NCBI GenBank assembly: GCA_029243165.1
Contig: JAQWSN010000024.1
Location: 62,001-126,000, forward strand
Direction of reading: 5' to 3'
DNA length: 64,000 bases
From: Flavobacteriaceae bacterium
GTDB taxonomy: Bacteria; Bacteroidota; Bacteroidia; Flavobacteriales; Flavobacteriaceae
The notes below the pieces were generated by a model. That model worked only from the letters and a program-made list of their open reading frames with translations, had not been told where the DNA came from and searched no databases. Position 1 is the stretch's first letter; the number at the start of each line of letters is the position of its first letter. The translations under genes were made by a program, and so were the position numbers. Below are positions 1 through 64,000 of this stretch, piece by piece.

Positions 1-756
1 CGCTCTTTGAATGAATTTATGAATACTCAAGTTTGGACAAATCAGGAACTTTTAAGTCAAGAAAAAATAACCTGTTCTTTTGTTTTCAATCTTACAGGGT
101 ACAACAATGACCAGTTTGAGGCAACGCTTCAGGTACAGTCACAGCGTCCCGTTTTTGATTCAAATTATGACACTCCTATTTTAAATTTTTTAGATCGGGA
201 TGTTGTATTTAGTTATCAGGAATTTCAACCCCTCTTTTTCAATCAGTCCAGTTTTGAATCCAATTTAGTTTCCCTTATGAGTTTTTACGCCTTTGTCATT
301 TTAGGTTTGGATGCGGATACATTTGTGGAAAATGGAGGAAGTGAAAATTATGAACGAGCGCTTCAAGTAGTAAATTTAGCTCAGGTAACTTCAAGAAAAG
401 GGTGGAGGCCTTCAGACGGAACGAGAAATCGTTTTTGGATGATTGATAATTTACGCTCGAATACGTTTAGAGAGTACAGACAAACTTTGTATCAATACCA
501 CAGAAAGGGCTTAGATCAGATGACTAAAGTTCCTTTGGAAGGCAAAGAAACCATCATGGAAGCGATTCAAGGACTAGAACCCCTTTTTCTAAGAAGACCC
601 AATGCGTTTCTACTTCAGATTTTTTTCGATGCAAAAGTGGAGGAAATTGTTAATTTATTCAAAGAAGGTCCCAAAGTAGAATTTAAGTCCACTGAAGCAG
701 TACTTAAAAAAATTGCACCTTTTTTTGGATCTAGATGGAAGCAAATAAAAGCGTAA
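1..756 (+). CDS. DUF4835 family protein (5' end outside window)
   Basis: The reading frame is open from base 1, so the N-terminus with its expected signal peptide lies upstream of the window. The visible ~250 residues match what I know of DUF4835, a Bacteroidota-specific secreted or envelope family of unknown function. Typical features are a stretch around RPVFDSNYDTPILNF, a segment with GLDADTF, and a C-terminus rich in ILE/FDAK followed by a Trp-containing end. In flavobacteria this gene usually sits just upstream of recN, as it does here (51 bp gap), which supports the call. The TTG at 7 and ATG at 19 should not be taken as real starts. No catalytic motif is visible and the function is unknown. 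Confidence 0.85.
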   Translation, partial: RSLNEFMNTQVWTNQELLSQEKITCSFVFNLTGYNNDQFEATLQVQSQRPVFDSNYDTPILNFLDRDVVFSYQEFQPLFFNQSSFESNLVSLMSFYAFVILGLDADTFVENGGSENYERALQVVNLAQVTSRKGWRPSDGTRNRFWMIDNLRSNTFREYRQTLYQYHRKGLDQMTKVPLEGKETIMEAIQGLEPLFLRRPNAFLLQIFFDAKVEEIVNLFKEGPKVEFKSTEAVLKKIAPFFGSRWKQIKA

Positions 757-807
757 TTTTCCTTAATATCCCTATCTTTAATTTTTAAATTGTTTAATTG
801 AAAAGCC

Positions 808-2460
808 TTGCTAACACAGCTGACAATAAAAAATTTCGCTTTAATTGAAGAACTGGAAGCTTCCTTTTCTTCTGGGATGACTTGCATCACGGGTGAAACT
901 GGAGCTGGTAAATCAATTCTTCTTGGGGGTTTGTCTTTAGTACTTGGAAAACGAGCCGACCTTTCTTCATTGCTAAATCCAAATAAAAAATGCATCGTAG
1001 AGGCTTCTTTTCAAATTGAGGCCTATGCTTTGGAAACTCTTTTTGAAAACTTAGATGTTGATTATGAGAGTCAAACCATATTGCGTCGCGAAATTTTGCC
1101 TCAAGGAAAATCACGAGCATTTATTAATGACACTCCAGTGACCTTGAATGTCTTGGAACAAATTAGTTTGCACTTGATCGACCTGCATTCACAAAATGAT
1201 ACAAGTAGTTTGTTGAGAAATGAATATCAATTTAAAGTTTTAGATGCCTTAGCCAACAATAAAGCACTATTGTCAAAATATGAAGTAGCTCATTCTGAAT
1301 ACAAGTTGACTCAGAAACAATACCAGGAGGTAACTCAGGAGTATGAAAAAGCAAAAGCCTCTCATGAGTTAGATGATTTTTTGTATCAGGAACTGCTGAA
1401 GTTAAATCTTCAGGAAGGAATGCATGAAAATTTGGAAAGTAAACACAGCGCTCTTATTCATGTAGACTATTTACAATCAACACTGGCTGAAGCAGTTCAG
1501 CTTTTGGAGAACGAATCTACTGGAATACTTGATCAGTTGTTAAAGCTCCGAGGCCTTGCTTCAGGTCTGGAACAGAAATCCAGCCGTTTTACAACCTTGC
1601 AAGAACGCTTTACCAGTATGTTTATTGAAGCCGAAGACCTTTTAGCAGAATGCAAACTTCAATTGGAAAATTTAGAAACAAATCCTGAAGAATTAGAAAA
1701 ATTACAATTCAAATTAGATCTTTTGAATCGTCAGATGCAAAAACATAAAGTAAATTCTGTTTCAGATCTTATTAAAATTGAAAAGCAATTGGCAGAACGT
1801 CTGAAAAAGACCTTGAATGTAAGTTCTCAACTTGATGAACTTAAAAAAACAGAAAAAAAGCTTGAAAAATTACTTCATAGTCTAGTAAAAAAATTGACTC
1901 AATCAAGAAAAGGAGCAGTCCAAATCCTTGAAAAGGAGCTGAGTGGTTTGGTGTCAAAAATGGGAATGAAAGAGGCTTTTTTTAAAATTGAACTTTTTCC
2001 AGCCGATACTTTTTTAAGCAATGGGTCAGATCAATTAGACTTTCAATTTAAATCAAATAAGGGAAGTGACTTTAAGCCTTTAAAAAAAATTGTGTCAGGA
2101 GGTGAATTGTCCCGAATCATGTTAGCTATTAAATCAATCTTATCCCACTACGTAAAACTACCCACTCTAATTTTTGATGAAATAGATACAGGAGTGTCAG
2201 GAAAAATCTCAGATAGTATTGCAGAGGTTATGGTTTCTATGGGACAACGACTTCAGCTGATTAACATAACACACCTTCCTCAAGTTGCAGCGAAAGGCGA
2301 CTACCATTTCAAAGTCATGAAACGAGAACAAAATGGAAGGACTTTGACAGAGTTATTTTCACTTAATAAAGAAGCACGCATTGATGAAATTGCCATGATG
2401 CTTTCTGGGAATCAAGTCACTCCAACTGCAATTGCACATGCCAAACAATTAATGAATTAA
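808..2460 (+). CDS. recN: DNA repair ATPase RecN
   Basis: SMC-like ATPase acting in double-strand break repair by recombination. The 550 residues begin with LTQLTIKNFALIEELE, the conserved RecN N-terminus. A Walker A motif GETGAGKS lies near residues 29-36. The long middle part (about 150-370) is a Lys/Glu/Leu-rich coiled coil. The C-terminal half has the ABC signature VSGGELSRIML and the Walker B segment LIFDEIDTGVSG, then a D-loop region ending with the TH of ITHLPQVA. Length is normal for the family. The only start that gives the complete N-terminus is TTG at 808; no in-frame ATG precedes the Walker A motif. It follows the DUF4835 gene and precedes fabI. Confidence 0.96.
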   Translation: MLTQLTIKNFALIEELEASFSSGMTCITGETGAGKSILLGGLSLVLGKRADLSSLLNPNKKCIVEASFQIEAYALETLFENLDVDYESQTILRREILPQGKSRAFINDTPVTLNVLEQISLHLIDLHSQNDTSSLLRNEYQFKVLDALANNKALLSKYEVAHSEYKLTQKQYQEVTQEYEKAKASHELDDFLYQELLKLNLQEGMHENLESKHSALIHVDYLQSTLAEAVQLLENESTGILDQLLKLRGLASGLEQKSSRFTTLQERFTSMFIEAEDLLAECKLQLENLETNPEELEKLQFKLDLLNRQMQKHKVNSVSDLIKIEKQLAERLKKTLNVSSQLDELKKTEKKLEKLLHSLVKKLTQSRKGAVQILEKELSGLVSKMGMKEAFFKIELFPADTFLSNGSDQLDFQFKSNKGSDFKPLKKIVSGGELSRIMLAIKSILSHYVKLPTLIFDEIDTGVSGKISDSIAEVMVSMGQRLQLINITHLPQVAAKGDYHFKVMKREQNGRTLTELFSLNKEARIDEIAMMLSGNQVTPTAIAHAKQLMN

Positions 2461-2488
2461 ATGTATCTTTGAACCCTAAAACAAACAA

Positions 2489-3307
2489 ATGTCACATAAA
2501 ATTTTAGAAGGAAAAAAAGGAATTATTTTTGGTGCTTTGGACGACCAGTCCATTGCGTGGAAAACTGCTGAATCTGTTGCAGATGCGGGAGGAAGTTTTG
2601 TGCTTACCAATGCACCAGTTGCGCTAAGAATGGGAACCATTAATGCACTAGCAGAACAAACCAATTCAAAAGTTATTGCTGCGGATGCAACCAATTTGGA
2701 TGATTTAAACGAATTGATTGACCAAGCCCAAGAACACCTTGGTGGAAAGCTTGATTTTGTGTTGCATTCTATTGGCATGTCAGTCAATGTTCGTAAAGGA
2801 AAGCACTACACGGATTTGAACCACGCTTGGATGACAAAGGGTTGGGATGTCTCTGCAGTTTCCTTTCATAAATTGATGCAATGTTTGTATCAGAAAGACG
2901 CCATGAACCCATGGGGGAGTATTGTTGCTCTTTCCTATGTTGCAGCACAGCGTACTTTTCCTAACTACAATGACATGGCAGACAATAAAGCTTATTTAGA
3001 GTCTATTGCTCGTAGTTTTGGATATTTCTTTGGGAAAGACAAAAAAGTTAGAGTAAATACGATCTCTCAATCACCGACCTTAACTACTGCAGGAAAAGGG
3101 GTAGCTGGACTGGATGGCTTTTTGAATTACGCTGAAAAAATGTCTCCTCTAGGAAATGCCACAGCAAAGGAATGTGCTGATTACACGGTTTCTCTTTTTT
3201 CAGATTACACTCGAAAAGTAACGCTGCAAAACCTGTTTCATGATGGCGGATTTTCTAATGTTGGTGTTAGTCAAGAAATCATAGACGCGATCAGTCCAAA
3301 TTCTTAA
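2489..3307 (+). CDS. fabI: Enoyl-[acyl-carrier-protein] reductase (NADH), FabI
   Basis: Catalyses the last step of each elongation cycle of type II fatty acid synthesis, reducing trans-2-enoyl-ACP. The 272-residue protein has the divergent SDR nucleotide-binding start (GIIFGALDDQSIAW) typical of FabI rather than FabG. The catalytic pair is spaced Y-x6-K (Tyr160 and Lys167 in NYNDMADNK), as in E. coli FabI. A second conserved Tyr is in ALSYVAA. Length and motif order are typical. It begins 28 bp after recN and is followed closely by the YbbR-like gene, so it is probably in the same housekeeping transcript. Confidence 0.96.
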   Translation: MSHKILEGKKGIIFGALDDQSIAWKTAESVADAGGSFVLTNAPVALRMGTINALAEQTNSKVIAADATNLDDLNELIDQAQEHLGGKLDFVLHSIGMSVNVRKGKHYTDLNHAWMTKGWDVSAVSFHKLMQCLYQKDAMNPWGSIVALSYVAAQRTFPNYNDMADNKAYLESIARSFGYFFGKDKKVRVNTISQSPTLTTAGKGVAGLDGFLNYAEKMSPLGNATAKECADYTVSLFSDYTRKVTLQNLFHDGGFSNVGVSQEIIDAISPNS

Positions 3308-3330
3308 TACAAAACAGAGGATGTTCCAAA

Positions 3331-4293
3331 ATGTCAGCACAAAATAAAGGAATTGAAAAAGTACTTAAAAGACTTCCAAACAAAAGTCGGTTTCGTTTTT
3401 TCCTTTTATTCGTGTTCATTTCATTTACTTTTTGGATCAGCACAAAGCTTTCTAAGGAATACCAAGTAAAACAATCTTTTTCCATAATCTGGAAGGAAGT
3501 ACCCAAGGGTGTCGTTTTAAGTGAAAATCCTGAACAAATAGATCTTACTTTAAACGCAAGTGGTGTAGAGATTCTTTGGTATCGTTTGTTTAAAAGAACT
3601 TTAGACCTCTCTCTAGAAGGTATCGATTTCAGTACTCCGGATAAAGTATTGAATTTTGAGGATCGTTATTTTGTCATTCAACAACAGCTTCTAAACGGCA
3701 GTAAGTTATTGCAAATAAGTCCGTCGATTTATCCTATTCAATACAGTTTAATGGATTCCAAATGGATTCCCATTCAAGCTCAGACCAATATTCAGTTGCG
3801 CCCTGGTTACTTAGGTGAAGAAACGATTAAGACCATTCCTGATAGTGTTTTGGTTCGAGGCCCTCAAGCTGTTTTGGACACACTGAGTAAGATTGAAACC
3901 CTTGAGTACAAAGCTTCGGATGTTCATCAAATTATTGATGAAGAAATCGAATTAAAAACTTTGAAAGGACTCCAATACGATAAAAATGATACCCGTTTGT
4001 ACTGGTCCGTTATTCAGTATTCTGAAAAGAGTCTCAAAATTTCAATTGAGGTGACCCATCTACCCATTGGGGTTAAGGTGAAATTATTTCCACCAGAAGT
4101 TACAATTAAGGCCACACTTCCCCTTTCGTTACTCAATTCTGTCAATGCTTCTGATTTTTCTTTAGCTGTTGATTATGATGCTATTTTAAGTGAACAGCCC
4201 TCTGTACTTGAGGTCAAACTCTTAAAGCAACCCAATTCCGTTAAAAAAACAATTTGGGAACCTAAAACCGTTAATTACCTTATTAGAAAATGA
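3331..4293 (+). CDS. YbbR-like domain protein
   Basis: A single-pass membrane protein: a basic N-terminus (about residues 1-22), one transmembrane segment (about 22-41, RFFLLFVFISFTFWI), then an extracytoplasmic region built from YbbR-like beta modules (for example ILRPG-type strands and DSVLVRGPQAVLDTLSKIETL near residues 165-195). YbbR domains in Bacillus CdaR regulate a diadenylate cyclase, but in Bacteroidota the function is unproven. The gene directly precedes coaE in many flavobacteria. Here its stop codon overlaps the coaE start by 4 bp (ATGA), which implies translational coupling. Confidence 0.8.
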   Translation: MSAQNKGIEKVLKRLPNKSRFRFFLLFVFISFTFWISTKLSKEYQVKQSFSIIWKEVPKGVVLSENPEQIDLTLNASGVEILWYRLFKRTLDLSLEGIDFSTPDKVLNFEDRYFVIQQQLLNGSKLLQISPSIYPIQYSLMDSKWIPIQAQTNIQLRPGYLGEETIKTIPDSVLVRGPQAVLDTLSKIETLEYKASDVHQIIDEEIELKTLKGLQYDKNDTRLYWSVIQYSEKSLKISIEVTHLPIGVKVKLFPPEVTIKATLPLSLLNSVNASDFSLAVDYDAILSEQPSVLEVKLLKQPNSVKKTIWEPKTVNYLIRK

Positions 4294-4877
4294 AAATCAT
4301 TGGTTTAACAGGAGGAATAGGGAGTGGAAAGTCAACGATGTTGGAATGGTTTCAATCAAAGAACATTCCCTGTTTTGAATCTGATAATGTAGGTAAGATT
4401 TTATTAGAAGATGACTTAAAGCAAGAAGTATTGGATACATTCGGACCGGAACTTTATGCTGACGGAAGACTTGACAGGAAACGACTCGCTGCTCTTGTTT
4501 TTAATGATACTAATGCCCTTGAAAAATTAAATGCTATTGTGCATCCTGCAGTAGCCAAAGCTTTTGAAAAGTTTAAAGAGAAAAATAAGGAAGCACCATG
4601 GGTTGTAAAAGAGACAGCAATCTTGTTTGAAACAGGAATTTATGAAAATTGCGACTTTATTATTTTGGTTTGCGCCCCAATGGAAGATCGAATTTCAAGA
4701 GTGATGAAACGAGATGGTGTGAGCAGAGCATCTGTTTTAGAGCGAATAAAAAAGCAATGGGATGACTCCAAAAAAAGACCTCTAGCCGATTGTATTATTG
4801 AAAATGATCGTATTGATTCTGCTTTAAAACAACTTGAACTCGTATTTTCTAAACTTTTGGATCCAAAAAAGGATTAA
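4290..4877 (+). CDS. coaE: Dephospho-CoA kinase
   Basis: Cytoplasmic enzyme that phosphorylates the ribose 3'-OH of dephospho-CoA, the last step of CoA synthesis. The 195 residues begin with MKIIGLTGGIGSGKST, a textbook P-loop for this family. The substrate-binding regions follow: ESDNVGKILL, then the VHPAV motif near residue 88, then KETAILFETG and the lid segment with R-x-x-R (EDRISRVMKRDG). The length is typical. It starts inside the stop codon of the YbbR-like gene. Confidence 0.96.
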   Translation: MKIIGLTGGIGSGKSTMLEWFQSKNIPCFESDNVGKILLEDDLKQEVLDTFGPELYADGRLDRKRLAALVFNDTNALEKLNAIVHPAVAKAFEKFKEKNKEAPWVVKETAILFETGIYENCDFIILVCAPMEDRISRVMKRDGVSRASVLERIKKQWDDSKKRPLADCIIENDRIDSALKQLELVFSKLLDPKKD

Positions 4878-4971
4878 CAAACTATTGGCATTTTTTTTGA
4901 TTAAAAAAAATGAAATTTGCACTGTTTAAGACAATTATGAATTTTCGTCTTAACTTGTATTAAATGTTTGC

Positions 4972-6561
4972 ATGAAAAGAACTTTATTTATTTCACTCGT
5001 TAGCTTTATGATTGTTTCTATTCTTGGAATAGTAGCTCTCCAGGGGTATTGGATTTATTCCGCATGGGAAGATAAAGAAGAAGAGTTTTCTTTAGCGGTT
5101 CAGCAGTCTCTTCAGTTAGCAGCTGACGAAATACAAGAGCGAGAGTTAACCGATTACATTCAGGCTTATGAAAGTTTAATTGATTCTTTAGAATCACCTG
5201 ACAACGCAAGCTTTGCAAATGTCTTTTTATTCTTAGATGAGGATAAATCCAACAACCTCATTTCATATTATGCTTACGGTATTCTGGAGGAAGATTACAA
5301 AATCACTCCTTATTTAGATCCCAAATTGGGAGATACTATCGATATTGTAACCGATGTGAAGCAAGTTAAAAATACCACGATCATCAATAAAAATGATGTA
5401 TTTGATCGAGAAAATAATATTGCGGCTTCCATAGAAAAAATCAAAACGATTGAGCGGATGAATATCGCCAATCAGCGAATCCGTAATACTTTTAAAGATT
5501 ACACTACAAACACACCGATTCACAAGCGTCTTAATGCCCAAGAGCTCGACTTTGTTTTAAAGCGTCAATTTAATTCTAAGAAGATTATCACACCCTATGA
5601 ATTTGGAATTTACGATGATGGTTTAGCAACCAAGATAAAATCAAATAATTATGTTGAGGAGCAACAAGGATTTCGTTATTCAACACCAATTTTTATGGAT
5701 CAAAATGGTATTGGTCGGTACGAATTGGTAGTCTCCTTTCCCGAAAAGGATCAATATGTTTTTTCATCCATCATTGGATTAGGTGGCTTAACTCTTTTTC
5801 TGACTTTATTCGTTGTTTTTGTTTCTGCCAGCGCGCTGTATCAAATCATACAACAAAAAAAGATTTCTGAGATTAAAACAGATTTTATCAACAACATGTC
5901 CCACGAGTTTAAAACACCGATAGCAACCATCAATTTAGCTTTAGACGCCATTTCCAATCCTAAATCCAGACGCATACCCGAAAAAGTTGACCGTTATGTC
6001 AATATGATCCGTGAGGAGAATACTAGAATGCTTTCCCAGGTAGAAAATGTGTTACGAATATCACAGCTGGAACGGAGTAGCGATCCAATCAAAAAAACTC
6101 AAGTAGATTTTCATCTCATTCTAGAAGATGCCATCAGTCATATTAAATTGATTTTGGATGACAAGACAGGAAGCTTGTCCAAAAATTTTAATGCGAAAGC
6201 AACCACTGTTTTTGGAAACAAAAGTCATTTGACCAATATCATTGTCAATCTGCTTGATAATGCTTTAAAATATTGTGAAGTACCACCTAAAGTAGCTGTT
6301 GAAACTTACAACGAGGAGGATTTTATTGTACTGAAAGTATCAGATAATGGAATTGGTATGAGTCCGATGATCCAAAAGAAAATTTTTGATAAGTTTTATC
6401 GTGCTACTTCGGGTAACATACACAATGTTAAAGGTCATGGACTTGGATTGGCCTATGTAAAAAAAATAATAGATTTTCACAAAGGAGAAATAAAACTTCA
6501 TAGCAAGGTAAATGAAGGGACTACTTTTGTGATTAGACTTCCTATTGATCCTAAAAACTAA
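4972..6561 (+). CDS. Sensor histidine kinase (RprX-like)
   Basis: Membrane sensor of a two-component system. There is an N-terminal transmembrane segment (about residues 7-27) and a long extracytoplasmic sensor of roughly 235 residues with no recognised domain. A second transmembrane segment follows (about 265-287). The HisKA domain has phospho-acceptor His311 in NMSHEFKTP. The HATPase domain shows the N box (LLDNALKY), G1 (DNGIGM), F box and G2 (GHGLGLAYVKK). The partner regulator starts 14 bp downstream. The position after coaE matches the RprX/RprY pair of Bacteroidota, and I use that only as a name by context. The signal sensed is unknown. Confidence 0.92.
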   Translation: MKRTLFISLVSFMIVSILGIVALQGYWIYSAWEDKEEEFSLAVQQSLQLAADEIQERELTDYIQAYESLIDSLESPDNASFANVFLFLDEDKSNNLISYYAYGILEEDYKITPYLDPKLGDTIDIVTDVKQVKNTTIINKNDVFDRENNIAASIEKIKTIERMNIANQRIRNTFKDYTTNTPIHKRLNAQELDFVLKRQFNSKKIITPYEFGIYDDGLATKIKSNNYVEEQQGFRYSTPIFMDQNGIGRYELVVSFPEKDQYVFSSIIGLGGLTLFLTLFVVFVSASALYQIIQQKKISEIKTDFINNMSHEFKTPIATINLALDAISNPKSRRIPEKVDRYVNMIREENTRMLSQVENVLRISQLERSSDPIKKTQVDFHLILEDAISHIKLILDDKTGSLSKNFNAKATTVFGNKSHLTNIIVNLLDNALKYCEVPPKVAVETYNEEDFIVLKVSDNGIGMSPMIQKKIFDKFYRATSGNIHNVKGHGLGLAYVKKIIDFHKGEIKLHSKVNEGTTFVIRLPIDPKN

Positions 6562-6575
6562 TAAGCCTCATTATT

Positions 6576-7277
6576 ATGAAAAACGAAAATAAAAAGATTT
6601 TAATCGTAGAAGATGACTCAAATTTTGGAAATATTCTAAGAGAGTATTTAAGTCTTAATGACTACAACACTACACTCGCTAAAAATGGAATCGAAGGGTT
6701 TGAAAAGTTTAAAAAAGATGAATTTGATCTTTGTATTTTGGATGTTATGATGCCTTACAAAGACGGTTTTTCTTTGGCAAAAGAAATACGAGAAATAAAC
6801 GAAATTGTACCGATCTTTTTTTTAACTGCAAAACATTTGAAAGAAGATGTACTCAAGGGTTTTAAAGTAGGAGCTGACGATTATCTGACCAAACCTTTTG
6901 ATTCGGATGTTTTATTGGCAAAGATTAAAGCTATTTTAAATAGAAGTAATGTTCCCTCACTTCCATCGAATGATACCTTTGAATTTGCATTTAGCGATTT
7001 TACTTTTAATTCAAAACTTCGTTTTTTGACCTACAAAGACAACGAATCAATAAAATTATCTCCTAAAGAAAATCAGTTGTTACGTCTTTTGGTTCTTCAT
7101 ATCAACGATTTACTTCCAAGAGATGTTGCTTTGAACAAAATATGGAGGGATGACAATTACTTTACTTCTAGAAGTATGGATGTTTACATAGCCAAGCTGC
7201 GTAAGTATTTAAGTGCAGACGAAAAGGTGCAAATTCTAAACATTCACGGAGAAGGCTTCCGTTTGGTGACTAGTTAA
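6576..7277 (+). CDS. OmpR-family response regulator (RprY-like)
   Basis: Cytoplasmic DNA-binding regulator paired with the kinase immediately upstream. The receiver domain (about residues 7-120) has the acidic pair ED at 12-13, phospho-acceptor Asp56 in LDVMMP, Thr84 and Lys106 (TKPF). The C-terminal half is a winged-helix Trans_reg_C domain ending in HGEGFRLV. Length (233 residues) is normal. Its last 8 bp overlap the 3' end of the convergent xerD gene, so there is no room for an intergenic terminator between them. Confidence 0.94.
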   Translation: MKNENKKILIVEDDSNFGNILREYLSLNDYNTTLAKNGIEGFEKFKKDEFDLCILDVMMPYKDGFSLAKEIREINEIVPIFFLTAKHLKEDVLKGFKVGADDYLTKPFDSDVLLAKIKAILNRSNVPSLPSNDTFEFAFSDFTFNSKLRFLTYKDNESIKLSPKENQLLRLLVLHINDLLPRDVALNKIWRDDNYFTSRSMDVYIAKLRKYLSADEKVQILNIHGEGFRLVTS

Positions 7278-8172
7278 TATTTCTTGGATGGAATTTTTCC
7301 ATCACTTTCTTTAAATGATGGCTGTCTAAATGGGTGTACACTTCGGTTGTCGTGATGCTTTCATGTCCCATTAATACTTGAATTGTTCTTAAGTCAGCAC
7401 CGTTTTCGAGAAGATGTGTAGCAAATGAATGTCTAAAAGTATGGGGTCCAATTTGTTTTTTAATAGAGGTTTCTCTTGAGAGTTTTTTAATTAAAGTAAA
7501 AATCATTTGTCTTGTCAAGTGTTTTCCATTCCTATTCAAAAACACAATGTCTTGTGATGCAGGATCTATTTTTTGTTGATTTCTTACCTGATTGATGTAG
7601 AGCTGCAAGTATTTTTTAGAGTAGGTGCCCATAGGAACTAAGCGTTGTTTGTTTCCTTTACCTGTAACACGAATCATTTCCTCTTCAAAAAAAAGATTGG
7701 ATAAACTCAGTTGTGTTAATTCAGATACCCTGAGCCCACTTCCGTAAAGTGTTTCTATGATCGCTCGGTTGCGATGCCCTTGAGGATGCCCCAAGTCGAT
7801 CGTATCCATGAGCAAATCGATTTCCTTAAAACTCAATACATCAGGTAATTTACGTCCTAATTTTGGAGCTTCAATAAGGTCAGTAGGGTTGATTTTTATG
7901 TAAGACTCAAAAATCAAGTAATCAAAAAAACTCCGTAAGCCAGCAATGCGCCTAGCTTGGGTATGTGGACTCATTACTTTTGCGGTTTCGTAGATGAATC
8001 TTTGAACCGTTTCCCTAGAACAATCTAAAGGCCCTTCTTCACTTTTAATCTCCAATAAAAAACGTTGGAACATTTTAATATCAAGACCGTAATTCAGTAT
8101 GGAATTCTCAGACAAACCTCTTTCAATCTGAAGATACATTTGATAATCTGAGAGTGCTTGTATCCAATTCAC
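7270..8172 (-). CDS. xerD: Site-specific tyrosine recombinase XerD
   Basis: Tyrosine recombinase that resolves chromosome dimers at dif. The N-terminal SAM-like core-binding domain (about residues 5-90) is followed by the catalytic domain. The catalytic set is visible: Arg148 (GSGLRVSEL), His244 and Arg247 (HTFRHSFATHLL), His270 (LMGHES) and nucleophile Tyr279 (EVYTH). At 300 residues with no extra domains it fits the housekeeping XerD rather than a mobile-element integrase. The position between a core regulator and aroQ, with no repeats or att-like sites nearby, supports this. Confidence 0.93.
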   Translation of the reverse strand: MNWIQALSDYQMYLQIERGLSENSILNYGLDIKMFQRFLLEIKSEEGPLDCSRETVQRFIYETAKVMSPHTQARRIAGLRSFFDYLIFESYIKINPTDLIEAPKLGRKLPDVLSFKEIDLLMDTIDLGHPQGHRNRAIIETLYGSGLRVSELTQLSLSNLFFEEEMIRVTGKGNKQRLVPMGTYSKKYLQLYINQVRNQQKIDPASQDIVFLNRNGKHLTRQMIFTLIKKLSRETSIKKQIGPHTFRHSFATHLLENGADLRTIQVLMGHESITTTEVYTHLDSHHLKKVMEKFHPRNIN

Positions 8173-8228
8173 AACTTGGCTTTTAGGGGATTCAACTGAA
8201 TTTCTATACTTTTACTAAAATAACAAAA

Positions 8229-8645
8229 ATGAAGATCAGTATCATCAATGGCCCAAATTTAAATCTATTGGGAACAAGAGAGCCTTCCGTTTACGGGAAC
8301 CAAACTTTTGAAGACTATTACAAGACGCTTCAAAAAAGATTCCCTCAGGTTGAGTTTGATTATTTCCAGTCTAATGTTGAAGGAGAATTAATCAATCAAT
8401 TGCATCAAGTAGGGTTTTCATCAGATGTTATTCTACTCAATGGAGGTGCTTACACGCATACCTCTGTAGCCATTGGTGATGCAATAAAAGGGATTGATAC
8501 AGCAGTCATAGAAATTCATATCTCTAATACTTTTGCACGTGAAGATTTTCGACATACCTCATACATTACTCCTGCTGCTAAAGGTTTGATCATCGGCTTT
8601 GGATTAGATTCTTATCGTTTAGGAGTGGAAAGCGTTTTGAGTTAA
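8229..8645 (+). CDS. aroQ: 3-dehydroquinate dehydratase, type II
   Basis: Catalyses the third step of the shikimate pathway, dehydrating 3-dehydroquinate through an enolate intermediate. The 138 residues show the type II dehydroquinase pattern: N-terminal INGPNLNLLGTREPSVYG with the catalytic Arg and Tyr, the ILNGGAYTHTS segment, and EIHISNTFAREDFRH with the catalytic His. It diverges from xerD; this is a common neighbour pair in flavobacteria. Confidence 0.96.
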   Translation: MKISIINGPNLNLLGTREPSVYGNQTFEDYYKTLQKRFPQVEFDYFQSNVEGELINQLHQVGFSSDVILLNGGAYTHTSVAIGDAIKGIDTAVIEIHISNTFAREDFRHTSYITPAAKGLIIGFGLDSYRLGVESVLS

Positions 8646-8741
8646 CTTTCTCCAACTTTAAAAAGTTTAAGAACTACTTTTATTTTTTTCACTTCGTCTA
8701 GACTAGTTTAGATTTTTGTATTTTTAATAAAATATTTTTTT

Positions 8742-11700
8742 ATGAAATCTACATTCTATTCAGTACTTATGGCTTTCGTATTTTGCTTCCCTTTTGAAGC
8801 CGAAGCACAACGAAAAAAACGAAAAGCAACAGAACCAAAACCCAATGAAGTATCATTAGATGCTTTTTCTTTTAGAAACGTAGGGCCAGCGTTCCTTTCG
8901 GGCCGTATCGCTGATATTGCAGTGCATCCAAATAACGAGAGTGTTTGGTATGTTGCGGTTGGATCAGGTGGTGTTTGGAAAACTCAAAACGCTGGAACTA
9001 CTTGGACTCCTATTTTTGATGATCAGTCTACATATTCTACGGGTAGTGTCGCCCTGGATCCTTCCAACCCAGAAATTGTTTGGGTCGGAAGTGGAGAAAA
9101 TGTCGGGGGTCGTCACGTAGCCTACGGAGATGGCGTTTTTAGAAGCCTTAACGGTGGAAAAACTTGGGAAAATATGGGACTTAAAAATTCAGAACATATT
9201 TCCGAAATCATTGTCCATCCTGATAATTCTGATGTGGTATGGGTAGCTTCTCAAGGTCCGTTATGGAATAAAGGAGGACAAAGAGGTCTTTACAAAACTA
9301 CAGATGGAGGGAAATCTTGGAACAGAACCTTAGGGAATGACCAGTGGACAGGAGTTACTGACATTATGATAGACCCTAGAAACCCTCAAATAATGTACGC
9401 AGCCACTTGGGATAGACACAGGACAGTTGCAGCTCTAATGGGTGGCGGACCCGGTACCGCCATTTACAGATCAGATGATGGAGGTGAAAATTGGACTAAA
9501 CTTTCAAACGGTTTACCAAAATCTAATATGGGTAAGATTGGAATCACTATTTCTCCTCAAAATCCAGATGTAGTTTATGCTGCCATTGAATTGGATCGAA
9601 AAACAGGAGCCGTTTATCGCTCTGAAAATAGAGGTTCTTCTTGGAAGAAAATGTCCAATACGGTTTCCGGAGGTACTGGACCTCACTATTATCAAGAACT
9701 CTATGCAAGTCCGCATAAGTTTGATCGTTTGTACCTTATGAATGTTCGTGTTTTAACTTCAGAAGACGGAGGAAAAACATTCGTACAACTCAAAGAAAAA
9801 AACAAGCACTCGGATAACCACGCCATTGTGTTTAAAAAAGACGATCCGAATTACATCATGATAGGAACCGATGCAGGGATTTACGAAACTTTTGACTTGG
9901 CTGAGACGTGGCGTTACATTAAAAACTTACCCCTGACACAGTTCTACAAAGTAGCAGTCAATAATGCTGAGCCTTTTTACCATATTTTTGGTGGAACACA
10001 AGACAATGGATCTGCGGGTGGGCCATCGGCTACCGATGAAAGAGAAGGAATAGCCAATAAACACTGGTACAAAACACTTTTTGCAGACGGGCACCAATCA
10101 GCTACTGATCCTGTTTACAATGATATTATTTACGCTGAAACTCAACAAGGTGGGCTTCACCGAATAGATCTCACTACTGGAGAACAAACTTCGGTACAAC
10201 CTCAAGCTAGTGAAGGAGAACCGCACGAACGATTTAATTGGGATGCCCCAATTTTAGTGAGTCCTCACAATCCCGCTCGTTTGTATTTTGCTTCATACCG
10301 TGTTTGGAAATCAGAAAACAGAGGAGATGATTGGGAAACGATTTCTGGTGACTTAACTCGAAACGAAGACAGAATTACACTTCCCATCATGGGACGCCAG
10401 CAAAGTTGGGATAATGCATGGGATGTAGGGGCAATGTCCAATTACAATACCATCACTTCTCTGGCAGAGTCTCCTGTAAAAGAAGGATTACTTTATGCAG
10501 GTACCGATGATGGATTTATTCAAGTAACAGAAAATGGCGGAGAAAGCTGGAGAAAAATATCGGTTACAAGCCTAGGACTTCCTGAACGTTCTTTTGTGAA
10601 TGATATTAAAGCTGATTTGTTTGATGCCAATACGGTTTATGTTGCACTAGACAATCATAAAGAGGGAGATTACAGTCCGTATTTGTTTAAAAGTACCGAC
10701 AAGGGAATGACGTGGAAATCGATCAGTTCAAATATCCCAAACCGAACACTGATTTGGCGTATGGTTCAAGACCCTGTTAAAAAAGATCTGCTGTTTGCTG
10801 CCACTGAGTACGGAATTTACACCTCACTAAATGGAGGAAGCTCATGGCAGAAATTGCCGGGCACACCAACAATTTCGTTTCGTGATTTGACCATTCAAAA
10901 GCGAGAAAATGATTTGGTTGCAGCGTCTTTTGGGCGTGGTTTTTACGTTTTAGACGATTACAGTGCCTTACGAGAATTTACAGCTGATAATTTGAGTAAA
11001 GAAGGTAAATTATTCAAGCCCAGACCCGCAAAATGGTTTGTACCTCGGAGTAATGTAGGAAATACAGGGGCTGATTATTACTTTGCAAAGAATCCAAAAT
11101 ATGGTGCAGTATTTACTTACCACTTGGCAAACGATTTTAAAACCCAAAAAGAAAATCGTAAGAAGCGTGAAAAGATGCTTAATAAAGAGCAAAAGAATGT
11201 TCCGTTTCCAGGATGGGATGCACTTGATCAAGAAAAACAAGAAGCGCCGGCTCAGGTTATCTTAACCATTGAGGACGAGCGTGGTAATGTGATTAACAAG
11301 GTGAAGGAAAAAGCTTCTAAAGGGAGTCATAGAATTGCTTGGAATTTTGAACATTTTAATCCTTTTGCAATTTCGATGCATGGCAGATCTAGAAACAGTG
11401 GAGGAGCCTTGGCGACACCTGGAACCTACAAAGCCTCTTTACATCTTGAAAATAATGGTGTAGTAAGTCATTTAGACGGTCCAATCTCTTTTGAAGTAAA
11501 ATCGATTAGAGATGGAGTATTAAAAGGTGCTAGTTATGATGAGTACAATGCATTTCGAAATGAGTTGACGGATTTCATTCGCGAAATGGGAACAGTTCAA
11601 GATCAATTTAGTCAGAGCAAAAAGAAATTTAAAGCACTGCAAATTGCATTGGAACGTACTAATATTGCTCCAGGTACGGTAGAACCAAAACTTGAAAAGT

Positions 11701-11981
11701 TGAAAGCAGCTCTTGCAAATGTGGAGAAAATCCTTGACGGAAGTTCTTCGCGCTCCGAAATTGGTGAACGGAACCCCTCTGGTATTCAGCGGTACATGTA
11801 CAATGCCTTTAACGGAATGGACAGTACCTACGGCCCCACAGGAGTACACAAGAAAAGTTTATCCACTGCGAAAAGTATGTTAGTCAAACTCAAAAAAGAG
11901 GTTGATGGAATTGTTAACGCAATGATTCCAGACATAGAGAAATCTCTTGAGGCTGCAAATGCTCCGCAAATTGTAAACTGA
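8742..11981 (+). CDS. Secreted VPS10/BNR-repeat beta-propeller protein ('glycosyl hydrolase' BNR family)
   Basis: A 1079-residue exported protein with an N-terminal signal peptide (about residues 1-22, ending near AEAQ). Many BNR/sortilin-type repeats follow, recognisable by S-x-D-x-G-x-T/S-W patterns such as SDDGGENW, TTDGGKSW, SENRGSSW, TENGGESW and SLNGGSSW. They would form one or two large beta-propellers over about residues 40-760. The C-terminal third contains an Ig-like or PorSS-unrelated region and a helical part (about 930-1070). Databases often label this family 'glycosyl hydrolase', but I see no catalytic residues that support an enzymatic claim. It is monocistronic and ends at a strong hairpin terminator. 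Confidence 0.85.
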   Translation: MKSTFYSVLMAFVFCFPFEAEAQRKKRKATEPKPNEVSLDAFSFRNVGPAFLSGRIADIAVHPNNESVWYVAVGSGGVWKTQNAGTTWTPIFDDQSTYSTGSVALDPSNPEIVWVGSGENVGGRHVAYGDGVFRSLNGGKTWENMGLKNSEHISEIIVHPDNSDVVWVASQGPLWNKGGQRGLYKTTDGGKSWNRTLGNDQWTGVTDIMIDPRNPQIMYAATWDRHRTVAALMGGGPGTAIYRSDDGGENWTKLSNGLPKSNMGKIGITISPQNPDVVYAAIELDRKTGAVYRSENRGSSWKKMSNTVSGGTGPHYYQELYASPHKFDRLYLMNVRVLTSEDGGKTFVQLKEKNKHSDNHAIVFKKDDPNYIMIGTDAGIYETFDLAETWRYIKNLPLTQFYKVAVNNAEPFYHIFGGTQDNGSAGGPSATDEREGIANKHWYKTLFADGHQSATDPVYNDIIYAETQQGGLHRIDLTTGEQTSVQPQASEGEPHERFNWDAPILVSPHNPARLYFASYRVWKSENRGDDWETISGDLTRNEDRITLPIMGRQQSWDNAWDVGAMSNYNTITSLAESPVKEGLLYAGTDDGFIQVTENGGESWRKISVTSLGLPERSFVNDIKADLFDANTVYVALDNHKEGDYSPYLFKSTDKGMTWKSISSNIPNRTLIWRMVQDPVKKDLLFAATEYGIYTSLNGGSSWQKLPGTPTISFRDLTIQKRENDLVAASFGRGFYVLDDYSALREFTADNLSKEGKLFKPRPAKWFVPRSNVGNTGADYYFAKNPKYGAVFTYHLANDFKTQKENRKKREKMLNKEQKNVPFPGWDALDQEKQEAPAQVILTIEDERGNVINKVKEKASKGSHRIAWNFEHFNPFAISMHGRSRNSGGALATPGTYKASLHLENNGVVSHLDGPISFEVKSIRDGVLKGASYDEYNAFRNELTDFIREMGTVQDQFSQSKKKFKALQIALERTNIAPGTVEPKLEKLKAALANVEKILDGSSSRSEIGERNPSGIQRYMYNAFNGMDSTYGPTGVHKKSLSTAKSMLVKLKKEVDGIVNAMIPDIEKSLEAANAPQIVN

Positions 11982-12002
11982 TTTGATATTTTAAATAGAT
12001 CA

Positions 12003-12035
12003 AAAAAAAAGACCGCTTAGTGTGGTCTTTTTTTT
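12003..12035. terminator. Bidirectional hairpin terminator
   Basis: A perfect 10-bp stem pairs 12005-12014 (AAAAAAGACC) with 12024-12033 (GGTCTTTTTT) around a 9-nt loop. It carries an A-tract on one side and a T-tract on the other, so it can act on both strands. It lies between convergent genes. The T-tract reaches into the stop codon of the mechanosensitive channel gene. Confidence 0.85.
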
Positions 12036-13284
12036 ACACCGTGGGTAGGGTAGGTGTCAATTCAAAACACTCCAAATGAAAATAAGGAATGGCTGCCAAT
12101 AAATGATCAAAAATATCTGAAGAGATCTGTTCGTAATTGATCCAAACCTTGTCTTTGCTAAAGGCATAGATTTCCAGAGGGATTCCCTGTGCTGTTGGTG
12201 CCAGTTGACGACACATAACAGTCATTTTTTGATTGATCTGATCATGTGATTCTAAATAGGCCTGTGTGTAATTTCTAAACAACCCCAAATTGGTGAAATT
12301 TCGACCATTGATCAACAAACTTTTATTTGTTTTTTGAGTTGTATTTGCCTCTTCAATTTCTTTTTCCCTTTGGTCAATAAAGTGAGTAATACGATCTATT
12401 TTTTTTAGATCTTGGATTTCATCGGTTTCAAGGAAACGGATACTACTTATTTTAATAAGTATTGATTTTTTAATCCTCCTACCAGTTGATTCACTCATTC
12501 CTCTCCAATTGATAAATGAGTCGGAGATCAATTTGTAGGTAGGTATGGAGGTAATGGTTTTGTCAAAATTTTGTACTTGAACGGTGGATAAACTTATGGC
12601 GATTACGTCTCCATCTGCTTTACTGTTGGGCATACTGATCCAGTCTCCAATTCGAACAGTGTCATTGACGGTGATTTGAACACTCGCAACAAAGCCTAAT
12701 ATGGTGTCTTTAAAAACAAATAACAAAACAGCAGAGAGTGCCCCTAAAGTTGTTAAAAAGGCACCAATATCTTTTCCTGTAAGTACAGAAAGGATTAAAA
12801 TTCCTCCAACAAACCATAAAAAGATCATAAAAACCTGAAGGTAGCTGTCTAGGGGTTTGTCTTTAAATGAGGGAACCGTTTTAAGATAATCACTTACCGT
12901 TTTTAATGCTGCTCGGATAAGTGCAATGGCAAGAACAATTACGAGGGCCTCCATAATATTCTGAATCAAAGAATACAGGGTTTCGCTAATGTCCGAAAAC
13001 AGAATGGGTAGGGTTTCGTAATAGAGTAGTAAAACGGGTAAATAAGAAAGAATTTTTGGAACTTTATTTTGGATGAGAAAATCATCAAAGTTTGATTTTG
13101 TTCTTGCTGCAATTTGACCAAAAAAGGTTGAAATTAGCCTTCGAGTTATCCAGAATAAAATTCTACCTAGAATCAAAAATAAAACCAGTAGGACTACAAA
13201 AGCGATACTTTCAGACCAAAATTCTGATAAACCTCTGTTTTCTATGAGTTCTGCAATAAAGGATTTAAGATTAAGAATATTCAT
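12034..13284 (-). CDS. MscS-family mechanosensitive channel (YbdG-like)
   Basis: Inner-membrane channel for osmotic protection. The 416 residues hold about four to five hydrophobic segments (roughly 25-48, 75-92, 105-130, 150-172 and the pore helix near 175-205). The MscS core follows, with a Gly/Ala-rich pore helix (GAFLTTLGALSAVLLFVFKDTILGF) and the beta domain start VNDTVRIGDWISMP. The large C-terminal cytoplasmic domain has the pattern of the YbdG (mini-conductance) subgroup: EIQDLKKIDRI, the Lys-rich linker and an ending rich in PLEIYAFSKD. It is convergent with the beta-propeller gene. Unusual features were not seen. Confidence 0.9.
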   Translation of the reverse strand: MNILNLKSFIAELIENRGLSEFWSESIAFVVLLVLFLILGRILFWITRRLISTFFGQIAARTKSNFDDFLIQNKVPKILSYLPVLLLYYETLPILFSDISETLYSLIQNIMEALVIVLAIALIRAALKTVSDYLKTVPSFKDKPLDSYLQVFMIFLWFVGGILILSVLTGKDIGAFLTTLGALSAVLLFVFKDTILGFVASVQITVNDTVRIGDWISMPNSKADGDVIAISLSTVQVQNFDKTITSIPTYKLISDSFINWRGMSESTGRRIKKSILIKISSIRFLETDEIQDLKKIDRITHFIDQREKEIEEANTTQKTNKSLLINGRNFTNLGLFRNYTQAYLESHDQINQKMTVMCRQLAPTAQGIPLEIYAFSKDKVWINYEQISSDIFDHLLAAIPYFHLECFELTPTLPTV

Positions 13285-13563
13285 CGGTAGGGATTTTAGG
13301 GCAAAATTAAACTATTTAAACAAACAAATTAGGATCAACAGATTCTAAGCATGCTTTGTTTTCTAATACTGGATTAAGTGATTTCTGCACTAAAGTTAGA
13401 TTGAGCTAATTCTACAGAAGTGATGCTTGTATTGCTTCCCATGAGTTTTATGAGCAGATACAAATTTCTTGAAATCCGGTAACATAAATTGGATTCTTTT
13501 TGAGGGTCAATAGAATAGATGTTTGCCAACCATTCCGCTTGCTCCACAAAGGAGTATGTTTTT

Positions 13564-15060
13564 TTACTTTTTATGAGCGTGAATTTGATTGCCAATATCT
13601 GTAAGACACTTTGCAAGCTCAATAAAATCTTTCTGATCTGTATCCGGATTCATGATTACGGTTCGTAAAAATCGTTTTCCCTGTACTTCACATGAGGTAA
13701 TGTAAAAAGCTCCACTATTAATTAATTCGTATCGGAGTGCCAACTGATCTTGGTCATTTAAGTCAGCTGGCTTAAACTGAAAACAAAGAATATTGGACTC
13801 AGGAGGGTAGGGGCAATAAAAATCGTTCAAAGATTTTAAGTATGTGTAAAGATCGTTTGCCTTTTGAAAACTAGTTTCAACAAATTTAACCACGGCCTTT
13901 TCACCTTTAAGTGCAAAACTCCAAAATAGTTTTGTGCCGAGTGCAGACTTGGTGCATTCTACAGTGTACGGCATGGAATCCATGCCAATAACCTCATTTT
14001 CATGAAAAACATAACTTCCATTTTGACTAAAATTGTTCCATTGATGCTCTTGTTTTTTAAAGAGTACTGCTGTGCAAAGTGCTGGGACTTGCAGCATTTT
14101 GTGAGCATCCCAAATTATCGAATCGGCTTTTTCAATACCTGCCACTTTGATTTTTTCTTTTTCTGAAAGCAGTGCAACGGCACCATGAGCCCCATCTACG
14201 TGAAACCACAACTTGTGTTTTTTACAAAATGAAGCCATTTCATTAAGCGGATCAAAAAGTCCAGTAGAAGTAGCACATGCATTGGCAACCACAGCCATCA
14301 CTCTTTTGTTTTGACTTTTAATTTGTTGATAAATACGATCCAATTGATCAGTTAGAATGACCTCATTGGAATCAACAGGTACGGGAACAAATGCATTTTT
14401 TCCCATTCCCATAATAGATAAAGCACGAGCCACAGAATAGTGTGCTGTTGCTGGGCCAATCACAACTAGGTCATCAGGATTTCCCTGAGTCCAAGCCTCG
14501 GGTGCAATAGCTGCACGGGCAGCAGTCAGTGCAGTCAAGTTAGCAATAGAACCACCATGGGTCAGAACCCCACTTCCGTTATTGGGGTGTTTGCCAAAAT
14601 CATAGAGATTTTCACCCGTAAACCAGCCTAATTTGGATAACATCCAATTGATCATAAAGCCTTCCAAAGTTGCGCCAGCAGGGCCCATTTCGTACAAGGA
14701 ACTGGGATTATTGACCGTGCCGTGAATCCAATCAGGAATACCAGAAAGGTCTTGGGGAACAGCAACTTGGTGTCCCATGTATTTTGGGTTTCTAAGATGA
14801 TTCGTATGAGTTAAATAAGTTGCTACAAAGGACTCCAGATGATCGAGATTCTGAAACCCTTTTTCAAAAACGGATTTTAGTTTGAGCGCTTTTGCAATTA
14901 CTTCAGGACGCTCCTGAGAAAGTACAGGATTCTTTCCTGTTTTACTTTGTTCAATGTAGTTTTCAAGTAAGGCAGCGACACATTGTTTTGTTTTTACAAA
15001 AGGAAGCGTATTTAAATTTGACTCCCCGTTTTTTTTATCAGTTTCTAGCATTGATTTCAA
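13564..15060 (-). CDS. PLP-dependent (group II) amino acid decarboxylase
   Basis: Fold-type I PLP enzyme of the group II decarboxylase family (glutamate, tyrosine and 2,4-diaminobutyrate decarboxylases). The PLP-binding Lys is Lys321 in WDAHKML. The upstream Asp-x-Ala-His of FHVDGAHGAVALL and the GSIANLTALTAAR phosphate-binding loop are present. At 498 residues the length is normal. The substrate cannot be fixed from sequence alone; the closest family resemblance is to aromatic or diaminobutyrate-type decarboxylases of Bacteroidota. It starts 3 bp after the DUF983 gene stop, so the two probably share a transcript. ATG at 15060 is used, with ATG at 15051 as an alternative. Confidence 0.85.
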   Translation of the reverse strand: MKSMLETDKKNGESNLNTLPFVKTKQCVAALLENYIEQSKTGKNPVLSQERPEVIAKALKLKSVFEKGFQNLDHLESFVATYLTHTNHLRNPKYMGHQVAVPQDLSGIPDWIHGTVNNPSSLYEMGPAGATLEGFMINWMLSKLGWFTGENLYDFGKHPNNGSGVLTHGGSIANLTALTAARAAIAPEAWTQGNPDDLVVIGPATAHYSVARALSIMGMGKNAFVPVPVDSNEVILTDQLDRIYQQIKSQNKRVMAVVANACATSTGLFDPLNEMASFCKKHKLWFHVDGAHGAVALLSEKEKIKVAGIEKADSIIWDAHKMLQVPALCTAVLFKKQEHQWNNFSQNGSYVFHENEVIGMDSMPYTVECTKSALGTKLFWSFALKGEKAVVKFVETSFQKANDLYTYLKSLNDFYCPYPPESNILCFQFKPADLNDQDQLALRYELINSGAFYITSCEVQGKRFLRTVIMNPDTDQKDFIELAKCLTDIGNQIHAHKK

Positions 15061-15063
15061 AAT

Positions 15064-15432
15064 TTATTTATTCTTAGGATCATACTTAAAAAAGAATCCT
15101 GCCCAAATCACCTTTGAAAGTGCATTGATGTAGGGCATCAGTAAGATTAAAAAGATCGAGATGATGACGAAATTCTGTATGACCCCTTCTGCTATTCCGA
15201 GCAGTAATAAAATAACATAAATCGCAATGCTAATACCCACCCCTAAACCATAGGAAACGTACATTGATCCGTAAAAAAAGCTGGGCTCTATCTTAAAACG
15301 CAATTGGCAATTCGGACAACATTCGTTTACCTTATTGAAATGTTTGAGTTGATAGGGATTACCGACTAAAATATTTCCATTTCTACACTGGGGGCATTTT
15401 AGCTTCAAAATGGAATAAAGTCGTGAAAACAT
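15064..15432 (-). CDS. DUF983 family membrane protein with zinc-ribbon motif
   Basis: A 122-residue protein. Two CxxC pairs (CPQCRNG near residue 14 and CCPNC near 38) form a likely zinc ribbon, followed by two transmembrane segments (about 53-78 and 83-108). This is the layout of DUF983, a widespread family of unknown function. It precedes the PLP decarboxylase with only 3 bp between them. A functional link to that enzyme is not established. Confidence 0.85.
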   Translation of the reverse strand: MFSRLYSILKLKCPQCRNGNILVGNPYQLKHFNKVNECCPNCQLRFKIEPSFFYGSMYVSYGLGVGISIAIYVILLLLGIAEGVIQNFVIISIFLILLMPYINALSKVIWAGFFFKYDPKNK

Positions 15433-15523
15433 TTGCTTTTTTTTTCAAAAATAAACCTTTTGAGGGGGATTGCCTAAGATGACTAAGTGTTCTTTAAAGT
15501 GATCTTGAAAAGCAAACAATAGT

Positions 15524-16450
15524 TTATTTTTTCAAAAATACAGCTAACCAATTTTCAGCATTTTTATTCCAAATGGAGTGAGTGCCACCTCTACCAAGAC
15601 CGTATCCATGACCTCCGTCTGCAAAAGCGTGCAGTTCAACCTCGACTCCATATTTTTTGAGTTGCTTTGCATATGCAAGACTGTTTTCTACAGGAACAGC
15701 AGTGTCATCAATTGAATGAATAAGCAAAGCTGGAGGGGTTTCACCGTTGACTTGTAATTCATTTGAAAAATGATTGATCTGATCTTTTGTTGGAGCTTTT
15801 CCAAGTAAACTATTTCTTGTCCCACCGTGGGTAAGTCCTTCTTGGAAGGAAATTACGGGATAGATTAGAATAGAAAAATCAGGGCGTGCTGATACTTTTG
15901 TATCGTCAGGATAAACTTTGGTATCATAAAGAGTAGAAAGGCTTGCAGCCAAATGGCCTCCTGCAGAGAACCCCAATACCCCTATTTTATTGGGGTCAAT
16001 ATTCCATTTTTTTGCATTAGAGCGTAAGATCCGGATTGCTTTTTGAGCGTCTTGAAGTGGACCCAAAGATTTATCTTCCATTATTTGGTCATCTGGCAAA
16101 CGAGATTTCAGAACAAAAGCTGAGATACCCATACTATTGAGCCACTCTGCTATCTGATATCCTTCATGATCAATGGCAAGAAATTGATAGCCTCCCCCCG
16201 GACAAATCAAGACTGCCGCTCCTGTTGCTGCTTCTTCTGAAACTAGATAGGCTTTTAGAGTGGGTTCTACCACCTGATACACTCGTAAAACATCACTTTC
16301 TGAATTACCACCACGGGTGTATTCTTTAAAATCGGATGCAAAAATTTGTCCTGGGATTTGGGTTTCCCAAACTGGAAATTCCTCTTGGGCTTGGAGCCCA
16401 TTCAAACTTAATAAAAGACTTGTGATCAGGAGGGGATAAAATTGTTTCAT
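15524..16450 (-). CDS. Exported alpha/beta-hydrolase esterase (acetylxylan-esterase-like)
   Basis: Probable carbohydrate esterase or lipase-like hydrolase of the BD-FAE/axeA2-related group. A signal peptide (about residues 1-21) ends near LQAQ. The oxyanion-hole segment CPGGGYQFLA, the nucleophile elbow GFSAGGHLAAS (Ser in G-x-S-x-G), the Asp of HSIDDTAVP and the His of DGGHGYGLG complete a Ser-Asp-His triad. It is the last gene of the 13-gene uronate operon, 16 bp after the lipoprotein oxidoreductase. Context suggests removal of acyl groups from the sugar-acid substrate. The exact ester is unknown. Confidence 0.82.
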   Translation of the reverse strand: MKQFYPLLITSLLLSLNGLQAQEEFPVWETQIPGQIFASDFKEYTRGGNSESDVLRVYQVVEPTLKAYLVSEEAATGAAVLICPGGGYQFLAIDHEGYQIAEWLNSMGISAFVLKSRLPDDQIMEDKSLGPLQDAQKAIRILRSNAKKWNIDPNKIGVLGFSAGGHLAASLSTLYDTKVYPDDTKVSARPDFSILIYPVISFQEGLTHGGTRNSLLGKAPTKDQINHFSNELQVNGETPPALLIHSIDDTAVPVENSLAYAKQLKKYGVEVELHAFADGGHGYGLGRGGTHSIWNKNAENWLAVFLKK

Positions 16451-16466
16451 GGGTTTTCTTTAAAAT

Positions 16467-17816
16467 TTAATTTTTTTCTGAAGACTCTAGAGCGTAGCTT
16501 AGGGCTAGGGTAGTTAAATAATATTTGGATAACATATTGGTGACTTCCCAATTGGGAAGTTTTTGTGCATTGTAATATTGAATAAATCGCTGGGTGACAG
16601 CTGCGAAATGAGCTTCATGTCCTTTTCTTAATTCTTTGGGAATTACCACTTTCCATCGATCTCCACTTTTTGTCAAGCCAATTCCAGAGTATTTTTTAGA
16701 CAAACTTTCAACCGCCTTTTTAAGATTGTTCGGATTGAGTTCACTTGTGGGATTAATGTACAAAGAGGGGATGTATTTTTCATCAGGACCTTGAACTATT
16801 TCCAAGTTTGCTTTGCTACCCCTCATTATGGAATAGTGTGTATCTCCTGTCCCTTGGGGGGCTTCAAAATTCCAAATTACCTCTACTTTAGCATGGTGTC
16901 CCTTAAGGGTAAAATTGATAGATCCGTTAGAGTGGACAAAAAGACTGTCCTTTTTAAGGTACTTTTTAAGATAGTCTGGATAATTCTTTAAGCTTGTAAC
17001 TTTTTCAAAATCTACTTTGCTCAACGGTGTTGCCCATCGTTCTGCGTGAATTAATTTTAGTTCTTCTTTCTCAATAGCTTCTTCAGGAAAGCTTTCCCAA
17101 AAAACAAGATCAACCAAATGTGAACTGACATCGACTAAGCCTTCTCCTTGTTGCTGACTGTCAAAAAACCAGGCAGGGCGAATTAAGGGTTGTCCTGAGA
17201 CTCGTTTTGAAAAGTGATGTGTAGAAGATTTTAGGATCGCAGGAGTGTCTTTAGTTCCTTTAATTAATGAACCAAAAACACGTTCCATCTGTGAAAGTTC
17301 TTTTTGAAGTACTGTGGTGATCTCGGAACGTTCGGTCATAATGTCGTAGATCAAAAGCTGATTCTCTTTAGCAATCTCAAAAGCCGTTTCTAGTTTTTTA
17401 AAGGCTTCTGGAATAATGACCATGGGTTTATCAGCATAAACGTGAAATCCGTTCTTAACTGCATTGAGTATGTAGTCTGTTTTTTTTTGATTATTTCCCG
17501 AGAGCATGACTACACCTTCTTTTTCATTCTTTAAAAAAGTTTCAAAAAAATCAGATCCAGCGTAGGTTTTCAATTCCCATGAGGTAGGATTTATTTCTCT
17601 CAGATTGTAGGCTTCAATTCTTTTAAGATGCAAATCAAGATCAGAACTTTTAGGAGCATAAATAGGTACTTTGGGATCAATTTCTGGATACATAGTTTTT
17701 TGGACTAAAGCTGCGTGAAAGTGCCCTGGATCTATTGTTATCCATTGAATTTTGTGGTGCTCTTTTGCACATCCAACAAGAAGTAATAAAAGAAAAAGGA
17801 ATCGAATTTTGATCAT
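16467..17816 (-). CDS. Gfo/Idh/MocA-like lipoprotein with 'putative oxidoreductase C-terminal' domain
   Basis: The N-terminus has a short signal and lipobox (LLLLLVGC, Cys16), so this is an exported lipoprotein. Residues about 24-150 resemble a Gfo/Idh Rossmann domain, but the usual GxGxxG at the N-terminus is missing; the segment starts WITIDPGHFHAALV. The motif corresponding to the catalytic EKP is DKP (HVYADKPMVI). The rest matches the Bacteroidota family annotated 'putative oxidoreductase C-terminal domain'. Altered cofactor and catalytic motifs suggest a binding or accessory role, or an unusual chemistry. It overlaps nothing and lies 1 bp after the Tat-exported oxidoreductase gene in the operon. 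Confidence 0.78.
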   Translation of the reverse strand: MIKIRFLFLLLLLVGCAKEHHKIQWITIDPGHFHAALVQKTMYPEIDPKVPIYAPKSSDLDLHLKRIEAYNLREINPTSWELKTYAGSDFFETFLKNEKEGVVMLSGNNQKKTDYILNAVKNGFHVYADKPMVIIPEAFKKLETAFEIAKENQLLIYDIMTERSEITTVLQKELSQMERVFGSLIKGTKDTPAILKSSTHHFSKRVSGQPLIRPAWFFDSQQQGEGLVDVSSHLVDLVFWESFPEEAIEKEELKLIHAERWATPLSKVDFEKVTSLKNYPDYLKKYLKKDSLFVHSNGSINFTLKGHHAKVEVIWNFEAPQGTGDTHYSIMRGSKANLEIVQGPDEKYIPSLYINPTSELNPNNLKKAVESLSKKYSGIGLTKSGDRWKVVIPKELRKGHEAHFAAVTQRFIQYYNAQKLPNWEVTNMLSKYYLTTLALSYALESSEKN

Positions 17817-17817
17817 T

Positions 17818-19200
17818 TCAATACTTAATATTTAAGGTTCCGTAAGGAGCTCTTTGGGGTCTGCTAAGCATGGCATTTGCTTCTGAATCATTAATGAATC
17901 GCTCACTGACAGGATCCCAGTTTAATTTTCTAGAAAGTTTCATTGCAATATGACTAATAAGACACACGCTACAGGCACGATGCCCTATTTCTACTGGAGA
18001 GATAGGTTCTTTTCCACTTTGAATACACTCCAGCCAATTACCATGTTGCTCTTTGCTTTCATAGAGATGAATCTCATTTGGTTGAATTACGGATTCTAAA
18101 AGCTTAGGATCACTAGCATCCAATGATTTGGTTCCATTTTTTTCGGGGATTGGATCCGATGGTGTAGCACGGTAGGCACCGCGGGTTACAAAAATCCAAC
18201 CGTCTTCTCCTTCGTAGCGGATTCCATTTGGAAAACCACCACTAGTGAGCATGGTAATTCCGTTTTTGTACGTTGCTTTTACCATAAAGTCACCGTGAAC
18301 GTCCCAACTTCCTGATTTTGGGAAATCAGCAACAGCTTCAACAGCTATGGGGCCTGTGTATTCTGTATTCATTCCCCAAGCTGCAGAGTCAAAATGGTGT
18401 TGCCCCCAACCCGTTATCATTCCAGCTCCAAATTGTTCTTTTCGAAGCCAACCTGGGCGTCCGTATCCTGTTTTGGGATGTACTAGCATTTCCGAATAAT
18501 CCATTTCAGGGGTGGAACCCAACCAAGCATCAAAATTCAAAACTGAAGGGACAGGCTCTGTTTGGGCTGTTGGTCCAGCAGGATCCCCAGGTAGCCCAAC
18601 TTTTACTGTGTGAATTTTACCAATCCGTCCATTTCTCACTAATTCTGCTGCATATCTAAATTGAGGGGAAGAGCGTTGTTGTGTGCCAACTTGCAAGGTG
18701 ATTTTTTGTTCTTGAACAATATTACTTAAAAGCCTTCCCTCTTCAACAGTCAACGAGGTTGGTTTTTGAAGATAGACGTGTTTCTTTGCAAGTGCTGCTT
18801 CCAGTGCAGGTTGTGCATGCCAGTGATCAGGAGTACTGACAATTACAGCATCGATGTCCTTGTGAGCAATAAGTTCCTGATAGTTCTCAAACATTTTAGT
18901 ATCTACTTTTTGCCCCTTCTTTTGATAATAGTTATCCACTAAAAGTTTTCCGTCATTCATTCGGTTTAGATCTACATCACAAACAGCAACCATTTGAGCA
19001 ACTTCGTGCTGCATGGTTCCTGGCATATCGTGAGTGCGCGCAATTCGCCCACAACCAATTTGACCTATTTGAATACGATTACTCGGTGCATTTTTACCAA
19101 AAACCGAGGAAGGTACTATGGTAGGAATGGCTGCCGTTGCAAAGGCCGTAGTAGTAGTTTTTTTGATAAAGGATCGACGATTTAAATTATTTTTTTTCAT
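17818..19200 (-). CDS. Tat-exported Gfo/Idh/MocA oxidoreductase (copy 1)
   Basis: NAD(P)-dependent sugar oxidoreductase family. The N-terminus holds a twin-arginine signal (NRRSFIKK, residues 7-14, followed by an Ala/Thr-rich stretch), so the folded protein with bound cofactor is probably exported to the periplasm. The Rossmann motif is IGQIGCGRIART. The family EKP motif is QKP here (HVYLQKPTSL). A C-terminal Gfo/Idh alpha/beta domain follows, with GWGQHHFD near residue 268. It lies 3 bp after the DUF6807-like gene, in the uronate operon. A role in oxidising the 3-OH or a related position of a glycoside is inferred from the locus, not shown. Confidence 0.85.
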   Translation of the reverse strand: MKKNNLNRRSFIKKTTTTAFATAAIPTIVPSSVFGKNAPSNRIQIGQIGCGRIARTHDMPGTMQHEVAQMVAVCDVDLNRMNDGKLLVDNYYQKKGQKVDTKMFENYQELIAHKDIDAVIVSTPDHWHAQPALEAALAKKHVYLQKPTSLTVEEGRLLSNIVQEQKITLQVGTQQRSSPQFRYAAELVRNGRIGKIHTVKVGLPGDPAGPTAQTEPVPSVLNFDAWLGSTPEMDYSEMLVHPKTGYGRPGWLRKEQFGAGMITGWGQHHFDSAAWGMNTEYTGPIAVEAVADFPKSGSWDVHGDFMVKATYKNGITMLTSGGFPNGIRYEGEDGWIFVTRGAYRATPSDPIPEKNGTKSLDASDPKLLESVIQPNEIHLYESKEQHGNWLECIQSGKEPISPVEIGHRACSVCLISHIAMKLSRKLNWDPVSERFINDSEANAMLSRPQRAPYGTLNIKY

Positions 19201-19203
19201 TTG

Positions 19204-20400
19204 TTATGGTTTTAGTTCATATTGTAGCGGATTCACAAATTGATTCCATGCTTTTTCTGCTGATTCCGTATCCATTTTTCCGTCATAAACGATCAAACGG
19301 TAGTTTAGTTCATAAGTTTCTCCCGGATTTAAAATCCAATCTTTTGTTTTTGTAGTTGCAAAATTGACAAACAAATCTCCTCTTTCATATTGATCTTCAG
19401 GCCATATTCTTAGGGGTTCTGGATGATTGTAGTTTTGTGGATGAGAAAGAAGCAACACACCTCCATAGGCATTCTCTAATTGTCCATCTACAATGCACCA
19501 GCGTGCAGTACTACCGTCTGCATTTTTTCTTGTTTTCCCCTCTGAAGTAAGAATCCTACTGTTTTGATTGTCCCATACTTCGGTAGTTCGCCAACCCAGC
19601 CCACCGTAGCGATATTTAATGATTTTGAATGCTTTATCTGTGGCGCATTGGTAGCTAATTTTTAGATCGATCAAATACCGCTTTTCATCCATTGGGAATA
19701 TTCTGATATTTTGAATCTCATTTAGGGCAATAGTATTTTTTTCATCTTTCAATACGACATGCTCATGAAGGACTTCAAATTCACTAAAAAAGGGGCCTGT
19801 GACTTTATTTAAAAGTTTTGAAAAACGAACCGTACCTTGTTTTTTATTGAGATTCCAAAAATCAATCGTATCCCCGTCAAATAAGGTATGCGTCCAGGGA
19901 TTCCAAATTCCGTAATGATGATAATGATCTTTGGGTTGAATTCGAGTTAAGCGTTTTCCACTAGGAGTATTTACTGGATGAAGATATCCACTTCGTTGAT
20001 ATGCTTTACTTACTTCTTTTGGAACTCCTTTAATTGCCATTTGGTATCCAATAATCTTTCTTTCGTTTTGATAAATTTCAAGTTGCCCCTCATTTTCAGC
20101 AATTTTAATTGCTTTGTGAGCAGTTGGAGCTTGCTTTTCGATAAAATAGCTTGCATCAGGAGTCAGTGTCTTCCACAATATTTTATTTTCGTTTCTCTGA
20201 TAGGGTACTTCTATTTTTTGAGAGGCAGTACTTGCCATAAGTCGAAAAGGACTGTTTAATAAATCTTTATCGAGTTCAATACTTACTATGGCATTGGAAC
20301 TGTTATTTTCTTTATTAATGGCTTGAAGTTCAATCTCTGTCTTTGCACAGGAGAGGATTCCAAATCCCATCAAGAGTAAAATGACTAACTGTTGTCTCAT
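19204..20400 (-). CDS. DUF6807-like (PmoA-family) lipoprotein, copy 1
   Basis: A 398-residue lipoprotein with lipobox ILSC (Cys18). The second half matches the family called DUF6807 or 'PmoA family' in Bacteroidota: a DHYHHYGIWNPWTH segment rich in His near residue 160, DTIDFWN, and later GLGWRTTEV and LLSHPQNYNHPEPLRIWPEDQ. The repeated His and aromatic residues suggest a metal- or sugar-binding beta sandwich, but no reaction is known. Its start overlaps the stop of the preceding cytoplasmic Gfo/Idh gene by 4 bp. A second copy lies at 37059-38105 beside another Tat-exported Gfo/Idh. Confidence 0.75.
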   Translation of the reverse strand: MRQQLVILLLMGFGILSCAKTEIELQAINKENNSSNAIVSIELDKDLLNSPFRLMASTASQKIEVPYQRNENKILWKTLTPDASYFIEKQAPTAHKAIKIAENEGQLEIYQNERKIIGYQMAIKGVPKEVSKAYQRSGYLHPVNTPSGKRLTRIQPKDHYHHYGIWNPWTHTLFDGDTIDFWNLNKKQGTVRFSKLLNKVTGPFFSEFEVLHEHVVLKDEKNTIALNEIQNIRIFPMDEKRYLIDLKISYQCATDKAFKIIKYRYGGLGWRTTEVWDNQNSRILTSEGKTRKNADGSTARWCIVDGQLENAYGGVLLLSHPQNYNHPEPLRIWPEDQYERGDLFVNFATTKTKDWILNPGETYELNYRLIVYDGKMDTESAEKAWNQFVNPLQYELKP

Positions 20401-21416
20401 GATAGTTCTAATTTAATAATTTGTTTTTTCTCAGAGGCTTTGTAAATGGCTTCAATGAGCGCTACCGATTTTCTTGCTTCTTTGGCGTTGACCAAGGGTT
20501 CTTTATCTTCTAAAACAGACTTAATAAAGTCGTCAATGACTGCTTGATGCAATTCAATGCTGTTTAATTTAGCAGAGCCACTACTTTGGTTGTTTTGTAG
20601 ATTTACTGTTGGTTTCCAGTCAGGGAGAGAACAGGAGCGTATAAGCCCGCCTTCAAAGACCATGTTTCCTTTCGTTCCATATACTGTTATGGACTCTTGG
20701 TAACCCGGATATAAACAGGTGCCAGCGCTAAGTGTTCCCAAAGCGCCGTTTTGAAAAGTTAAATGTGCTACAGCCAAATCTTCTCCTTCAATATCGTGTG
20801 TTTTGGTCTCTACTTGAGCTCCTACACTACTTATAGCTCCCATCATATCTATCAAAAGATCAAGGGTATGTATGCTTTGATTTATTAATGCTGCTCCACC
20901 ATCTAGAGCAATGGTTCCTCTCCAGTTGTTGCTTTTGTAATAGTTATCATCACGATACCAATTGACTTGAGTATTTACCAGTAAAATTTCACCGAGTTTA
21001 CCTGATTGAATCGTTTTTTTAAATTCGATATAATTGGGATTTATTCTATTTTGAAAAACTACACCTAATGTTACTTTTTGCCCTTTGAGTTTGTCAATTA
21101 TTGAATCAATTTTTGTGAGTGTAGTTTCTAAAGGTTTTTCGCTTAGTATATGTTTTTTAGCTTCTATAGCTTGTAAAATACTTTTACCATGAAGCCCGCT
21201 CTCATTGCAGATGCAAACTGCATGAAGTGCAGTTTGACTGTAAAATTTCACAGGATCTGTAAAAACCTCAGTGTTGAATTTTTCTACTAGTGATTTGGCA
21301 TTGTCTTTTGAGCGAGTTAATATACCTGCTAAGTGAGCATTGGATTGTGCTTCAACACAAGCTGCATGAACCTTAGCAATAGCCCCACTTCCGACAATTC
21401 CAATTCCTAAATTCAT
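20397..21416 (-). CDS. Gfo/Idh/MocA oxidoreductase, cytoplasmic
   Basis: A 339-residue NAD(P)-dependent sugar oxidoreductase without a signal peptide. The N-terminal Rossmann motif is GIGIVGSGAIAKVH; the catalytic EKP is intact (HILSEKPLETT, about residue 94); DGGAALINQSIHTLDLL holds the conserved His/Asp region near residue 175-185. It sits between altronate dehydratase (3 bp gap) and the DUF6807-like lipoprotein (4-bp overlap). Being the only cytosolic family member in this operon, it could reduce an intermediate produced by the exported enzymes. The substrate is unknown. Confidence 0.85.
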   Translation of the reverse strand: MNLGIGIVGSGAIAKVHAACVEAQSNAHLAGILTRSKDNAKSLVEKFNTEVFTDPVKFYSQTALHAVCICNESGLHGKSILQAIEAKKHILSEKPLETTLTKIDSIIDKLKGQKVTLGVVFQNRINPNYIEFKKTIQSGKLGEILLVNTQVNWYRDDNYYKSNNWRGTIALDGGAALINQSIHTLDLLIDMMGAISSVGAQVETKTHDIEGEDLAVAHLTFQNGALGTLSAGTCLYPGYQESITVYGTKGNMVFEGGLIRSCSLPDWKPTVNLQNNQSSGSAKLNSIELHQAVIDDFIKSVLEDKEPLVNAKEARKSVALIEAIYKASEKKQIIKLELS

Positions 21417-21419
21417 TTT

Positions 21420-23045
21420 CTAAAGTGATACTCCTCGTTTCCAAGGGATAAAATCGTTTTGTTTTAATTGAACTGCTTTTGGTATTTCTTCCCCACTAGC
21501 GACCTTGATAATGTATTCCAATAAGGCATTACCAACTTCTTCAAGGCTTTGTCTTTCAGTGATTATTGTCCCACTGTCAAAATCGATGATATCGTTCATT
21601 TTTTCTGCCAAAAAACTATTTGTACTTACTTTAATAACAGGGGTAATAGGGTTACCTGTAGGGGTTCCTAAGCCTGTGGTGAATAAAATAATATTTGCTC
21701 CAGATCCAGCTAGAGCTGTGGTACTCTCCACATCGTTTCCAGGAGTACATAATAAAGAAACTCCGGGAATAGTAGCATATTCAGTATATTCCAACACATT
21801 ACTGATTGGTGCATTCCCTGCTTTTTTTGCAGCTCCAGCAGATTTCATAGCATCAGTTATTAATCCATCTTTTATATTACCTGGAGAGGGGTTCATATCA
21901 AAACCTGAGCCTGCGTTGGCTGCAGCAAGTTCATATTGTTGCATTAAATTTAAAAACTTACTTGCTAAGGGTTCGCTTGTACAACGGTTGACTAACTCTT
22001 GCTCAACCCCTGTCAATTCTGGAAATTCGGCTAAAATTGACTTGCCACCGAGGACAGAAAGTATATCTGAAACCTGCCCTAAGGTTGGATTGGCTGTAAT
22101 ACCAGAAAATCCATCAGAGCCACCACATTCAAGACCTATGGTGAGTTTGGAAAGTGGAGCAGGAGATCTTTTTATTTCATTTGCTTTTTGAATTTCTTCA
22201 AAAGAGTTTTTAATGATTTTAGATAAAAAGGCATCAACTGTTCCCTCTGTTTGTTGATCGTATATCAATACCGGTTTTTCTTTTCCTGACTGCAGGCTGG
22301 ACAAGGCTTTCTTAAAAATATCAATTTCAAGATTCTGACAGCCCAAACTTAAGACCGTGGCCCCTGCGACATTTGGATTATTAACATAACCCGCTAATAG
22401 TCTAGCCAAGGACTGGGCGTCTTGGCGTGTTCCACCACACCCTCCTTGATGGGTTAGAAATCGCACTTTGATATTGTCGTAATGGTTAGACTTTTTTGCA
22501 GCTTTGGAAGCTGTATTCTCTTTCACTAATTCACCATTTACGAGCTGACTGAGCAATTCCTGTAAAGGTTCTTTTTCTGGAGGATTGAATTCTTTTTCAA
22601 AAATAGTTTTTAGGGTTTCAATATTTCTATTTTCACAAAACACCAGAGGGAAAAATAGCCAAATATTATCTGTTCCTACCTGACCATCATGACGATGATA
22701 TCCCATAAAAGACCGTTCTTCCCACTTTTTAGAGTTAGGCGGTGTCCAATCCCAAGCAGCTGTTTTTCCCTTAACTTCCTGAGTTTTGTGTTTAATGTTA
22801 TCTGTAGTTAAAAGTCCACCTTGGGGTATAGTTTTTGTAGCTTCACCAACGAGCACTCCGTACATATATATTGAATCTTTCTCAGTAAAAGCCTCACATG
22901 CAAACTTGTGTTTGAGAGGAATAGCCTCTTCAAGTTTAAATGAAGTCCCATCCAATTGAACTTGGTATCCTTTATTGAGATTGTCTAAAGCAACGGCTAC
23001 ATTATCTTTAGGATTAATTTTTAAAAATGGATTTCTAGTAGTCAT
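21420..23045 (-). CDS. uxaA: Altronate dehydratase, UxaA family
   Basis: Dehydrates D-altronate to 2-keto-3-deoxygluconate (KDG). The N-terminal SAF-like domain (about residues 1-95) is followed by the large UxaA/GarD domain with THQGGCGGTRQD, LGCQNLEI, GLECGGSDGFSGITANP and MNPSPGN segments that carry the metal/substrate-binding Cys, His and Gly residues. I place the start at ATG 23045 (MTTRNPFLKI), giving 541 residues; a GTG 27 bp upstream is possible but adds no family sequence. It overlaps the uxaB 3' end by 11 bp. Together with UxaC and UxaB it forms the galacturonate branch. Confidence 0.93.
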   Translation of the reverse strand: MTTRNPFLKINPKDNVAVALDNLNKGYQVQLDGTSFKLEEAIPLKHKFACEAFTEKDSIYMYGVLVGEATKTIPQGGLLTTDNIKHKTQEVKGKTAAWDWTPPNSKKWEERSFMGYHRHDGQVGTDNIWLFFPLVFCENRNIETLKTIFEKEFNPPEKEPLQELLSQLVNGELVKENTASKAAKKSNHYDNIKVRFLTHQGGCGGTRQDAQSLARLLAGYVNNPNVAGATVLSLGCQNLEIDIFKKALSSLQSGKEKPVLIYDQQTEGTVDAFLSKIIKNSFEEIQKANEIKRSPAPLSKLTIGLECGGSDGFSGITANPTLGQVSDILSVLGGKSILAEFPELTGVEQELVNRCTSEPLASKFLNLMQQYELAAANAGSGFDMNPSPGNIKDGLITDAMKSAGAAKKAGNAPISNVLEYTEYATIPGVSLLCTPGNDVESTTALAGSGANIILFTTGLGTPTGNPITPVIKVSTNSFLAEKMNDIIDFDSGTIITERQSLEEVGNALLEYIIKVASGEEIPKAVQLKQNDFIPWKRGVSL

Positions 23046-24492
23046 ATTTGTTGATGTAACTATTAAACGCACTTTCGATATTTTCTGTGGCTAAAAAACC
23101 TAAAATATCCTCAAGTTGCACTGCTAAATTTGGAATTTGGGTAAGGTCTTGATCCCAAAACTCTCTCTTGGACAGTATTTTGGATACTACAACTTTAGAA
23201 TTATTTTTTTTCCAAAGATTTTCAAATTCTTCTACAACTTTTTTATCGTCTTGAACTGGTAATTCTGATCCGTTCCAACTCCCTTTATAAAACCTCAAAA
23301 GACAGCCAAAGGAAAACACAAGATGCGGAGGTAGTAGCCCGTTTTTTTCTTGATATACCAATAAACTGGGCAAGACCCTTACGTTAAATTTAGAGATTGA
23401 ATTGAGGGCTATACTGGCGAGATAATGTTTAATAAAAGGGTTTTTAAATCGATCGAAAACAGCTTCGGTAAATTGATGCAGGCTAGTTCTATCCATATCC
23501 AAAGTTGGAGCGACTTCATTTCTAATTGCATCTTCTAAAAAGGATTTGGTGAATGAAGAGGTGAAAATGTCACTTACCGTTTGGTGTCCGTAAAGAATGG
23601 ATAAAGGAACCAATGCAGTGTGCGCACCGTTTAAAATTCTCACCTTTTGAGTTCTATAAGATTGTAAATCCTTTACAATTTTAACATCCAAGTTAATTTG
23701 ACTTACACCAAGTTTTTCTTTCAGAAGCTCATCACCTTCTATTACCCATAAAAAGAAAGGTTCTGCGGTAACTAATAAGGCATCTTTATACTCCAATTGA
23801 TTTTCGTAAAAACTGAGATTTTCTTTTGGATAACCCGGTACAATTCGATCTACTAAGCTATTGCAGAAAGTAATTGCATTTTGAATCCATTCTTTAAATT
23901 GACCCTCTAGCTCCCATAAATCGACATACTGTAATATTATTTTTTTTAAAGTAGTGGCGTTGTAGTTGATCAATTCACAAGGGATGATGTAAAGCCCTGC
24001 ATTTGAGCCACCCTCAAAATGAGTAAAGCGTTCCCAGAGCCAGCGTGTTAGTTTTGCAGGATAACTTTGAGGAGGAGTGGCGTCAAATTTATCTTTAGGA
24101 TCAAATGCTATACCTGCTTCGGTGGTATTGGAAAAAATAAATTCCAATTCAGAAATTTTGGCAAGCTCCAAGAAGGAGTTGAAATCCTCGTAAGGATTGT
24201 TGGTTGTCACAATGTTTTCAATCAGTATTTTTTCTCGTAATTCCTTACCTTCTTGAATGCCGTTTAAAAATAAGTTGTAAGCTCCTCCTTGTCGTTCAAG
24301 TTCTGAGATCAATCCGTTCGCTAAGGGTTGAACTACAGCAATACCTCCATTAAAATTTGTCTTTTGATTGAGTTGATGAATGACATCTCCGACAAATGCG
24401 CGTAAAAAATTACCCTCACCAAACTGAACTATTTTAATGGGATAATTACTTTTTATAAAAAGCGGTTTTTTATGGCTAGAGGTATTCATCAA
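23035..24492 (-). CDS. uxaB: Tagaturonate reductase (altronate oxidoreductase)
   Basis: Member of the polyol-specific long-chain (mannitol) dehydrogenase family that reduces D-tagaturonate to D-altronate with NADH. The N-terminal nucleotide-binding part begins IKIVQFGEGNFLRAFVGDVI. The C-terminal domain has RILNGAHTALVPLSILYGHQTVSD, the catalytic Asn/His region of the family. At 485 residues it fits UxaB. Fructuronate reductase (UxuB) of the same family is the main alternative, but an SDR that fits the fructuronate role lies at 42191, and here the gene directly precedes altronate dehydratase, so UxaB is favoured. Confidence 0.88.
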   Translation of the reverse strand: MMNTSSHKKPLFIKSNYPIKIVQFGEGNFLRAFVGDVIHQLNQKTNFNGGIAVVQPLANGLISELERQGGAYNLFLNGIQEGKELREKILIENIVTTNNPYEDFNSFLELAKISELEFIFSNTTEAGIAFDPKDKFDATPPQSYPAKLTRWLWERFTHFEGGSNAGLYIIPCELINYNATTLKKIILQYVDLWELEGQFKEWIQNAITFCNSLVDRIVPGYPKENLSFYENQLEYKDALLVTAEPFFLWVIEGDELLKEKLGVSQINLDVKIVKDLQSYRTQKVRILNGAHTALVPLSILYGHQTVSDIFTSSFTKSFLEDAIRNEVAPTLDMDRTSLHQFTEAVFDRFKNPFIKHYLASIALNSISKFNVRVLPSLLVYQEKNGLLPPHLVFSFGCLLRFYKGSWNGSELPVQDDKKVVEEFENLWKKNNSKVVVSKILSKREFWDQDLTQIPNLAVQLEDILGFLATENIESAFNSYINKYDY

Positions 24493-24501
24493 AGCGGTGT
24501 A

Positions 24502-25797
24502 TTAAAATCCAAATTTATGAGGTAGCCACAAAGTAATTTGAGGAAAAAAGGTAATAAGCATTAAGGCTATTATCATCGCTATAAATAGCGGTAAAAGAGG
24601 CTTAATTACCCGTTCTATACTTGTTTTTGCAATACCAATTCCAACAAAGAGAACAGAGCCTACAGGTGGAGTACACAATCCTATACAAAGGTTGAGTACC
24701 ATAATGATTCCAAATTGTATTGGGTCTAATCCTAAGGACTTGACAACGGGTAAAAAAATGGGTGTAAAAATCAATACTGCGGGGGTCATATCCATAAATA
24801 TTCCAACGAAAAGCAGTAATAAGTTGATGATTATAAGGATGACAACTTTATTGTCACTGATACTCAATAGTACATCACTTAGATTTTGGGGAATGTTTTC
24901 ATAGGACATGATCCATGACATGCTCATAGATGCTGCGATTAAAAGCATGACAACAGCACTAGTTTTGGATGATTCCAATAAAATTTTTGGTAAGTCTTTT
25001 ACTCGAATTTCTTTATACGCAAATCCCAAAACTAATGTATATAGTACTGCAACAGCAGATGCTTCAGTAGCTGTAAAGTAACCTGCAACAATTCCTCCAA
25101 TAACGATAAACAGTAGGAGTAAACTTGGGAAAGCAATTACAAATGTTTTAACCACTTGTGATAGGCTACTTCTTTTAAAAGTTGGATAGCCCTTTCTTTT
25201 GGCCCATATGGCCGCTACTAGCATAAGAAAAAAACCAGTCAATATTCCCGGGATATATCCTGCAAGGAAAAGTGCTGCTATAGAAACACCACCACTAGCC
25301 AATGAATAAACTATAAGTACATTACTTGGGGGGATGACCAATCCTATGGTTGCTGAAGTGATATTGACTGCAGCTCCGTATTCTTTATCGTAGCCTTCTT
25401 TTTCCATTTCTGGACCGAGTATACTCCCCATAGCAGAGGCTGAAGCCATAGCTGAGCCTGCAATAGCCCCCATAAGCATGGCAGAGATAATATTGATCAA
25501 TGCAAGACCACCTGGTAGAGCTCCTACTATAGTTTTGGCAAAGCTGATTAAGCGATCGGCAATGCCCCCATGGGTCATAAGTTGCCCTGAAAGGACAAAA
25601 AAGGGTATAGCAAGTAGCGCAAAACTGTCAAGACCAGTTCCCATTCGCTGCGCGATTGTTGTTACAGCAGCCAAACTAGGGATGGAAATCAATATGGTTA
25701 GAAGCGAAGAGATAGCAATACTCCATGCTACTGGAGTACCAATTGAAATAAAAAAGATAAAACTAAGTACGAGTACTATTACTGGTATTAAATCCAT
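24502..25797 (-). CDS. dctM: TRAP transporter large membrane subunit (DctM)
   Basis: Na+- or H+-coupled transporter channel subunit. The 431 residues form about 12 hydrophobic segments, with the DctM-family pattern SIGTPVAWSIAISSLL at the start, FALLAIPFFVLSGQLM near residue 60, GSAMASASAMGSIL near 118 and CTPPVGSVLFVG near 376. It ends the DctP-DctQ-DctM trio and is separated from uxaB by 9 bp. The operon context indicates import of uronic acids (glucuronate or galacturonate) across the inner membrane. Confidence 0.93.
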   Translation of the reverse strand: MDLIPVIVLVLSFIFFISIGTPVAWSIAISSLLTILISIPSLAAVTTIAQRMGTGLDSFALLAIPFFVLSGQLMTHGGIADRLISFAKTIVGALPGGLALINIISAMLMGAIAGSAMASASAMGSILGPEMEKEGYDKEYGAAVNITSATIGLVIPPSNVLIVYSLASGGVSIAALFLAGYIPGILTGFFLMLVAAIWAKRKGYPTFKRSSLSQVVKTFVIAFPSLLLLFIVIGGIVAGYFTATEASAVAVLYTLVLGFAYKEIRVKDLPKILLESSKTSAVVMLLIAASMSMSWIMSYENIPQNLSDVLLSISDNKVVILIIINLLLLFVGIFMDMTPAVLIFTPIFLPVVKSLGLDPIQFGIIMVLNLCIGLCTPPVGSVLFVGIGIAKTSIERVIKPLLPLFIAMIIALMLITFFPQITLWLPHKFGF

Positions 25798-25803
25798 AAA
25801 TCT

Positions 25804-26262
25804 CTATTTCTCGTTTTGAGTGAGTTTGTAAAAAATAATTAAAAGTCCGCTGAGAGGGATTACCCCATAAACAAGCGCTAATGGAATTTTTAATGAAGGC
25901 GAAAATTGTTCTAATTTAGTTGTGATATAAACCAATCGACTTCCTCCCACAACCATCCCAAAAAAAGCAAAGCTGAGAACAGCAGCAGAAATAAATTTTG
26001 AGATTAGTTTTTGTTTTGAAGCTGAAACCTTTTTAGCAAAAAAATCAATGGCTACATGTTCATTTTTACCAGCAACATAGGCTGCTCCAAGGATACCTAA
26101 CCAGATCATTAAATAGCGTGCCAGCTCATCAGTAAAGGAGCTGGGTGTAGCTGTAAAAAATCGGGTAAAAACCTGCCACAATACATTGATTACCATGACA
26201 CCTAAGATGGTAATCAAAGACCATTCAATTATTTTATCTGTGGATGCTCTAATTTTTTTCAT
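25804..26262 (-). CDS. dctQ: TRAP transporter small membrane subunit (DctQ)
   Basis: Four-helix membrane partner of DctM. Hydrophobic segments lie at about residues 15-35, 47-65 (YLMIWLGILGAAYVAGKNEH is the family's typical second helix), 85-108 and 120-142. The start is placed at ATG 26262 (MKKIRAST), giving 152 residues and a 14-bp overlap with the end of dctP; a TTG 15 bp upstream is less likely. Downstream gap to dctM is 6 bp. Confidence 0.88.
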   Translation of the reverse strand: MKKIRASTDKIIEWSLITILGVMVINVLWQVFTRFFTATPSSFTDELARYLMIWLGILGAAYVAGKNEHVAIDFFAKKVSASKQKLISKFISAAVLSFAFFGMVVGGSRLVYITTKLEQFSPSLKIPLALVYGVIPLSGLLIIFYKLTQNEK

Positions 26263-27229
26263 TTCGAATACGGTCAATTAATTCAGCAATTTCAGGATCT
26301 TTTCTAAAGGACTCAAACATGGGTAGAGTGGCTTCTTGAAAGGATTCTTTTTCTGGGTAGCTCACTTCAACTCCTGCATCAATCACGGCTTGTAAGGATT
26401 CATTTTCAGACTCAATCCACAATTCCCTTTGGTAAGGAACTGAAAGGTCAATGGCTTTTTGCAACCATTGTTGCTCTTGTGTACTCAATCGATTCCATAA
26501 ATGGGTGCTCACCAAAAGAATGTCTGGGATCATGGTGTGCTCGTCAATAATGTAATATTTGCAGACTTCATAATGTCGAGAAAGATAAAAGCTGGGAGGG
26601 TTGTTCTCCGCCCCATCCACAACACCTTGTTGAATTGCTGTGTACAATTCACCCCATGAAATCGGAGTAGGGGAGCCTCCCAATTGTTTTACCATCTCGA
26701 AAGCAGAGACACTTTCTTGAACTCTAATTTTTAATCCTTTTAAATCGTTGGGGCTTTCTACAGGACGTTCACGAGTGTAAAAACTTCGACTACCGGAGTC
26801 GTAAAATCCAATTCCTTTGAGCCAATAATTATCCCCTTCACTCAATAGTTCTTTCCCAATGGGGCCGTCCAATACTTTAAATAAATGTTCTTTGCTGTCA
26901 AAGAGAAAGGGTAATCCAAAAATTCTGATTTTAGGAGCAAAGTTTTCCATAACAGCCCCTGATACTTTTGCCATATCTAAACTTCCAATTTGAAGTAATT
27001 CCAAACACTCTCTCTCGCTTCCCAATTGCTGATTGGGATAGATTTGAATGCGCATCTTACCTTCAGAAATTTCGTTTAAATGCTCATCGGCTTTTAGCAT
27101 GGCCTGATGAACAGAATGGGTTACGTCTAAGCCATGTCCAAGACGAATAATCCTCTTGTTAGATACCGTATTGCAGCCCATAAAGGCGATGCCAAATAAA
27201 ACGAATAGTCCTATTAATTTGTGTTTCAT
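26249..27229 (-). CDS. dctP: TRAP transporter solute-binding protein (DctP), lipoprotein
   Basis: Extracytoplasmic substrate-binding protein of the transporter. It has a signal with Cys at residue 19 (AFMGC), so it is probably a lipoprotein tethered in the periplasm rather than a free periplasmic protein. The mature part matches DctP: RLGHGLDVTHSVHQAM, GSERECLELLQIGSLDMAK, RPVESPNDLKGLKIRVQ with the conserved Arg that binds the substrate carboxylate, and GVVDGAENNPPSFY. Uronate specificity is inferred from the operon. It overlaps kdgA by 4 bp. Confidence 0.92.
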   Translation of the reverse strand: MKHKLIGLFVLFGIAFMGCNTVSNKRIIRLGHGLDVTHSVHQAMLKADEHLNEISEGKMRIQIYPNQQLGSERECLELLQIGSLDMAKVSGAVMENFAPKIRIFGLPFLFDSKEHLFKVLDGPIGKELLSEGDNYWLKGIGFYDSGSRSFYTRERPVESPNDLKGLKIRVQESVSAFEMVKQLGGSPTPISWGELYTAIQQGVVDGAENNPPSFYLSRHYEVCKYYIIDEHTMIPDILLVSTHLWNRLSTQEQQWLQKAIDLSVPYQRELWIESENESLQAVIDAGVEVSYPEKESFQEATLPMFESFRKDPEIAELIDRIRNEKN

Positions 27230-27900
27230 TGGCTCTGTTTTAAAGTTTGAATCAGGGCCAGTGTTTTTTTAATCGTATTTGAAATCTGATCGTAGTCTTG
27301 ATTTTTAATCAGTTCTTTTGAAATCAGTTTTGAGCCCAAACCAACACAACTAACCCCAGCATCAAACCAAGCTTTTAAATTGTCAGGTTCGGTGGTTACT
27401 CCGCCTGTAGGCATAATGCTAGTCCAAGGCTGGGGCCCTTTAATTGCCTTGACGAATTCGGGACCGTAAACACTTCCAGGGAATAATTTAATAAGTTCTG
27501 CTCCAAGTTCTTCTGCTCTGGCAATTTCAGTTAGAGAACCACAACCTGGCAGCCATAAAACTTTTCGTCGGTTGCAAACCGTTGCAATATCCTCTCTAAG
27601 AACGGGCGTTACAATGAAATTTGCTCCGTTCATCAAATAGTGACTGGCAGAAGCTGCGTCGGTAACAGAGCCTACACCTATTATCATACCGGGTAAGGAT
27701 TCATTTGCGAACCGTATGAGTTCTCTAAAAACTTCGTGAGCAAAATCACCTCTATGTGTGAATTCCAAAAGCCGTGCACCTCCTTGGTAACTGGCTTGAA
27801 CTATATTTTTTGAAATTTCAATATCAGGATCATAAAACAAAGGAATCATGCTGCTGTTGTACATTTCCGTGATGACCTGATGTCTTGTAAATTGTGCCAT
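27226..27900 (-). CDS. kdgA: 2-keto-3-deoxy-6-phosphogluconate (KDPG) aldolase
   Basis: Class I aldolase that cleaves KDPG to pyruvate and glyceraldehyde-3-phosphate, the last step of uronate breakdown. The Schiff-base Lys lies in ELIKLFPGSVYGP; the catalytic Glu is in LLEFTHRGD; PTGGV is the phosphate-binding segment near residue 165. At 224 residues it is a normal Eda/KdgA. It follows kdgK by 8 bp and overlaps dctP by 4 bp. Confidence 0.94.
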   Translation of the reverse strand: MAQFTRHQVITEMYNSSMIPLFYDPDIEISKNIVQASYQGGARLLEFTHRGDFAHEVFRELIRFANESLPGMIIGVGSVTDAASASHYLMNGANFIVTPVLREDIATVCNRRKVLWLPGCGSLTEIARAEELGAELIKLFPGSVYGPEFVKAIKGPQPWTSIMPTGGVTTEPDNLKAWFDAGVSCVGLGSKLISKELIKNQDYDQISNTIKKTLALIQTLKQSQ

Positions 27901-27908
27901 AATCTTTA

Positions 27909-28949
27909 TTATCGAGCGACACGCCCTGAGGCATCTCCACTCATTAGTTTTTCAACTTCTTCTACTGTAACTAAATTAGCATCTCCTTTAATTGTATGCT
28001 TTAAGCAGGAAGCCGCAACTGCAAAATTGAGCGCTTGCTGATCGTCTTCAGGAAAAGCAATTAGACCGTAAATTAATCCTCCCATAAAGGAATCACCTCC
28101 TCCAACTCGATCCACAATGTGGGTAATTTGATATTGAGGACTTTCGTACATTTTTTTTCCGTCATAGAGCACTCCAGCCCATGTATTATGGGAGGCAGAA
28201 ATAGAACCTCTAAGAGTAGTAATGACCTTTTTAGCTTTTGGAAATTTTTTCATCATTTGTTTGCAGACGGATAGAAACGCCTCAGCTTTAACTTCATGAC
28301 CTTGTTTGGTGATATTGAGATTTTTCGGTTTGATTCCAAAATGTTTTTCAGCGTCTTCTTCATTGCCTAAAATAATGTCGCAATAAGAAGTAAGTTCGGT
28401 CATTATGGCTTCACGATCTCCGTTGTACTTCCATAATTTCGATCGATAATTTAAATCCGTAGATACGGTAATTCCCATTTCACTTGCAATTTGGACCGCT
28501 TCAAGACAGGCATCGGCTGCACCTTGTGAAATGGCAGGCGTAATCCCAGTCCAATGAAACCATGAAGCATTTCTGAAAATTGTTTTCCAGTCGATCATCC
28601 CAGGCTTTATTTCCGCCATAGCAGATTGGGCACGGTCATAGATTACTTTACTGGCCCTTGAAACTGCACCCGTTTCTAGGAAATAAATTCCCAATCGATC
28701 TCCTCCTCTAAGAATGTGGTTGGTGTCAACACCTCTTTTTCGCATTTCCATTAGTGCACAGTCTCCAATATCATTATTTGGAAGGCGACTGACAAAGCTC
28801 GAAGCCACACCGTAATTTGCTAGAGAAACTGCGACATTAGATTCGCCACCGCCATAAACTAGGTCGAACGCATTGGTTTGAGAGAACCTCAGAAACCCTG
28901 GAGGAGAAAGTCGCAACATGATTTCTCCAAAAGTGACTACTTGACTCAT
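27909..28949 (-). CDS. kdgK: 2-keto-3-deoxygluconate kinase (PfkB family)
   Basis: Phosphorylates KDG to KDPG. The N-terminal PfkB pattern MLRLSPPGFLRFSQ and YGGGESNVAVSLANYG, and the C-terminal signature DRVGGGDSFMGGLIYGL with the catalytic Asp, are intact. At 346 residues it resembles the longer flavobacterial KDG kinases. It lies between uxaC and kdgA in the operon, which fixes the substrate with good confidence. Confidence 0.92.
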   Translation of the reverse strand: MSQVVTFGEIMLRLSPPGFLRFSQTNAFDLVYGGGESNVAVSLANYGVASSFVSRLPNNDIGDCALMEMRKRGVDTNHILRGGDRLGIYFLETGAVSRASKVIYDRAQSAMAEIKPGMIDWKTIFRNASWFHWTGITPAISQGAADACLEAVQIASEMGITVSTDLNYRSKLWKYNGDREAIMTELTSYCDIILGNEEDAEKHFGIKPKNLNITKQGHEVKAEAFLSVCKQMMKKFPKAKKVITTLRGSISASHNTWAGVLYDGKKMYESPQYQITHIVDRVGGGDSFMGGLIYGLIAFPEDDQQALNFAVAASCLKHTIKGDANLVTVEEVEKLMSGDASGRVAR

Positions 28950-28961
28950 AAAGTTTTCAAT

Positions 28962-30359
28962 TTAATAATTAAAATAGGACTTTGCATTTTGATAGCAAAT
29001 GTCTTGAACGATGCCTCCAATTAATTTCATGTCGTTAGGAAGTAAACCGTTTTTTATATCGTTTCCGAAAAGATTACAAACCAAACGCCTAAAATATTCA
29101 TGTCTGGGAAAAGATAAAAAGCTTCTAGAATCAGTAAGCATTCCAATAAAACAACTAATCATCCCCATATTAGAGAGTATGTTAATTTGGTCAGTCATAC
29201 CATCGAGTTGATCTAAAAACCACCAACCTGATCCCCATTGAATTTTTCCCTTGCTGCTTCCGTCATTAAAATTACCAATCATGGTAGCCATAATTTCGTT
29301 GTCGGAAGGGTTGAGGTTGTAGAGTATTGTTTTTGTTAGCTGATTTGTATTGTCTAAGGCGTCTAAATAACGTGAAAGTCCATGAGCGATAGGATAGCTT
29401 CCAATAGAATCCCAGCCCGTATCTGGACCCAAGCTTTTAAACATGCGTGTATTGTTGTTACGCATAGCGCCCAAATGAAATTGTTGAACCCAGCCTAAGC
29501 TATGATATGCTTTACCTAAGAACAATAAAACAGCTGTTTGAAACTGCTGCTCCTCCTTTTTACTGACAGTTCCGCCAGACCTTTTACTTTTGAAAATACG
29601 TTCAATTTCTTGATGGCTAGTTTCTTCATAAGGGATGTATTCCAATCCGTGGTCGGATAATCTACAGCCATTGGCGTGGAAAAAATCCATTCTATTCTGA
29701 AGTGCACTGCATAAATCTGAATAATTTACAATATCAATGTCAGCAGCTTTACTGAGTTGATCCAAATACGAATCGTAGTGGTCTCCCCCAATAAAAAGTG
29801 ATTTATCTGGTCTAAAAGCCGTACTCATTTTAACATTAAAATCCGTCTTTTGCAGACTGATATGATGTTCTAAAGTATCAATGGGATCTTCAGTGGTACA
29901 AACGACTTCTACATTCATTTTATTTAATAGTGCCTGAGTAGAGAACTCCTTAGTTTGTAATAAAGCTGATGTTTTTTCGTAAACGTTAACGGCATTTTTT
30001 TCAGAGAGTAATTCGTCTATACCAAAATAGCGACTCAACTCCAGATGGGTCCAGTGATACAATGGGTTGCGAATCATAGAGGGTATAGATTCTGCAAATT
30101 TGATAAACTTTTCTTTGTCTGTAGCGTTCCCAGTGATGTAATCTTCCCCAACTCCCAAGGTTCGCATCGCACGCCATTTATAATGATCCCCAGCAAGCCA
30201 GATCTGACTAATATTTTCGAAAATAAAATTATCTGCGATTAATTTTGGGGATAAGTGGTTATGGTAATCTATGATAGGAAGCGAATGGGCATAGTCGTGA
30301 TAAAGTTCTTTGGACGCTTTACTGTCCAATAAAAAATTCTGATTTATAAAGTGACTCAT
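28962..30359 (-). CDS. uxaC: Glucuronate/galacturonate isomerase
   Basis: Interconverts D-glucuronate and D-fructuronate, and D-galacturonate and D-tagaturonate. The protein shows the amidohydrolase-like UxaC start (LPIIDYHNHLSP, metal-binding His near residue 33-35), WKWRAMRT-type segment HYKWRAMRTLG, the VVCTTEDP motif near residue 165, and the C-terminal part with MLTDSRSFLSFPRHEYFRR. Length 465 is typical. It is the first gene of the 13-gene minus-strand operon. A near-copy of the LacI operator lies inside its coding sequence at 29978-29991. Confidence 0.95.
   Translation of the reverse strand: MSHFINQNFLLDSKASKELYHDYAHSLPIIDYHNHLSPKLIADNFIFENISQIWLAGDHYKWRAMRTLGVGEDYITGNATDKEKFIKFAESIPSMIRNPLYHWTHLELSRYFGIDELLSEKNAVNVYEKTSALLQTKEFSTQALLNKMNVEVVCTTEDPIDTLEHHISLQKTDFNVKMSTAFRPDKSLFIGGDHYDSYLDQLSKAADIDIVNYSDLCSALQNRMDFFHANGCRLSDHGLEYIPYEETSHQEIERIFKSKRSGGTVSKKEEQQFQTAVLLFLGKAYHSLGWVQQFHLGAMRNNNTRMFKSLGPDTGWDSIGSYPIAHGLSRYLDALDNTNQLTKTILYNLNPSDNEIMATMIGNFNDGSSKGKIQWGSGWWFLDQLDGMTDQINILSNMGMISCFIGMLTDSRSFLSFPRHEYFRRLVCNLFGNDIKNGLLPNDMKLIGGIVQDICYQNAKSYFNY
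29978..29991. promoter_or_regulatory. Possible intragenic LacI-type operator in uxaC
   Basis: CGTAAACGTTAACG matches 13 of 14 bases of the perfect palindrome found at 30520 and 40907. It lies in codons 124-127 of uxaC, 542 bp (centre to centre) from the promoter-region site. It could be an auxiliary operator for DNA looping or a roadblock; the match could also be chance. Confidence 0.4.
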
Positions 30360-30519
30360 TCTTTTACAAAGTGATTAAGTTGAGTAAAATACAGTTAATT
30401 CGTTCCAAATCCAATTTAGAAACCTAAGATTTATAGAGAATTTAATACTGTGTTAAATATTTCTTAGATTTTTATTAGAATATAAAAATTATATTAACTA
30501 TTATTGTTTTATTATTAAA

Positions 30520-30533
30520 CGTTAACGTTAACG
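30520..30533. promoter_or_regulatory. LacI-type operator between uxaC and susC
   Basis: The perfect 14-bp palindrome CGTTAACGTTAACG with a central CG, as is usual for LacI-family operators. It lies 33 bp upstream of the susC ATG and 160 bp upstream of the uxaC ATG, in their shared divergent region. A weak Bacteroidota -7-like element (TATTATTG, 30499-30506) precedes it on the plus strand, which would put the palindrome near the susC transcript start. The LacI gene is at 35311-36369. Confidence 0.75.
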
Positions 30534-30566
30534 AATGTAAATAAAATAACTTAAACAAACACAAAC

Positions 30567-33500
30567 ATGAGAAATTTATTAAAAGTTACCCTCGCGCTTT
30601 GTTTAGCACTTAGTAGTACTATAGTGCTTGCACAGAGTAGTGTAAGTGGTAATGTAGTTGACTCTGAGACAGGCACTCCTTTACCAGGGGTAAATGTTGT
30701 AATTCAGGGAACTTCTACTGGTGTTTCAACTGATTTTGATGGAAATTATCAGATATCAGTTTCTCAGGGAGCTTTTTTGGAGTTTTCATTTATCGGATTT
30801 GAAAACCAAGCCATTACAGTTAAAGGAGATCAAATCAATGTTTCTATGGTACCATCAGCTGATGCGCTAGATGAAATTGTAGTTACAGGGTATGGTACTC
30901 AAACCAGAAGAGAGGTCACTGGTTCCATTGTTAGTATTGGTAGTGAGAGCATCGAGAAAATTGCCACTGGTAGTGGTGTAGATGCAATCAAAGGCCAAGT
31001 TGCTGGTGTTGACATTACATCTGCGGGAGGTCGTCCAGGCCAACCACCATTGGTTAGAATTCGTGGTCGAAGATCTATTTCGGCTTCTAATGATCCTTTG
31101 TATGTAGTGGATGGAATTCCAGTCACAAGTGGAGGAGCCAGTGGAGGAATTTTTGATATCAATCCACAAGATATCCGGTCCATGGAAATTTTAAAAGATG
31201 CAGCAGCAACAGCAGTTTACGGATCTAGAGGTGCGAATGGTGTAATCTTGATTACAACTAAACGTGGAGGTGTTGGTGAAACTAAAGTTAGCTACAGCGG
31301 TTACTACGGAGTTTCTGAAGTTACAAGCGTTCCACAAATGATGAATGGAAAAGAATATGCTGACATGCGTTTTGAGTCTTACCGTCAAGATGCGAGTGGA
31401 AACTTTACTTATGATGGCTCGCTTCCAACAGATCCTTTTTATGTATTTGATGGGGAACAAGCTTTAGTAGATAACTACAATGCAGGAAAATCATTTGATT
31501 ATCTAGATGCTATATTAAAACAAGGATTTCAATCCAGTCATCAAATATCTGCCAACGGCGGAAGTGAAAACACTCGTTTTAATGCTTCTGTGGGTTATTT
31601 CAAAGAGGATGGTGTTGTTCCGCAAATGGATTTTACGCGTTTTAACGCTCGTTTGAATTTGGATAATAAAATCAATGACATTTTTAAGTTTGGTTTTTCG
31701 ATGACCTTAACGCAATCAACTCAGAATTTTGGTTCTAACGCAACTCTAGGTGAATCTTACCGAAATATCCCTTTGGGGAATCCGTATGATGCAGAAGGCA
31801 ATATTAACTTTAATACATGGAATGATGGTATTGCCTCTAATCCATTATCAGAGATTGTTGACAATGCCTACATCGACGAACGAGCTGCAACACGTCTTTT
31901 CGCTCCTGTATATCTAAAGATTAATCTTATGCCAGAGCTTATTTTTACGACAACCTTTGGTCCAGATATTCGATTTAATAGAAGAGGTGAATTTAGATCA
32001 GCTGCAACAAACGATAACCGTTTAGGTCCAGCAGATGCTGAAACTGAAAATGGAAAAGAATTTGGATTTACGTTGGAAAACCTTTTAACGTATAATAAAC
32101 AAATAGGGCCAGGAAATTTGAGACTGACCTTACTTCAAAGTATTCAGGAGTTCCGGTCTGAGTTTTCTAAAGTAGAGGTATTAAATTTGCCTTACGAATC
32201 TCAATTGTGGTATAACATTGGAACTGCAGAGGTTAAAGGAAACCTTTCATCTGGTTTACAAGAATGGGCACTTCAGTCCTACATGGGACGGCTGAACTAT
32301 GAAATCGATGGAAAATACTTATTTCAAGCTTCTCTGCGTGGCGATGGTTCTTCTAGATTGTCTGAAGAAAATAAATGGGCTTATTTCCCCGGTGTTTCTG
32401 CCGGTTGGCGTTTGACCGAAGAGAGCTTCCTTCAGGATTCTTTTTTCGATGAATTAAAATTAAGAGTTTCATATGGGGAAGTAGGGAATACTGCGATTGA
32501 TCCATACCAAACATTAGGAGGTTTGTCAAGAACAACTTATTCTTTTGGTAGTCAAGCTGCCTTTGGATTTAGACTTGCAGATATCCCAAACCCTGATTTA
32601 GGTTGGGAAATTTCAAAAACCATCGACATTGGACTTGATTACTCCTTATTAAATGGAAGAATTTCTGGTGCACTTGATTATTATGTAACTAATACTACTG
32701 ATTTATTATTGGCAAGAAACCTGCCCTACACCTCTGGTTATACCAGCGTATTCCAAAATATCGGGGCTACTAAAACCAGCGGGGTAGAATTCAATGTAGA
32801 CGCTGTGATTGTTGAAAATGAAAGTGGATTTAATTTTGATCTTGGTTTCAATGTCTCTGGATACTCTGAAGAAATTGTAGAATTAGCTTTAAAAGACGCT
32901 AATGGTAATCCATTAGACGATACAGGAAATAATTGGTTTATTGGTCAGCCTATTCGTGTTTTCTACGACTATGCTAAAGACGGAATTTATCAACTAAATG
33001 AAGCTGCAATTGCGCAAAGTCTTGAAGGAAAAACTCCAGGTGAAATTAAATTGTTAGACAATAATGGTGATGGTCTGATTACACCAGATGACAGATTTGT
33101 TCAAGGGTCAGATGTTCCTGACTTTTATGGTGGTCTTACTACTAACTTCAGCTATGGTAAATGGGATTTAAGCGCTTTTGTTTATTTCAAGCAAGGTCAC
33201 CTAATCCAAAGTTCTTTCCACACATCAAATAACAGTTTGTTTGGTCGTTACAACAACTTAGCAGTTGACTATTGGACACCAACCAATCCAACCAATGCGT
33301 ATCCAAGACCTACAATATCGCAGGAGAGACCTACAAATAACTCAACGCTTCTTCTTTTTGATGGAAGCTATGTTAAACTTAGAAACCTGAACTTAGGATA
33401 CACTTTTGATGCCAATCAAGCTTCAAAATTCGGCATGTCTTCTCTACGTGTTTATTTACAAGGACAAAACCTTTGGTTCTCGAGTACATACGAAACTTTT

Positions 33501-33587
33501 GATCCAGAAATTGGAGAAGATAATTTGGATGGAAATGTAGTTCCTTCTTCAAGTCTTTGGGCGATCGGATTAAAGGCTAATTTTTAA
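30567..33587 (+). CDS. SusC-family TonB-dependent transporter
   Basis: Outer-membrane importer of oligosaccharides or glycosides. A signal peptide (about residues 1-22) precedes a carboxypeptidase-regulatory-like domain (about 25-105, with GNVVDSETGTPLPGVNVV). The plug follows, beginning near EIVVTGYGTQTRREVTGS and containing DPLYVVDGIPV and the SusC-type signature LKDAAATAVYGSRGANGVI. The remaining ~750 residues form the beta-barrel, ending in a C-terminal Phe (IGLKANF). The length is typical. It is followed 15 bp later by susD. The substrate cannot be read from sequence; operon context suggests uronic-acid-containing glycosides. Confidence 0.95.
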   Translation: MRNLLKVTLALCLALSSTIVLAQSSVSGNVVDSETGTPLPGVNVVIQGTSTGVSTDFDGNYQISVSQGAFLEFSFIGFENQAITVKGDQINVSMVPSADALDEIVVTGYGTQTRREVTGSIVSIGSESIEKIATGSGVDAIKGQVAGVDITSAGGRPGQPPLVRIRGRRSISASNDPLYVVDGIPVTSGGASGGIFDINPQDIRSMEILKDAAATAVYGSRGANGVILITTKRGGVGETKVSYSGYYGVSEVTSVPQMMNGKEYADMRFESYRQDASGNFTYDGSLPTDPFYVFDGEQALVDNYNAGKSFDYLDAILKQGFQSSHQISANGGSENTRFNASVGYFKEDGVVPQMDFTRFNARLNLDNKINDIFKFGFSMTLTQSTQNFGSNATLGESYRNIPLGNPYDAEGNINFNTWNDGIASNPLSEIVDNAYIDERAATRLFAPVYLKINLMPELIFTTTFGPDIRFNRRGEFRSAATNDNRLGPADAETENGKEFGFTLENLLTYNKQIGPGNLRLTLLQSIQEFRSEFSKVEVLNLPYESQLWYNIGTAEVKGNLSSGLQEWALQSYMGRLNYEIDGKYLFQASLRGDGSSRLSEENKWAYFPGVSAGWRLTEESFLQDSFFDELKLRVSYGEVGNTAIDPYQTLGGLSRTTYSFGSQAAFGFRLADIPNPDLGWEISKTIDIGLDYSLLNGRISGALDYYVTNTTDLLLARNLPYTSGYTSVFQNIGATKTSGVEFNVDAVIVENESGFNFDLGFNVSGYSEEIVELALKDANGNPLDDTGNNWFIGQPIRVFYDYAKDGIYQLNEAAIAQSLEGKTPGEIKLLDNNGDGLITPDDRFVQGSDVPDFYGGLTTNFSYGKWDLSAFVYFKQGHLIQSSFHTSNNSLFGRYNNLAVDYWTPTNPTNAYPRPTISQERPTNNSTLLLFDGSYVKLRNLNLGYTFDANQASKFGMSSLRVYLQGQNLWFSSTYETFDPEIGEDNLDGNVVPSSSLWAIGLKANF

Positions 33588-33602
33588 TCAACTAGTTATC
33601 AA

Positions 33603-35258
33603 ATGAAAAATATCATGAAATATAATTTTAAATTTTTATTAGTATTGGCAACTTTCGTTGCTATACTTTCCTGCGAGGATTATCTCATAGAGGATAATAT
33701 TGCAAATGTTGCATCAGCATCTTATTATCCTACACCAGCTGGTCTTGAGGATGCTGTAAAAGCAACCTATGGTATCATGAAAGAATACTATGGTCCTGAG
33801 ATTGGATGGACAATGGGAGTTTTTGGAACAGATACTTATCAAGAAGGAGCCGATGGGAGCCACAAATACGTGAATCGCTATGATTCTGGTCACAACTCAG
33901 CCGCTAGATACTTTAGAGATACATGGAGAATATTTTATCGAGGAATCAATCAAGCTAACGCTGTTCTTAATAGAGCAGAATCAGTTGAAGGGATTTCAGA
34001 AGCGTTAAAAACATCTCGTGTAGCCGAGGCACGTTTTTTAAGAGGGCTATACTATTTTGTTCTAGTACGTCACTATGGCGGTATTCATTTATCGTTGGAG
34101 GAGACAGAAGGAGTAGAAGTTGAAGCAAACAAAACTTCTGCTGTAGAGATCTATAAGCAAGCAATCGTACCGGATTTAGAATTTGCTATCAGCAATTTAC
34201 CTGAAACGCAGTCTGACTATGGTCGAGCTACTAAAGCTGCTGCTGAATTTTTATTGGCAAAGGTACTAATGACAAGAAGTTATACAGGTTTTGCGGAGGG
34301 TTCAGATGCTTCCCGTTCTGAAAGTTTGATGTCTAACGTAATCAATAACTATGGTTTTGCATTACAAGAAAGCGTGATGGACATGTGGTCACTCGACAAT
34401 GAATCAAACAAAGAGTTTATATGGACAGTTCAAAACAACAAGTCACAGGTTGATGAAGGTTTAGATAGTTATGGGCATAGAGGACATTTGTATTTTCTTA
34501 TGGAATATGATAAAAAACCAGCAATGACTAGAGACACAGAAAATGGTCGCCCATGGAAACGTTTTCGTCCAACAAGTTATATGCTCTCGTTGTACGATCG
34601 CACCAAAGACAGAAGATATGATGATACCTTCAAGCATGTTTGGTATAGTAATAAAGAATTTCCTGGGTTAAAAATTGGCGATACTGCATTGTATATTCCA
34701 GGACCTGGCTTAGACAAAAATGGTGTTGATCAAGACGCAAAATGGACTGATGCTGCTAAATCAGCCGTACCTCATCAAGTTTATACCACTGGAGATTACA
34801 ATAATAGAACCTTCCCTTCTTTGAATAAATGGATTGATAATACACGTCCTAATCGTCAGCATACACAAGGTCAGCGCGATTATGTCTTAATGCGCTTAGC
34901 AGATGCTTACCTAATTCGTGCAGAGGCGCGTTTAAAGCAAGGTGATACAGCTGGTGCTGCTGACGATATCAACGTGATCAGAACACGAGCTGCATGGGAT
35001 GGAAAAGAGGCAGATATGCAAATTACTTCTGCTGATGTTGACATTTACTTTATCTTAGAAGAACGTGCTAGAGAATTGCTTGGTGAAAATCACCGTTGGT
35101 TCGATTTAACAAGAACAGGAAAGCTGATTGAATTGGTTAAAAAGCACAATCCAACAGCTGCTGATAATATTAAAGAACATAACAAATTACGTCCTATCCC
35201 GCTAGATCAAATTGATAGAACTGAAGGAGGTTATGAACAAAACCCCGGATATAATTAG
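33603..35258 (+). CDS. SusD/RagB-family outer-membrane glycan-binding lipoprotein
   Basis: Cell-surface partner of the SusC transporter, acting as a hinged lid. A signal with lipobox ILSC precedes an acidic stretch (CEDYLIEDN) that resembles a lipoprotein surface-export signal. The TPR-like helical part includes TYGIMKEYYG, INQANAVLNRAE and the conserved VAEARFLRGLYYFVLV. The C-terminal RagB/SusD region includes YLIRAEARLKQGD, RTRAAW and ERARELLGENHRWFDLTRTGKL. The length fits. A strong hairpin terminator follows 22 bp after the stop. Confidence 0.94.
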   Translation: MKNIMKYNFKFLLVLATFVAILSCEDYLIEDNIANVASASYYPTPAGLEDAVKATYGIMKEYYGPEIGWTMGVFGTDTYQEGADGSHKYVNRYDSGHNSAARYFRDTWRIFYRGINQANAVLNRAESVEGISEALKTSRVAEARFLRGLYYFVLVRHYGGIHLSLEETEGVEVEANKTSAVEIYKQAIVPDLEFAISNLPETQSDYGRATKAAAEFLLAKVLMTRSYTGFAEGSDASRSESLMSNVINNYGFALQESVMDMWSLDNESNKEFIWTVQNNKSQVDEGLDSYGHRGHLYFLMEYDKKPAMTRDTENGRPWKRFRPTSYMLSLYDRTKDRRYDDTFKHVWYSNKEFPGLKIGDTALYIPGPGLDKNGVDQDAKWTDAAKSAVPHQVYTTGDYNNRTFPSLNKWIDNTRPNRQHTQGQRDYVLMRLADAYLIRAEARLKQGDTAGAADDINVIRTRAAWDGKEADMQITSADVDIYFILEERARELLGENHRWFDLTRTGKLIELVKKHNPTAADNIKEHNKLRPIPLDQIDRTEGGYEQNPGYN

Positions 35259-35280
35259 TAAAGCAAATTAGTTTTTAATG

Positions 35281-35312
35281 AAAAAAGGCTGTCAAACGAT
35301 AGCCTTTTTTTT
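35281..35312. terminator. Hairpin terminator after susD
   Basis: A perfect 10-bp stem pairs 35281-35290 (AAAAAAGGCT) with 35301-35310 (AGCCTTTTTT) around a 10-nt loop, followed by more T. It lies between convergent susD and lacI and is symmetric enough to serve both. Confidence 0.88.
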
Positions 35313-36369
35313 ATTCTATATTTTCCCTGACGACAATTTCAATAGGTATTTTTTGATACAAGTCAGCTTCGTCATTTTCGGTAATCATTTTAAATAGCCC
35401 TTTTACAGCACTATACCCTTGATATTCTGGTTGCTGATTGATTATGAATTGAATTTTATTCTCCTCAAGCAGTTTGATATTTCCTCGATTGAGATCGAAT
35501 CCAATAATTGTTCGATCAGCTTTAAATCCTATACCATCCAGTAGTTCTGGAAGTAAATAAGCCCTTGAATTGGTGACAAAAATTCCAATTGGCTCTTTTG
35601 ATTGCGAGAAGGGCTTAAATAGCTGTTTAAGAGAGTCGATTTTGGATTGATCAACCGTGATGGAATGGATTGTTTCTTTTTTAATAGACGTTTCCTTTTC
35701 AAAAAATGCTCTAAAGCCAGACTCTCTTTCCATGTTGTTTATTTGGGAGTTGATATCGTTAATTAGATTGAGAACAATAAATTGTCCATTAGTTCGAATG
35801 ATTTGCGAAAGTATCCTTGCAGCTACTTTACCACTTTGGAAAGAGTTTTGATGAATTGAATATTTACTATCAATTTCATCAGCTTTTTTAGTGTCTATAA
35901 AAACAATGGGTATGTTTAATTCCTTCGCTTTTTTTGTCAGTTCGATACATTGAGAAGTGAAGAAAGGAACGGTAATTATCGCATGAGGTTTTTTTGATAG
36001 AATTTTTTGACTTTCCTTTTTGAAAGATCTATAACTCCCTATCTCAAAAACATGTAAATCATGGGTGATTCCCATTTCACTTAACTCAGCAACTGCTTTA
36101 TTAATTCCTTTTAGGGGCAAGTTCCAATAGTGTTCTTCTAAATAGGCTTCTTTTGGAAAAAGGACGCATATGGAAATAGTTTTGTTTTGAGCTAGTTTTA
36201 GCCTGCTTGCGACATTATTTTTCTTATAACCCGTGTGTTTAATTACTGCCCTTATATGTTTAGCAGTCTCTTTAGAGACCCCTTTTCTGTTATTTAATAC
36301 ACGATCAACAGTTCCAATAGAAACACCGGATAGCTCTGCAATTTTCTTAATTCCGACTTTCTTTTCCAT
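35311..36369 (-). CDS. LacI-family transcriptional regulator
   Basis: DNA-binding repressor or activator of the sugar-acid locus. With ATG at 36369 the protein has 352 residues: the helix-turn-helix (GIKKIAELSGVSIGTVDRVLNNR, residues about 6-28 in two parts), a hinge helix ending in VASRLKLAQ, and a periplasmic-binding-protein-like effector domain (from about residue 62, SICVLFPKE, to the C-terminus). A TTG 12 bp upstream is a less likely start. It lies between susD and the DUF1080 operon. Two perfect palindromes with a central CG nearby are its most likely targets; the effector is probably a uronate-pathway intermediate, by inference. Confidence 0.9.
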   Translation of the reverse strand: MEKKVGIKKIAELSGVSIGTVDRVLNNRKGVSKETAKHIRAVIKHTGYKKNNVASRLKLAQNKTISICVLFPKEAYLEEHYWNLPLKGINKAVAELSEMGITHDLHVFEIGSYRSFKKESQKILSKKPHAIITVPFFTSQCIELTKKAKELNIPIVFIDTKKADEIDSKYSIHQNSFQSGKVAARILSQIIRTNGQFIVLNLINDINSQINNMERESGFRAFFEKETSIKKETIHSITVDQSKIDSLKQLFKPFSQSKEPIGIFVTNSRAYLLPELLDGIGFKADRTIIGFDLNRGNIKLLEENKIQFIINQQPEYQGYSAVKGLFKMITENDEADLYQKIPIEIVVRENIE

Positions 36370-36380
36370 AATTTTATACA

Positions 36381-36416
36381 AATAAAAAAAAAAGAGGCAG
36401 AAATCATCCTGCCTCC
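36381..36416 (-). terminator. Hairpin terminator of the DUF1080 operon, just upstream of lacI
   Basis: On the minus strand GAGGCAG (36415-36409) pairs with CTGCCTC (36400-36394) around an 8-nt loop and is followed by a run of about ten T. It follows the stop of the DUF1080 gene at 36439 and ends only about 12 bp before the lacI ATG at 36369. Confidence 0.85.
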
Positions 36417-36438
36417 CTTAAAAAAATCACTAAACCAA

Positions 36439-37056
36439 TTATAATTTTTTTATAAAAATCTCTTTAAATTCAATATCCATTGTTCTGTTGGGATGTAATT
36501 GAAGTCCTACAGCTCCTTTTAAGCTCGCGTTTTCCAATGTGTAATCCAAAACTTTTTGTCCATTAAGCCAAACCTTATAGTTATTTTTTATAGCCAATAT
36601 GGTCATGGTATTCCACTGCTTGTTTTTGAGAATATTTTCAACTTCTGCTTTTAGGGGATAACCTTGTTTTGGCACATAGGGAGATCCAGTCATATCGACT
36701 TTTAAGGAACCAGAAATGCCAATCTGTATTTGAGGGCTTTCTGGATTCTCGCCTCTGATAAAAACGCCTGAATCAACGATTCCTCCACCCATCTTAAATT
36801 CTAAATGGACAGCAAAATCTTCATACTCTTTTGTTGTCCATAAATTCGATCCAGTTTCTCCTTTATCGCTTTTTGCAAACAGTATTCTATTTTTTACCGT
36901 CCAAGAATTGAGTTGTGTTTCTGGCATAACCTTCCAGTTGTTGAGATTCTTACCATTAAAAGCTTTATCTTCTTTTTGGAAATTAATTTGACCAAAGACT
37001 GTATTTACAGTCAAAAAGCTTAACAAACCAACAAACAAGAGTTTGTAATTTTTCAT
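36439..37056 (-). CDS. Exported DUF1080 (3-keto-disaccharide hydrolase family) protein, single domain
   Basis: A signal peptide (about residues 1-22, ending VFGQ) is followed by one DUF1080 domain: AFNGKNLNNWKVM at the start, an EFKMGGGIVDSGVFIRGE segment typical of the jelly-roll fold, and IEFKEIFIKKL at the end. DUF1080 (PF06439) contains enzymes that hydrolyse 3-keto-glycosides made by Gfo/Idh-type oxidases. Members are mostly exported. It is the last gene of the operon 40904-36439, 2 bp after the DUF6807-like gene. Confidence 0.88.
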   Translation of the reverse strand: MKNYKLLFVGLLSFLTVNTVFGQINFQKEDKAFNGKNLNNWKVMPETQLNSWTVKNRILFAKSDKGETGSNLWTTKEYEDFAVHLEFKMGGGIVDSGVFIRGENPESPQIQIGISGSLKVDMTGSPYVPKQGYPLKAEVENILKNKQWNTMTILAIKNNYKVWLNGQKVLDYTLENASLKGAVGLQLHPNRTMDIEFKEIFIKKL

Positions 37057-37058
37057 GT

Positions 37059-38105
37059 CTAGTAAGTGTAGATATTTGCTGTTTGGAGATCTATTTCTTT
37101 TCCATTACTCACCATGACACGATATTTAAATGTAATATTTTTTCCTTTTTTCAGAGTTGCGTTGAGTTCTAATGCTCCTTTAGAGAACACTTTTTGTCCA
37201 AGAGGATTTGCGGCAAATAGTCCATATCCTCTAGCATGCCAAAAAGTTGGATAGCCAATGTTATCAGGATGGTCGTACACGGTTATTGCTACTGCTTCTT
37301 CATCTTGTACACCATTTAGTGCAACCCATTGGGCTCGAGTTCCCCAAACGGCTTCACCTTTAATCCCCTCTGAGCTAAGGTATTCGCCAGTCACTCCTTC
37401 ATTGTTTAGCACTTTTACCTCGCTTGGAATGCCATTGGCATCGGTAAACAGTTCCGGCTTGTTACTTGGGTGTTCTAGTGCTCTACTGACTCGAATACCT
37501 AAAAAACCTTCTTTGTTATCCGTTAAGCTAACGTCCTTTTTTGCGTAAAGTGTTGACGTTCGATCAATAAATCGGTGATTGTCTTTTTCTGAGAAAACAA
37601 AATCAGTTTGCTCTTCAATTAAAACTGTCCCATCTGGTGCTTTCCATTCAGTTAGTATTGATAATTTACTTTGGGCTTCATCTAGTTCAAAGGAAACTGG
37701 GAAAATGGTTCCATATCCACTTTTCTTTTCAACGGGTATGGCATCAGAGTGATTCCAAAAATCAAAACCGTTGACATCTCCATAGTTCAGCCAATAACCA
37801 ACATGATGCTGATGATCGACTCGCTCGTTAGGCTGAGGGTTGATAGGATACCCGCGAGTAAGAGATTTTCCGCTTTTTGTCAATAGAGGATGGAGTACAG
37901 GTTTGTAATAGTCCTCAACATAAAGATAATTTGTAAACAAACTTTCGCCAAAATACACACTTACCTTTTTGTTTGCGCTATCGTGTTCAAAGCGAACTGT
38001 TGTACTCATCTCACTTGAATTTTGGGCTGATGTATCTTTTTTAGGGGCGTTCTTACAACTACTCGTTATCAATACTACAGCCAGTACTTTTAAAATAATT
38101 CTCAT
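37059..38105 (-). CDS. DUF6807-like (PmoA-family) lipoprotein, copy 2
   Basis: A 348-residue lipoprotein with lipobox ITSSC (Cys17). It carries the same family pattern as the protein at 19204: SLTRGYPINPQPNERVDHQHHVGYW with clustered His, GFDFWNHS, a central RVSRALEHPSNKP and a C-terminal PTFWHARGYGLFAANPLG stretch. The conserved DHxHH/H triad suggests metal or sugar binding. It lies 13 bp after a Tat-exported Gfo/Idh gene and 2 bp before a DUF1080 gene, so the Gfo/Idh-DUF6807 pairing occurs twice in this locus. The function is unknown. Confidence 0.75.
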   Translation of the reverse strand: MRIILKVLAVVLITSSCKNAPKKDTSAQNSSEMSTTVRFEHDSANKKVSVYFGESLFTNYLYVEDYYKPVLHPLLTKSGKSLTRGYPINPQPNERVDHQHHVGYWLNYGDVNGFDFWNHSDAIPVEKKSGYGTIFPVSFELDEAQSKLSILTEWKAPDGTVLIEEQTDFVFSEKDNHRFIDRTSTLYAKKDVSLTDNKEGFLGIRVSRALEHPSNKPELFTDANGIPSEVKVLNNEGVTGEYLSSEGIKGEAVWGTRAQWVALNGVQDEEAVAITVYDHPDNIGYPTFWHARGYGLFAANPLGQKVFSKGALELNATLKKGKNITFKYRVMVSNGKEIDLQTANIYTY

Positions 38106-38118
38106 AGTTTATATGATA

Positions 38119-39474
38119 TTAATATTTAAAAATCTTACCTCCAGCGAGTACATTTTGAGTTTCTTTATCGAAGGTAGCTTTGAGTCCTGTTCTAAGTGCA
38201 GCAGTTGTCATGATATTAGCTATAGAGTGATTGTATCCAGCCTCTATAGGTCCATTGGTCTTAGCTCTACTTCGAACGCATTCCATCCAGTTAAGCATGT
38301 GGTTGGATGTCATATTGTCAACACCTGTATTTGCTGAAGTCACTACTTCAACCTGACTATCACTCAAGTTGTATTCATCAAGTTTATTTGCTTGAAGTCC
38401 CATTCTTTTTGCTTGTCTTTCAGATAATCCACCGTTATCAGAAACTCGGTTGGTTTTTAAGTTAAGCTCACCTCCATTAGAGTAATAAATCTCCTTAGTT
38501 CCACCTGCTGAATTTGTAAATCGAGAGGAATAGACTACTTGGAATCCGTTTTCACCATTGTCGTCTCCGTAATCGAAGACAGAGGTCATGGTGTCGTAAT
38601 TTTTACGACCGTCTTTCCATAGATAAATACCTCCATTTGCAGCTACGCTTCGAGGGTGGTCGTAACCTGAGAACCAATGTACTGTATCAATCTGATGAGA
38701 CATCCATTGACCTGGGATACCTGAAGAATACGGCCAAAACAGACGGTATTCCAAATACTTTCTAGGATCCCAAGCTTCATAAGGACGGTTCATTAAATAG
38801 CGTTTCCAATCGGTATCAGATTCTCTAATTTCTTTTGTTAGTTGGGGTAGTCTCCAACGTCCAGGTTGGTTGACATTCCATGACATTTCAACCATTACAA
38901 TATCTCCAAATTTACCTGATTTGATATATTGATTGGCGGCATGATAGTTTCTACCACTTCTGCGTTGAGATCCAATTTGAAATACTATGCCCGATTCTTC
39001 AACAGCTTTTTTCCCTACTCTGGCATCGTCCATAGTTTCGGCAAAAGGTTTTTCAACATAGGCGTCTTTTTTGGCATTGGCAGCTTGAACTGTATGAAGG
39101 GCATGCTGAAAATCTGCTGTGGATATAATTACTGCATCAATTTTGTCGTATTCGTACATTTCCTCATTATTCCGCCAGACTTTCATTTTGTCTCCTGTCT
39201 TCTTTTTTAAGTATTCTGCACCTTCTTCTCGACGTCGGTTCCAAATATCTGAGACACCAACAAATTCAAAGTTTAGGTTTTTACTATGATCTAAGAATGC
39301 TGGAATTAATGATCCTTTGCATCGGTTTGAAAATCCTACTACACCTACTCGAACACGGTCATTAGCACCCAACACTTTTCGGTAGCTCTTTGCACTTAAT
39401 CCAGTTGCAACACCAAATGTTAAAGCTCCTGTTGCTAGAGAAGTTTTCTTAATAAAGTTTCGTCTTGTTGTCAT
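38119..39474 (-). CDS. Tat-exported Gfo/Idh/MocA oxidoreductase (copy 2)
   Basis: A twin-arginine signal (TTRRNFIKKTS, then a hydrophobic Gly/Ala stretch) marks export of the folded enzyme. The Rossmann region reads RVGVVGFSNRCKG, a loosened GxGxxG; the EKP motif is intact (DAYVEKPFAE). The catalytic half contains GQWMSHQIDTVHWFSGYDHP, with His/Asp residues typical of exported Bacteroidota members, and a C-terminal Gfo/Idh beta sheet. At 451 residues the length is usual for this subgroup. It follows the double DUF1080 gene by 20 bp; the pair fits a glycoside 3-oxidation plus cleavage scheme, by inference. Confidence 0.86.
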   Translation of the reverse strand: MTTRRNFIKKTSLATGALTFGVATGLSAKSYRKVLGANDRVRVGVVGFSNRCKGSLIPAFLDHSKNLNFEFVGVSDIWNRRREEGAEYLKKKTGDKMKVWRNNEEMYEYDKIDAVIISTADFQHALHTVQAANAKKDAYVEKPFAETMDDARVGKKAVEESGIVFQIGSQRRSGRNYHAANQYIKSGKFGDIVMVEMSWNVNQPGRWRLPQLTKEIRESDTDWKRYLMNRPYEAWDPRKYLEYRLFWPYSSGIPGQWMSHQIDTVHWFSGYDHPRSVAANGGIYLWKDGRKNYDTMTSVFDYGDDNGENGFQVVYSSRFTNSAGGTKEIYYSNGGELNLKTNRVSDNGGLSERQAKRMGLQANKLDEYNLSDSQVEVVTSANTGVDNMTSNHMLNWMECVRSRAKTNGPIEAGYNHSIANIMTTAALRTGLKATFDKETQNVLAGGKIFKY

Positions 39475-39494
39475 TTGTTTTTGATTTAAATTTT

Positions 39495-40904
39495 TTAAAA
39501 TTCTCTTATTTTAATATTCTTAAAGTAGACTTTATCTCCGTGATCTTGAAGAAGAATATTCCCTTGGGGCAGTCTCCCAAAATTATCCCACTTCTCGTAT
39601 TTACTTTTTTCAACTAAGGCTTTAAAGGTTTGACTAAACCGATCAAATTCTACCACTTTTACATGATTTAACCAATGCTCTACGTGTCCGTTTCGAACAA
39701 CGATACGGGCATTGTTCCATTGGTTTACGCCTTTGAAGTTTTTTCCTCTAGGACCAGTAGTTAAATTTTCAGCTCTTATCAAATCGTAGAGGGAGCCTAC
39801 TGTTCGATTTCCGTTTTTACCTTGTTTAGAATCTGGATGTTTCCTGTCGTCAAGTATTTGAAACTCAAGACCGATAGCAGATCCTTGCATCTTATTCAAC
39901 TCCGGATCCACAAAATATTTGATCCCACTATTAGCCCCATCAGTTAGTTTAAAATCAACACTGAGCTCAAAATTATCAAACAGATTTTGGGTTACGATAT
40001 CTCCACCATTTCTTGATTCTGCACCATCAGACGATTCTACCGATAATACTCCGTCATCTATATTCCAACCCTTTGAAGGAAATTGATCTCCTTTTGCCGA
40101 CCTCCAACCTGCTGTTGAAGTTCCATCCCAAAGCAGTCGCCATCCTCTTCTTTTTTCGGTTTCGCTAAGCTGGTTTTTCAAATAGCTTATTTCAGGAGCA
40201 TAATCTGCTACTGGATGTCTGTAATCAGTGAGGTTTTCTGTAAGGATATTGATGTTTTTCCAGCGGACAATTTTTCCTTCATCTTCTTTATTTCTAATGG
40301 AGTGGACTTGAAAAGCGATAAAGCCCTCAGAAGTCAATGGGTCTACAAGATTCGCACACATGATGCCATTTACATAAGTTCTGATTTCATTGCCTATAGC
40401 TTCTATTCGGTAGTGATTCCAAGTGCCGTTAACAAAAGCCTCTTGACCTTTGGGATTAATAGTGAGCGGATAAAGCCAGCCTCTTCTAGCCTCATCGTAA
40501 ATACCACCAGCCCATTTCCTTGGGCTTGTTTCAATTTCACACTGATAGCCGTGAACTCTTCCTTTTTTGAAATCAGGAAAACTGTTGCTCCTAAATTGAA
40601 CACCTGAGTTAAGGCCGAAATCCACTTTGACTTCAAATTCAAGGATAAAGTCACTGTATTTCTTTTTTGTGGCCATAAAACTATTGGGAGTTTTAGACCT
40701 CGATACTCCTACCATCTCACCGTTTTCAATTCGGTATTCAGCATCTCCATTTAATTGTTCAAAATTCGAGAAGTCATTACCGTTAAATAGAGGCTCCCAG
40801 GGAATTTCTTGCGCATACACAAAAGAAAAGCTTAGAAAAACACAAAGTAAGATTATGATTTGGAAATATTTTAATTTAAAATCAATCATTTTGTTTTTTT
40901 TCAT
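39495..40904 (-). CDS. Exported protein with two DUF1080 domains
   Basis: A signal peptide (ending near VYAQ) leads into two DUF1080 (3-keto-disaccharide hydrolase family) domains. The first is about residues 33-225 (EPLFNGNDFSNFEQL, LEFEVKVDFGLNSGVQFRS, VHGYQCEIE). The second is about 250-469 (RLLWDGTSTAGWRS, DFKLTDGANSGIKYFVD, GNILLQDHGDKVYFKNIKI). The tandem arrangement is less common than single domains and could act on two linked residues, or one copy may bind rather than cleave. ATG at 40904 abuts the LacI operator directly; ATG at 40889 (MIDFKLKYF) gives an equally good signal peptide and may be the true start. Confidence 0.88.
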   Translation of the reverse strand: MKKNKMIDFKLKYFQIIILLCVFLSFSFVYAQEIPWEPLFNGNDFSNFEQLNGDAEYRIENGEMVGVSRSKTPNSFMATKKKYSDFILEFEVKVDFGLNSGVQFRSNSFPDFKKGRVHGYQCEIETSPRKWAGGIYDEARRGWLYPLTINPKGQEAFVNGTWNHYRIEAIGNEIRTYVNGIMCANLVDPLTSEGFIAFQVHSIRNKEDEGKIVRWKNINILTENLTDYRHPVADYAPEISYLKNQLSETEKRRGWRLLWDGTSTAGWRSAKGDQFPSKGWNIDDGVLSVESSDGAESRNGGDIVTQNLFDNFELSVDFKLTDGANSGIKYFVDPELNKMQGSAIGLEFQILDDRKHPDSKQGKNGNRTVGSLYDLIRAENLTTGPRGKNFKGVNQWNNARIVVRNGHVEHWLNHVKVVEFDRFSQTFKALVEKSKYEKWDNFGRLPQGNILLQDHGDKVYFKNIKIREF

Positions 40905-40922
40905 TTCGTTAACGTTAACGAA
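40905..40922. promoter_or_regulatory. LacI-type operator between the DUF1080 and Gfo/Idh-uxuB-uxuA operons
   Basis: Contains the same perfect palindrome CGTTAACGTTAACG (40907-40920) as the susC/uxaC region, here extended by TT/AA to 18 bp. It lies in the 78-bp gap between the divergent start codons at 40904 and 40983, touching the first. This ties both operons to the same regulator. Confidence 0.75.
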
Positions 40923-40982
40923 TATAATATAATTTATTTATTATTGCATTCAAATATCTTTTTTACATTAGAGAAAAATTAT

Positions 40983-42179
40983 ATGGTCAATAAAAGACGA
41001 GAATTTTTAAAGCAGAGTGTTACGGCATTAGGATCCACAGCAATTCTTCCCCAGTTCAATAGCTTTTCAATTTTAAATGGGGCTCCAAATGCGACTGTTC
41101 GCATAGGAGTTATCGGAACAGGCGATCGGGGTCAAGGTTTAATGAAAATTCTGAATCGAATCAAGGACATTGATGTAGTGGCGATTTGCGATACCCTTTC
41201 TTTCCGATTAGAGGCTGCATCTGAGATTACCCCTAAGGCAAAAAAATATGTGGATTACAGAGCTCTTTTGGGTCATAAAAATTTAGATGCTGTGATCATT
41301 AGTTCACCTCTTAATACTCATGCTGACATTGCATCCGATGCTATTGACGCCGATCTTCACATTTATTGTGAGAAAACGATGGTGAAAGGAGATCTGCCTA
41401 CACTTCAGTTGCATAAAAAACTTAAAAGTAAACACACTAAGATATTTCAAACAGGACATCAGTATCACAGCTCCAGGCTGTATGCACATATTGTTGAAAT
41501 GATTCAAGGAGGTGAGATAGGAAAGGTAAGCGCAGTTGAAGCCCAGTGGAATAGAAATGGAAATTGGAGACGTCCCGTGCCAAACCCAAAATTTGAACGC
41601 CAAATCAATTGGCGAATGTATCGCGAGTATTCCTATGGTTTGACAGCAGAATTAAGTTCCCATCAGATTGATTTTTGCAATTGGTTTATGGATGCTCATC
41701 CCCTGAAAGTTGTGGGCTTTGGAGATGTTAGTTACTGGAAAGATGGGCGTGAGACCTATGATAATACCCATTTAATCTATTCTTATCCAAACGGTGTAAA
41801 GGCCAGTTTTACTTGCTTGACTTCCAATGCAAAAGACGATTATCAAATTAAAGTTTTGGGTGATCAAGGAACGATCATCATTGACTATCAGAACGCATGG
41901 AAGTATCCTGAAGGTAAATACGATAAGAAAATGGGTGACGTAGACGGTGTTTCAGGAGCGACTGCAAGCTGGACAGAAGGAAAGGGAACTCCTATTGATT
42001 ACGATCATATGGAGCCTACTAGACAAGCCTTAGAGGATTTTAGAACAGCGATTATTAAAAATAGAACGCCGTTATCCAACTTTATGAGCGGAGCAAAAGT
42101 AGCCTTTGCCGTGGAGATGGGTATTCAAGCAATGGATCACAATCGAGTGGTAACGTGGGATTCTAAGTACAATTTCTAA
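40983..42179 (+). CDS. Tat-exported Gfo/Idh/MocA oxidoreductase (copy 3)
   Basis: I start the gene at ATG 40983 (MVNKRREFLKQSV), which gives 398 residues and a compact Tat signal; an in-frame TTG 39 bp upstream would bury the twin arginines. The Rossmann motif is IGVIGTGDRGQGLM. The catalytic motif is EKT instead of EKP (HIYCEKTMVKG). A central ELSSHQIDFCNWF region carries the family's His/Asp residues. It heads a three-gene operon with the SDR (11 bp) and mannonate dehydratase genes. Its place there suggests it produces or modifies a glucuronate- or mannonate-related compound in the periplasm. Confidence 0.85.
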   Translation: MVNKRREFLKQSVTALGSTAILPQFNSFSILNGAPNATVRIGVIGTGDRGQGLMKILNRIKDIDVVAICDTLSFRLEAASEITPKAKKYVDYRALLGHKNLDAVIISSPLNTHADIASDAIDADLHIYCEKTMVKGDLPTLQLHKKLKSKHTKIFQTGHQYHSSRLYAHIVEMIQGGEIGKVSAVEAQWNRNGNWRRPVPNPKFERQINWRMYREYSYGLTAELSSHQIDFCNWFMDAHPLKVVGFGDVSYWKDGRETYDNTHLIYSYPNGVKASFTCLTSNAKDDYQIKVLGDQGTIIIDYQNAWKYPEGKYDKKMGDVDGVSGATASWTEGKGTPIDYDHMEPTRQALEDFRTAIIKNRTPLSNFMSGAKVAFAVEMGIQAMDHNRVVTWDSKYNF

Positions 42180-42190
42180 AGATTTTTATT

Positions 42191-42994
42191 TTGTTTGATA
42201 TCAAAGATAGAGTGATTGTTTTGACTGGAGCTACAGGTGCATTAGGCGGTGCCATAGCTTTAAGTCTTGCGAAGGCTAAAGGGCAATTAATTGTTCTGGG
42301 AAGGAATCAAGACCTTTTGGAGGTGCTTTTGAAAAAATTGACTCCTTTCGCTTCAGTTCAAGCTTATGCTGTAAATGTGATGGATCGCGATGATCTGATT
42401 CGAGTGAAAAAAGAAATCGTAAAGCAATACGATCGGATTGATGTTTTGATAAACGCTGTGGGAGGAAATTTGCCAGGAGCCGTAATCCCAGATGATAAAT
42501 CTGTATTTGACCTCTCTGAATCAGATTTTGATGAAGTCGTAGATTTAAATCTTAAAGGGACGCTGTTGCCTTCACTTGTTTTTGGAGAAGTAATGAGTCA
42601 AAAAGGCAAGGGATCTATCATAAACTATTCCTCTATGGCTGTTGATCGAGTAATTACTCGAGTGTTGGGGTATTCAGCTTCTAAAGCTGCAATGGAGAAT
42701 TTTACGCGTTGGATGGCGGTTGAAATGGCTTTAAAATTTGGAGATGGAATTCGGGTTAATGCCATAGCCCCAGGGTTTTTTATTGGTAAGCAAAATAAAG
42801 ATCTGTTGTTGAATCAAGACGGGAGTCTTACCGAACGTGGAGAAAAAATAATTAGGAACACTCCTATGAAGCGTTTTGGAGAAGCTGAAGAATTGAACGG
42901 TCCCATTCATTTTCTGTGCAGCGATAGCGCAAGCTTCGTAACAGGGATTGTACTGCCCGTAGATGGCGGATTTAGCGCTTTTAGCGGAGTTTAA
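42191..42994 (+). CDS. uxuB: SDR-type D-mannonate oxidoreductase (fructuronate reductase)
   Basis: Classical short-chain dehydrogenase of 267 residues: cofactor motif TGATGALGGA (about 13-22), NAVGG near residue 88, catalytic Ser and Tyr-x3-Lys in YSASKAA (about 159-165), and VDGGFSAF at the end. It resembles the SDR-type UxuB (YjmF) of Bacillus, not the E. coli long-chain UxuB, and it directly precedes mannonate dehydratase, so reduction of D-fructuronate to D-mannonate is the best call. A KduD-like role is the main alternative. The start must be TTG at 42191; no ATG lies before the Rossmann motif. Confidence 0.82.
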   Translation: MFDIKDRVIVLTGATGALGGAIALSLAKAKGQLIVLGRNQDLLEVLLKKLTPFASVQAYAVNVMDRDDLIRVKKEIVKQYDRIDVLINAVGGNLPGAVIPDDKSVFDLSESDFDEVVDLNLKGTLLPSLVFGEVMSQKGKGSIINYSSMAVDRVITRVLGYSASKAAMENFTRWMAVEMALKFGDGIRVNAIAPGFFIGKQNKDLLLNQDGSLTERGEKIIRNTPMKRFGEAEELNGPIHFLCSDSASFVTGIVLPVDGGFSAFSGV

Positions 42995-43006
42995 ATCAAA
43001 CAAGAT

Positions 43007-44182
43007 ATGATAGAATCTTTTCGATGGTACGGGCCAGCTGATGCTGTTTCTTTGAGTGATATTAGACAGGCAGGAGCGGTAAATGTGGTTTCCGCACTAC
43101 ATCAAGTGCCTAATGGTGCAATTTGGGAGGTTGAAACAATAAAAGAACATCAAGAAAGAATTCGGCAAGCCGGCTTGAAGTGGGGGGTGGTTGAGTCAGT
43201 TCCTGTTCATGAAGACATAAAACAACGCAAAGGAGATTTTAAAGTTTACATCGAAAATTACAAAAAGACGTTAGAGAATTTGGCTTCCTGTGGAATTTTT
43301 ACAGTTTGTTACAATTTCATGCCTGTTTTGGATTGGACTCGAACCCACCTGTACAAACCTCTCGCTGACGGCTCCACTGCATTGTCTTTTGAAGGAGATG
43401 CCTTACGGGCTTTTGATTTGTTTATTCTCAATAGAACAGAGGCAGTAAAAGAATACTCAAAAGATGAAATTTTGAATGCAAATAATTATTTTAAAAATTT
43501 GAAAATCAATGAGATAAATAGCTTAACTGAAAGTATTATTGCAGGTTTACCTGGGGCCGAGGAAGGTTACACTTTAGATCAATTTAACGACCGTATTCAG
43601 GCTTACAAACATTTGAGCAAACAGGATCTTCAGCAGCATTTAATCTTATTTTTAGAAGCTTTAATTCCTACTTTGGAATCTGTAGGAGTGCGAATGTGTA
43701 TTCATCCTGACGATCCTCCTCAGCCTCTTTTTGGTATTCCTAGAGTTGTAAGTACTGCTGAGGATTTAAATCAAATTTTCAGTTCAGTCCCCTCTCTTAA
43801 CAATGGTTTGACATTTTGTACCGGTTCTTTTGGGGTTCGAGCAGATAACGATTTGTTAACCATGTTTACAACACATGCCTCAAGAATTCATTTTTTACAT
43901 TTTAGAAGCACTCAAAGAGACGACAAAGGTAATTTTTATGAGGCCAATCACTTGGAGGGAGATGTTGATATGTATCTTATGGTAAAAGCAGCTTTGAAAG
44001 AGGAATCTAAAAGAAAGAGTTCAGGGCGAAGTGATTGGGAAATTCCCATGCGACCCGATCACGGACATCAAATGCTGGACGATCTTAAAAAAGTAACAAA
44101 CCCAGGTTATTCAGCTATTGGAAGGTTAAAAGGATTGGCAGAACTCAGAGGACTTGCCCATGCCATTTCAAGGACGGATTAA
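43007..44182 (+). CDS. uxuA: Mannonate dehydratase
   Basis: Dehydrates D-mannonate to KDG, joining the glucuronate branch to KdgK and KdgA. The 391-residue TIM barrel has the UxuA start SFRWYGPADAVSLSDIRQAG and NVVSALH, the TVCYNFMPVLDWTRT segment, RMCIHPDDPP with metal-binding His, and HFLHFRSTQRD plus MRPDHGHQML near the C-terminus, the second metal-binding His region. It follows the SDR gene by 12 bp. Its last 4 bp overlap the convergent VOC gene. Confidence 0.95.
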   Translation: MIESFRWYGPADAVSLSDIRQAGAVNVVSALHQVPNGAIWEVETIKEHQERIRQAGLKWGVVESVPVHEDIKQRKGDFKVYIENYKKTLENLASCGIFTVCYNFMPVLDWTRTHLYKPLADGSTALSFEGDALRAFDLFILNRTEAVKEYSKDEILNANNYFKNLKINEINSLTESIIAGLPGAEEGYTLDQFNDRIQAYKHLSKQDLQQHLILFLEALIPTLESVGVRMCIHPDDPPQPLFGIPRVVSTAEDLNQIFSSVPSLNNGLTFCTGSFGVRADNDLLTMFTTHASRIHFLHFRSTQRDDKGNFYEANHLEGDVDMYLMVKAALKEESKRKSSGRSDWEIPMRPDHGHQMLDDLKKVTNPGYSAIGRLKGLAELRGLAHAISRTD

Positions 44183-44628
44183 TAAGCTTCGTTAATTTCA
44201 ATCCAATGTCCTTCAGGATCCTGGATTTTAACTTGTCGGACACCGTCCTTACGAATTCGTACTACATTTTTTTTCCCTTCATCCGTCCAATAATCAATAT
44301 TGTTTTTTCGGAGATGCTTTACCACCTTATCCAAATTTACGGTAGAAAATGCCATGTGGTTGATGATGGTATTGGGGGCTCCATCTTCGCTTGTAATGAG
44401 GTGTAGTTGTTTGCCTTCGTGGTTTTTCAACCAGCGTTTCGGAGGGAGTTGACTTGCAGTCATTTCAATTTCTTCAAAACCGAGAATCTGTATGTAGAAG
44501 TCTCCTGTTTTTTGAAGTTGTTTTACAGGTAGTGCTTGATGATTAAAAGTTAGTTTGAATGTTTCTGTTTGGGCACTGAGTAAAAGGGGAAGTATCAGTA
44601 ACAGTAAAAAGGGACTATGAAGTTTCAT
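44179..44628 (-). CDS. Exported VOC-superfamily (glyoxalase-like) protein
   Basis: A signal peptide (residues 1-19, ending LLSAQ) precedes a single ~125-residue VOC domain: LPVKQLQKTGDFYIQILGFEE, NHMAFSTVNLDKVVKHL with a His in the metal position, and VKIQDPEGHWIEINEAY at the end, where the last Glu is the usual metal ligand. Most VOC proteins are cytosolic; secretion is unusual. The reaction is unknown. It is convergent with uxuA (4-bp overlap) and diverges from the NIPSNAP gene. Confidence 0.82.
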   Translation of the reverse strand: MKLHSPFLLLLILPLLLSAQTETFKLTFNHQALPVKQLQKTGDFYIQILGFEEIEMTASQLPPKRWLKNHEGKQLHLITSEDGAPNTIINHMAFSTVNLDKVVKHLRKNNIDYWTDEGKKNVVRIRKDGVRQVKIQDPEGHWIEINEAY

Positions 44629-44681
44629 GGTATCAAGTAATATTTATTAAATTTAAACTTAATTTTTAAAACACACTCATT

Positions 44682-45422
44682 ATGAAAAAGTATCTTTTGT
44701 TCCTCTCTTTTTTTCTTTCCCTTAGCCTTTTTGCGCAAAAAGAATATTACGAACTTAGAACTTATTCCATTCCCTTTAACGGTTCTGAACAAGCTCTACA
44801 TGAGTATTTTAAAGACGCTCTGTTGCCTGCATTGAATCGTCAGGGGATATCAAATGTTGGTGTGTTTGAGGCGTTAGGTGATCCTACTCCGAAACAGCTT
44901 TTTTTATTCATACCCTACAAAAGTATTGATGCTTATGGGAAAGTAGTGGGTTCTTTAGCGAATGACAACGATTACATTGCCTCTAGAAAAAAGTACGATG
45001 CTTTGCCACATACACAACGGGTTTATTCACGATTTAGCAGTTCTTTTTACATTGCCTTTGATAGTTTGCCGAAACTGATTAAGCCTGACAAAGCTACCCA
45101 GCTCTTTGAATTGCGCACTTACGAAGGGTTTAGTGAGGATGCAGTTCGTAGGAAGGTTAAAATGTTTAACAAAGAAGAGTTTCAGATCTTTGAAGCAACA
45201 GGTTTGCATTCTGTTTTCTTTGGCGAACAGGTCTCAGGTCCCTTGATGCCTGCATTGACCTATCTACTCGCCTTTAGCTCTATGGAGGAGCGTGATGCTA
45301 ATTGGGAAAAATTCAGAGTTCATCCAGAATGGAAAAGAGTCTCAGGACTTCCTGAATATGCTCATTCCGTCTCTGACATTAAGAGAACTTTTTTAAAGCC
45401 GCTTCCGTATTCTCAGTTGTAA
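44682..45422 (+). CDS. Exported NIPSNAP-family protein
   Basis: A signal peptide (about residues 1-18, ending LFAQ) is followed by two related ferredoxin-like NIPSNAP domains: EYYELRTYSIP (about 21-125) and QLFELRTYEGF (about 142-246). The repeated ELRTY motif is the family hallmark. Function is unknown; exported members are frequent beside DUF1080, ThuA and Gfo/Idh genes in Bacteroidota and Planctomycetes. It ends 1 bp before the convergent ThuA gene stop. Confidence 0.85.
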   Translation: MKKYLLFLSFFLSLSLFAQKEYYELRTYSIPFNGSEQALHEYFKDALLPALNRQGISNVGVFEALGDPTPKQLFLFIPYKSIDAYGKVVGSLANDNDYIASRKKYDALPHTQRVYSRFSSSFYIAFDSLPKLIKPDKATQLFELRTYEGFSEDAVRRKVKMFNKEEFQIFEATGLHSVFFGEQVSGPLMPALTYLLAFSSMEERDANWEKFRVHPEWKRVSGLPEYAHSVSDIKRTFLKPLPYSQL

Positions 45423-45423
45423 T

Positions 45424-46197
45424 TTAATCTTGCAAAAGGTATTCGATTCCCCCTTGTAAGTGTTTTTGAAACCAAGGGAGTTCGTATGTTTTTTTGTCAT
45501 GACCTAAGGCAGTGTACCATTGCCTTCCGTTTTGAAAGTTATTGTACCAACTTAAAGGAGCATTTTTAGGTCTAAAAGAAATTGTATCATTCTTATTTTC
45601 AGATACAGTAGATAATTTAGCATAAAGTAAAACTTTAATATCTGAATTAATGTTTTTAATAAAATAGCATTCGTCTTCAGTATCAAATTCAGACTTTAAG
45701 TGTAATGTAGAGGGATGCTGAATTTCACTCACCTTTACGGTAAAATTTTGGTAAGGAGGATGCCTCAAAAATGATCCTCCAATCAGTTTCCAAAACCAAG
45801 GCCATTTTCGTTCTGAGCCAATTGCCGAATGAATTCCTCCAAAACCTTTACCCTTTCTACAAAAATTTTGGAAAGCTTCTCTTTGATCTTGATTTTCAAA
45901 AGCCTCGTTATTGGTATTTGAAAATAGAACTGCATCAAAATTCATGATTTCAGAATCTGTAAAAATTTCTGGGTCATTACTCACGACACTTTCTACTCCC
46001 ATGGATTTGCAAATTTTTTCAATAGCGGAAACACTGGCAGCAATATTTTCATGAACATAGCCTTCACCATTTTTTGTGTAAATCAATAACTTTTTCCCGT
46101 TGTATTTATTTTCTTGAGCTAAACTGGTGCCAATGCAAAAGAGTAGTAAGAGGCTCAATGTTGTTTTTAAAAAACGACTGTTGGGTAAAGAGATCAT
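45424..46197 (-). CDS. Exported ThuA-domain protein
   Basis: A signal peptide (about residues 1-27) precedes a ThuA (trehalose-utilisation-like) domain with the class I glutamine amidotransferase-like fold: KLLIYTKNGEGYVHENIAASV, DAVLFSNTNNEAF, FCRKGKGFGGIHSAIG and NGRQWYTALGHDKKTYE. ThuA in rhizobia acts in the trehalose/sucrose 3-keto pathway, which fits the Gfo/Idh and DUF1080 neighbours. The gene follows the GH95 gene by 12 bp and is probably co-transcribed with it. Confidence 0.86.
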   Translation of the reverse strand: MISLPNSRFLKTTLSLLLLFCIGTSLAQENKYNGKKLLIYTKNGEGYVHENIAASVSAIEKICKSMGVESVVSNDPEIFTDSEIMNFDAVLFSNTNNEAFENQDQREAFQNFCRKGKGFGGIHSAIGSERKWPWFWKLIGGSFLRHPPYQNFTVKVSEIQHPSTLHLKSEFDTEDECYFIKNINSDIKVLLYAKLSTVSENKNDTISFRPKNAPLSWYNNFQNGRQWYTALGHDKKTYELPWFQKHLQGGIEYLLQD

Positions 46198-46209
46198 GGT
46201 TTTTGGTTT

Positions 46210-48570
46210 TTAAAATTTGATATCCATAGGAACGCCAGCGACAAGGTTTACTAAAGTACTTTTTCCTTTGTAAACTAATTTTGTTTGTGTGTTTATTTTT
46301 GAAGTTAGCTGAAGATCACTTAGTGTATTGTTTTCCCAAGTTAAATTTACAGAAATATTACCTCTGGCTTTGAGTCCAGTAACTTTTCCCTTATCCCAAT
46401 TGGGTGGAAGCGCAGGAAGCAACCGGAGTATGCCCGGTTCATGAGATTGGATTAATAGTTCTGCAACACCAGCTGTGTAGCCAAAGTTACCATCAATTTG
46501 AAAGGGAGGATGGGCATCAAATAAATTGGGATAGATTGATTTTTCCAGAAGTAACTGAATGTGTTTTTGAACCATAGAACCTTCCATCAATCGGGCAGCA
46601 CAATTGATGAGCCAGGCTCGACTCCATCCGGTACCTGCACCCCCGTTTTCAAGTCGATAGTTCAATGTTTTGTGAACAGCTTTGAAGAGTTCAGGAGTTT
46701 TGGAAAGACTGACTTGATCTCCCGGATGAAAGCCATAAAGATGTGACATATGTCGATGACCAGGTTCGAGCTCATCGTATTCTCTATCCCATTCCAGTAT
46801 CCTTCCGTCTAGTCCCAACTGAAAACCTGTCCGTAAATTTTTTAGTTGATTTTTAATGGTATTTACCCATTCATCATTTTCCTCTAAGATTTGTGCCGAC
46901 CTAAGGTAATTGGTAAATACTTCAGTAATAACTTGTTGGTCCATCGCGCTGCCCAAACAACTTGCTACGGGATTTCCATTACCATCTAAATAACGGTTTT
47001 CTGGTGAGGTTGATGGTGCTGCAATAAGACTTCCATCACGTTCATCCTCAATAAGCCAGTCACTGTAAAATTGCGCCACAGCTTTAATAGCAGGGAAAGC
47101 ACGCTCTCTTAAAAACGTTTTGTCTTGAGTAAACAGATAGTGTTGCCAGTAGTGCTGTACCATCCATCCTCCGGCTCCAAAAGAAGCACCCCAATAAGCA
47201 GTTGGAGCACGTAACCATGTTGGTGCCCAAAGATCTGTTGCATGAGGAAGAAAAGACCCTCTGGCACCGAAGTTTTTTTGCGCAGTAATACGACCGCTTT
47301 CTATCAATCGGTCGAGATAATCAAATAATGGGTTATTCAATTCGTCAAGCTGAGTAAGATTAGCCAACCAGTAATTCATTTGAAGATTGATATTCAGATG
47401 GTAGTCTGCATTCCAAGGGGCATTGATATGAGGATTCCATAAACCCTGAAGATTAGAAGGGAGGGTTCCTTTTCTTGATGAGGCAATCAAAAGGTAGCGA
47501 CCAAAATGAAACAGGGTTTCCTGAAGTTCAATGTCTTCCTTGCCCGTTTTTATTGCTTCTATTCGTTTATCAGTTGGTGTTTTTTGTAGGGTATTGTCAG
47601 TAATTAAATCTAGTTCTACACGATTAAAAAGCGACTGATGATCTTCGATATGGTTTTTCTTTATTGTTTTCACGGACATTTCTTTTAATGCGGCGAGTTG
47701 TTTTTTATTCTGCATTTTAAAGTCCTCGAAATAATAAGACGAATTAGAAACAATACGTAATTCTAATTTTTGAATTCCTTTAAATTCTAATTGTTGATCT
47801 TGAGCAGTGATCGTACCGCCCTGATGTTTTGGAAGTAGGATGGTTTGGAATTTTACACCTTCCAGAATTGGCGAAGGTTTAGAGTCAAAGGTACCTTTTC
47901 GTTGAGTGACCTCTCCTTCCATGATGAGGCTTCCATCCTTACTGTAGGTTTGTGCGGTTTCATATCCTTCATCCTTAGGTCGTTTGAGCTGAAGTGTTCC
48001 GTTTAACCCTTGAGGATGGTCACTTTCTAAATTAATGATGATGGTTTGGTCAGGAGCCGACACAAAAGTTGTTTGAGATATTTCATAGCCATTTGACTTG
48101 AATTTTGTGGTTGCAACGGCACGATTCAAATTCAAACTTCGCTCATAGTCTGAGATGCTGTCATGATTGAAATTAATGAATAAATCCCCCAAAGTTTGGT
48201 GGGAACGAACTACTGTTTTGCGCGAGAATTTTTCAACTAAAAGAGCATCCACAGTTTGTATTTCTCCTGATTTTAAAAGTTTTCTAATTTGATTCAAATC
48301 ATCTGGTGTACCTTCAGGATGATCCCAACCCATATCGCTAGGCCATAAGGAGTCATCATTGAGTTGTATTCGTTCTTCTTTGGGGTTCCCGAAAACCATG
48401 ACCCCAAGGCGTCCATTCCCTAAGGGTAGGGCTTCTTCCCACACGGATGCGGGCTGTTGGTACCAAATGACTTGATCTTGTTTTTCCAAATCATCAATTG
48501 TTTGGTTGCAACTTATCAGCATAAGGGCAAAGGAAAATCGTAAAAAATGAATATGGGTCTTCATGATCAA
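46210..48570 (-). CDS. Glycoside hydrolase family 95 (alpha-L-fucosidase / alpha-L-galactosidase)
   Basis: A lipoprotein-type signal (LMLISC, Cys21) leads into a 786-residue GH95 enzyme. The N-terminal beta-sandwich begins WYQQPASVWEEALPLGNGRLG. The alpha/alpha barrel shows the family's catalytic residues: Asn393 and Asn395 (HLNIN), Glu593 (LEW in the loop before DREYDELEPGHRHMSHLYG) and Asp693 (DGNFGYTAG), equivalent to the inverting Glu, Asp and the two Asn of bifidobacterial AfcA. It may release L-fucose or L-galactose; sequence alone does not decide. No fucose-catabolism gene is visible in the window. It is the only classical glycosidase near the uronate locus. ThuA lies 12 bp downstream. 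Confidence 0.9.
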   Translation of the reverse strand: MIMKTHIHFLRFSFALMLISCNQTIDDLEKQDQVIWYQQPASVWEEALPLGNGRLGVMVFGNPKEERIQLNDDSLWPSDMGWDHPEGTPDDLNQIRKLLKSGEIQTVDALLVEKFSRKTVVRSHQTLGDLFINFNHDSISDYERSLNLNRAVATTKFKSNGYEISQTTFVSAPDQTIIINLESDHPQGLNGTLQLKRPKDEGYETAQTYSKDGSLIMEGEVTQRKGTFDSKPSPILEGVKFQTILLPKHQGGTITAQDQQLEFKGIQKLELRIVSNSSYYFEDFKMQNKKQLAALKEMSVKTIKKNHIEDHQSLFNRVELDLITDNTLQKTPTDKRIEAIKTGKEDIELQETLFHFGRYLLIASSRKGTLPSNLQGLWNPHINAPWNADYHLNINLQMNYWLANLTQLDELNNPLFDYLDRLIESGRITAQKNFGARGSFLPHATDLWAPTWLRAPTAYWGASFGAGGWMVQHYWQHYLFTQDKTFLRERAFPAIKAVAQFYSDWLIEDERDGSLIAAPSTSPENRYLDGNGNPVASCLGSAMDQQVITEVFTNYLRSAQILEENDEWVNTIKNQLKNLRTGFQLGLDGRILEWDREYDELEPGHRHMSHLYGFHPGDQVSLSKTPELFKAVHKTLNYRLENGGAGTGWSRAWLINCAARLMEGSMVQKHIQLLLEKSIYPNLFDAHPPFQIDGNFGYTAGVAELLIQSHEPGILRLLPALPPNWDKGKVTGLKARGNISVNLTWENNTLSDLQLTSKINTQTKLVYKGKSTLVNLVAGVPMDIKF

Positions 48571-48632
48571 AATGTTTTAACTAATTTGTTCTTAGGTATT
48601 TAAATTTAGAGTAAATAATTGGGAAAATAAAT

Positions 48633-50009
48633 ATGGAAACCAAGACTTTTAATATCAATCGAAGGAATTTTTTAAAAGGAAGCTTTGCTTCTCTAGTACT
48701 TTCGAGTTTTGGACTTTATGGATTTGATTTGATGAATCCTACTAAGCCTTATCGGGTTGGGGTTATTGGAACAGGTTGGTATGGTAAAAGTGATCTTTTT
48801 CGATTGATTCAGGTAACTCAAGTAGAGGTTGTTTGTCTTTGCGATGTAGATCGTCGAATACTAAACGATGCAGCTGACAGGGTACAGCAGCGTTTGCCCT
48901 CTCAAAAACGTCCTGAGCTTTATCAAGACTACAGGGAAATGTTGTCTAGACACGAATTAGATATTGTTTTGATTGGCACTCCTGATCATTGGCATGCCTT
49001 GCAAGCAATAGCTGCGCTAGAGGCAGGAGCCCACATTTATCTTCAAAAGCCCATTAGCGTAGATGTTATTGAAGGTGAAGCAGTAGTTTCTGCAGCAAAA
49101 AAATACAATCGAGTTGTTCAAGTAGGTTTGCAAAGAAGAAATACGCCCCACCTACTGGAAGCCAAAAAGAATATTGTGGATGCTGGATTATTGGGTAAAA
49201 TAGCTCATGTAGAGATGAATTGTTATTATGCTATGCGATCTGGTGCGAATCCTCCCTTACAAAAAGTTCCAGATTATTTAGATTATGAATTATGGACGGG
49301 TCCTGCTCCATTAAGACCTTACGATGGTTTGCCTCACCGAGGCTGGTGGCGTGCTTTTATGGAATACAGCAATGGGATTATGGGGGATATGTGTGTGCAT
49401 ATGTTTGATTCGGCCCGTTGGTTGTTGGATTTAGGATGGCCAACCCGAATATCCTCTCAAGGGGGGATTTATGTCCAGAATGAGGGTAAATCTAATATTG
49501 CGGACACCCAAACAGCTGTTTTTGAATATGAGAACTTAAATTGTATTTGGCAACACCGTACTTGGGGAACTCCGGTAGATCCCGAATATCCTTGGGCTTT
49601 TAAAATTTTTGGTGAGCATGGAACTCTTGCAGGTAGCCCTATGCAGTATGATTTTACCCCTAAAGGAAAGGGAAAGAGAATTCATAAAGACTGTTTGTAT
49701 GAACGTGAAAAATATCCTGAGGATTTGACCGAGAAAGACATTGAACTCCACGCCGCACCAGCAACACGTCTTCATATGCTAGACATGCTCAAAGGAATAG
49801 AAGAAAATACGCAACCCAGCGCTAATGTCTTAGAAGGGCATCGGTCTTCTGCCAGTTGCATTTTAGCAAACATTGCAATGGAATTGGATCGTGCGTTAGC
49901 ATATGATCCTGATTTGCGAATTGTTAAAAACGATGCTGAAGCAACGGCAAAATTAAAAAGACCTTACCGAGCAGGGTGGAGGCATCCACTTCCAGAAGAT
50001 TTTATTTGA
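48633..50009 (+). CDS. Tat-exported Gfo/Idh/MocA oxidoreductase (copy 4)
   Basis: A Tat signal (NRRNFLKGSFASLV, residues 8-21) precedes the Rossmann motif GVIGTGWYGKSDL. The catalytic motif is QKP (HIYLQKPISV), as in the copy at 17818, so the two may belong to one subgroup. The catalytic half carries GDMCVHMFDSARWLL. The length (458) is typical for exported family members. It diverges from GH95 (62 bp between starts) and is convergent with the TIM-barrel gene, overlapping its end by 8 bp. The substrate is unknown. Confidence 0.86.
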   Translation: METKTFNINRRNFLKGSFASLVLSSFGLYGFDLMNPTKPYRVGVIGTGWYGKSDLFRLIQVTQVEVVCLCDVDRRILNDAADRVQQRLPSQKRPELYQDYREMLSRHELDIVLIGTPDHWHALQAIAALEAGAHIYLQKPISVDVIEGEAVVSAAKKYNRVVQVGLQRRNTPHLLEAKKNIVDAGLLGKIAHVEMNCYYAMRSGANPPLQKVPDYLDYELWTGPAPLRPYDGLPHRGWWRAFMEYSNGIMGDMCVHMFDSARWLLDLGWPTRISSQGGIYVQNEGKSNIADTQTAVFEYENLNCIWQHRTWGTPVDPEYPWAFKIFGEHGTLAGSPMQYDFTPKGKGKRIHKDCLYEREKYPEDLTEKDIELHAAPATRLHMLDMLKGIEENTQPSANVLEGHRSSASCILANIAMELDRALAYDPDLRIVKNDAEATAKLKRPYRAGWRHPLPEDFI

Positions 50010-50835
50010 GTGAAATGGATTTTAGAAACGCATAGCTTTTCGGTACTTGTTCAATAACCCGAGAAGACTCGTCTTCAATAAACATGTATCGAACTCCTTG
50101 CTCGTAAGCTTTTCTAACCACTCCTTCAATGTCAATTTGTCCTTGTCCTAAAACAACGTTGGTTTCTACATTTTCACTCCCGGTGTTGTTTCCTTTGATT
50201 CCTTTTTCCATGTCTTTTAAATGAAGCATAACAACAAAATTAGGGTATTTTTCCAACAAGGCAATAGGATCTTCTCCGCCATGGGTAATCCAAAAGACAT
50301 CCATTTCCAAAGAAAAGTTTTTCGCATTTTGAGCCATGAAGTCGAATAGAGTTCCGTACTCATAGGGTCTAAATTCATAGCCATGAGCATGATACGCAAG
50401 TGTAACTCCTTCTCGCTTGAGAATGGCACCTGATTCATTGAATACCTTTACCGCAGCTTGTGTTGTTTCAATGTCAAAACGATTACCATCATGTGGAATC
50501 CAAGAGCACATTACAAATCGTGCTCCATAACGCAGTGCTTTTTCAGCAACCGCCTTTGGGTCGTCTCTCAATTCCTCATAGCTCGCACCAATGCTGATTG
50601 GATTGAGTTTGTATTTTGCGAGAAGCTTTCTGAATTCTGACTCTTCCATACCGTAAGTGTCTCCTCCTTCTATTGTTTTGATTCCCCAGTCTGAAATTGT
50701 TTTTAGCGACTTTTCAATATTTTTATCAAACTGATTCCTGAGGCTGTAAAGTTGAATTCCAAATTCCTGAGCAGTTAAAGTTGTATTTGAAAAAGTAATA
50801 AATAGGATAACTAAAAGGGAAGTGTTTAATTTCAT
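50002..50835 (-). CDS. Exported sugar phosphate isomerase/epimerase-like TIM barrel
   Basis: A signal peptide (about residues 1-22, ending LTAQ) is followed by a xylose-isomerase-like TIM barrel (AP endonuclease 2 superfamily): FGIQLYSLRNQFD, ARFVMCSWIP, YHAHGYEFRPYEYG, EMDVFWITHGGEDP, MLHLKDMEKG and YMFIEDESS. The metal-binding Glu/His/Asp positions appear intact. Related exported proteins co-occur with Gfo/Idh genes, and some of this family act on 3-keto sugars. Whether this one is an isomerase or a lyase is not known. It overlaps the convergent Gfo/Idh gene by 8 bp. Confidence 0.83.
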   Translation of the reverse strand: MKLNTSLLVILFITFSNTTLTAQEFGIQLYSLRNQFDKNIEKSLKTISDWGIKTIEGGDTYGMEESEFRKLLAKYKLNPISIGASYEELRDDPKAVAEKALRYGARFVMCSWIPHDGNRFDIETTQAAVKVFNESGAILKREGVTLAYHAHGYEFRPYEYGTLFDFMAQNAKNFSLEMDVFWITHGGEDPIALLEKYPNFVVMLHLKDMEKGIKGNNTGSENVETNVVLGQGQIDIEGVVRKAYEQGVRYMFIEDESSRVIEQVPKSYAFLKSISLK

Positions 50836-51226
50836 TTGATTTTAATTTTTTTATCATCTTTCTAGTAAATTAGTTTTTCTGCATTTATGAAAAAACTATT
50901 GAAAGATTCTTTTGTTTTTTTAAGAATTATCTAAAATACACAATTTTTAATTTACGATTAGGGCTTGTTTCTTGTTCCTTTGGAGTTTTATTTCTTCAAT
51001 TCAAAACATAACCTCTTTTTCCAATCGATATGATTTTAAAATATGAAATAATCCCTATGACCTCTATTATTCATAGAGAAATGGTACACTTGATGCAAAT
51101 ATTTTTTGATGAGTACTCTCGGAGCATAGGAGTTAACAATACTCAGAAGAATTTTAGTATTCCATTCTCATAAATTTAAGTTTCAATAAGTAATTTGAAT
51201 ATTTAAAAGTGTATTTTTAATTTCAA
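50836..51226. other. Intergenic region, 391 bp, AT-rich
   Basis: Separates the exported TIM-barrel gene (minus strand) and fructokinase (plus strand). I see no convincing coding sequence: the best short frame (near 50887) has only 15 codons. Two minor inverted repeats (CTATGA/TCATAG near 51053-51076 and AATACT/AGTATT near 51138-51160) are too short to interpret. The divergent promoters of both genes must lie here. Confidence 0.6.
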
Positions 51227-52111
51227 ATGAGTTCAAAAAAAATCTGTTGTTTTGGTGAAGTTTTGTGGGACTTTTTTCCTGAGGGAAAAAAAATGGGAGG
51301 AGCACCATTTAATGTAGCCAATTCTCTTAAAGCTTTGGGATCGGATGTTGCCTTTATCAGTCGTGTAGGGAAAGATTCTCTAGGAACAGAAATTTTAGAT
51401 TCTGTAAGCCACTGTAATATTCCTGTCGATTACATTCAAATTGATCCAGTGCACCCAACAGGTAAGGTTCAGCTAATTTTGGATTCTAAGGGGTCTGCTC
51501 AATATGATATTGAAATCGACGCAGCTTGGGATTTTATTCAACTCGATAAGGAAAACCAAGCCTTGGTGAAATCCTCAAAAGCTTTTGTTTTTGGGAGTCT
51601 TGTTGCGCGCGGATCGTCATATCGTGCTTTACAGACTTTTTTAGAAATTTCAAATTTTAGTGTTTTTGATCTGAATTTAAGACCCCCTTTTTATGAAAAT
51701 TCTCTTTTGATAGAACTGATGCAACAGTCTGACATGTTAAAATTTAATGATGAAGAACTTTACAAAGTCGTAGATTTGTTAGATTCCCCTTTTAACTCAA
51801 TGGATCAACACATTCATCATATCGCTAAGCAAACTAACACCAAAATTATTTGCGTGACTAAAGGAATGTTTGGTGCTGTTTTGTACTTTGAAGGAGATTG
51901 GTATTACAATAGTGGATTTAAAATTGAGGTTGTAGATACCGTAGGTGCTGGAGATTCGTTTCTTGGCACACTAATTCATGGGATTGTAAATGAAAATGAT
52001 TTGCAAAATACCCTAAATCGCGCCTGTGCCATGGGAGCACTTGTGGCGGGAAGTTCGGGAGCAAATCCAAATATTAGTGAAAATCAGTTAGTTCGTTTTA
52101 TGAGCTCTTAA
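51227..52111 (+). CDS. Fructokinase-like PfkB carbohydrate kinase
   Basis: Cytoplasmic sugar kinase. The N-terminal GEVLWDFFPEGKKMGGAPFNVA is typical of bacterial fructokinases, and the C-terminal PfkB signature DTVGAGDSFLGTLIHG carries the catalytic Asp. At 294 residues the length is normal. Fructose is the likely substrate by family, but related hexoses are possible. It leads a plus-strand group with the next two exported proteins (14 bp and 17 bp gaps). Confidence 0.86.
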   Translation: MSSKKICCFGEVLWDFFPEGKKMGGAPFNVANSLKALGSDVAFISRVGKDSLGTEILDSVSHCNIPVDYIQIDPVHPTGKVQLILDSKGSAQYDIEIDAAWDFIQLDKENQALVKSSKAFVFGSLVARGSSYRALQTFLEISNFSVFDLNLRPPFYENSLLIELMQQSDMLKFNDEELYKVVDLLDSPFNSMDQHIHHIAKQTNTKIICVTKGMFGAVLYFEGDWYYNSGFKIEVVDTVGAGDSFLGTLIHGIVNENDLQNTLNRACAMGALVAGSSGANPNISENQLVRFMSS

Positions 52112-52125
52112 CCAAACAGAATGCA

Positions 52126-52833
52126 ATGAAAAAAATAGCAAGTTTGTTTTTTTTAATCGGAGTTTTACCTCCGATTTACAGTCAAGATTTAACCGCAGAG
52201 GTTCTTTTAGAAAAAACTTTACAATATCATGATCCAAATGGACTTTGGGATGAATTTAAAGCTTCGTTTTTTGTGACTATGGAAAGTCCTAAACGACCTT
52301 TGAGAAAAAGTGAAATTACATTAGATCTGAGTCAGTCTTTTTTTGATCTCAATGTTCAAATAGAGGAGAATAAATGGAGCGCAACTTTGAATGGTGAAGA
52401 ATGTGCATTAACCTTTAATGACTCAGCTGAGATAACTCTTGAGATTGAAAAAGAATTTCGTTTGAATTGTGATAGAGCAAAAATGTATCGAGACTACTAT
52501 TCCTATCTCTACGGTCTTCCTATGAAACTCAAAGATCCAGGAACACGAATAGATCCAAAAGTTAACCAAAAATCCATAGATGGAGTAGCGTATTGGGTTT
52601 TGAGAGTAACGTATGATCCCTCGGTAGGTTCCGATGTTTGGTACTTTTATTTTGATCAAACTACTTATGCACTTAAGCGTTATCAATTTTTTCACGATGA
52701 ATCAAAAAATGACGGAGAATATGTTATTTTAAAGGACGAATTGTATGTTGCCGGAATTCGAATGCCGAAGGACAGAAGCTGGTATTACAATTCAGACGAC
52801 ACCTATCTAGGAATCGATCTTTTATCAAATTAA
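52126..52833 (+). CDS. Exported protein of unknown function (DUF6503-like)
   Basis: A 235-residue protein with a signal peptide (about residues 1-20, ending YSQ). The mature part has alternating beta strands with regular aromatic residues and DxxxYWVLRVTY, WYFYFDQTTYALKRYQFFHD and a C-terminal MPKDRSWYYNSDDTYLGID segment. The overall pattern is that of LolA/LppX-like half-barrel lipid-binding folds and resembles the Bacteroidota family I know as DUF6503; I am not certain of that assignment. No catalytic motif is visible. It lies between fructokinase and a DUF1080 gene. Confidence 0.65.
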   Translation: MKKIASLFFLIGVLPPIYSQDLTAEVLLEKTLQYHDPNGLWDEFKASFFVTMESPKRPLRKSEITLDLSQSFFDLNVQIEENKWSATLNGEECALTFNDSAEITLEIEKEFRLNCDRAKMYRDYYSYLYGLPMKLKDPGTRIDPKVNQKSIDGVAYWVLRVTYDPSVGSDVWYFYFDQTTYALKRYQFFHDESKNDGEYVILKDELYVAGIRMPKDRSWYYNSDDTYLGIDLLSN

Positions 52834-52850
52834 AAACAAATAGAGTTATT

Positions 52851-53792
52851 ATGAAATTACAATTGCAAAAACGGATGTATTGGTTAATTACAGCACTATT
52901 GTCGGTAGTGTTGGTTTATGCTCAAAGCCAAGAAGAGATTATTGGAAAATGGGATTTAGAAGTTATCAAAGGAGATCGCATACTGCCTTCTTGGCTTGAG
53001 GTAAAATTGTCTGGGAATCGAACTTTAGTAGGCTATTTTGTTGCAGAGAGTGGGAGTGCACGTCCCATTTCTGAAGTATTTTTTCACGAAGGGACAGTAG
53101 ATTTCAGCATTCCTCCTCAATGGGATGGTTTTAATGCTATGCATTTTTCTGCTTTAGTTTCCAAGGGTGTATTGGAGGGTACTATTTTAAATAGCGAAGG
53201 TGAGCCAATGTCTTTTACTGGAGTTAGGGCCCCTAAATTAATTCGTTCTCAAGAAGTGAAATGGAGTAAACCTCGTTCATTATTTGATGGAACAACTTTA
53301 AATCAATGGAAACCATTAGAATCTGAAAGACAAAATCAATGGGAAGCCCAGGACGGTTTATTAGTAAACCCTCGATCTGGAGTCAATTTAATAACAGAAG
53401 AAAAATTTACAGACTTTAAACTCCATATTGAAGCGCGTTATCCTGCACAGAGCAACTCAGGGATTTATTTGCGAGGAAGGTACGAGGTTCAGGTTGAAGA
53501 TAGTTATGGAAAAGAACCGAGTTCAATTTTATTTGGTGGAGTTTATGGTTTCTTGACTCCGAATGAAATAGCTGCTAAAAAGGCAGGGGAGTGGCAAGTT
53601 TTTGAGATTACTCTAATTGGCAGAAGAGTAACCATAGTTGCCAATGGGAAAACAGTTATTAATGATCAGATCATTCCAGGAATTACGGGAGGAGCTATTG
53701 ATAGCAAGGAGGGTACTCCTGGTCCAATTATGTTGCAAGGCGACCATGGTGTTGTTGCTTTCCGAAATATTAGCATCCAAACGCCAAAATAA
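52851..53792 (+). CDS. Exported DUF1080 protein with N-terminal beta domain
   Basis: A signal peptide (about residues 1-25, ending VYAQ) is followed by a ~105-residue beta-rich domain (GKWDLEVIKGDR to FTGVRAPKL) and then one DUF1080 domain (about 142-313): SLFDGTTLNQWKPL, HIEARYPAQSNSGIYLRG, a central FGGVYGFLTP and GDHGVVAFRNISIQ. Family members hydrolyse 3-keto-glycosides, but this two-part architecture with the extra N-terminal domain is seen in exported Bacteroidota proteins without known activity. It ends at a hairpin between convergent genes. Confidence 0.86.
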   Translation: MKLQLQKRMYWLITALLSVVLVYAQSQEEIIGKWDLEVIKGDRILPSWLEVKLSGNRTLVGYFVAESGSARPISEVFFHEGTVDFSIPPQWDGFNAMHFSALVSKGVLEGTILNSEGEPMSFTGVRAPKLIRSQEVKWSKPRSLFDGTTLNQWKPLESERQNQWEAQDGLLVNPRSGVNLITEEKFTDFKLHIEARYPAQSNSGIYLRGRYEVQVEDSYGKEPSSILFGGVYGFLTPNEIAAKKAGEWQVFEITLIGRRVTIVANGKTVINDQIIPGITGGAIDSKEGTPGPIMLQGDHGVVAFRNISIQTPK

Positions 53793-53819
53793 AAAACAAC
53801 TTTAACGGTTTGTTTTTTT
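53791..53819. terminator. AT-rich hairpin terminator between convergent genes
   Basis: A 9-bp stem pairs 53791-53799 (AAAAAACAA) with 53810-53818 (TTGTTTTTT) around a 10-nt loop. It has an A-tract on one side and a T-tract on the other, lying between the DUF1080 gene and the sterol-desaturase-family gene. The low GC content lowers the confidence. Confidence 0.55.
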
Positions 53820-54674
53820 AAATCCGTAATGAAGTTGCTTGAAAAAATTATTAGGGAGATTTTCATCGCCTGGAAATCCCAGTTTCAAATCTCCATCAGT
53901 ATTTGGGATGTGGTTGGTTTTGAAAAGGTAATCCCAAACGCTAAGGCTGATTCCAAAATTGACTCCAATTTTACCTTTAGGAATTTCGAATGCATGATGG
54001 TGTAAATGCATGATGGGGTTGTTTAATAAATATTTTAGTGGACCCCATGAAAGTTTAATGTTGGAATGGTTGAGATGTCCAATGGTAATGGCAATGAAAT
54101 GAATGATGTAAGCCTGATCGGGTTCAAATCCACCTAAAATCATTACTCCAAAAGTTTTTAGTGGTTTGTAAAGTAAATTTTCCATCCAATGGTATCTAAG
54201 ATGAGCGGCAAAGCCCATTTCCTTGACACTGTGGTGAATTTTATGAAACTGCCAGAGTATTGGAATTTTATGTAATAATATGTGTGTAACCCATTGGACG
54301 AAATCTAAGATGATAAAAAAAACAATCAATTGAATTGTCTCTGGTAAAGTGGATAAATCAAATAAAACCAAGCTTTTGGATGTCAAGCCTACTTCAGAAA
54401 ACATGAATTGAAGAACTTCATAAAATCCACTGATTACAATTGAAAAGAGGAAGAAATTAAAGAACATGTAAAATCCATCAAGCCAAAAATCTTTTCTAAA
54501 CAGTCCTTGCTTTTTTCGCCAAGGGAATGCTATTTCCATGCCCCATGCCAAGATTGAAATTAGAATTAGGCCCCAAAAATAGTTTTTGTACCAGGGAAGT
54601 TGAAAAAGAATTGAGTTCAAAGTCCAGTTTAGGGTACCTAAAATACTTTCCCAAAAAATTCGTATCATCTCCAT
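53802..54674 (-). CDS. Sterol desaturase / fatty acid hydroxylase family membrane protein
   Basis: Integral membrane di-iron enzyme family. I start at ATG 54674 (MEMIRIFWES), giving 290 residues; a TTG 72 bp upstream adds only an unusual extension. The four hydrophobic segments (about 35-55, 75-95, 115-140 and 165-185) frame the His-box set: HILLHKIPILWQFHKIHHS, HLRYHW, HFIAITIGHLNHSN and HLHHHAFE. The substrate may be a lipid or carotenoid but cannot be assigned. It lies 79 bp downstream of the TsdA-like cytochrome gene on the same strand. Confidence 0.86.
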   Translation of the reverse strand: MEMIRIFWESILGTLNWTLNSILFQLPWYKNYFWGLILISILAWGMEIAFPWRKKQGLFRKDFWLDGFYMFFNFFLFSIVISGFYEVLQFMFSEVGLTSKSLVLFDLSTLPETIQLIVFFIILDFVQWVTHILLHKIPILWQFHKIHHSVKEMGFAAHLRYHWMENLLYKPLKTFGVMILGGFEPDQAYIIHFIAITIGHLNHSNIKLSWGPLKYLLNNPIMHLHHHAFEIPKGKIGVNFGISLSVWDYLFKTNHIPNTDGDLKLGFPGDENLPNNFFKQLHYGFKKTNR

Positions 54675-54753
54675 CAGCCTAAATAGTTTTCCAAAAGTAA
54701 GTAGGATATTTAAATTGAAAGTGATTTGTGTTACACAATTCAACAATCCCTTT

Positions 54754-55788
54754 CTACTTTGTTTTTTTTAACCCAAAAGTTTTTTGATAATAATCAATAA
54801 TAGGAGGGAAGGGACCGTATTTATGTTGTTCTGAACTAAAATTATCAGTCCAAGGACCGTAAGGTGTTGAAACAGGTTTTAGCTTTTTATCGGGGAAGTC
54901 TTCAATTTTATTTTGTTTTTCAGGCCTTTGAAAACTGTTGATGTATCCTGCAACATGATACGATTCCTCATCTGTCAATTTTGGATTATCCCAAGAGGCT
55001 TGAAGATAAGGCATGTTATTTTTGATAAAAGCTGCTGCGGTAATTACGCGATGCATGCCAGCGCCATCATTAAAGGAATCGTTTCCCCAAAGTGGAGGGT
55101 AGAGATATCCTTTATCCTGTTGATCATAAAGAATGCCTGCTCCGTTTTTGCCATGACATAAAATACATTCACGATCATAAATTTCTTTTCCTAAACTTAG
55201 GTTTACAGCAACTTTTGGAAGTTTTATCGCGGGATATCCTTTGAAATTTTCTGAATTTAATGAAGGAAGTTCTTTGCTAATCCAATTCATGTATGAGATG
55301 ATGGCTTTCATGAGGTCAGAATCATTTGGAAGAGCACTGCCATTCATACTGCGTTCCATGCATCCGTTAATTCGATCCTCAATGGTGCCGATTCGATTTT
55401 CCCTTCCTCTAAATTGAGGAAATCGATCCATAATATTGATCCATGATGCCGATCCGCTTAGAGTCCCTCCATTTAAATGACAATTGGTACAAGACAAATT
55501 ATTGCCTGCATAACGAAGTTCAGGGTTTTTGGCAAGCGGACCCATGTATTTGAAACTTTCTGAAACTAAGTAATATCCTTTTCGGACCTCTTCTGTTACA
55601 CTTGAATTCGTAAGGATTAATTTTTCAGGATTCCATTCCATTAGCAAGTCCTCCTGTTTGATGACTTCTTTTACTTCAGGATTTTCTTGATAAGTTATAA
55701 GAGTTATTACAATAAGAAGTATTGTCCCTGTTAGGGCAAAACACAGCAAAATTAATCGACGAACTAATTGTTCAATAATTGTTTTCAA
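54754..55788 (-). CDS. Dihaem c-type cytochrome, TsdA (thiosulfate dehydrogenase)-like
   Basis: An N-terminal membrane anchor (about residues 11-32) holds a periplasmic dihaem protein. Haem-binding motifs are CTNCH (Cys100, Cys103, His104) and CILCH (Cys208, Cys211, His212). Between them lies RINGCMERSMNG, with Cys143 where TsdA enzymes place the unusual Cys axial ligand of haem 1. A Met (Met259 in KNNMPY) is available as the haem 2 ligand. This is the TsdA layout: oxidation of two thiosulfates to tetrathionate, or the reverse. Physiological direction is unknown. It diverges from a DsrE-like gene. Confidence 0.82.
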   Translation of the reverse strand: MKTIIEQLVRRLILLCFALTGTILLIVITLITYQENPEVKEVIKQEDLLMEWNPEKLILTNSSVTEEVRKGYYLVSESFKYMGPLAKNPELRYAGNNLSCTNCHLNGGTLSGSASWINIMDRFPQFRGRENRIGTIEDRINGCMERSMNGSALPNDSDLMKAIISYMNWISKELPSLNSENFKGYPAIKLPKVAVNLSLGKEIYDRECILCHGKNGAGILYDQQDKGYLYPPLWGNDSFNDGAGMHRVITAAAFIKNNMPYLQASWDNPKLTDEESYHVAGYINSFQRPEKQNKIEDFPDKKLKPVSTPYGPWTDNFSSEQHKYGPFPPIIDYYQKTFGLKKTK

Positions 55789-55870
55789 CTTAAAAAGATA
55801 TTGCTAGGTCTAAGATACTTAATTCTGAATTTTATCAATCAAAATTTTACGTCTAGCAAATCAAAAGAAT

Positions 55871-55902
55871 TTTGAGCACTTAGGCTGTTTTTTGTATTTT
55901 AG
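55871..55902 (+). promoter_or_regulatory. Bacteroidota-type promoter of the DsrE-like gene
   Basis: TTTG at 55871-55874 (-33 element) and TATTTTAG at 55895-55902 (7 of 8 with the -7 consensus TAnnTTTG), 20 bp apart. A transcript would start near 55908, about 20 nt before the ATG at 55929. Confidence 0.45.
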
Positions 55903-55928
55903 AGTTTCAAAATTTATAAATATAGTAA

Positions 55929-56480
55929 ATGAGATATTTAATTCATACTGTTACAATTTTCCACTGCATGATTTTTGTTGCATTAATGACAAATTGTGTC
56001 TATGGTCAAGAATGGCAGTCTCCCCTAATCAAAGGCTATGGAGAAATAAAATATTTTGATCAAGCAGCCGAACAACCAGACCCTGACCAAGAGTACAAAT
56101 TACTTTTTGACATTACCTCAGACAAGAAAAAAAACGGAGTAAACAAACGTCTTTGGGTTATTGCACGAAGCTTGAATATGATGCATGTTGCTGGAGTACC
56201 GTCCCACAACGTGAAGATAGTAGCAGCTGTACATGGTGCTGCAACTTATGATTTATTGATTGAAGATGCGTATCAAAAGAAATTTGGAAAGCCCAATCCA
56301 AATTCGGATTTGATTGCTCAACTAAAAGCTAATGGAGTGTCTCTTTTTGTGTGTTCTCAGGCAACTGCAGCCCGATCTATTGATTTAGAAGATATCAACC
56401 CTGCAGTAGTACCGGCACTTTCAGCACTTAGTGTACTTGCCAATTATCAAATCAAAGGGTACCATTTAATGCCAAAATAA
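55929..56480 (+). CDS. Exported DsrE/DsrF-like protein
   Basis: A 183-residue protein with a signal peptide (about residues 1-26, ending VYGQ) and a DsrE-like alpha/beta domain: LFDITSDKK, VAAVHGAATYDLLI and LKANGVSLFVCSQATAARSI with one conserved Cys near residue 141, the position of the sulfur-carrying Cys in DsrE-type proteins. Such proteins carry or sense sulfane sulfur. It diverges from the TsdA-like cytochrome gene (about 140 bp between starts), so a link to thiosulfate or tetrathionate metabolism is plausible. Confidence 0.8.
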   Translation: MRYLIHTVTIFHCMIFVALMTNCVYGQEWQSPLIKGYGEIKYFDQAAEQPDPDQEYKLLFDITSDKKKNGVNKRLWVIARSLNMMHVAGVPSHNVKIVAAVHGAATYDLLIEDAYQKKFGKPNPNSDLIAQLKANGVSLFVCSQATAARSIDLEDINPAVVPALSALSVLANYQIKGYHLMPK

Positions 56481-56488
56481 GTACGGAT

Positions 56489-57439
56489 TTAATTTTTGAG
56501 TACTCTTTTAATAAATTCTTGAGGAAGTTCTTGATAGGCACCTGAAAATTCTTGTCCAACTTCAGTGGCTTTTTTCCTTAAATAGTCCGCATGCCTGTAG
56601 CTGTGAAAAAGAACATTGAAATCGATGGAATTATCTTCACTAATTACCTGATCTTCAAAAACGGGATTGTAAATGTACAGCGGTGGATCTTGAGCGTCCA
56701 TCTGATCTCGATAATTTAAAAGAGACGCTTTTTCTTCATCAGCTTCCCCGTTGTAAAATTTTTCAAATAAATCCTCCAATTCGGTATTGCTTTTCCTAAG
56801 GGAATCTAGATCAAAATCTGGAAAAATGTTTTGCCATTCATAAAGATCATAGCTGCTTTGTCCTATGAATGCAAAGATTCCTTTGACTTGGGCGTTGGTT
56901 TGCTCTCTAAATCCATTCCATTGAGCAATTCCACCGCCTGCTGAAATTCCTGCAAGGACAATTTTGTTACTAGGAATACCTAATAAAGAGCTGTTTTTCT
57001 GAATGAAATCAATAACTGTAGCTCCGTCCTCTAGAGCACTTAAAACTCCCTTTGACTCAACATCATCAATAAAGGTGTATTCGGCATTAACGATTGCGAT
57101 ATTGTCTTCTATTGCAGCAGATAAAACCTCTTTCACTTCACTTTCGTAAAGATCTTCTTTGGTACCAAAAAGAAAGGCCCCTCCGTGAAAAAAAATAACT
57201 ACACCATTAATGGCTTTACCATTAGGTAAGAAAAGATCAAGTTGATTTCTTTCACCGGTACCGTAAGCGATATCCTTTAAGAATAGTACATCTCCATCTA
57301 TCGGAGGTTCAGAGGGAGCGACTCCAAAAAAGGAATTTAATTCTTCAGCGCGTTCATCGAGATATTCATTGTTTTTGGAACAGCTCAGAAATAGAAAAGA
57401 TAAAGAAAATAGAAATAAAGGAGTCAGAAATTGTTTCAT
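56489..57439 (-). CDS. Alpha/beta-hydrolase lipoprotein (carboxylesterase-like)
   Basis: I start at ATG 57439 (MKQFLTPLFL) rather than the TTG 18 bp upstream, giving 316 residues and a clean lipoprotein signal (FLFLSC). The hormone-sensitive-lipase/carboxylesterase features are LDLFLPNGK, the oxyanion-hole HGGAF, and the nucleophile elbow AGISAGGGIA (Ser in G-x-S-x-G). A late Asp/His pair (LFHSYRHADYL) could complete the triad. The substrate is unknown. It is convergent with the DsrE-like gene (8 bp between stops). Confidence 0.83.
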   Translation of the reverse strand: MKQFLTPLFLFSLSFLFLSCSKNNEYLDERAEELNSFFGVAPSEPPIDGDVLFLKDIAYGTGERNQLDLFLPNGKAINGVVIFFHGGAFLFGTKEDLYESEVKEVLSAAIEDNIAIVNAEYTFIDDVESKGVLSALEDGATVIDFIQKNSSLLGIPSNKIVLAGISAGGGIAQWNGFREQTNAQVKGIFAFIGQSSYDLYEWQNIFPDFDLDSLRKSNTELEDLFEKFYNGEADEEKASLLNYRDQMDAQDPPLYIYNPVFEDQVISEDNSIDFNVLFHSYRHADYLRKKATEVGQEFSGAYQELPQEFIKRVLKN

Positions 57440-57517
57440 AGCACGGTAAAAATACAATGTTTTTTTAAGCCCAGGAAACCTTCCTTAACTCCTTTATTTT
57501 AATAATTAAGATTCTCT

Positions 57518-57643
57518 TTATTTTTGATTTTGGAGCACTTCAAGTATCTGTTTGAGCAGGACACTTTGGTTTTTTAAAAGATCTAAAATTTCTCGATCAT
57601 TAACTTTTTGTTCAATGGTTCGTGTTTTGTTGTAATATTTCAT
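57518..57643 (-). CDS. Possible small amphipathic-helix protein (41 residues)
   Basis: An ATG at 57643 opens a 41-codon frame ending at TAA 57518. The product is basic at the N-terminus (MKYYNKTRTIEQK), then has a heptad-like Leu/Ile pattern (ILDLLKNQSVLLKQILEVL) that predicts one amphipathic helix or coiled coil. The frame has a normal codon mix for this genome and no Shine-Dalgarno, as elsewhere in the window. No homologue is recognised. It could be a genuine small protein or chance. Confidence 0.35.
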   Translation of the reverse strand: MKYYNKTRTIEQKVNDREILDLLKNQSVLLKQILEVLQNQK

Positions 57644-57897
57644 AATTAAAAAACATTATCACAAACAAAATCACTGGTGAAGCAATAAAGCAAATTCCAA
57701 AAAAACATTATTGATAAATTGGAACTAAATGTCTGTTTAAAACAAAGCATTTACATGTTTTAATGCTCATAGTGAGATTATTTATGAGTTAAAAAATACG
57801 TAACGATTGTTTCGGATGCGTTCTCTCCACCCGCGACTTAATTTTAAATTCCAGTCCACACGGAACAACTAAAATTAATATTTATATTGAATAAAAC

Positions 57898-57936
57898 AAA
57901 AAAAGCAAACTAATCACGATGGATAGGTTGCTTTTA
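57898..57936 (-). terminator. Probable hairpin terminator downstream of the HxlR gene
   Basis: On the minus strand AAAAGCAAC pairs with GTTTGCTTTT (one bulged base) around a loop of about 15 nt and is followed by a run of T. It lies about 60 bp after the HxlR-family stop codon. Confidence 0.5.
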
Positions 57937-57992
57937 GATTTTGATGTTTTGTTTTATGGTTTGATAAATATACATGATTTTTTTAATTGCAA

Positions 57993-58457
57993 CTAAAAAC
58001 CAAACGCTTTTTTTCTAAAATTGATGTAGTTTTTCTTGTAAGTCATTATTACATCCTCTCTTGATGAATTTTCTTTGAAGTCTTTCCACTTTTTGGTATT
58101 CTCAGAAAAATTGAAATCCACATTTTTAATCGTCCACGACTGAAGTTGATAAATGATATCGTAGAGTTCAATTCCTCTATCTGTTAGATAGTATTCTTTA
58201 ATCCTTTTGTTTTTGTTGTTTAATTGAAAATTAATGATATTGAGTTCACGGAGTTTTTTGAGCCGATCGGTCAAAATATTAGTAGCAATTTTCTCATCTG
58301 AGTCGTTTTTGAATTGTGTGAAAGTGTAGCGGTACCTGAAAAGGTCTCTAATAATGATTAGAATCCATTTGTCACCTAAATAGTCAAGTGACACTTTGCA
58401 TGCGCAAGTTGGAGCATCATTAAAATATTGGATTTTATCAATTGATGAGGTGGCCAT
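57993..58457 (-). CDS. HxlR-family transcriptional regulator
   Basis: A 154-residue winged-helix regulator. The HxlR pattern is intact: CACKVSLDYLGDKWILIIIRDLF, where the Cys pair may sense redox state or aldehydes, TFTQFKNDS, TNILTDRLKKLRELNIIN and EYYLTDRGIELYDII. Partner genes are not obvious; the flanking genes are the esterase lipoprotein and the metal-uptake locus. A GGAA-N6-TTCC element 21-35 bp upstream of the start (58479-58492) might be its own operator. Confidence 0.9.
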   Translation of the reverse strand: MATSSIDKIQYFNDAPTCACKVSLDYLGDKWILIIIRDLFRYRYTFTQFKNDSDEKIATNILTDRLKKLRELNIINFQLNNKNKRIKEYYLTDRGIELYDIIYQLQSWTIKNVDFNFSENTKKWKDFKENSSREDVIMTYKKNYINFRKKAFGF

Positions 58458-58998
58458 TTGTGTTTGGTTATTATTAAAGGAATAATATTTCCCTCCAAGT
58501 AATGGATTTAATTTATGATTAATAGTTTTCCCAAATTACGAAAAGATGGGTAAATAAGAGACTTTGATTAAATTCTTTTTTTAAAAGTTTACTATTTTTT
58601 GGTTTTAGTTTAAGCCACTGAATGAAGCTAGAACGTTAAACCTATTTCAGATGAAATTCGAAGTAAGACCTTGATTTAAATTATTTTATCCCCAAAGGTT
58701 GACATTGTTTTAATTTGATTAAGAGTAAATACCCTAATGTATTTCTTTAAGTTATCTATTTTGCTATTTTTGCTGTTCGTTACGTAATTACATCTCAAAC
58801 CTAATAAGTTGTATCAGCCTACAATTAAGACCTAAAAAAGGGCATCTTTCTTCATTTTATAATTAGTCTAGATTAACAACTACTAATTCGAAGAGGTGCC
58901 CCCTTTTTTTATTTATAATAATTCTAAATAATTTTTTTATTCGTTGATTTTTTTTTAGTTTCGCCATGTTAATTTAGACTAATTATAAATAAAGAAAA
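58458..58998. other. Intergenic region, 541 bp, with candidate RNA
   Basis: Separates the HxlR gene (minus strand) and the DUF4856 gene (plus strand). The first ~300 bp show no coding frame. The last ~210 bp hold the candidate structured RNA at 58790-58912 and, 88 bp after its T-tract, the DUF4856 start. Confidence 0.6.
58790..58912 (+). ncRNA. Candidate structured RNA ending in a terminator-like hairpin
   Basis: Three helices can be drawn. A small hairpin pairs 58807-58813 with 58820-58826 (loop TCAGCC). A large hairpin has outer arms 58839-58853 and 58890-58902 (GGGCA with TGCCC, CTTC with GAAG, with small bulges) and an inner perfect 7-bp stem 58861-58867 with 58882-58888 (AATTAGT/ACTAATT). 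A run of seven T follows at 58904-58910. This is terminator-like, yet no gene ends upstream on the plus strand. It may be a small RNA or a leader attenuator for the DUF4856 operon. The 5' end is a guess. Confidence 0.4.
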
Positions 58999-60246
58999 AT
59001 GAAATTAAAATTATTAATGAGTGCTTTAACACTTACATTTTTATCTAGTTGTACGAAGACTGAATCGCTTCCAGATACCGATGAACTTGAAATGGTTGTT
59101 AATGAAAACGAGCTAGAAACAGAGACTACTACTGAAATGACCTATGAAATACCTGAAAACTACACCTTTACTCGCAATGGGGTGTCAACGGTTTTTTACA
59201 CGGGGCAGACTGCCAGATTAAAAATGGCTACGGAACTAAAATCAGGTATGAATGATACTTCATTCTCTACTGAGCGTTTAAAAAATATGTTTAACTCGGG
59301 AACTGGTTTTGTTGATTCAGCTTTAGATGAAACGGGGAAAAATGTGGGAGGTAAAACGGCTGCTTCAATCTTGGCTTCGGCTACGGTAAAACCTCTTTTT
59401 GACGGATGGATTGATGCGTTTACTACAGTTGTAGCTCCTGCGGTAGTTTCAGATACAACAGCTGAGTTAGGTATTGCAGGTTCTTACACTGAAGCTGATG
59501 GTTCTAGAACGGTTAAAGTTACGGCCAAGGGTTTAGAATTAAATCAAGTTTTTTCAAAGGGATTGATCGGAGCACTTCAAATGGATCAAATTGTAAATAA
59601 TTATTTGTCCTTTTCGAAGTTGGATGGTGCCCGTGAAGATAATGATAATGAGGCCTATGCTTACACTTATCCTGGTGAATCAGAAGCCTCCATAACAAAA
59701 ATGGAACATTATTGGGATGAGGGCTTTGGTTATCTTCAAGGACTAGACAGCCAATTCACACCAGGTCTTGGAGATACAGAAACTGGAAAAGATACAGCCA
59801 ATCTTAATTACTACCTCAATAAAGTAAATGCTCAAGCGAATGAGGAAGGAATTACCAACAGAATCTACCAAGCTTTTACAGCAGGGAGAGCCGCAATAGT
59901 TAATAAAGATTACGAAGAACGTGACAAACAAGCTGCAATCATCTCAGCCGAGTTGTCTAAAGTTATTGGATACAAAGCTCAATCGTATTTAGTTGATGGA
60001 TCTGAAGATATTAGCAATGGAGACTGGGCAGATGCCTTACATGCCTTGTCAGAGGCTTATGGTTTTATACTTGGACTTCAATTCACAAAGGATTCCACAG
60101 GAAATCCCTACATGACGAATCAAGAGGTAAATGCTTTGCTTGAAAGACTCACTGATGGTTCAGGAGGGTTTTGGGAAAGAACCCCAGAGGAACTTACTGT
60201 AATGGCAAACGAAGTTGCCCTAGCTACTGGTTTAACCTTGCCGTAA
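58999..60246 (+). CDS. DUF4856 lipoprotein
   Basis: A 415-residue lipoprotein (lipobox LSSC, Cys18) with a long acidic linker (residues about 25-48, Glu/Thr-rich). The mature part has the DUF4856 pattern: VFYTGQTARLKMATELKSGM, the Tyr/Gly-rich KMEHYWDEGFGYL, the GRAAIVNKDYEERDKQAAII segment and the EAYGFILGLQF end. The family is structurally related to imelysins and occurs with them in Bacteroidota. It heads the operon-like series imelysin, HTTM and TonB receptor. A function in metal (iron) binding at the surface is inferred from that context. Confidence 0.85.
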   Translation: MKLKLLMSALTLTFLSSCTKTESLPDTDELEMVVNENELETETTTEMTYEIPENYTFTRNGVSTVFYTGQTARLKMATELKSGMNDTSFSTERLKNMFNSGTGFVDSALDETGKNVGGKTAASILASATVKPLFDGWIDAFTTVVAPAVVSDTTAELGIAGSYTEADGSRTVKVTAKGLELNQVFSKGLIGALQMDQIVNNYLSFSKLDGAREDNDNEAYAYTYPGESEASITKMEHYWDEGFGYLQGLDSQFTPGLGDTETGKDTANLNYYLNKVNAQANEEGITNRIYQAFTAGRAAIVNKDYEERDKQAAIISAELSKVIGYKAQSYLVDGSEDISNGDWADALHALSEAYGFILGLQFTKDSTGNPYMTNQEVNALLERLTDGSGGFWERTPEELTVMANEVALATGLTLP

Positions 60247-60296
60247 AAAAAACACTGTTTAAATATGTTAAGTTTTAACTAAATATTCAAAAAAAT

Positions 60297-60322
60297 GTAA
60301 GTGCTTAGAAATAAGCACTTAC
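60297..60322 (+). promoter_or_regulatory. Perfect 10-bp hairpin just before the imelysin gene
   Basis: GTAAGTGCTT (60297-60306) pairs perfectly with AAGCACTTAC (60313-60322) around a 6-nt loop, ending 10 nt before the ATG at 60333. No T-tract follows, so it is not a typical terminator. It may stabilise or separate the messages, or affect translation of the imelysin gene. Confidence 0.5.
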
Positions 60323-60332
60323 TCAGTTTACT

Positions 60333-61514
60333 ATGAGAAAAATAAAATTGAGACCTGTACTTCTGATTGCACTAATTTTTATTCAGTGTAGTATTGATGA
60401 TGTATCGAATGAATTTGTAGAGGAAATAAATGTTGGAAAATCAGAGGAGGTTTCTGTTTTGACTAATACCGATAGTAAAGATACTTCCCAAACGTCTTTT
60501 AATCATCAAGCGATGCTGATGAATTGGGCTGACAATATTATTATTCCTTCCCTTTCTGGATTTGAGAGTTCATTGATTGAACTCAAAACGAAAGCATCGG
60601 AGTACACGAGCTATCCCAATGCAGAAACTTTATCTGTTTTGAGAGCGGTGTGGTTAGATAGTTATCTAAAGTGGCAACATGTCGAAATGTTTGATATTGG
60701 TACCGCTGAGGAAATTTATTTTAAAAATAGGATTAATTTATTTCCAGCTAATATTGATAGAATCGAGTCAAACATTGCCAATCAAGAATACGATTTAGAT
60801 CAATCTTCAAACTTCACCTCACAAGGGTTTAATAGCCTCGATTACCTCTTGTTCGGACTGGGAGAAAATGACAATGCAATTAATGATAAATATGCCTCTG
60901 AAAACTCTAATTATTCCAAATACTTAATTGAGGTGATTGATAAAATGATTGCACTAACTTCCGAGATCAAAGAAGGATGGAATGAGGAATTCAGAAATTC
61001 ATTCATCAATTCCACTGAGAATACTTCTACTTCGAGTGTGAATATGGTTCTCAATGATTTTATTTTTTATTTTGAAAAAGGATTTAGAGCAAATAAGGTA
61101 GGTATTCCTTCAGGGGTGTTTTCTGATCTGCCTCTTCCGGATAGAGTAGAGGCTTATTATTCAAAAAAACACTCAAGACTTTTAGCATTAGAGGCCAATA
61201 AAGCGATCCGAAATTTCTTCAACGGTAAATACTATGAGGACAATGAACAAGTTGGTTTGAGTGTACGTGATTATTTAGATTACTTGGAATCTGATGAAGA
61301 GACTAAACTCAGTGATAAAATCAATAATCAACTCGATTCAATTGACTCTAAGTTAAACTCTCTTAATCCTGATTTTACCCAACAGATTATTCAGGATAAT
61401 CTTGCAATGCTTTATGCTTTTGATGTAATTCAAGCCAATGTGGTTTTACTAAAAGTAGACATGCTTCAAAAACTGAATATTAATGTGGATTATGCTGATG
61501 CTGATGGTGACTAA
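60333..61514 (+). CDS. Imelysin-family (IrpA-like) lipoprotein
   Basis: A lipoprotein (FIQC, Cys20, followed by SIDD, which resembles an acidic surface-export signal) of the imelysin/M75 family of extracytoplasmic iron- or haem-related binding proteins. Helical-bundle features are AVWLDSYLKWQHVEMFDIG near residues 108-126 and a second half with KVDMLQKLNINV at the end. The family's GxHxxE motif is altered here: GFNSLDYLLFG, with Asn167 and Asp170 in place of His and Glu. That suggests changed metal chemistry or loss of the original activity. It follows DUF4856 by 86 bp and precedes HTTM. Confidence 0.87.
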   Translation: MRKIKLRPVLLIALIFIQCSIDDVSNEFVEEINVGKSEEVSVLTNTDSKDTSQTSFNHQAMLMNWADNIIIPSLSGFESSLIELKTKASEYTSYPNAETLSVLRAVWLDSYLKWQHVEMFDIGTAEEIYFKNRINLFPANIDRIESNIANQEYDLDQSSNFTSQGFNSLDYLLFGLGENDNAINDKYASENSNYSKYLIEVIDKMIALTSEIKEGWNEEFRNSFINSTENTSTSSVNMVLNDFIFYFEKGFRANKVGIPSGVFSDLPLPDRVEAYYSKKHSRLLALEANKAIRNFFNGKYYEDNEQVGLSVRDYLDYLESDEETKLSDKINNQLDSIDSKLNSLNPDFTQQIIQDNLAMLYAFDVIQANVVLLKVDMLQKLNINVDYADADGD

Positions 61515-61555
61515 AGCTACCATTAAATACTCTCTAAATAATTTAATTTATTGCT

Positions 61556-62938
61556 GTGCATAAAATAATCCATGACTATTATTCAAGGAAGAAAGCTCAC
61601 CCTGCTACTTTAGCTTTTTTTAGGATAACGTTTGGCGGATTAATGTTTTTATCTACCCTGAGATTTTGGTCTAAAGGCTGGATTGAAACGCTTTATGTTT
61701 TACCTGAATATCATTTCAAGTACTTCGGTTTTGAGTGGGTTACAGACTTGGGAAACTTCACTTATCTACTTTTCCTTTTGGGACTAATTTCCTCCTTTTT
61801 TGTAATGATTGGATACAAATACAGGTTGTCTGTAATTACATTCTTTTTAGTTTTTACCTACATCGAATTGATCGACAAAACCACTTATTTAAATCATTAT
61901 TATTTAACGAGTTGTTTAGCATTCATAATGTGTTTTCTTCCTGCTGCAAGTTATTTTTCTGTAGATGCTTTTATTTCAGGTAAACGAGCAACTGCAATAC
62001 CTGTTTGGAACGTAGATGCGATCAAAATTTTCATCTGTTTGGTTTATTTTTTTGCTGGAATAGCAAAGATTAATTCGGATTGGTTGTTGGAAGCTCAGCC
62101 CTTGTCTTTGTGGCTCAAATCGAAATACGATTTGCCTTGGATTGGACAAACCTTGATGCAATCCAAAGTGACTCATTACTTAGCCAGCTGGTTTGGTATG
62201 ATTTACGATGTTTGTATTCCCTTTTTTTTACTTTTTTCCAGAACTAAATACATCGCATATTTTTTTGTGATTATTTTTCATATCCTCACAAAAATATTTT
62301 TTCCTTCCATCGGGATGTTTCCCTACATTATGATTACAAGTGCAGTTATTTTTTTTGACTCAAGGATTCACATCAAGATTTTAAATTACTTGCAATCCCT
62401 GATTGAAAAAATAGGTTTGTTTTTTGTTTCAAAATCTCTAGAAATTAATTTAAAACCTAAAACGATTGCGCCTAACAAATTTATTTTTACACTACTTTGT
62501 TGTTTTTTATTCTTTCAGTTGCTGTTTCCTCTTCGGTATTTGCTTTACCCAGGTGAGCTTTTTTGGAACGAGCAGGGTTATCGTTTTTCGTGGAGGGTTA
62601 TGTTAATGGAAAAAAGGGGAGACATTACATTCAAAATTAAAGACAGTGTAGCAAACACCTATTTTTATGTCAAAAATGAAGATTTTTTGACACCCTTTCA
62701 AGAAAAGCAAATGAGTTTCCAACCTGATTTTATTTTGGAATATGCACATTACTTGGGGAAGCATTTTAATGATAAAGGCCATCAAAACACACAAATATTT
62801 GTGGATAGTTTCGTTGCTCTTAATGGTCGTCCTAGTCAAAGATTTATCGACCCTAATTTTGACTTGTTAAAAGCACAAGAATCGTTTTCAAATAAAGATT
62901 GGATTTTACCTCTGAATGATGAAATTAAAGGACTTTAG
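61556..62938 (+). CDS. HTTM (vitamin-K-carboxylase-like) membrane protein
   Basis: A 460-residue membrane protein of the HTTM family, whose eukaryotic relative is vitamin K-dependent gamma-carboxylase. Hydrophobic segments lie at about residues 20-40, 65-88, 95-125, 155-175, 210-260 and 305-325; family patterns include LAFFRITFGGLMFLSTLRFW, IELIDKTTYLNHYYLTS and AGIAKINSDWLLEAQPL. The C-terminal ~150 residues are extracytoplasmic or soluble. The start is GTG at 61556; the next ATG would remove conserved sequence. The family is often beside imelysin and TonB receptor genes in marine flavobacteria. The reaction is unknown. Confidence 0.85.
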   Translation: MHKIIHDYYSRKKAHPATLAFFRITFGGLMFLSTLRFWSKGWIETLYVLPEYHFKYFGFEWVTDLGNFTYLLFLLGLISSFFVMIGYKYRLSVITFFLVFTYIELIDKTTYLNHYYLTSCLAFIMCFLPAASYFSVDAFISGKRATAIPVWNVDAIKIFICLVYFFAGIAKINSDWLLEAQPLSLWLKSKYDLPWIGQTLMQSKVTHYLASWFGMIYDVCIPFFLLFSRTKYIAYFFVIIFHILTKIFFPSIGMFPYIMITSAVIFFDSRIHIKILNYLQSLIEKIGLFFVSKSLEINLKPKTIAPNKFIFTLLCCFLFFQLLFPLRYLLYPGELFWNEQGYRFSWRVMLMEKRGDITFKIKDSVANTYFYVKNEDFLTPFQEKQMSFQPDFILEYAHYLGKHFNDKGHQNTQIFVDSFVALNGRPSQRFIDPNFDLLKAQESFSNKDWILPLNDEIKGL

Positions 62939-64000
62939 TTTAGTATTGATATTTTTTTCAACGGCTCTTTTTTCACAAACTAAGGTTAGGGGGATTGTCG
63001 TTTTTAATGATCGTTTTGAATCCAATTTGGAAGTTAAGGTTTATGAAATTAACTCAGGATTTTTAGAAACGGTACCCCTTAATGAGCCATTTGAGATTGA
63101 AATTCTTCCCACGACAACTGATCTTATTTTTGTAGTTGATGGTTTTCCCTCAATAAAGAAAACGATCGATTTTGAAACTGTAAGTACTTCTTTTTTAACA
63201 ATTGATTTAGTGGTTGAGGAATTATCCGAGGTAATTCTAAGTGCCAAGCGTAAGGAAGTGTTTTTATTAAAACGGATGGAAGATTTTGATAACACAGAAA
63301 TTTATGCTGGAAAAAAAAACGAAGTCATTCTCATTGAGCAATCTATGGGTAATTTGGCTTCCAATAATTCGAGACAAATTTACAATCAAATTCCTGGGCT
63401 TAATATTTATCAAAACGATGATGCAGGACTTCAATTAAATGTTGGCGGTCGAGGGCTTGATCCCAACCGAACTTCTAATTTTAATACCCGTCAAAATGGA
63501 TATGATATTAGTGCCGATGTTTTGGGCTATCCTGAAAGCTATTACACACCCCCTGCTGAAGCTTTAGAAGAAATACAAATTATTAGAGGAGCTGCTTCAT
63601 TGCAATACGGAACTCAATTTGGAGGGCTGATTAACTTTAAACTAAAGACCGCTGATCCATTTAAACCTTTCTCATTGAAAACGAGAAATACTTTAGGATC
63701 AAATAATCTATTGACAAATTACACGGAGGTATCTGGGACATTGAATAAATTTAAGTACCTCGGATATGTGAATTTAAAAAAAGGGAATGGATTCCGACCC
63801 AATTCAAAATTCAACTCTTCCAATGTATTTTTTAAAGTGGGATATGATTTTTCTGAGAGTACTTCTCTAAGTGCTGAAATAACCTATCTGGATTATCTCG
63901 CACAACAAGGGGGTGGGCTGTCTGATCTTATGTTCAATCAAAATCCTTATCAAAGTAATCGATCGAGAAATTGGTTTGCCTTGTCTTGGTTTTTGTACAA
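62916..64000 (+). CDS. TonB-dependent receptor (FecA/siderophore-type), 3' end outside window
   Basis: Starts at ATG 62916 (or 62919), overlapping the HTTM gene by 23 bp in another frame, and is open to the window end (361 codons visible). A signal peptide (ending ALFSQ) precedes a short beta domain (about residues 23-100), the start of the plug (VEELSEVILSAKRK, then the MGNLASNNSRQIYNQIPGLNIYQND region) and the plug core GAASLQYGTQFGGLINFKLK. This is the classical siderophore/metal TonB receptor type, not SusC: no SusC-length plug signature and a FecA-like order. Barrel strands follow. It completes the probable metal-uptake series. Confidence 0.88.
   Translation, partial: MMKLKDFSLVLIFFSTALFSQTKVRGIVVFNDRFESNLEVKVYEINSGFLETVPLNEPFEIEILPTTTDLIFVVDGFPSIKKTIDFETVSTSFLTIDLVVEELSEVILSAKRKEVFLLKRMEDFDNTEIYAGKKNEVILIEQSMGNLASNNSRQIYNQIPGLNIYQNDDAGLQLNVGGRGLDPNRTSNFNTRQNGYDISADVLGYPESYYTPPAEALEEIQIIRGAASLQYGTQFGGLINFKLKTADPFKPFSLKTRNTLGSNNLLTNYTEVSGTLNKFKYLGYVNLKKGNGFRPNSKFNSSNVFFKVGYDFSESTSLSAEITYLDYLAQQGGGLSDLMFNQNPYQSNRSRNWFALSWFLY

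Follow-up and report, generated by a model that had tools for sequence, protein, structure and literature searches.

We found that, in many marine and other Bacteroidota, an iron-regulated operon for uptake encodes a close relative of GGCX, the vitamin K-dependent gamma-carboxylase responsible for activating clotting proteins in human blood, and that the catalytic residues of this relative are intact. Bacterial homologues of the human enzyme were already known. The four-gene combination reported here, encoding a DUF4856 lipoprotein, an imelysin-like lipoprotein, a carboxylase homologue and a TonB-dependent receptor, appears undescribed in the open-licence PubMed Central literature, where our searches found imelysin and gamma-carboxylase named together in one paper, PMC5609570, and DUF4856 in none. 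We propose that this is a Fur-repressed iron-acquisition operon whose carboxylase most likely gamma-carboxylates an exported partner, a reading that we put forward tentatively, at slightly less than an even chance.

In the window, that is, the whole 64,000-nucleotide stretch of Flavobacteriaceae DNA that we analyzed, ORF calls and Pfam matches identify four intact genes, consecutive on the + strand, in the order that an earlier note on this DNA had given. The first (58999..60246) encodes a DUF4856 lipoprotein of 415 aa (Pfam E 1.8e-90), the second (60333..61514) an IPPA-type imelysin-like lipoprotein of 393 aa (imelysin PF09375, 1.4e-26), the third (61556..62938) a gamma-carboxylase homologue of 460 aa with an HTTM domain (PF05090, 1.5e-71) and a VKGC lumenal domain, and the fourth (62916..64000) the first 361 of the 808 aa of a TonB-dependent receptor (receptor plug, 2.9e-8), which continues 1.3 kb past the window end on the contig (L002:6917-9343). 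This last protein, previously described as FecA-type, is a TonB-dependent receptor, but its likeness to FecA is loose (NCBIfam FecA score of 104.7 bits, where the cut-off is 1100). The gene order was compared in two samples, the first consisting of 72 carboxylase loci from a single class and the second of 80 named flavobacterial loci. All four genes occur together in 41/72 and 76/80 of them, respectively, a recurrence far from chance, and the gene ends in the class loci mostly overlap or nearly touch. No further gene was found consistently in the operon in the class set. A PepSY_TM-like gene of 169 aa located 3′ of the receptor is present in 1/72 class loci and 1/80 named loci (L204), and is therefore not a core gene.

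Using a Fur-box consensus taken from a study of Riemerella anatipestifer (PMC5609570) and allowing up to 3 mismatches, we found only two Fur-box-like sites in the 64 kb, both 5′ of the operon, while none of 100 shuffles was as rich in such sites. One palindrome (58911..58929) has 1 mismatch on the - strand and 2 on the + strand; the other (58972..58990), with 2-3 mismatches, lies immediately 5′ of the start codon. Such a site also precedes the operon in 73 of the 76 named relatives, and the source genome contains one Fur homologue. In Riemerella anatipestifer, the consecutive genes RAYM_09779-09794, encoding a receptor, a vitamin K carboxylase, an imelysin and a hypothetical protein, are reported as upregulated under iron restriction and iron/Fur-regulated, with the carboxylase, imelysin and hypothetical genes appearing as table rows, although the Fur-box table of the same paper has no entry for them (PMC5609570). 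The metal uptake suggested in the earlier note is thus well supported as a predicted role in iron uptake, both by the Fur-box-like sites at the window and its relatives and by analogy with the published regulation in another genus.

The third protein had been presented as an HTTM protein related to the vitamin K carboxylase. This relationship is confirmed and strengthened, and the name “HTTM” alone proves too narrow, given that the protein contains the gamma-carboxylase lumenal domain PF22777 (203.9 bits, 1.6e-60) beside PF05090 (241.5 bits), both above cut-offs of 27.7, and that its residues 13-454 match residues 58-506 of human GGCX (2.8e-42). Its predicted model aligns with the GGCX-FIX structure over 431 residues (Z 31.7, rmsd 3.3), covering GGCX ~41-509, and the solved-structure homologues that we found are all the protein carboxylase GGCX. 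The protein does not have a complete propeptide clamp and Arch domain, and because its similarity stops at about residue 509 of GGCX, we term it a homologue rather than GGCX. According to the residue roles given in PMC12589487, Lys171 corresponds to human Lys218, the catalytic base, and Asn113/His114 correspond to Asn159/His160 of the Glu pocket; most of the quinone-pocket residues are conserved as well. K171 is present in 71/71 enzymes with an ORF >300 aa, and K171, N113 and H114, like the F286/F294/F299 and W223 equivalents, are kept in 81/81 sequences (the window and the 80 named loci). The Asn159/His160 equivalents are found in 45/45 operonic copies versus 20/26 stand-alone copies, with Ser-Tyr at these positions in 6/26 of the latter. 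At the positions of human N158, K217, M401 and R436, the window enzyme has different residues (L112, A170, V348 and Q385, respectively), which, together with the absence of part of the propeptide clamp, weakens the carboxylation proposal. Identity to the window copy is 40-56% for the carboxylase, 23-47% for the imelysin and 15-42% for DUF4856, so that, among these three proteins, the enzyme has diverged least. This conservation, as well as the invariance of the active-site columns, argues against an ordinary operon for TonB siderophore/heme uptake whose HTTM protein would be a structural or assembly factor without chemistry, an explanation that would suit the operons that manage without this protein and that we consider very improbable.

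The carboxylase is missing from 10 loci that retain the DUF4856, imelysin and receptor genes, and its presence on the receptor tree requires at least five gains or losses. As some operons lack it, the carboxylase would be an optional improvement. We compared the alignments of 44/42/43 carboxylase-plus and 11/10/10 carboxylase-minus sequences of imelysin/DUF4856/receptor, with shorter fragments dropped, and found in none of the three proteins a glutamate kept only when the carboxylase is present. Glu-rich lipoprotein tails, considered as a possible substrate, show no clear difference in Glu with or without the enzyme. These observations weaken the carboxylation proposal further. The tail of the window's own DUF4856 protein is Glu-rich. 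The C-terminal DGD tail is discarded as a carboxylase target or recognition tag, being present in carboxylase-minus operons and in the crystal structure 3pf0 too, and missing O2 is discarded as the reason for enzyme loss, since COX1 is found in 21/21 genomes tested, with and without carboxylase.

The absence of a substrate glutamate that tracks the enzyme would also be expected if the protein no longer carboxylates proteins and instead epoxidises or oxidises menaquinol, aiding the iron system by a redox or other activity. This main rival, which we regard as possible though unlikely, would fit the loss of the propeptide-clamp half beyond GGCX ~509 and the changes at the K217 and R436 equivalents. 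The Leptospira carboxylase homologue is likewise said to act without protein carboxylation. Moreover, a di-haem oxidoreductase (PF06537, one locus tested) adjoins imelysins in related IPPA-type operons, so that an oxidising enzyme would be normal in such a setting. In contrast, the retention of Asn159/His160 in every operonic copy, where some stand-alone paralogues have Ser-Tyr, fits selection for binding of a glutamate-like group. Alternatively, the target of the enzyme's carboxylation could be a small molecule, or a peptide whose gene lies outside the operon, for instance an iron chelator re-imported by the receptor, in agreement with the lack of both a tracking partner glutamate and a further consistent operon gene in the class set. 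However, the operon contains neither biosynthesis genes nor small ORFs, its intergenic gaps are mostly overlaps, and the solved-structure homologues all carboxylate protein, and we thus consider this explanation improbable.

The imelysin-like lipoprotein carries GFNSLD at residues 165-170, exactly as the earlier note had read it, in place of the canonical GxHxxE motif of imelysin/IrpA/EfeO, and ends in ADADGD. The alteration is nevertheless not peculiar to this copy but typical of its subfamily. Surveying the motif in 44 operonic imelysins, we found His at the third position in 0/44 (Pro in 29/44; Asn in the window copy), and either Asp (32/44) or Glu (12/44) at the last position, where the Asp of the window is a conservative change. 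Stand-alone imelysins of the same class mostly retain GxHxxE. A decayed motif is therefore ruled out, because this type of variant recurs in close relatives, with no standard motif among them. The variant shared by the 44 copies is the known IPPA type, in which the motif His is replaced (GxxxxE), described in 2011 (Xu et al., PMC3143127), and the window protein matches the profile of IPPA (3pf0) at full length (8e-23, covering positions 36-366 of 366). The IPPA/PA4372 family has Fur-regulated neighbors (PMC3143127). In the published tests cited for it, IPPA bound neither iron nor heme, and this, together with the lack of a listed Riemerella Fur box in the table mentioned above, weakens the proposal of carboxylation for iron. 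The description of both lipoproteins as imelysin-related, on the other hand, is unsupported for DUF4856: profile-profile comparison (hhalign) with imelysin aligned the signal peptide only, and the structural matches of the predicted model (pLDDT 88.8) to imelysins are weak (Algp7, Z 4.8; PIBO, Z 4.6) and ranked below unrelated entries. No solved structure clearly matching this model was found, which does not imply a new fold. His348 and Glu352 of DUF4856 are invariant across the family.

Returning to gamma-carboxylation of an exported partner, we propose that iron starvation would lift Fur repression, leading to synthesis of the outer-membrane receptor, the two exported lipoproteins and the inner-membrane enzyme. 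The imelysin-like protein and DUF4856 would probably bind or hand over an iron source beside the receptor. The GGCX-homologous enzyme, with its active site presumably facing the periplasm, would most likely consume menaquinol, the bacterium's own vitamin K, as well as O2 and CO2 to gamma-carboxylate glutamate, probably in an operon lipoprotein or in the receptor on its way out of the inner membrane, and the resulting Gla side chain may bind iron more strongly. No match to the vitamin K epoxide reductase VKOR was found in the 94%-complete draft genome, which leaves epoxide recycling unexplained and weighs against this proposal. The broader idea that Bacteroidota make Gla, with a carboxylase driven by menaquinol and facing the periplasm acting on exported iron-uptake proteins when cells are starved of iron, and thus employ vitamin K carboxylation for iron rather than calcium, seems to us doubtful.

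Given an operon that is compact and strongly conserved, its Fur-box-like promoters and the intact-looking active site, the search can concentrate on three proteins as possible partners and on a single growth condition. The hosts are marine bacteria that can be grown in culture, and natural carboxylase-minus operons within the same genus provide ready-made controls. Strains of Maribacter, Winogradskyella and Olleya are examples of culturable, non-pathogenic flavobacteria in which the operon is present. Finding Gla would reveal it in bacteria and implicate vitamin K in metal uptake, while an absence of carboxylation would reveal what else this enzyme family does.

Among known systems, Riemerella RAYM_09779-09794 shares the receptor, carboxylase and imelysin set, its hypothetical gene not being named DUF4856 in the account given in PMC5609570. 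Leptospira also has a bacterial GGCX homologue, presumed to be gained horizontally, but is a spirochaete, and the relevant text of PMC4555120 mentions no iron-operon link. As in IPPA/PA4372, the motif His of the window imelysin is replaced (by Pro in IPPA) and a C-terminal DGD is present as in PDB 3pf0, whereas the motif Glu is changed to Asp and the protein is a predicted lipoprotein; the partners of IPPA are a GxHxxE imelysin encoded upstream and a di-haem peroxidase, in contrast to DUF4856, carboxylase and receptor here, and no match to EfeB-type or di-haem peroxidase partners was found in the 94%-complete source draft. Finally, unlike GGCX (about 758 aa), the window enzyme has 460 aa, with nothing matching beyond residue ~509 and with K217, N158, M401 and R436 changed, and is encoded in an iron operon; like GGCX, it has the full-length transmembrane domain and the beginning of the lumenal domain, and keeps Lys218, Asn159, His160, the quinone-pocket Phe and, mostly, Tyr395.

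ORF and domain searches bore out the order of four + strand genes described in the earlier note, with some corrections to their naming. They encode, in turn, lipoproteins of the DUF4856 (58999-60246) and imelysin-like (60333-61514) types, an HTTM protein (61556-62938) and a TonB-dependent receptor starting at 62916; the window covers the N-terminal 361 residues of this receptor, which is intact (808 aa) and continues on the contig past the window end. Directly 3′ of the receptor, also past the window end, we found a gene for a 169-aa PepSY_TM-like membrane protein (L002:9384-9893, L002 being the window's own locus); among the 72 carboxylase loci of the class and the best 80 named loci, it occurs only in L002 and its near relative L204, so we regard it as a lineage-specific addition, possibly encoding a reductase partner. 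Upstream lie an ORF with two CxxCH haem-binding motifs (54754-55788), a DsrE-like protein (55929-56480), an esterase (BD-FAE, 56489-57457) and an HxlR-type regulator pointing away from the operon (57993-58457); no tie between these four neighbors and the operon was visible.

Two Pfam families, PF05090 and PF22777 (the lumenal domain of the carboxylase), match the HTTM protein, which aligns with human vitamin K-dependent gamma-carboxylase (GGCX) over residues 58 to 506 (2.8e-42). Its predicted model (mean pLDDT 83.2) matches the GGCX-factor IX structure with a Z of 31.7 over 431 aligned residues (GGCX 41-509). By sequence and by model the protein is a gamma-carboxylase homologue, upholding the kinship proposed earlier. 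Counting along the alignment with human GGCX, and taking residue roles from PMC12589487, Lys171 corresponds to the catalytic base Lys218, Asn113/His114 to Asn159/His160, Tyr342 to Tyr395, and the quinone-pocket residues F241, F249, F255 and W176 to F286, F294, F299 and W223. In the window protein and its best 80 named relatives, these columns are invariant except that of Tyr342 (69 Tyr, 12 Phe).

The operon is widespread. Among 198 genomes of the class, PF22777 was found in 56, imelysin in 73 and DUF4856 in 55. We analyzed the neighborhoods of all 71 other PF22777 matches together with the window's own (72 loci): imelysin lies directly upstream of the carboxylase in 44, DUF4856 is present in 42, the receptor is downstream in 45, and all three accompany the carboxylase in 41, in a single order and strand, with gene ends mostly overlapping or nearly touching. 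On the carboxylase tree, from which one 130-aa fragment was excluded, the operonic copies group together (2 changes vs. 21 in shuffles). All four genes are present in 76 of the best 80 loci from named genomes, including Maribacter, Winogradskyella, Olleya, Kordia, Polaribacter, Tenacibaculum and Bizionia; in two of the others the match lies close to the end of a contig, and two have no recognized DUF4856. Genus g43 (L035, L036, L037, L178, L180) has a split version, with imelysin and DUF4856 on other contigs than the carboxylase; L044 carries a second DUF4856 after the receptor, and L047 and L177 a second imelysin ahead of DUF4856.

Using the Riemerella Fur box consensus given in PMC5609570 (≤3 mismatches), we found Fur-box-like sites in the 64-kb window only at 58911-58929 and 58972-58990, both just before the operon; shuffled windows averaged 0.22 matches, and 0 of 100 reached the observed four strand-wise matches. 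A site lies ≤350 bp upstream in 73 of the 76 named relatives with DUF4856 among the best 80 loci. Random windows of the same locus, which could overlap the site itself, equaled it in 0-10% of cases in 75 of 76 loci and in 25.5% in L256. The window's genome holds one Fur homologue. In Riemerella under iron restriction, table rows of the same paper report increases for RAYM_09779 (receptor, 2.11), RAYM_09784 (vitamin K-dependent gamma-carboxylase, 2.64), RAYM_09789 (imelysin, 3.07) and RAYM_09794 (hypothetical, 2.41), the last of which would be DUF4856 from its gene position; the paper's Fur-box table does not list RAYM_09779-09794.

The 44 operonic imelysins share the motif G-[FLYI]-x-[ATSG]-[LIVM]-[DE]-[YF], whose third residue is Pro in 29 copies and never His; their last residue is always Asp (44/44), preceded by Gly in 43, and 78 of 79 imelysins of the best 80 named loci end in a DGD tail. 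The imelysin profile matches the imelysin-like protein IPPA (3pf0) at 8e-23, starting at position 36 and reaching the end; IPPA also terminates in DGD and, according to PMC3143127, has Pro in place of the motif His. The GFNSLD of the window's imelysin, for which the earlier note had allowed decay, is ruled out as a decayed copy, as operonic relatives (0/44 with His) and IPPA carry the same kind of variant. Most stand-alone imelysins of the class retain GxHxxE and lack DGD.

In Bacteroidota lipoproteins, acidic residues after the lipidated Cys act as a surface-export signal. Such residues directly follow this Cys in 52 of 67 imelysins and 60 of 65 DUF4856 proteins with a recognized lipobox (79 and 76 examined in named loci), and in 20/40 and 23/40, respectively, in the class set, a pattern compatible with surface export of both. 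The high-confidence DUF4856 model (pLDDT 88.8) is mainly helical; Foldseek returned no solved structure clearly like it (best E 0.12), and its best structural Z of 9.8, obtained with FliS (93 residues aligned), may simply reflect a common helical-bundle arrangement. His348 and Glu352 are invariant (42/42) and form a possible metal site.

DUF4856 and imelysin also occur without the carboxylase in 11 loci, where the receptor adjoins in 10; one of these 11 genomes has stand-alone carboxylase paralogues elsewhere. On a receptor tree of 42 plus-carboxylase and 10 minus-carboxylase operons, the carboxylase gene shows no fewer than five gains or losses, including some inside single genera. No glutamate was conserved only with the enzyme, either between plus and minus operons overall or consistently across two closely related groups, so a required enzyme-specific target Glu is not visible in the partners; a facultative target, i.e., a conserved Glu improved by carboxylation, is possible. 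We give carboxylation of an exported protein slightly less than an even chance. Epoxidation or another redox activity without carboxylation is the main rival and somewhat less likely. A pure epoxidase fits poorly with the Glu-pocket residues kept in 45/45 operonic copies, while Ser-Tyr replaces the pocket Asn-His in 6 of 26 stand-alone copies, a substitution that suggests a different chemistry there. The enzyme's invariant active-site columns speak against a mere structural role, as does its degree of conservation, the highest among the three proteins compared. Stand-alone carboxylase-like paralogues were seen in L076, L079, L080, L083 and L085-L103.

The individual parts of the operon are already known, each separately; in the open-licence PubMed Central literature searched, the combination appears only as adjoining rows of the Riemerella table (PMC5609570). 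We call it an IPPA-type iron operon fitted with a gamma-carboxylase homologue. Compared with GGCX, in which K218 has a catalytic and K217 a substrate-binding role (PMC12589487), the window's homologue has no counterpart to GGCX outside residues 41-509, including the C-terminal remainder past ~509, and carries L112, A170, V348 and Q385 in place of N158, K217, M401 and R436. An older arrangement, found in four loci, combines a GxHxxE imelysin, a ~465-aa gene and a DGD-tailed IPPA-type copy; in the single locus where it was tested, the ~465-aa gene is a di-haem oxidoreductase (PF06537). Relative to this arrangement, the window's operon therefore gives the IPPA-type protein new partners.
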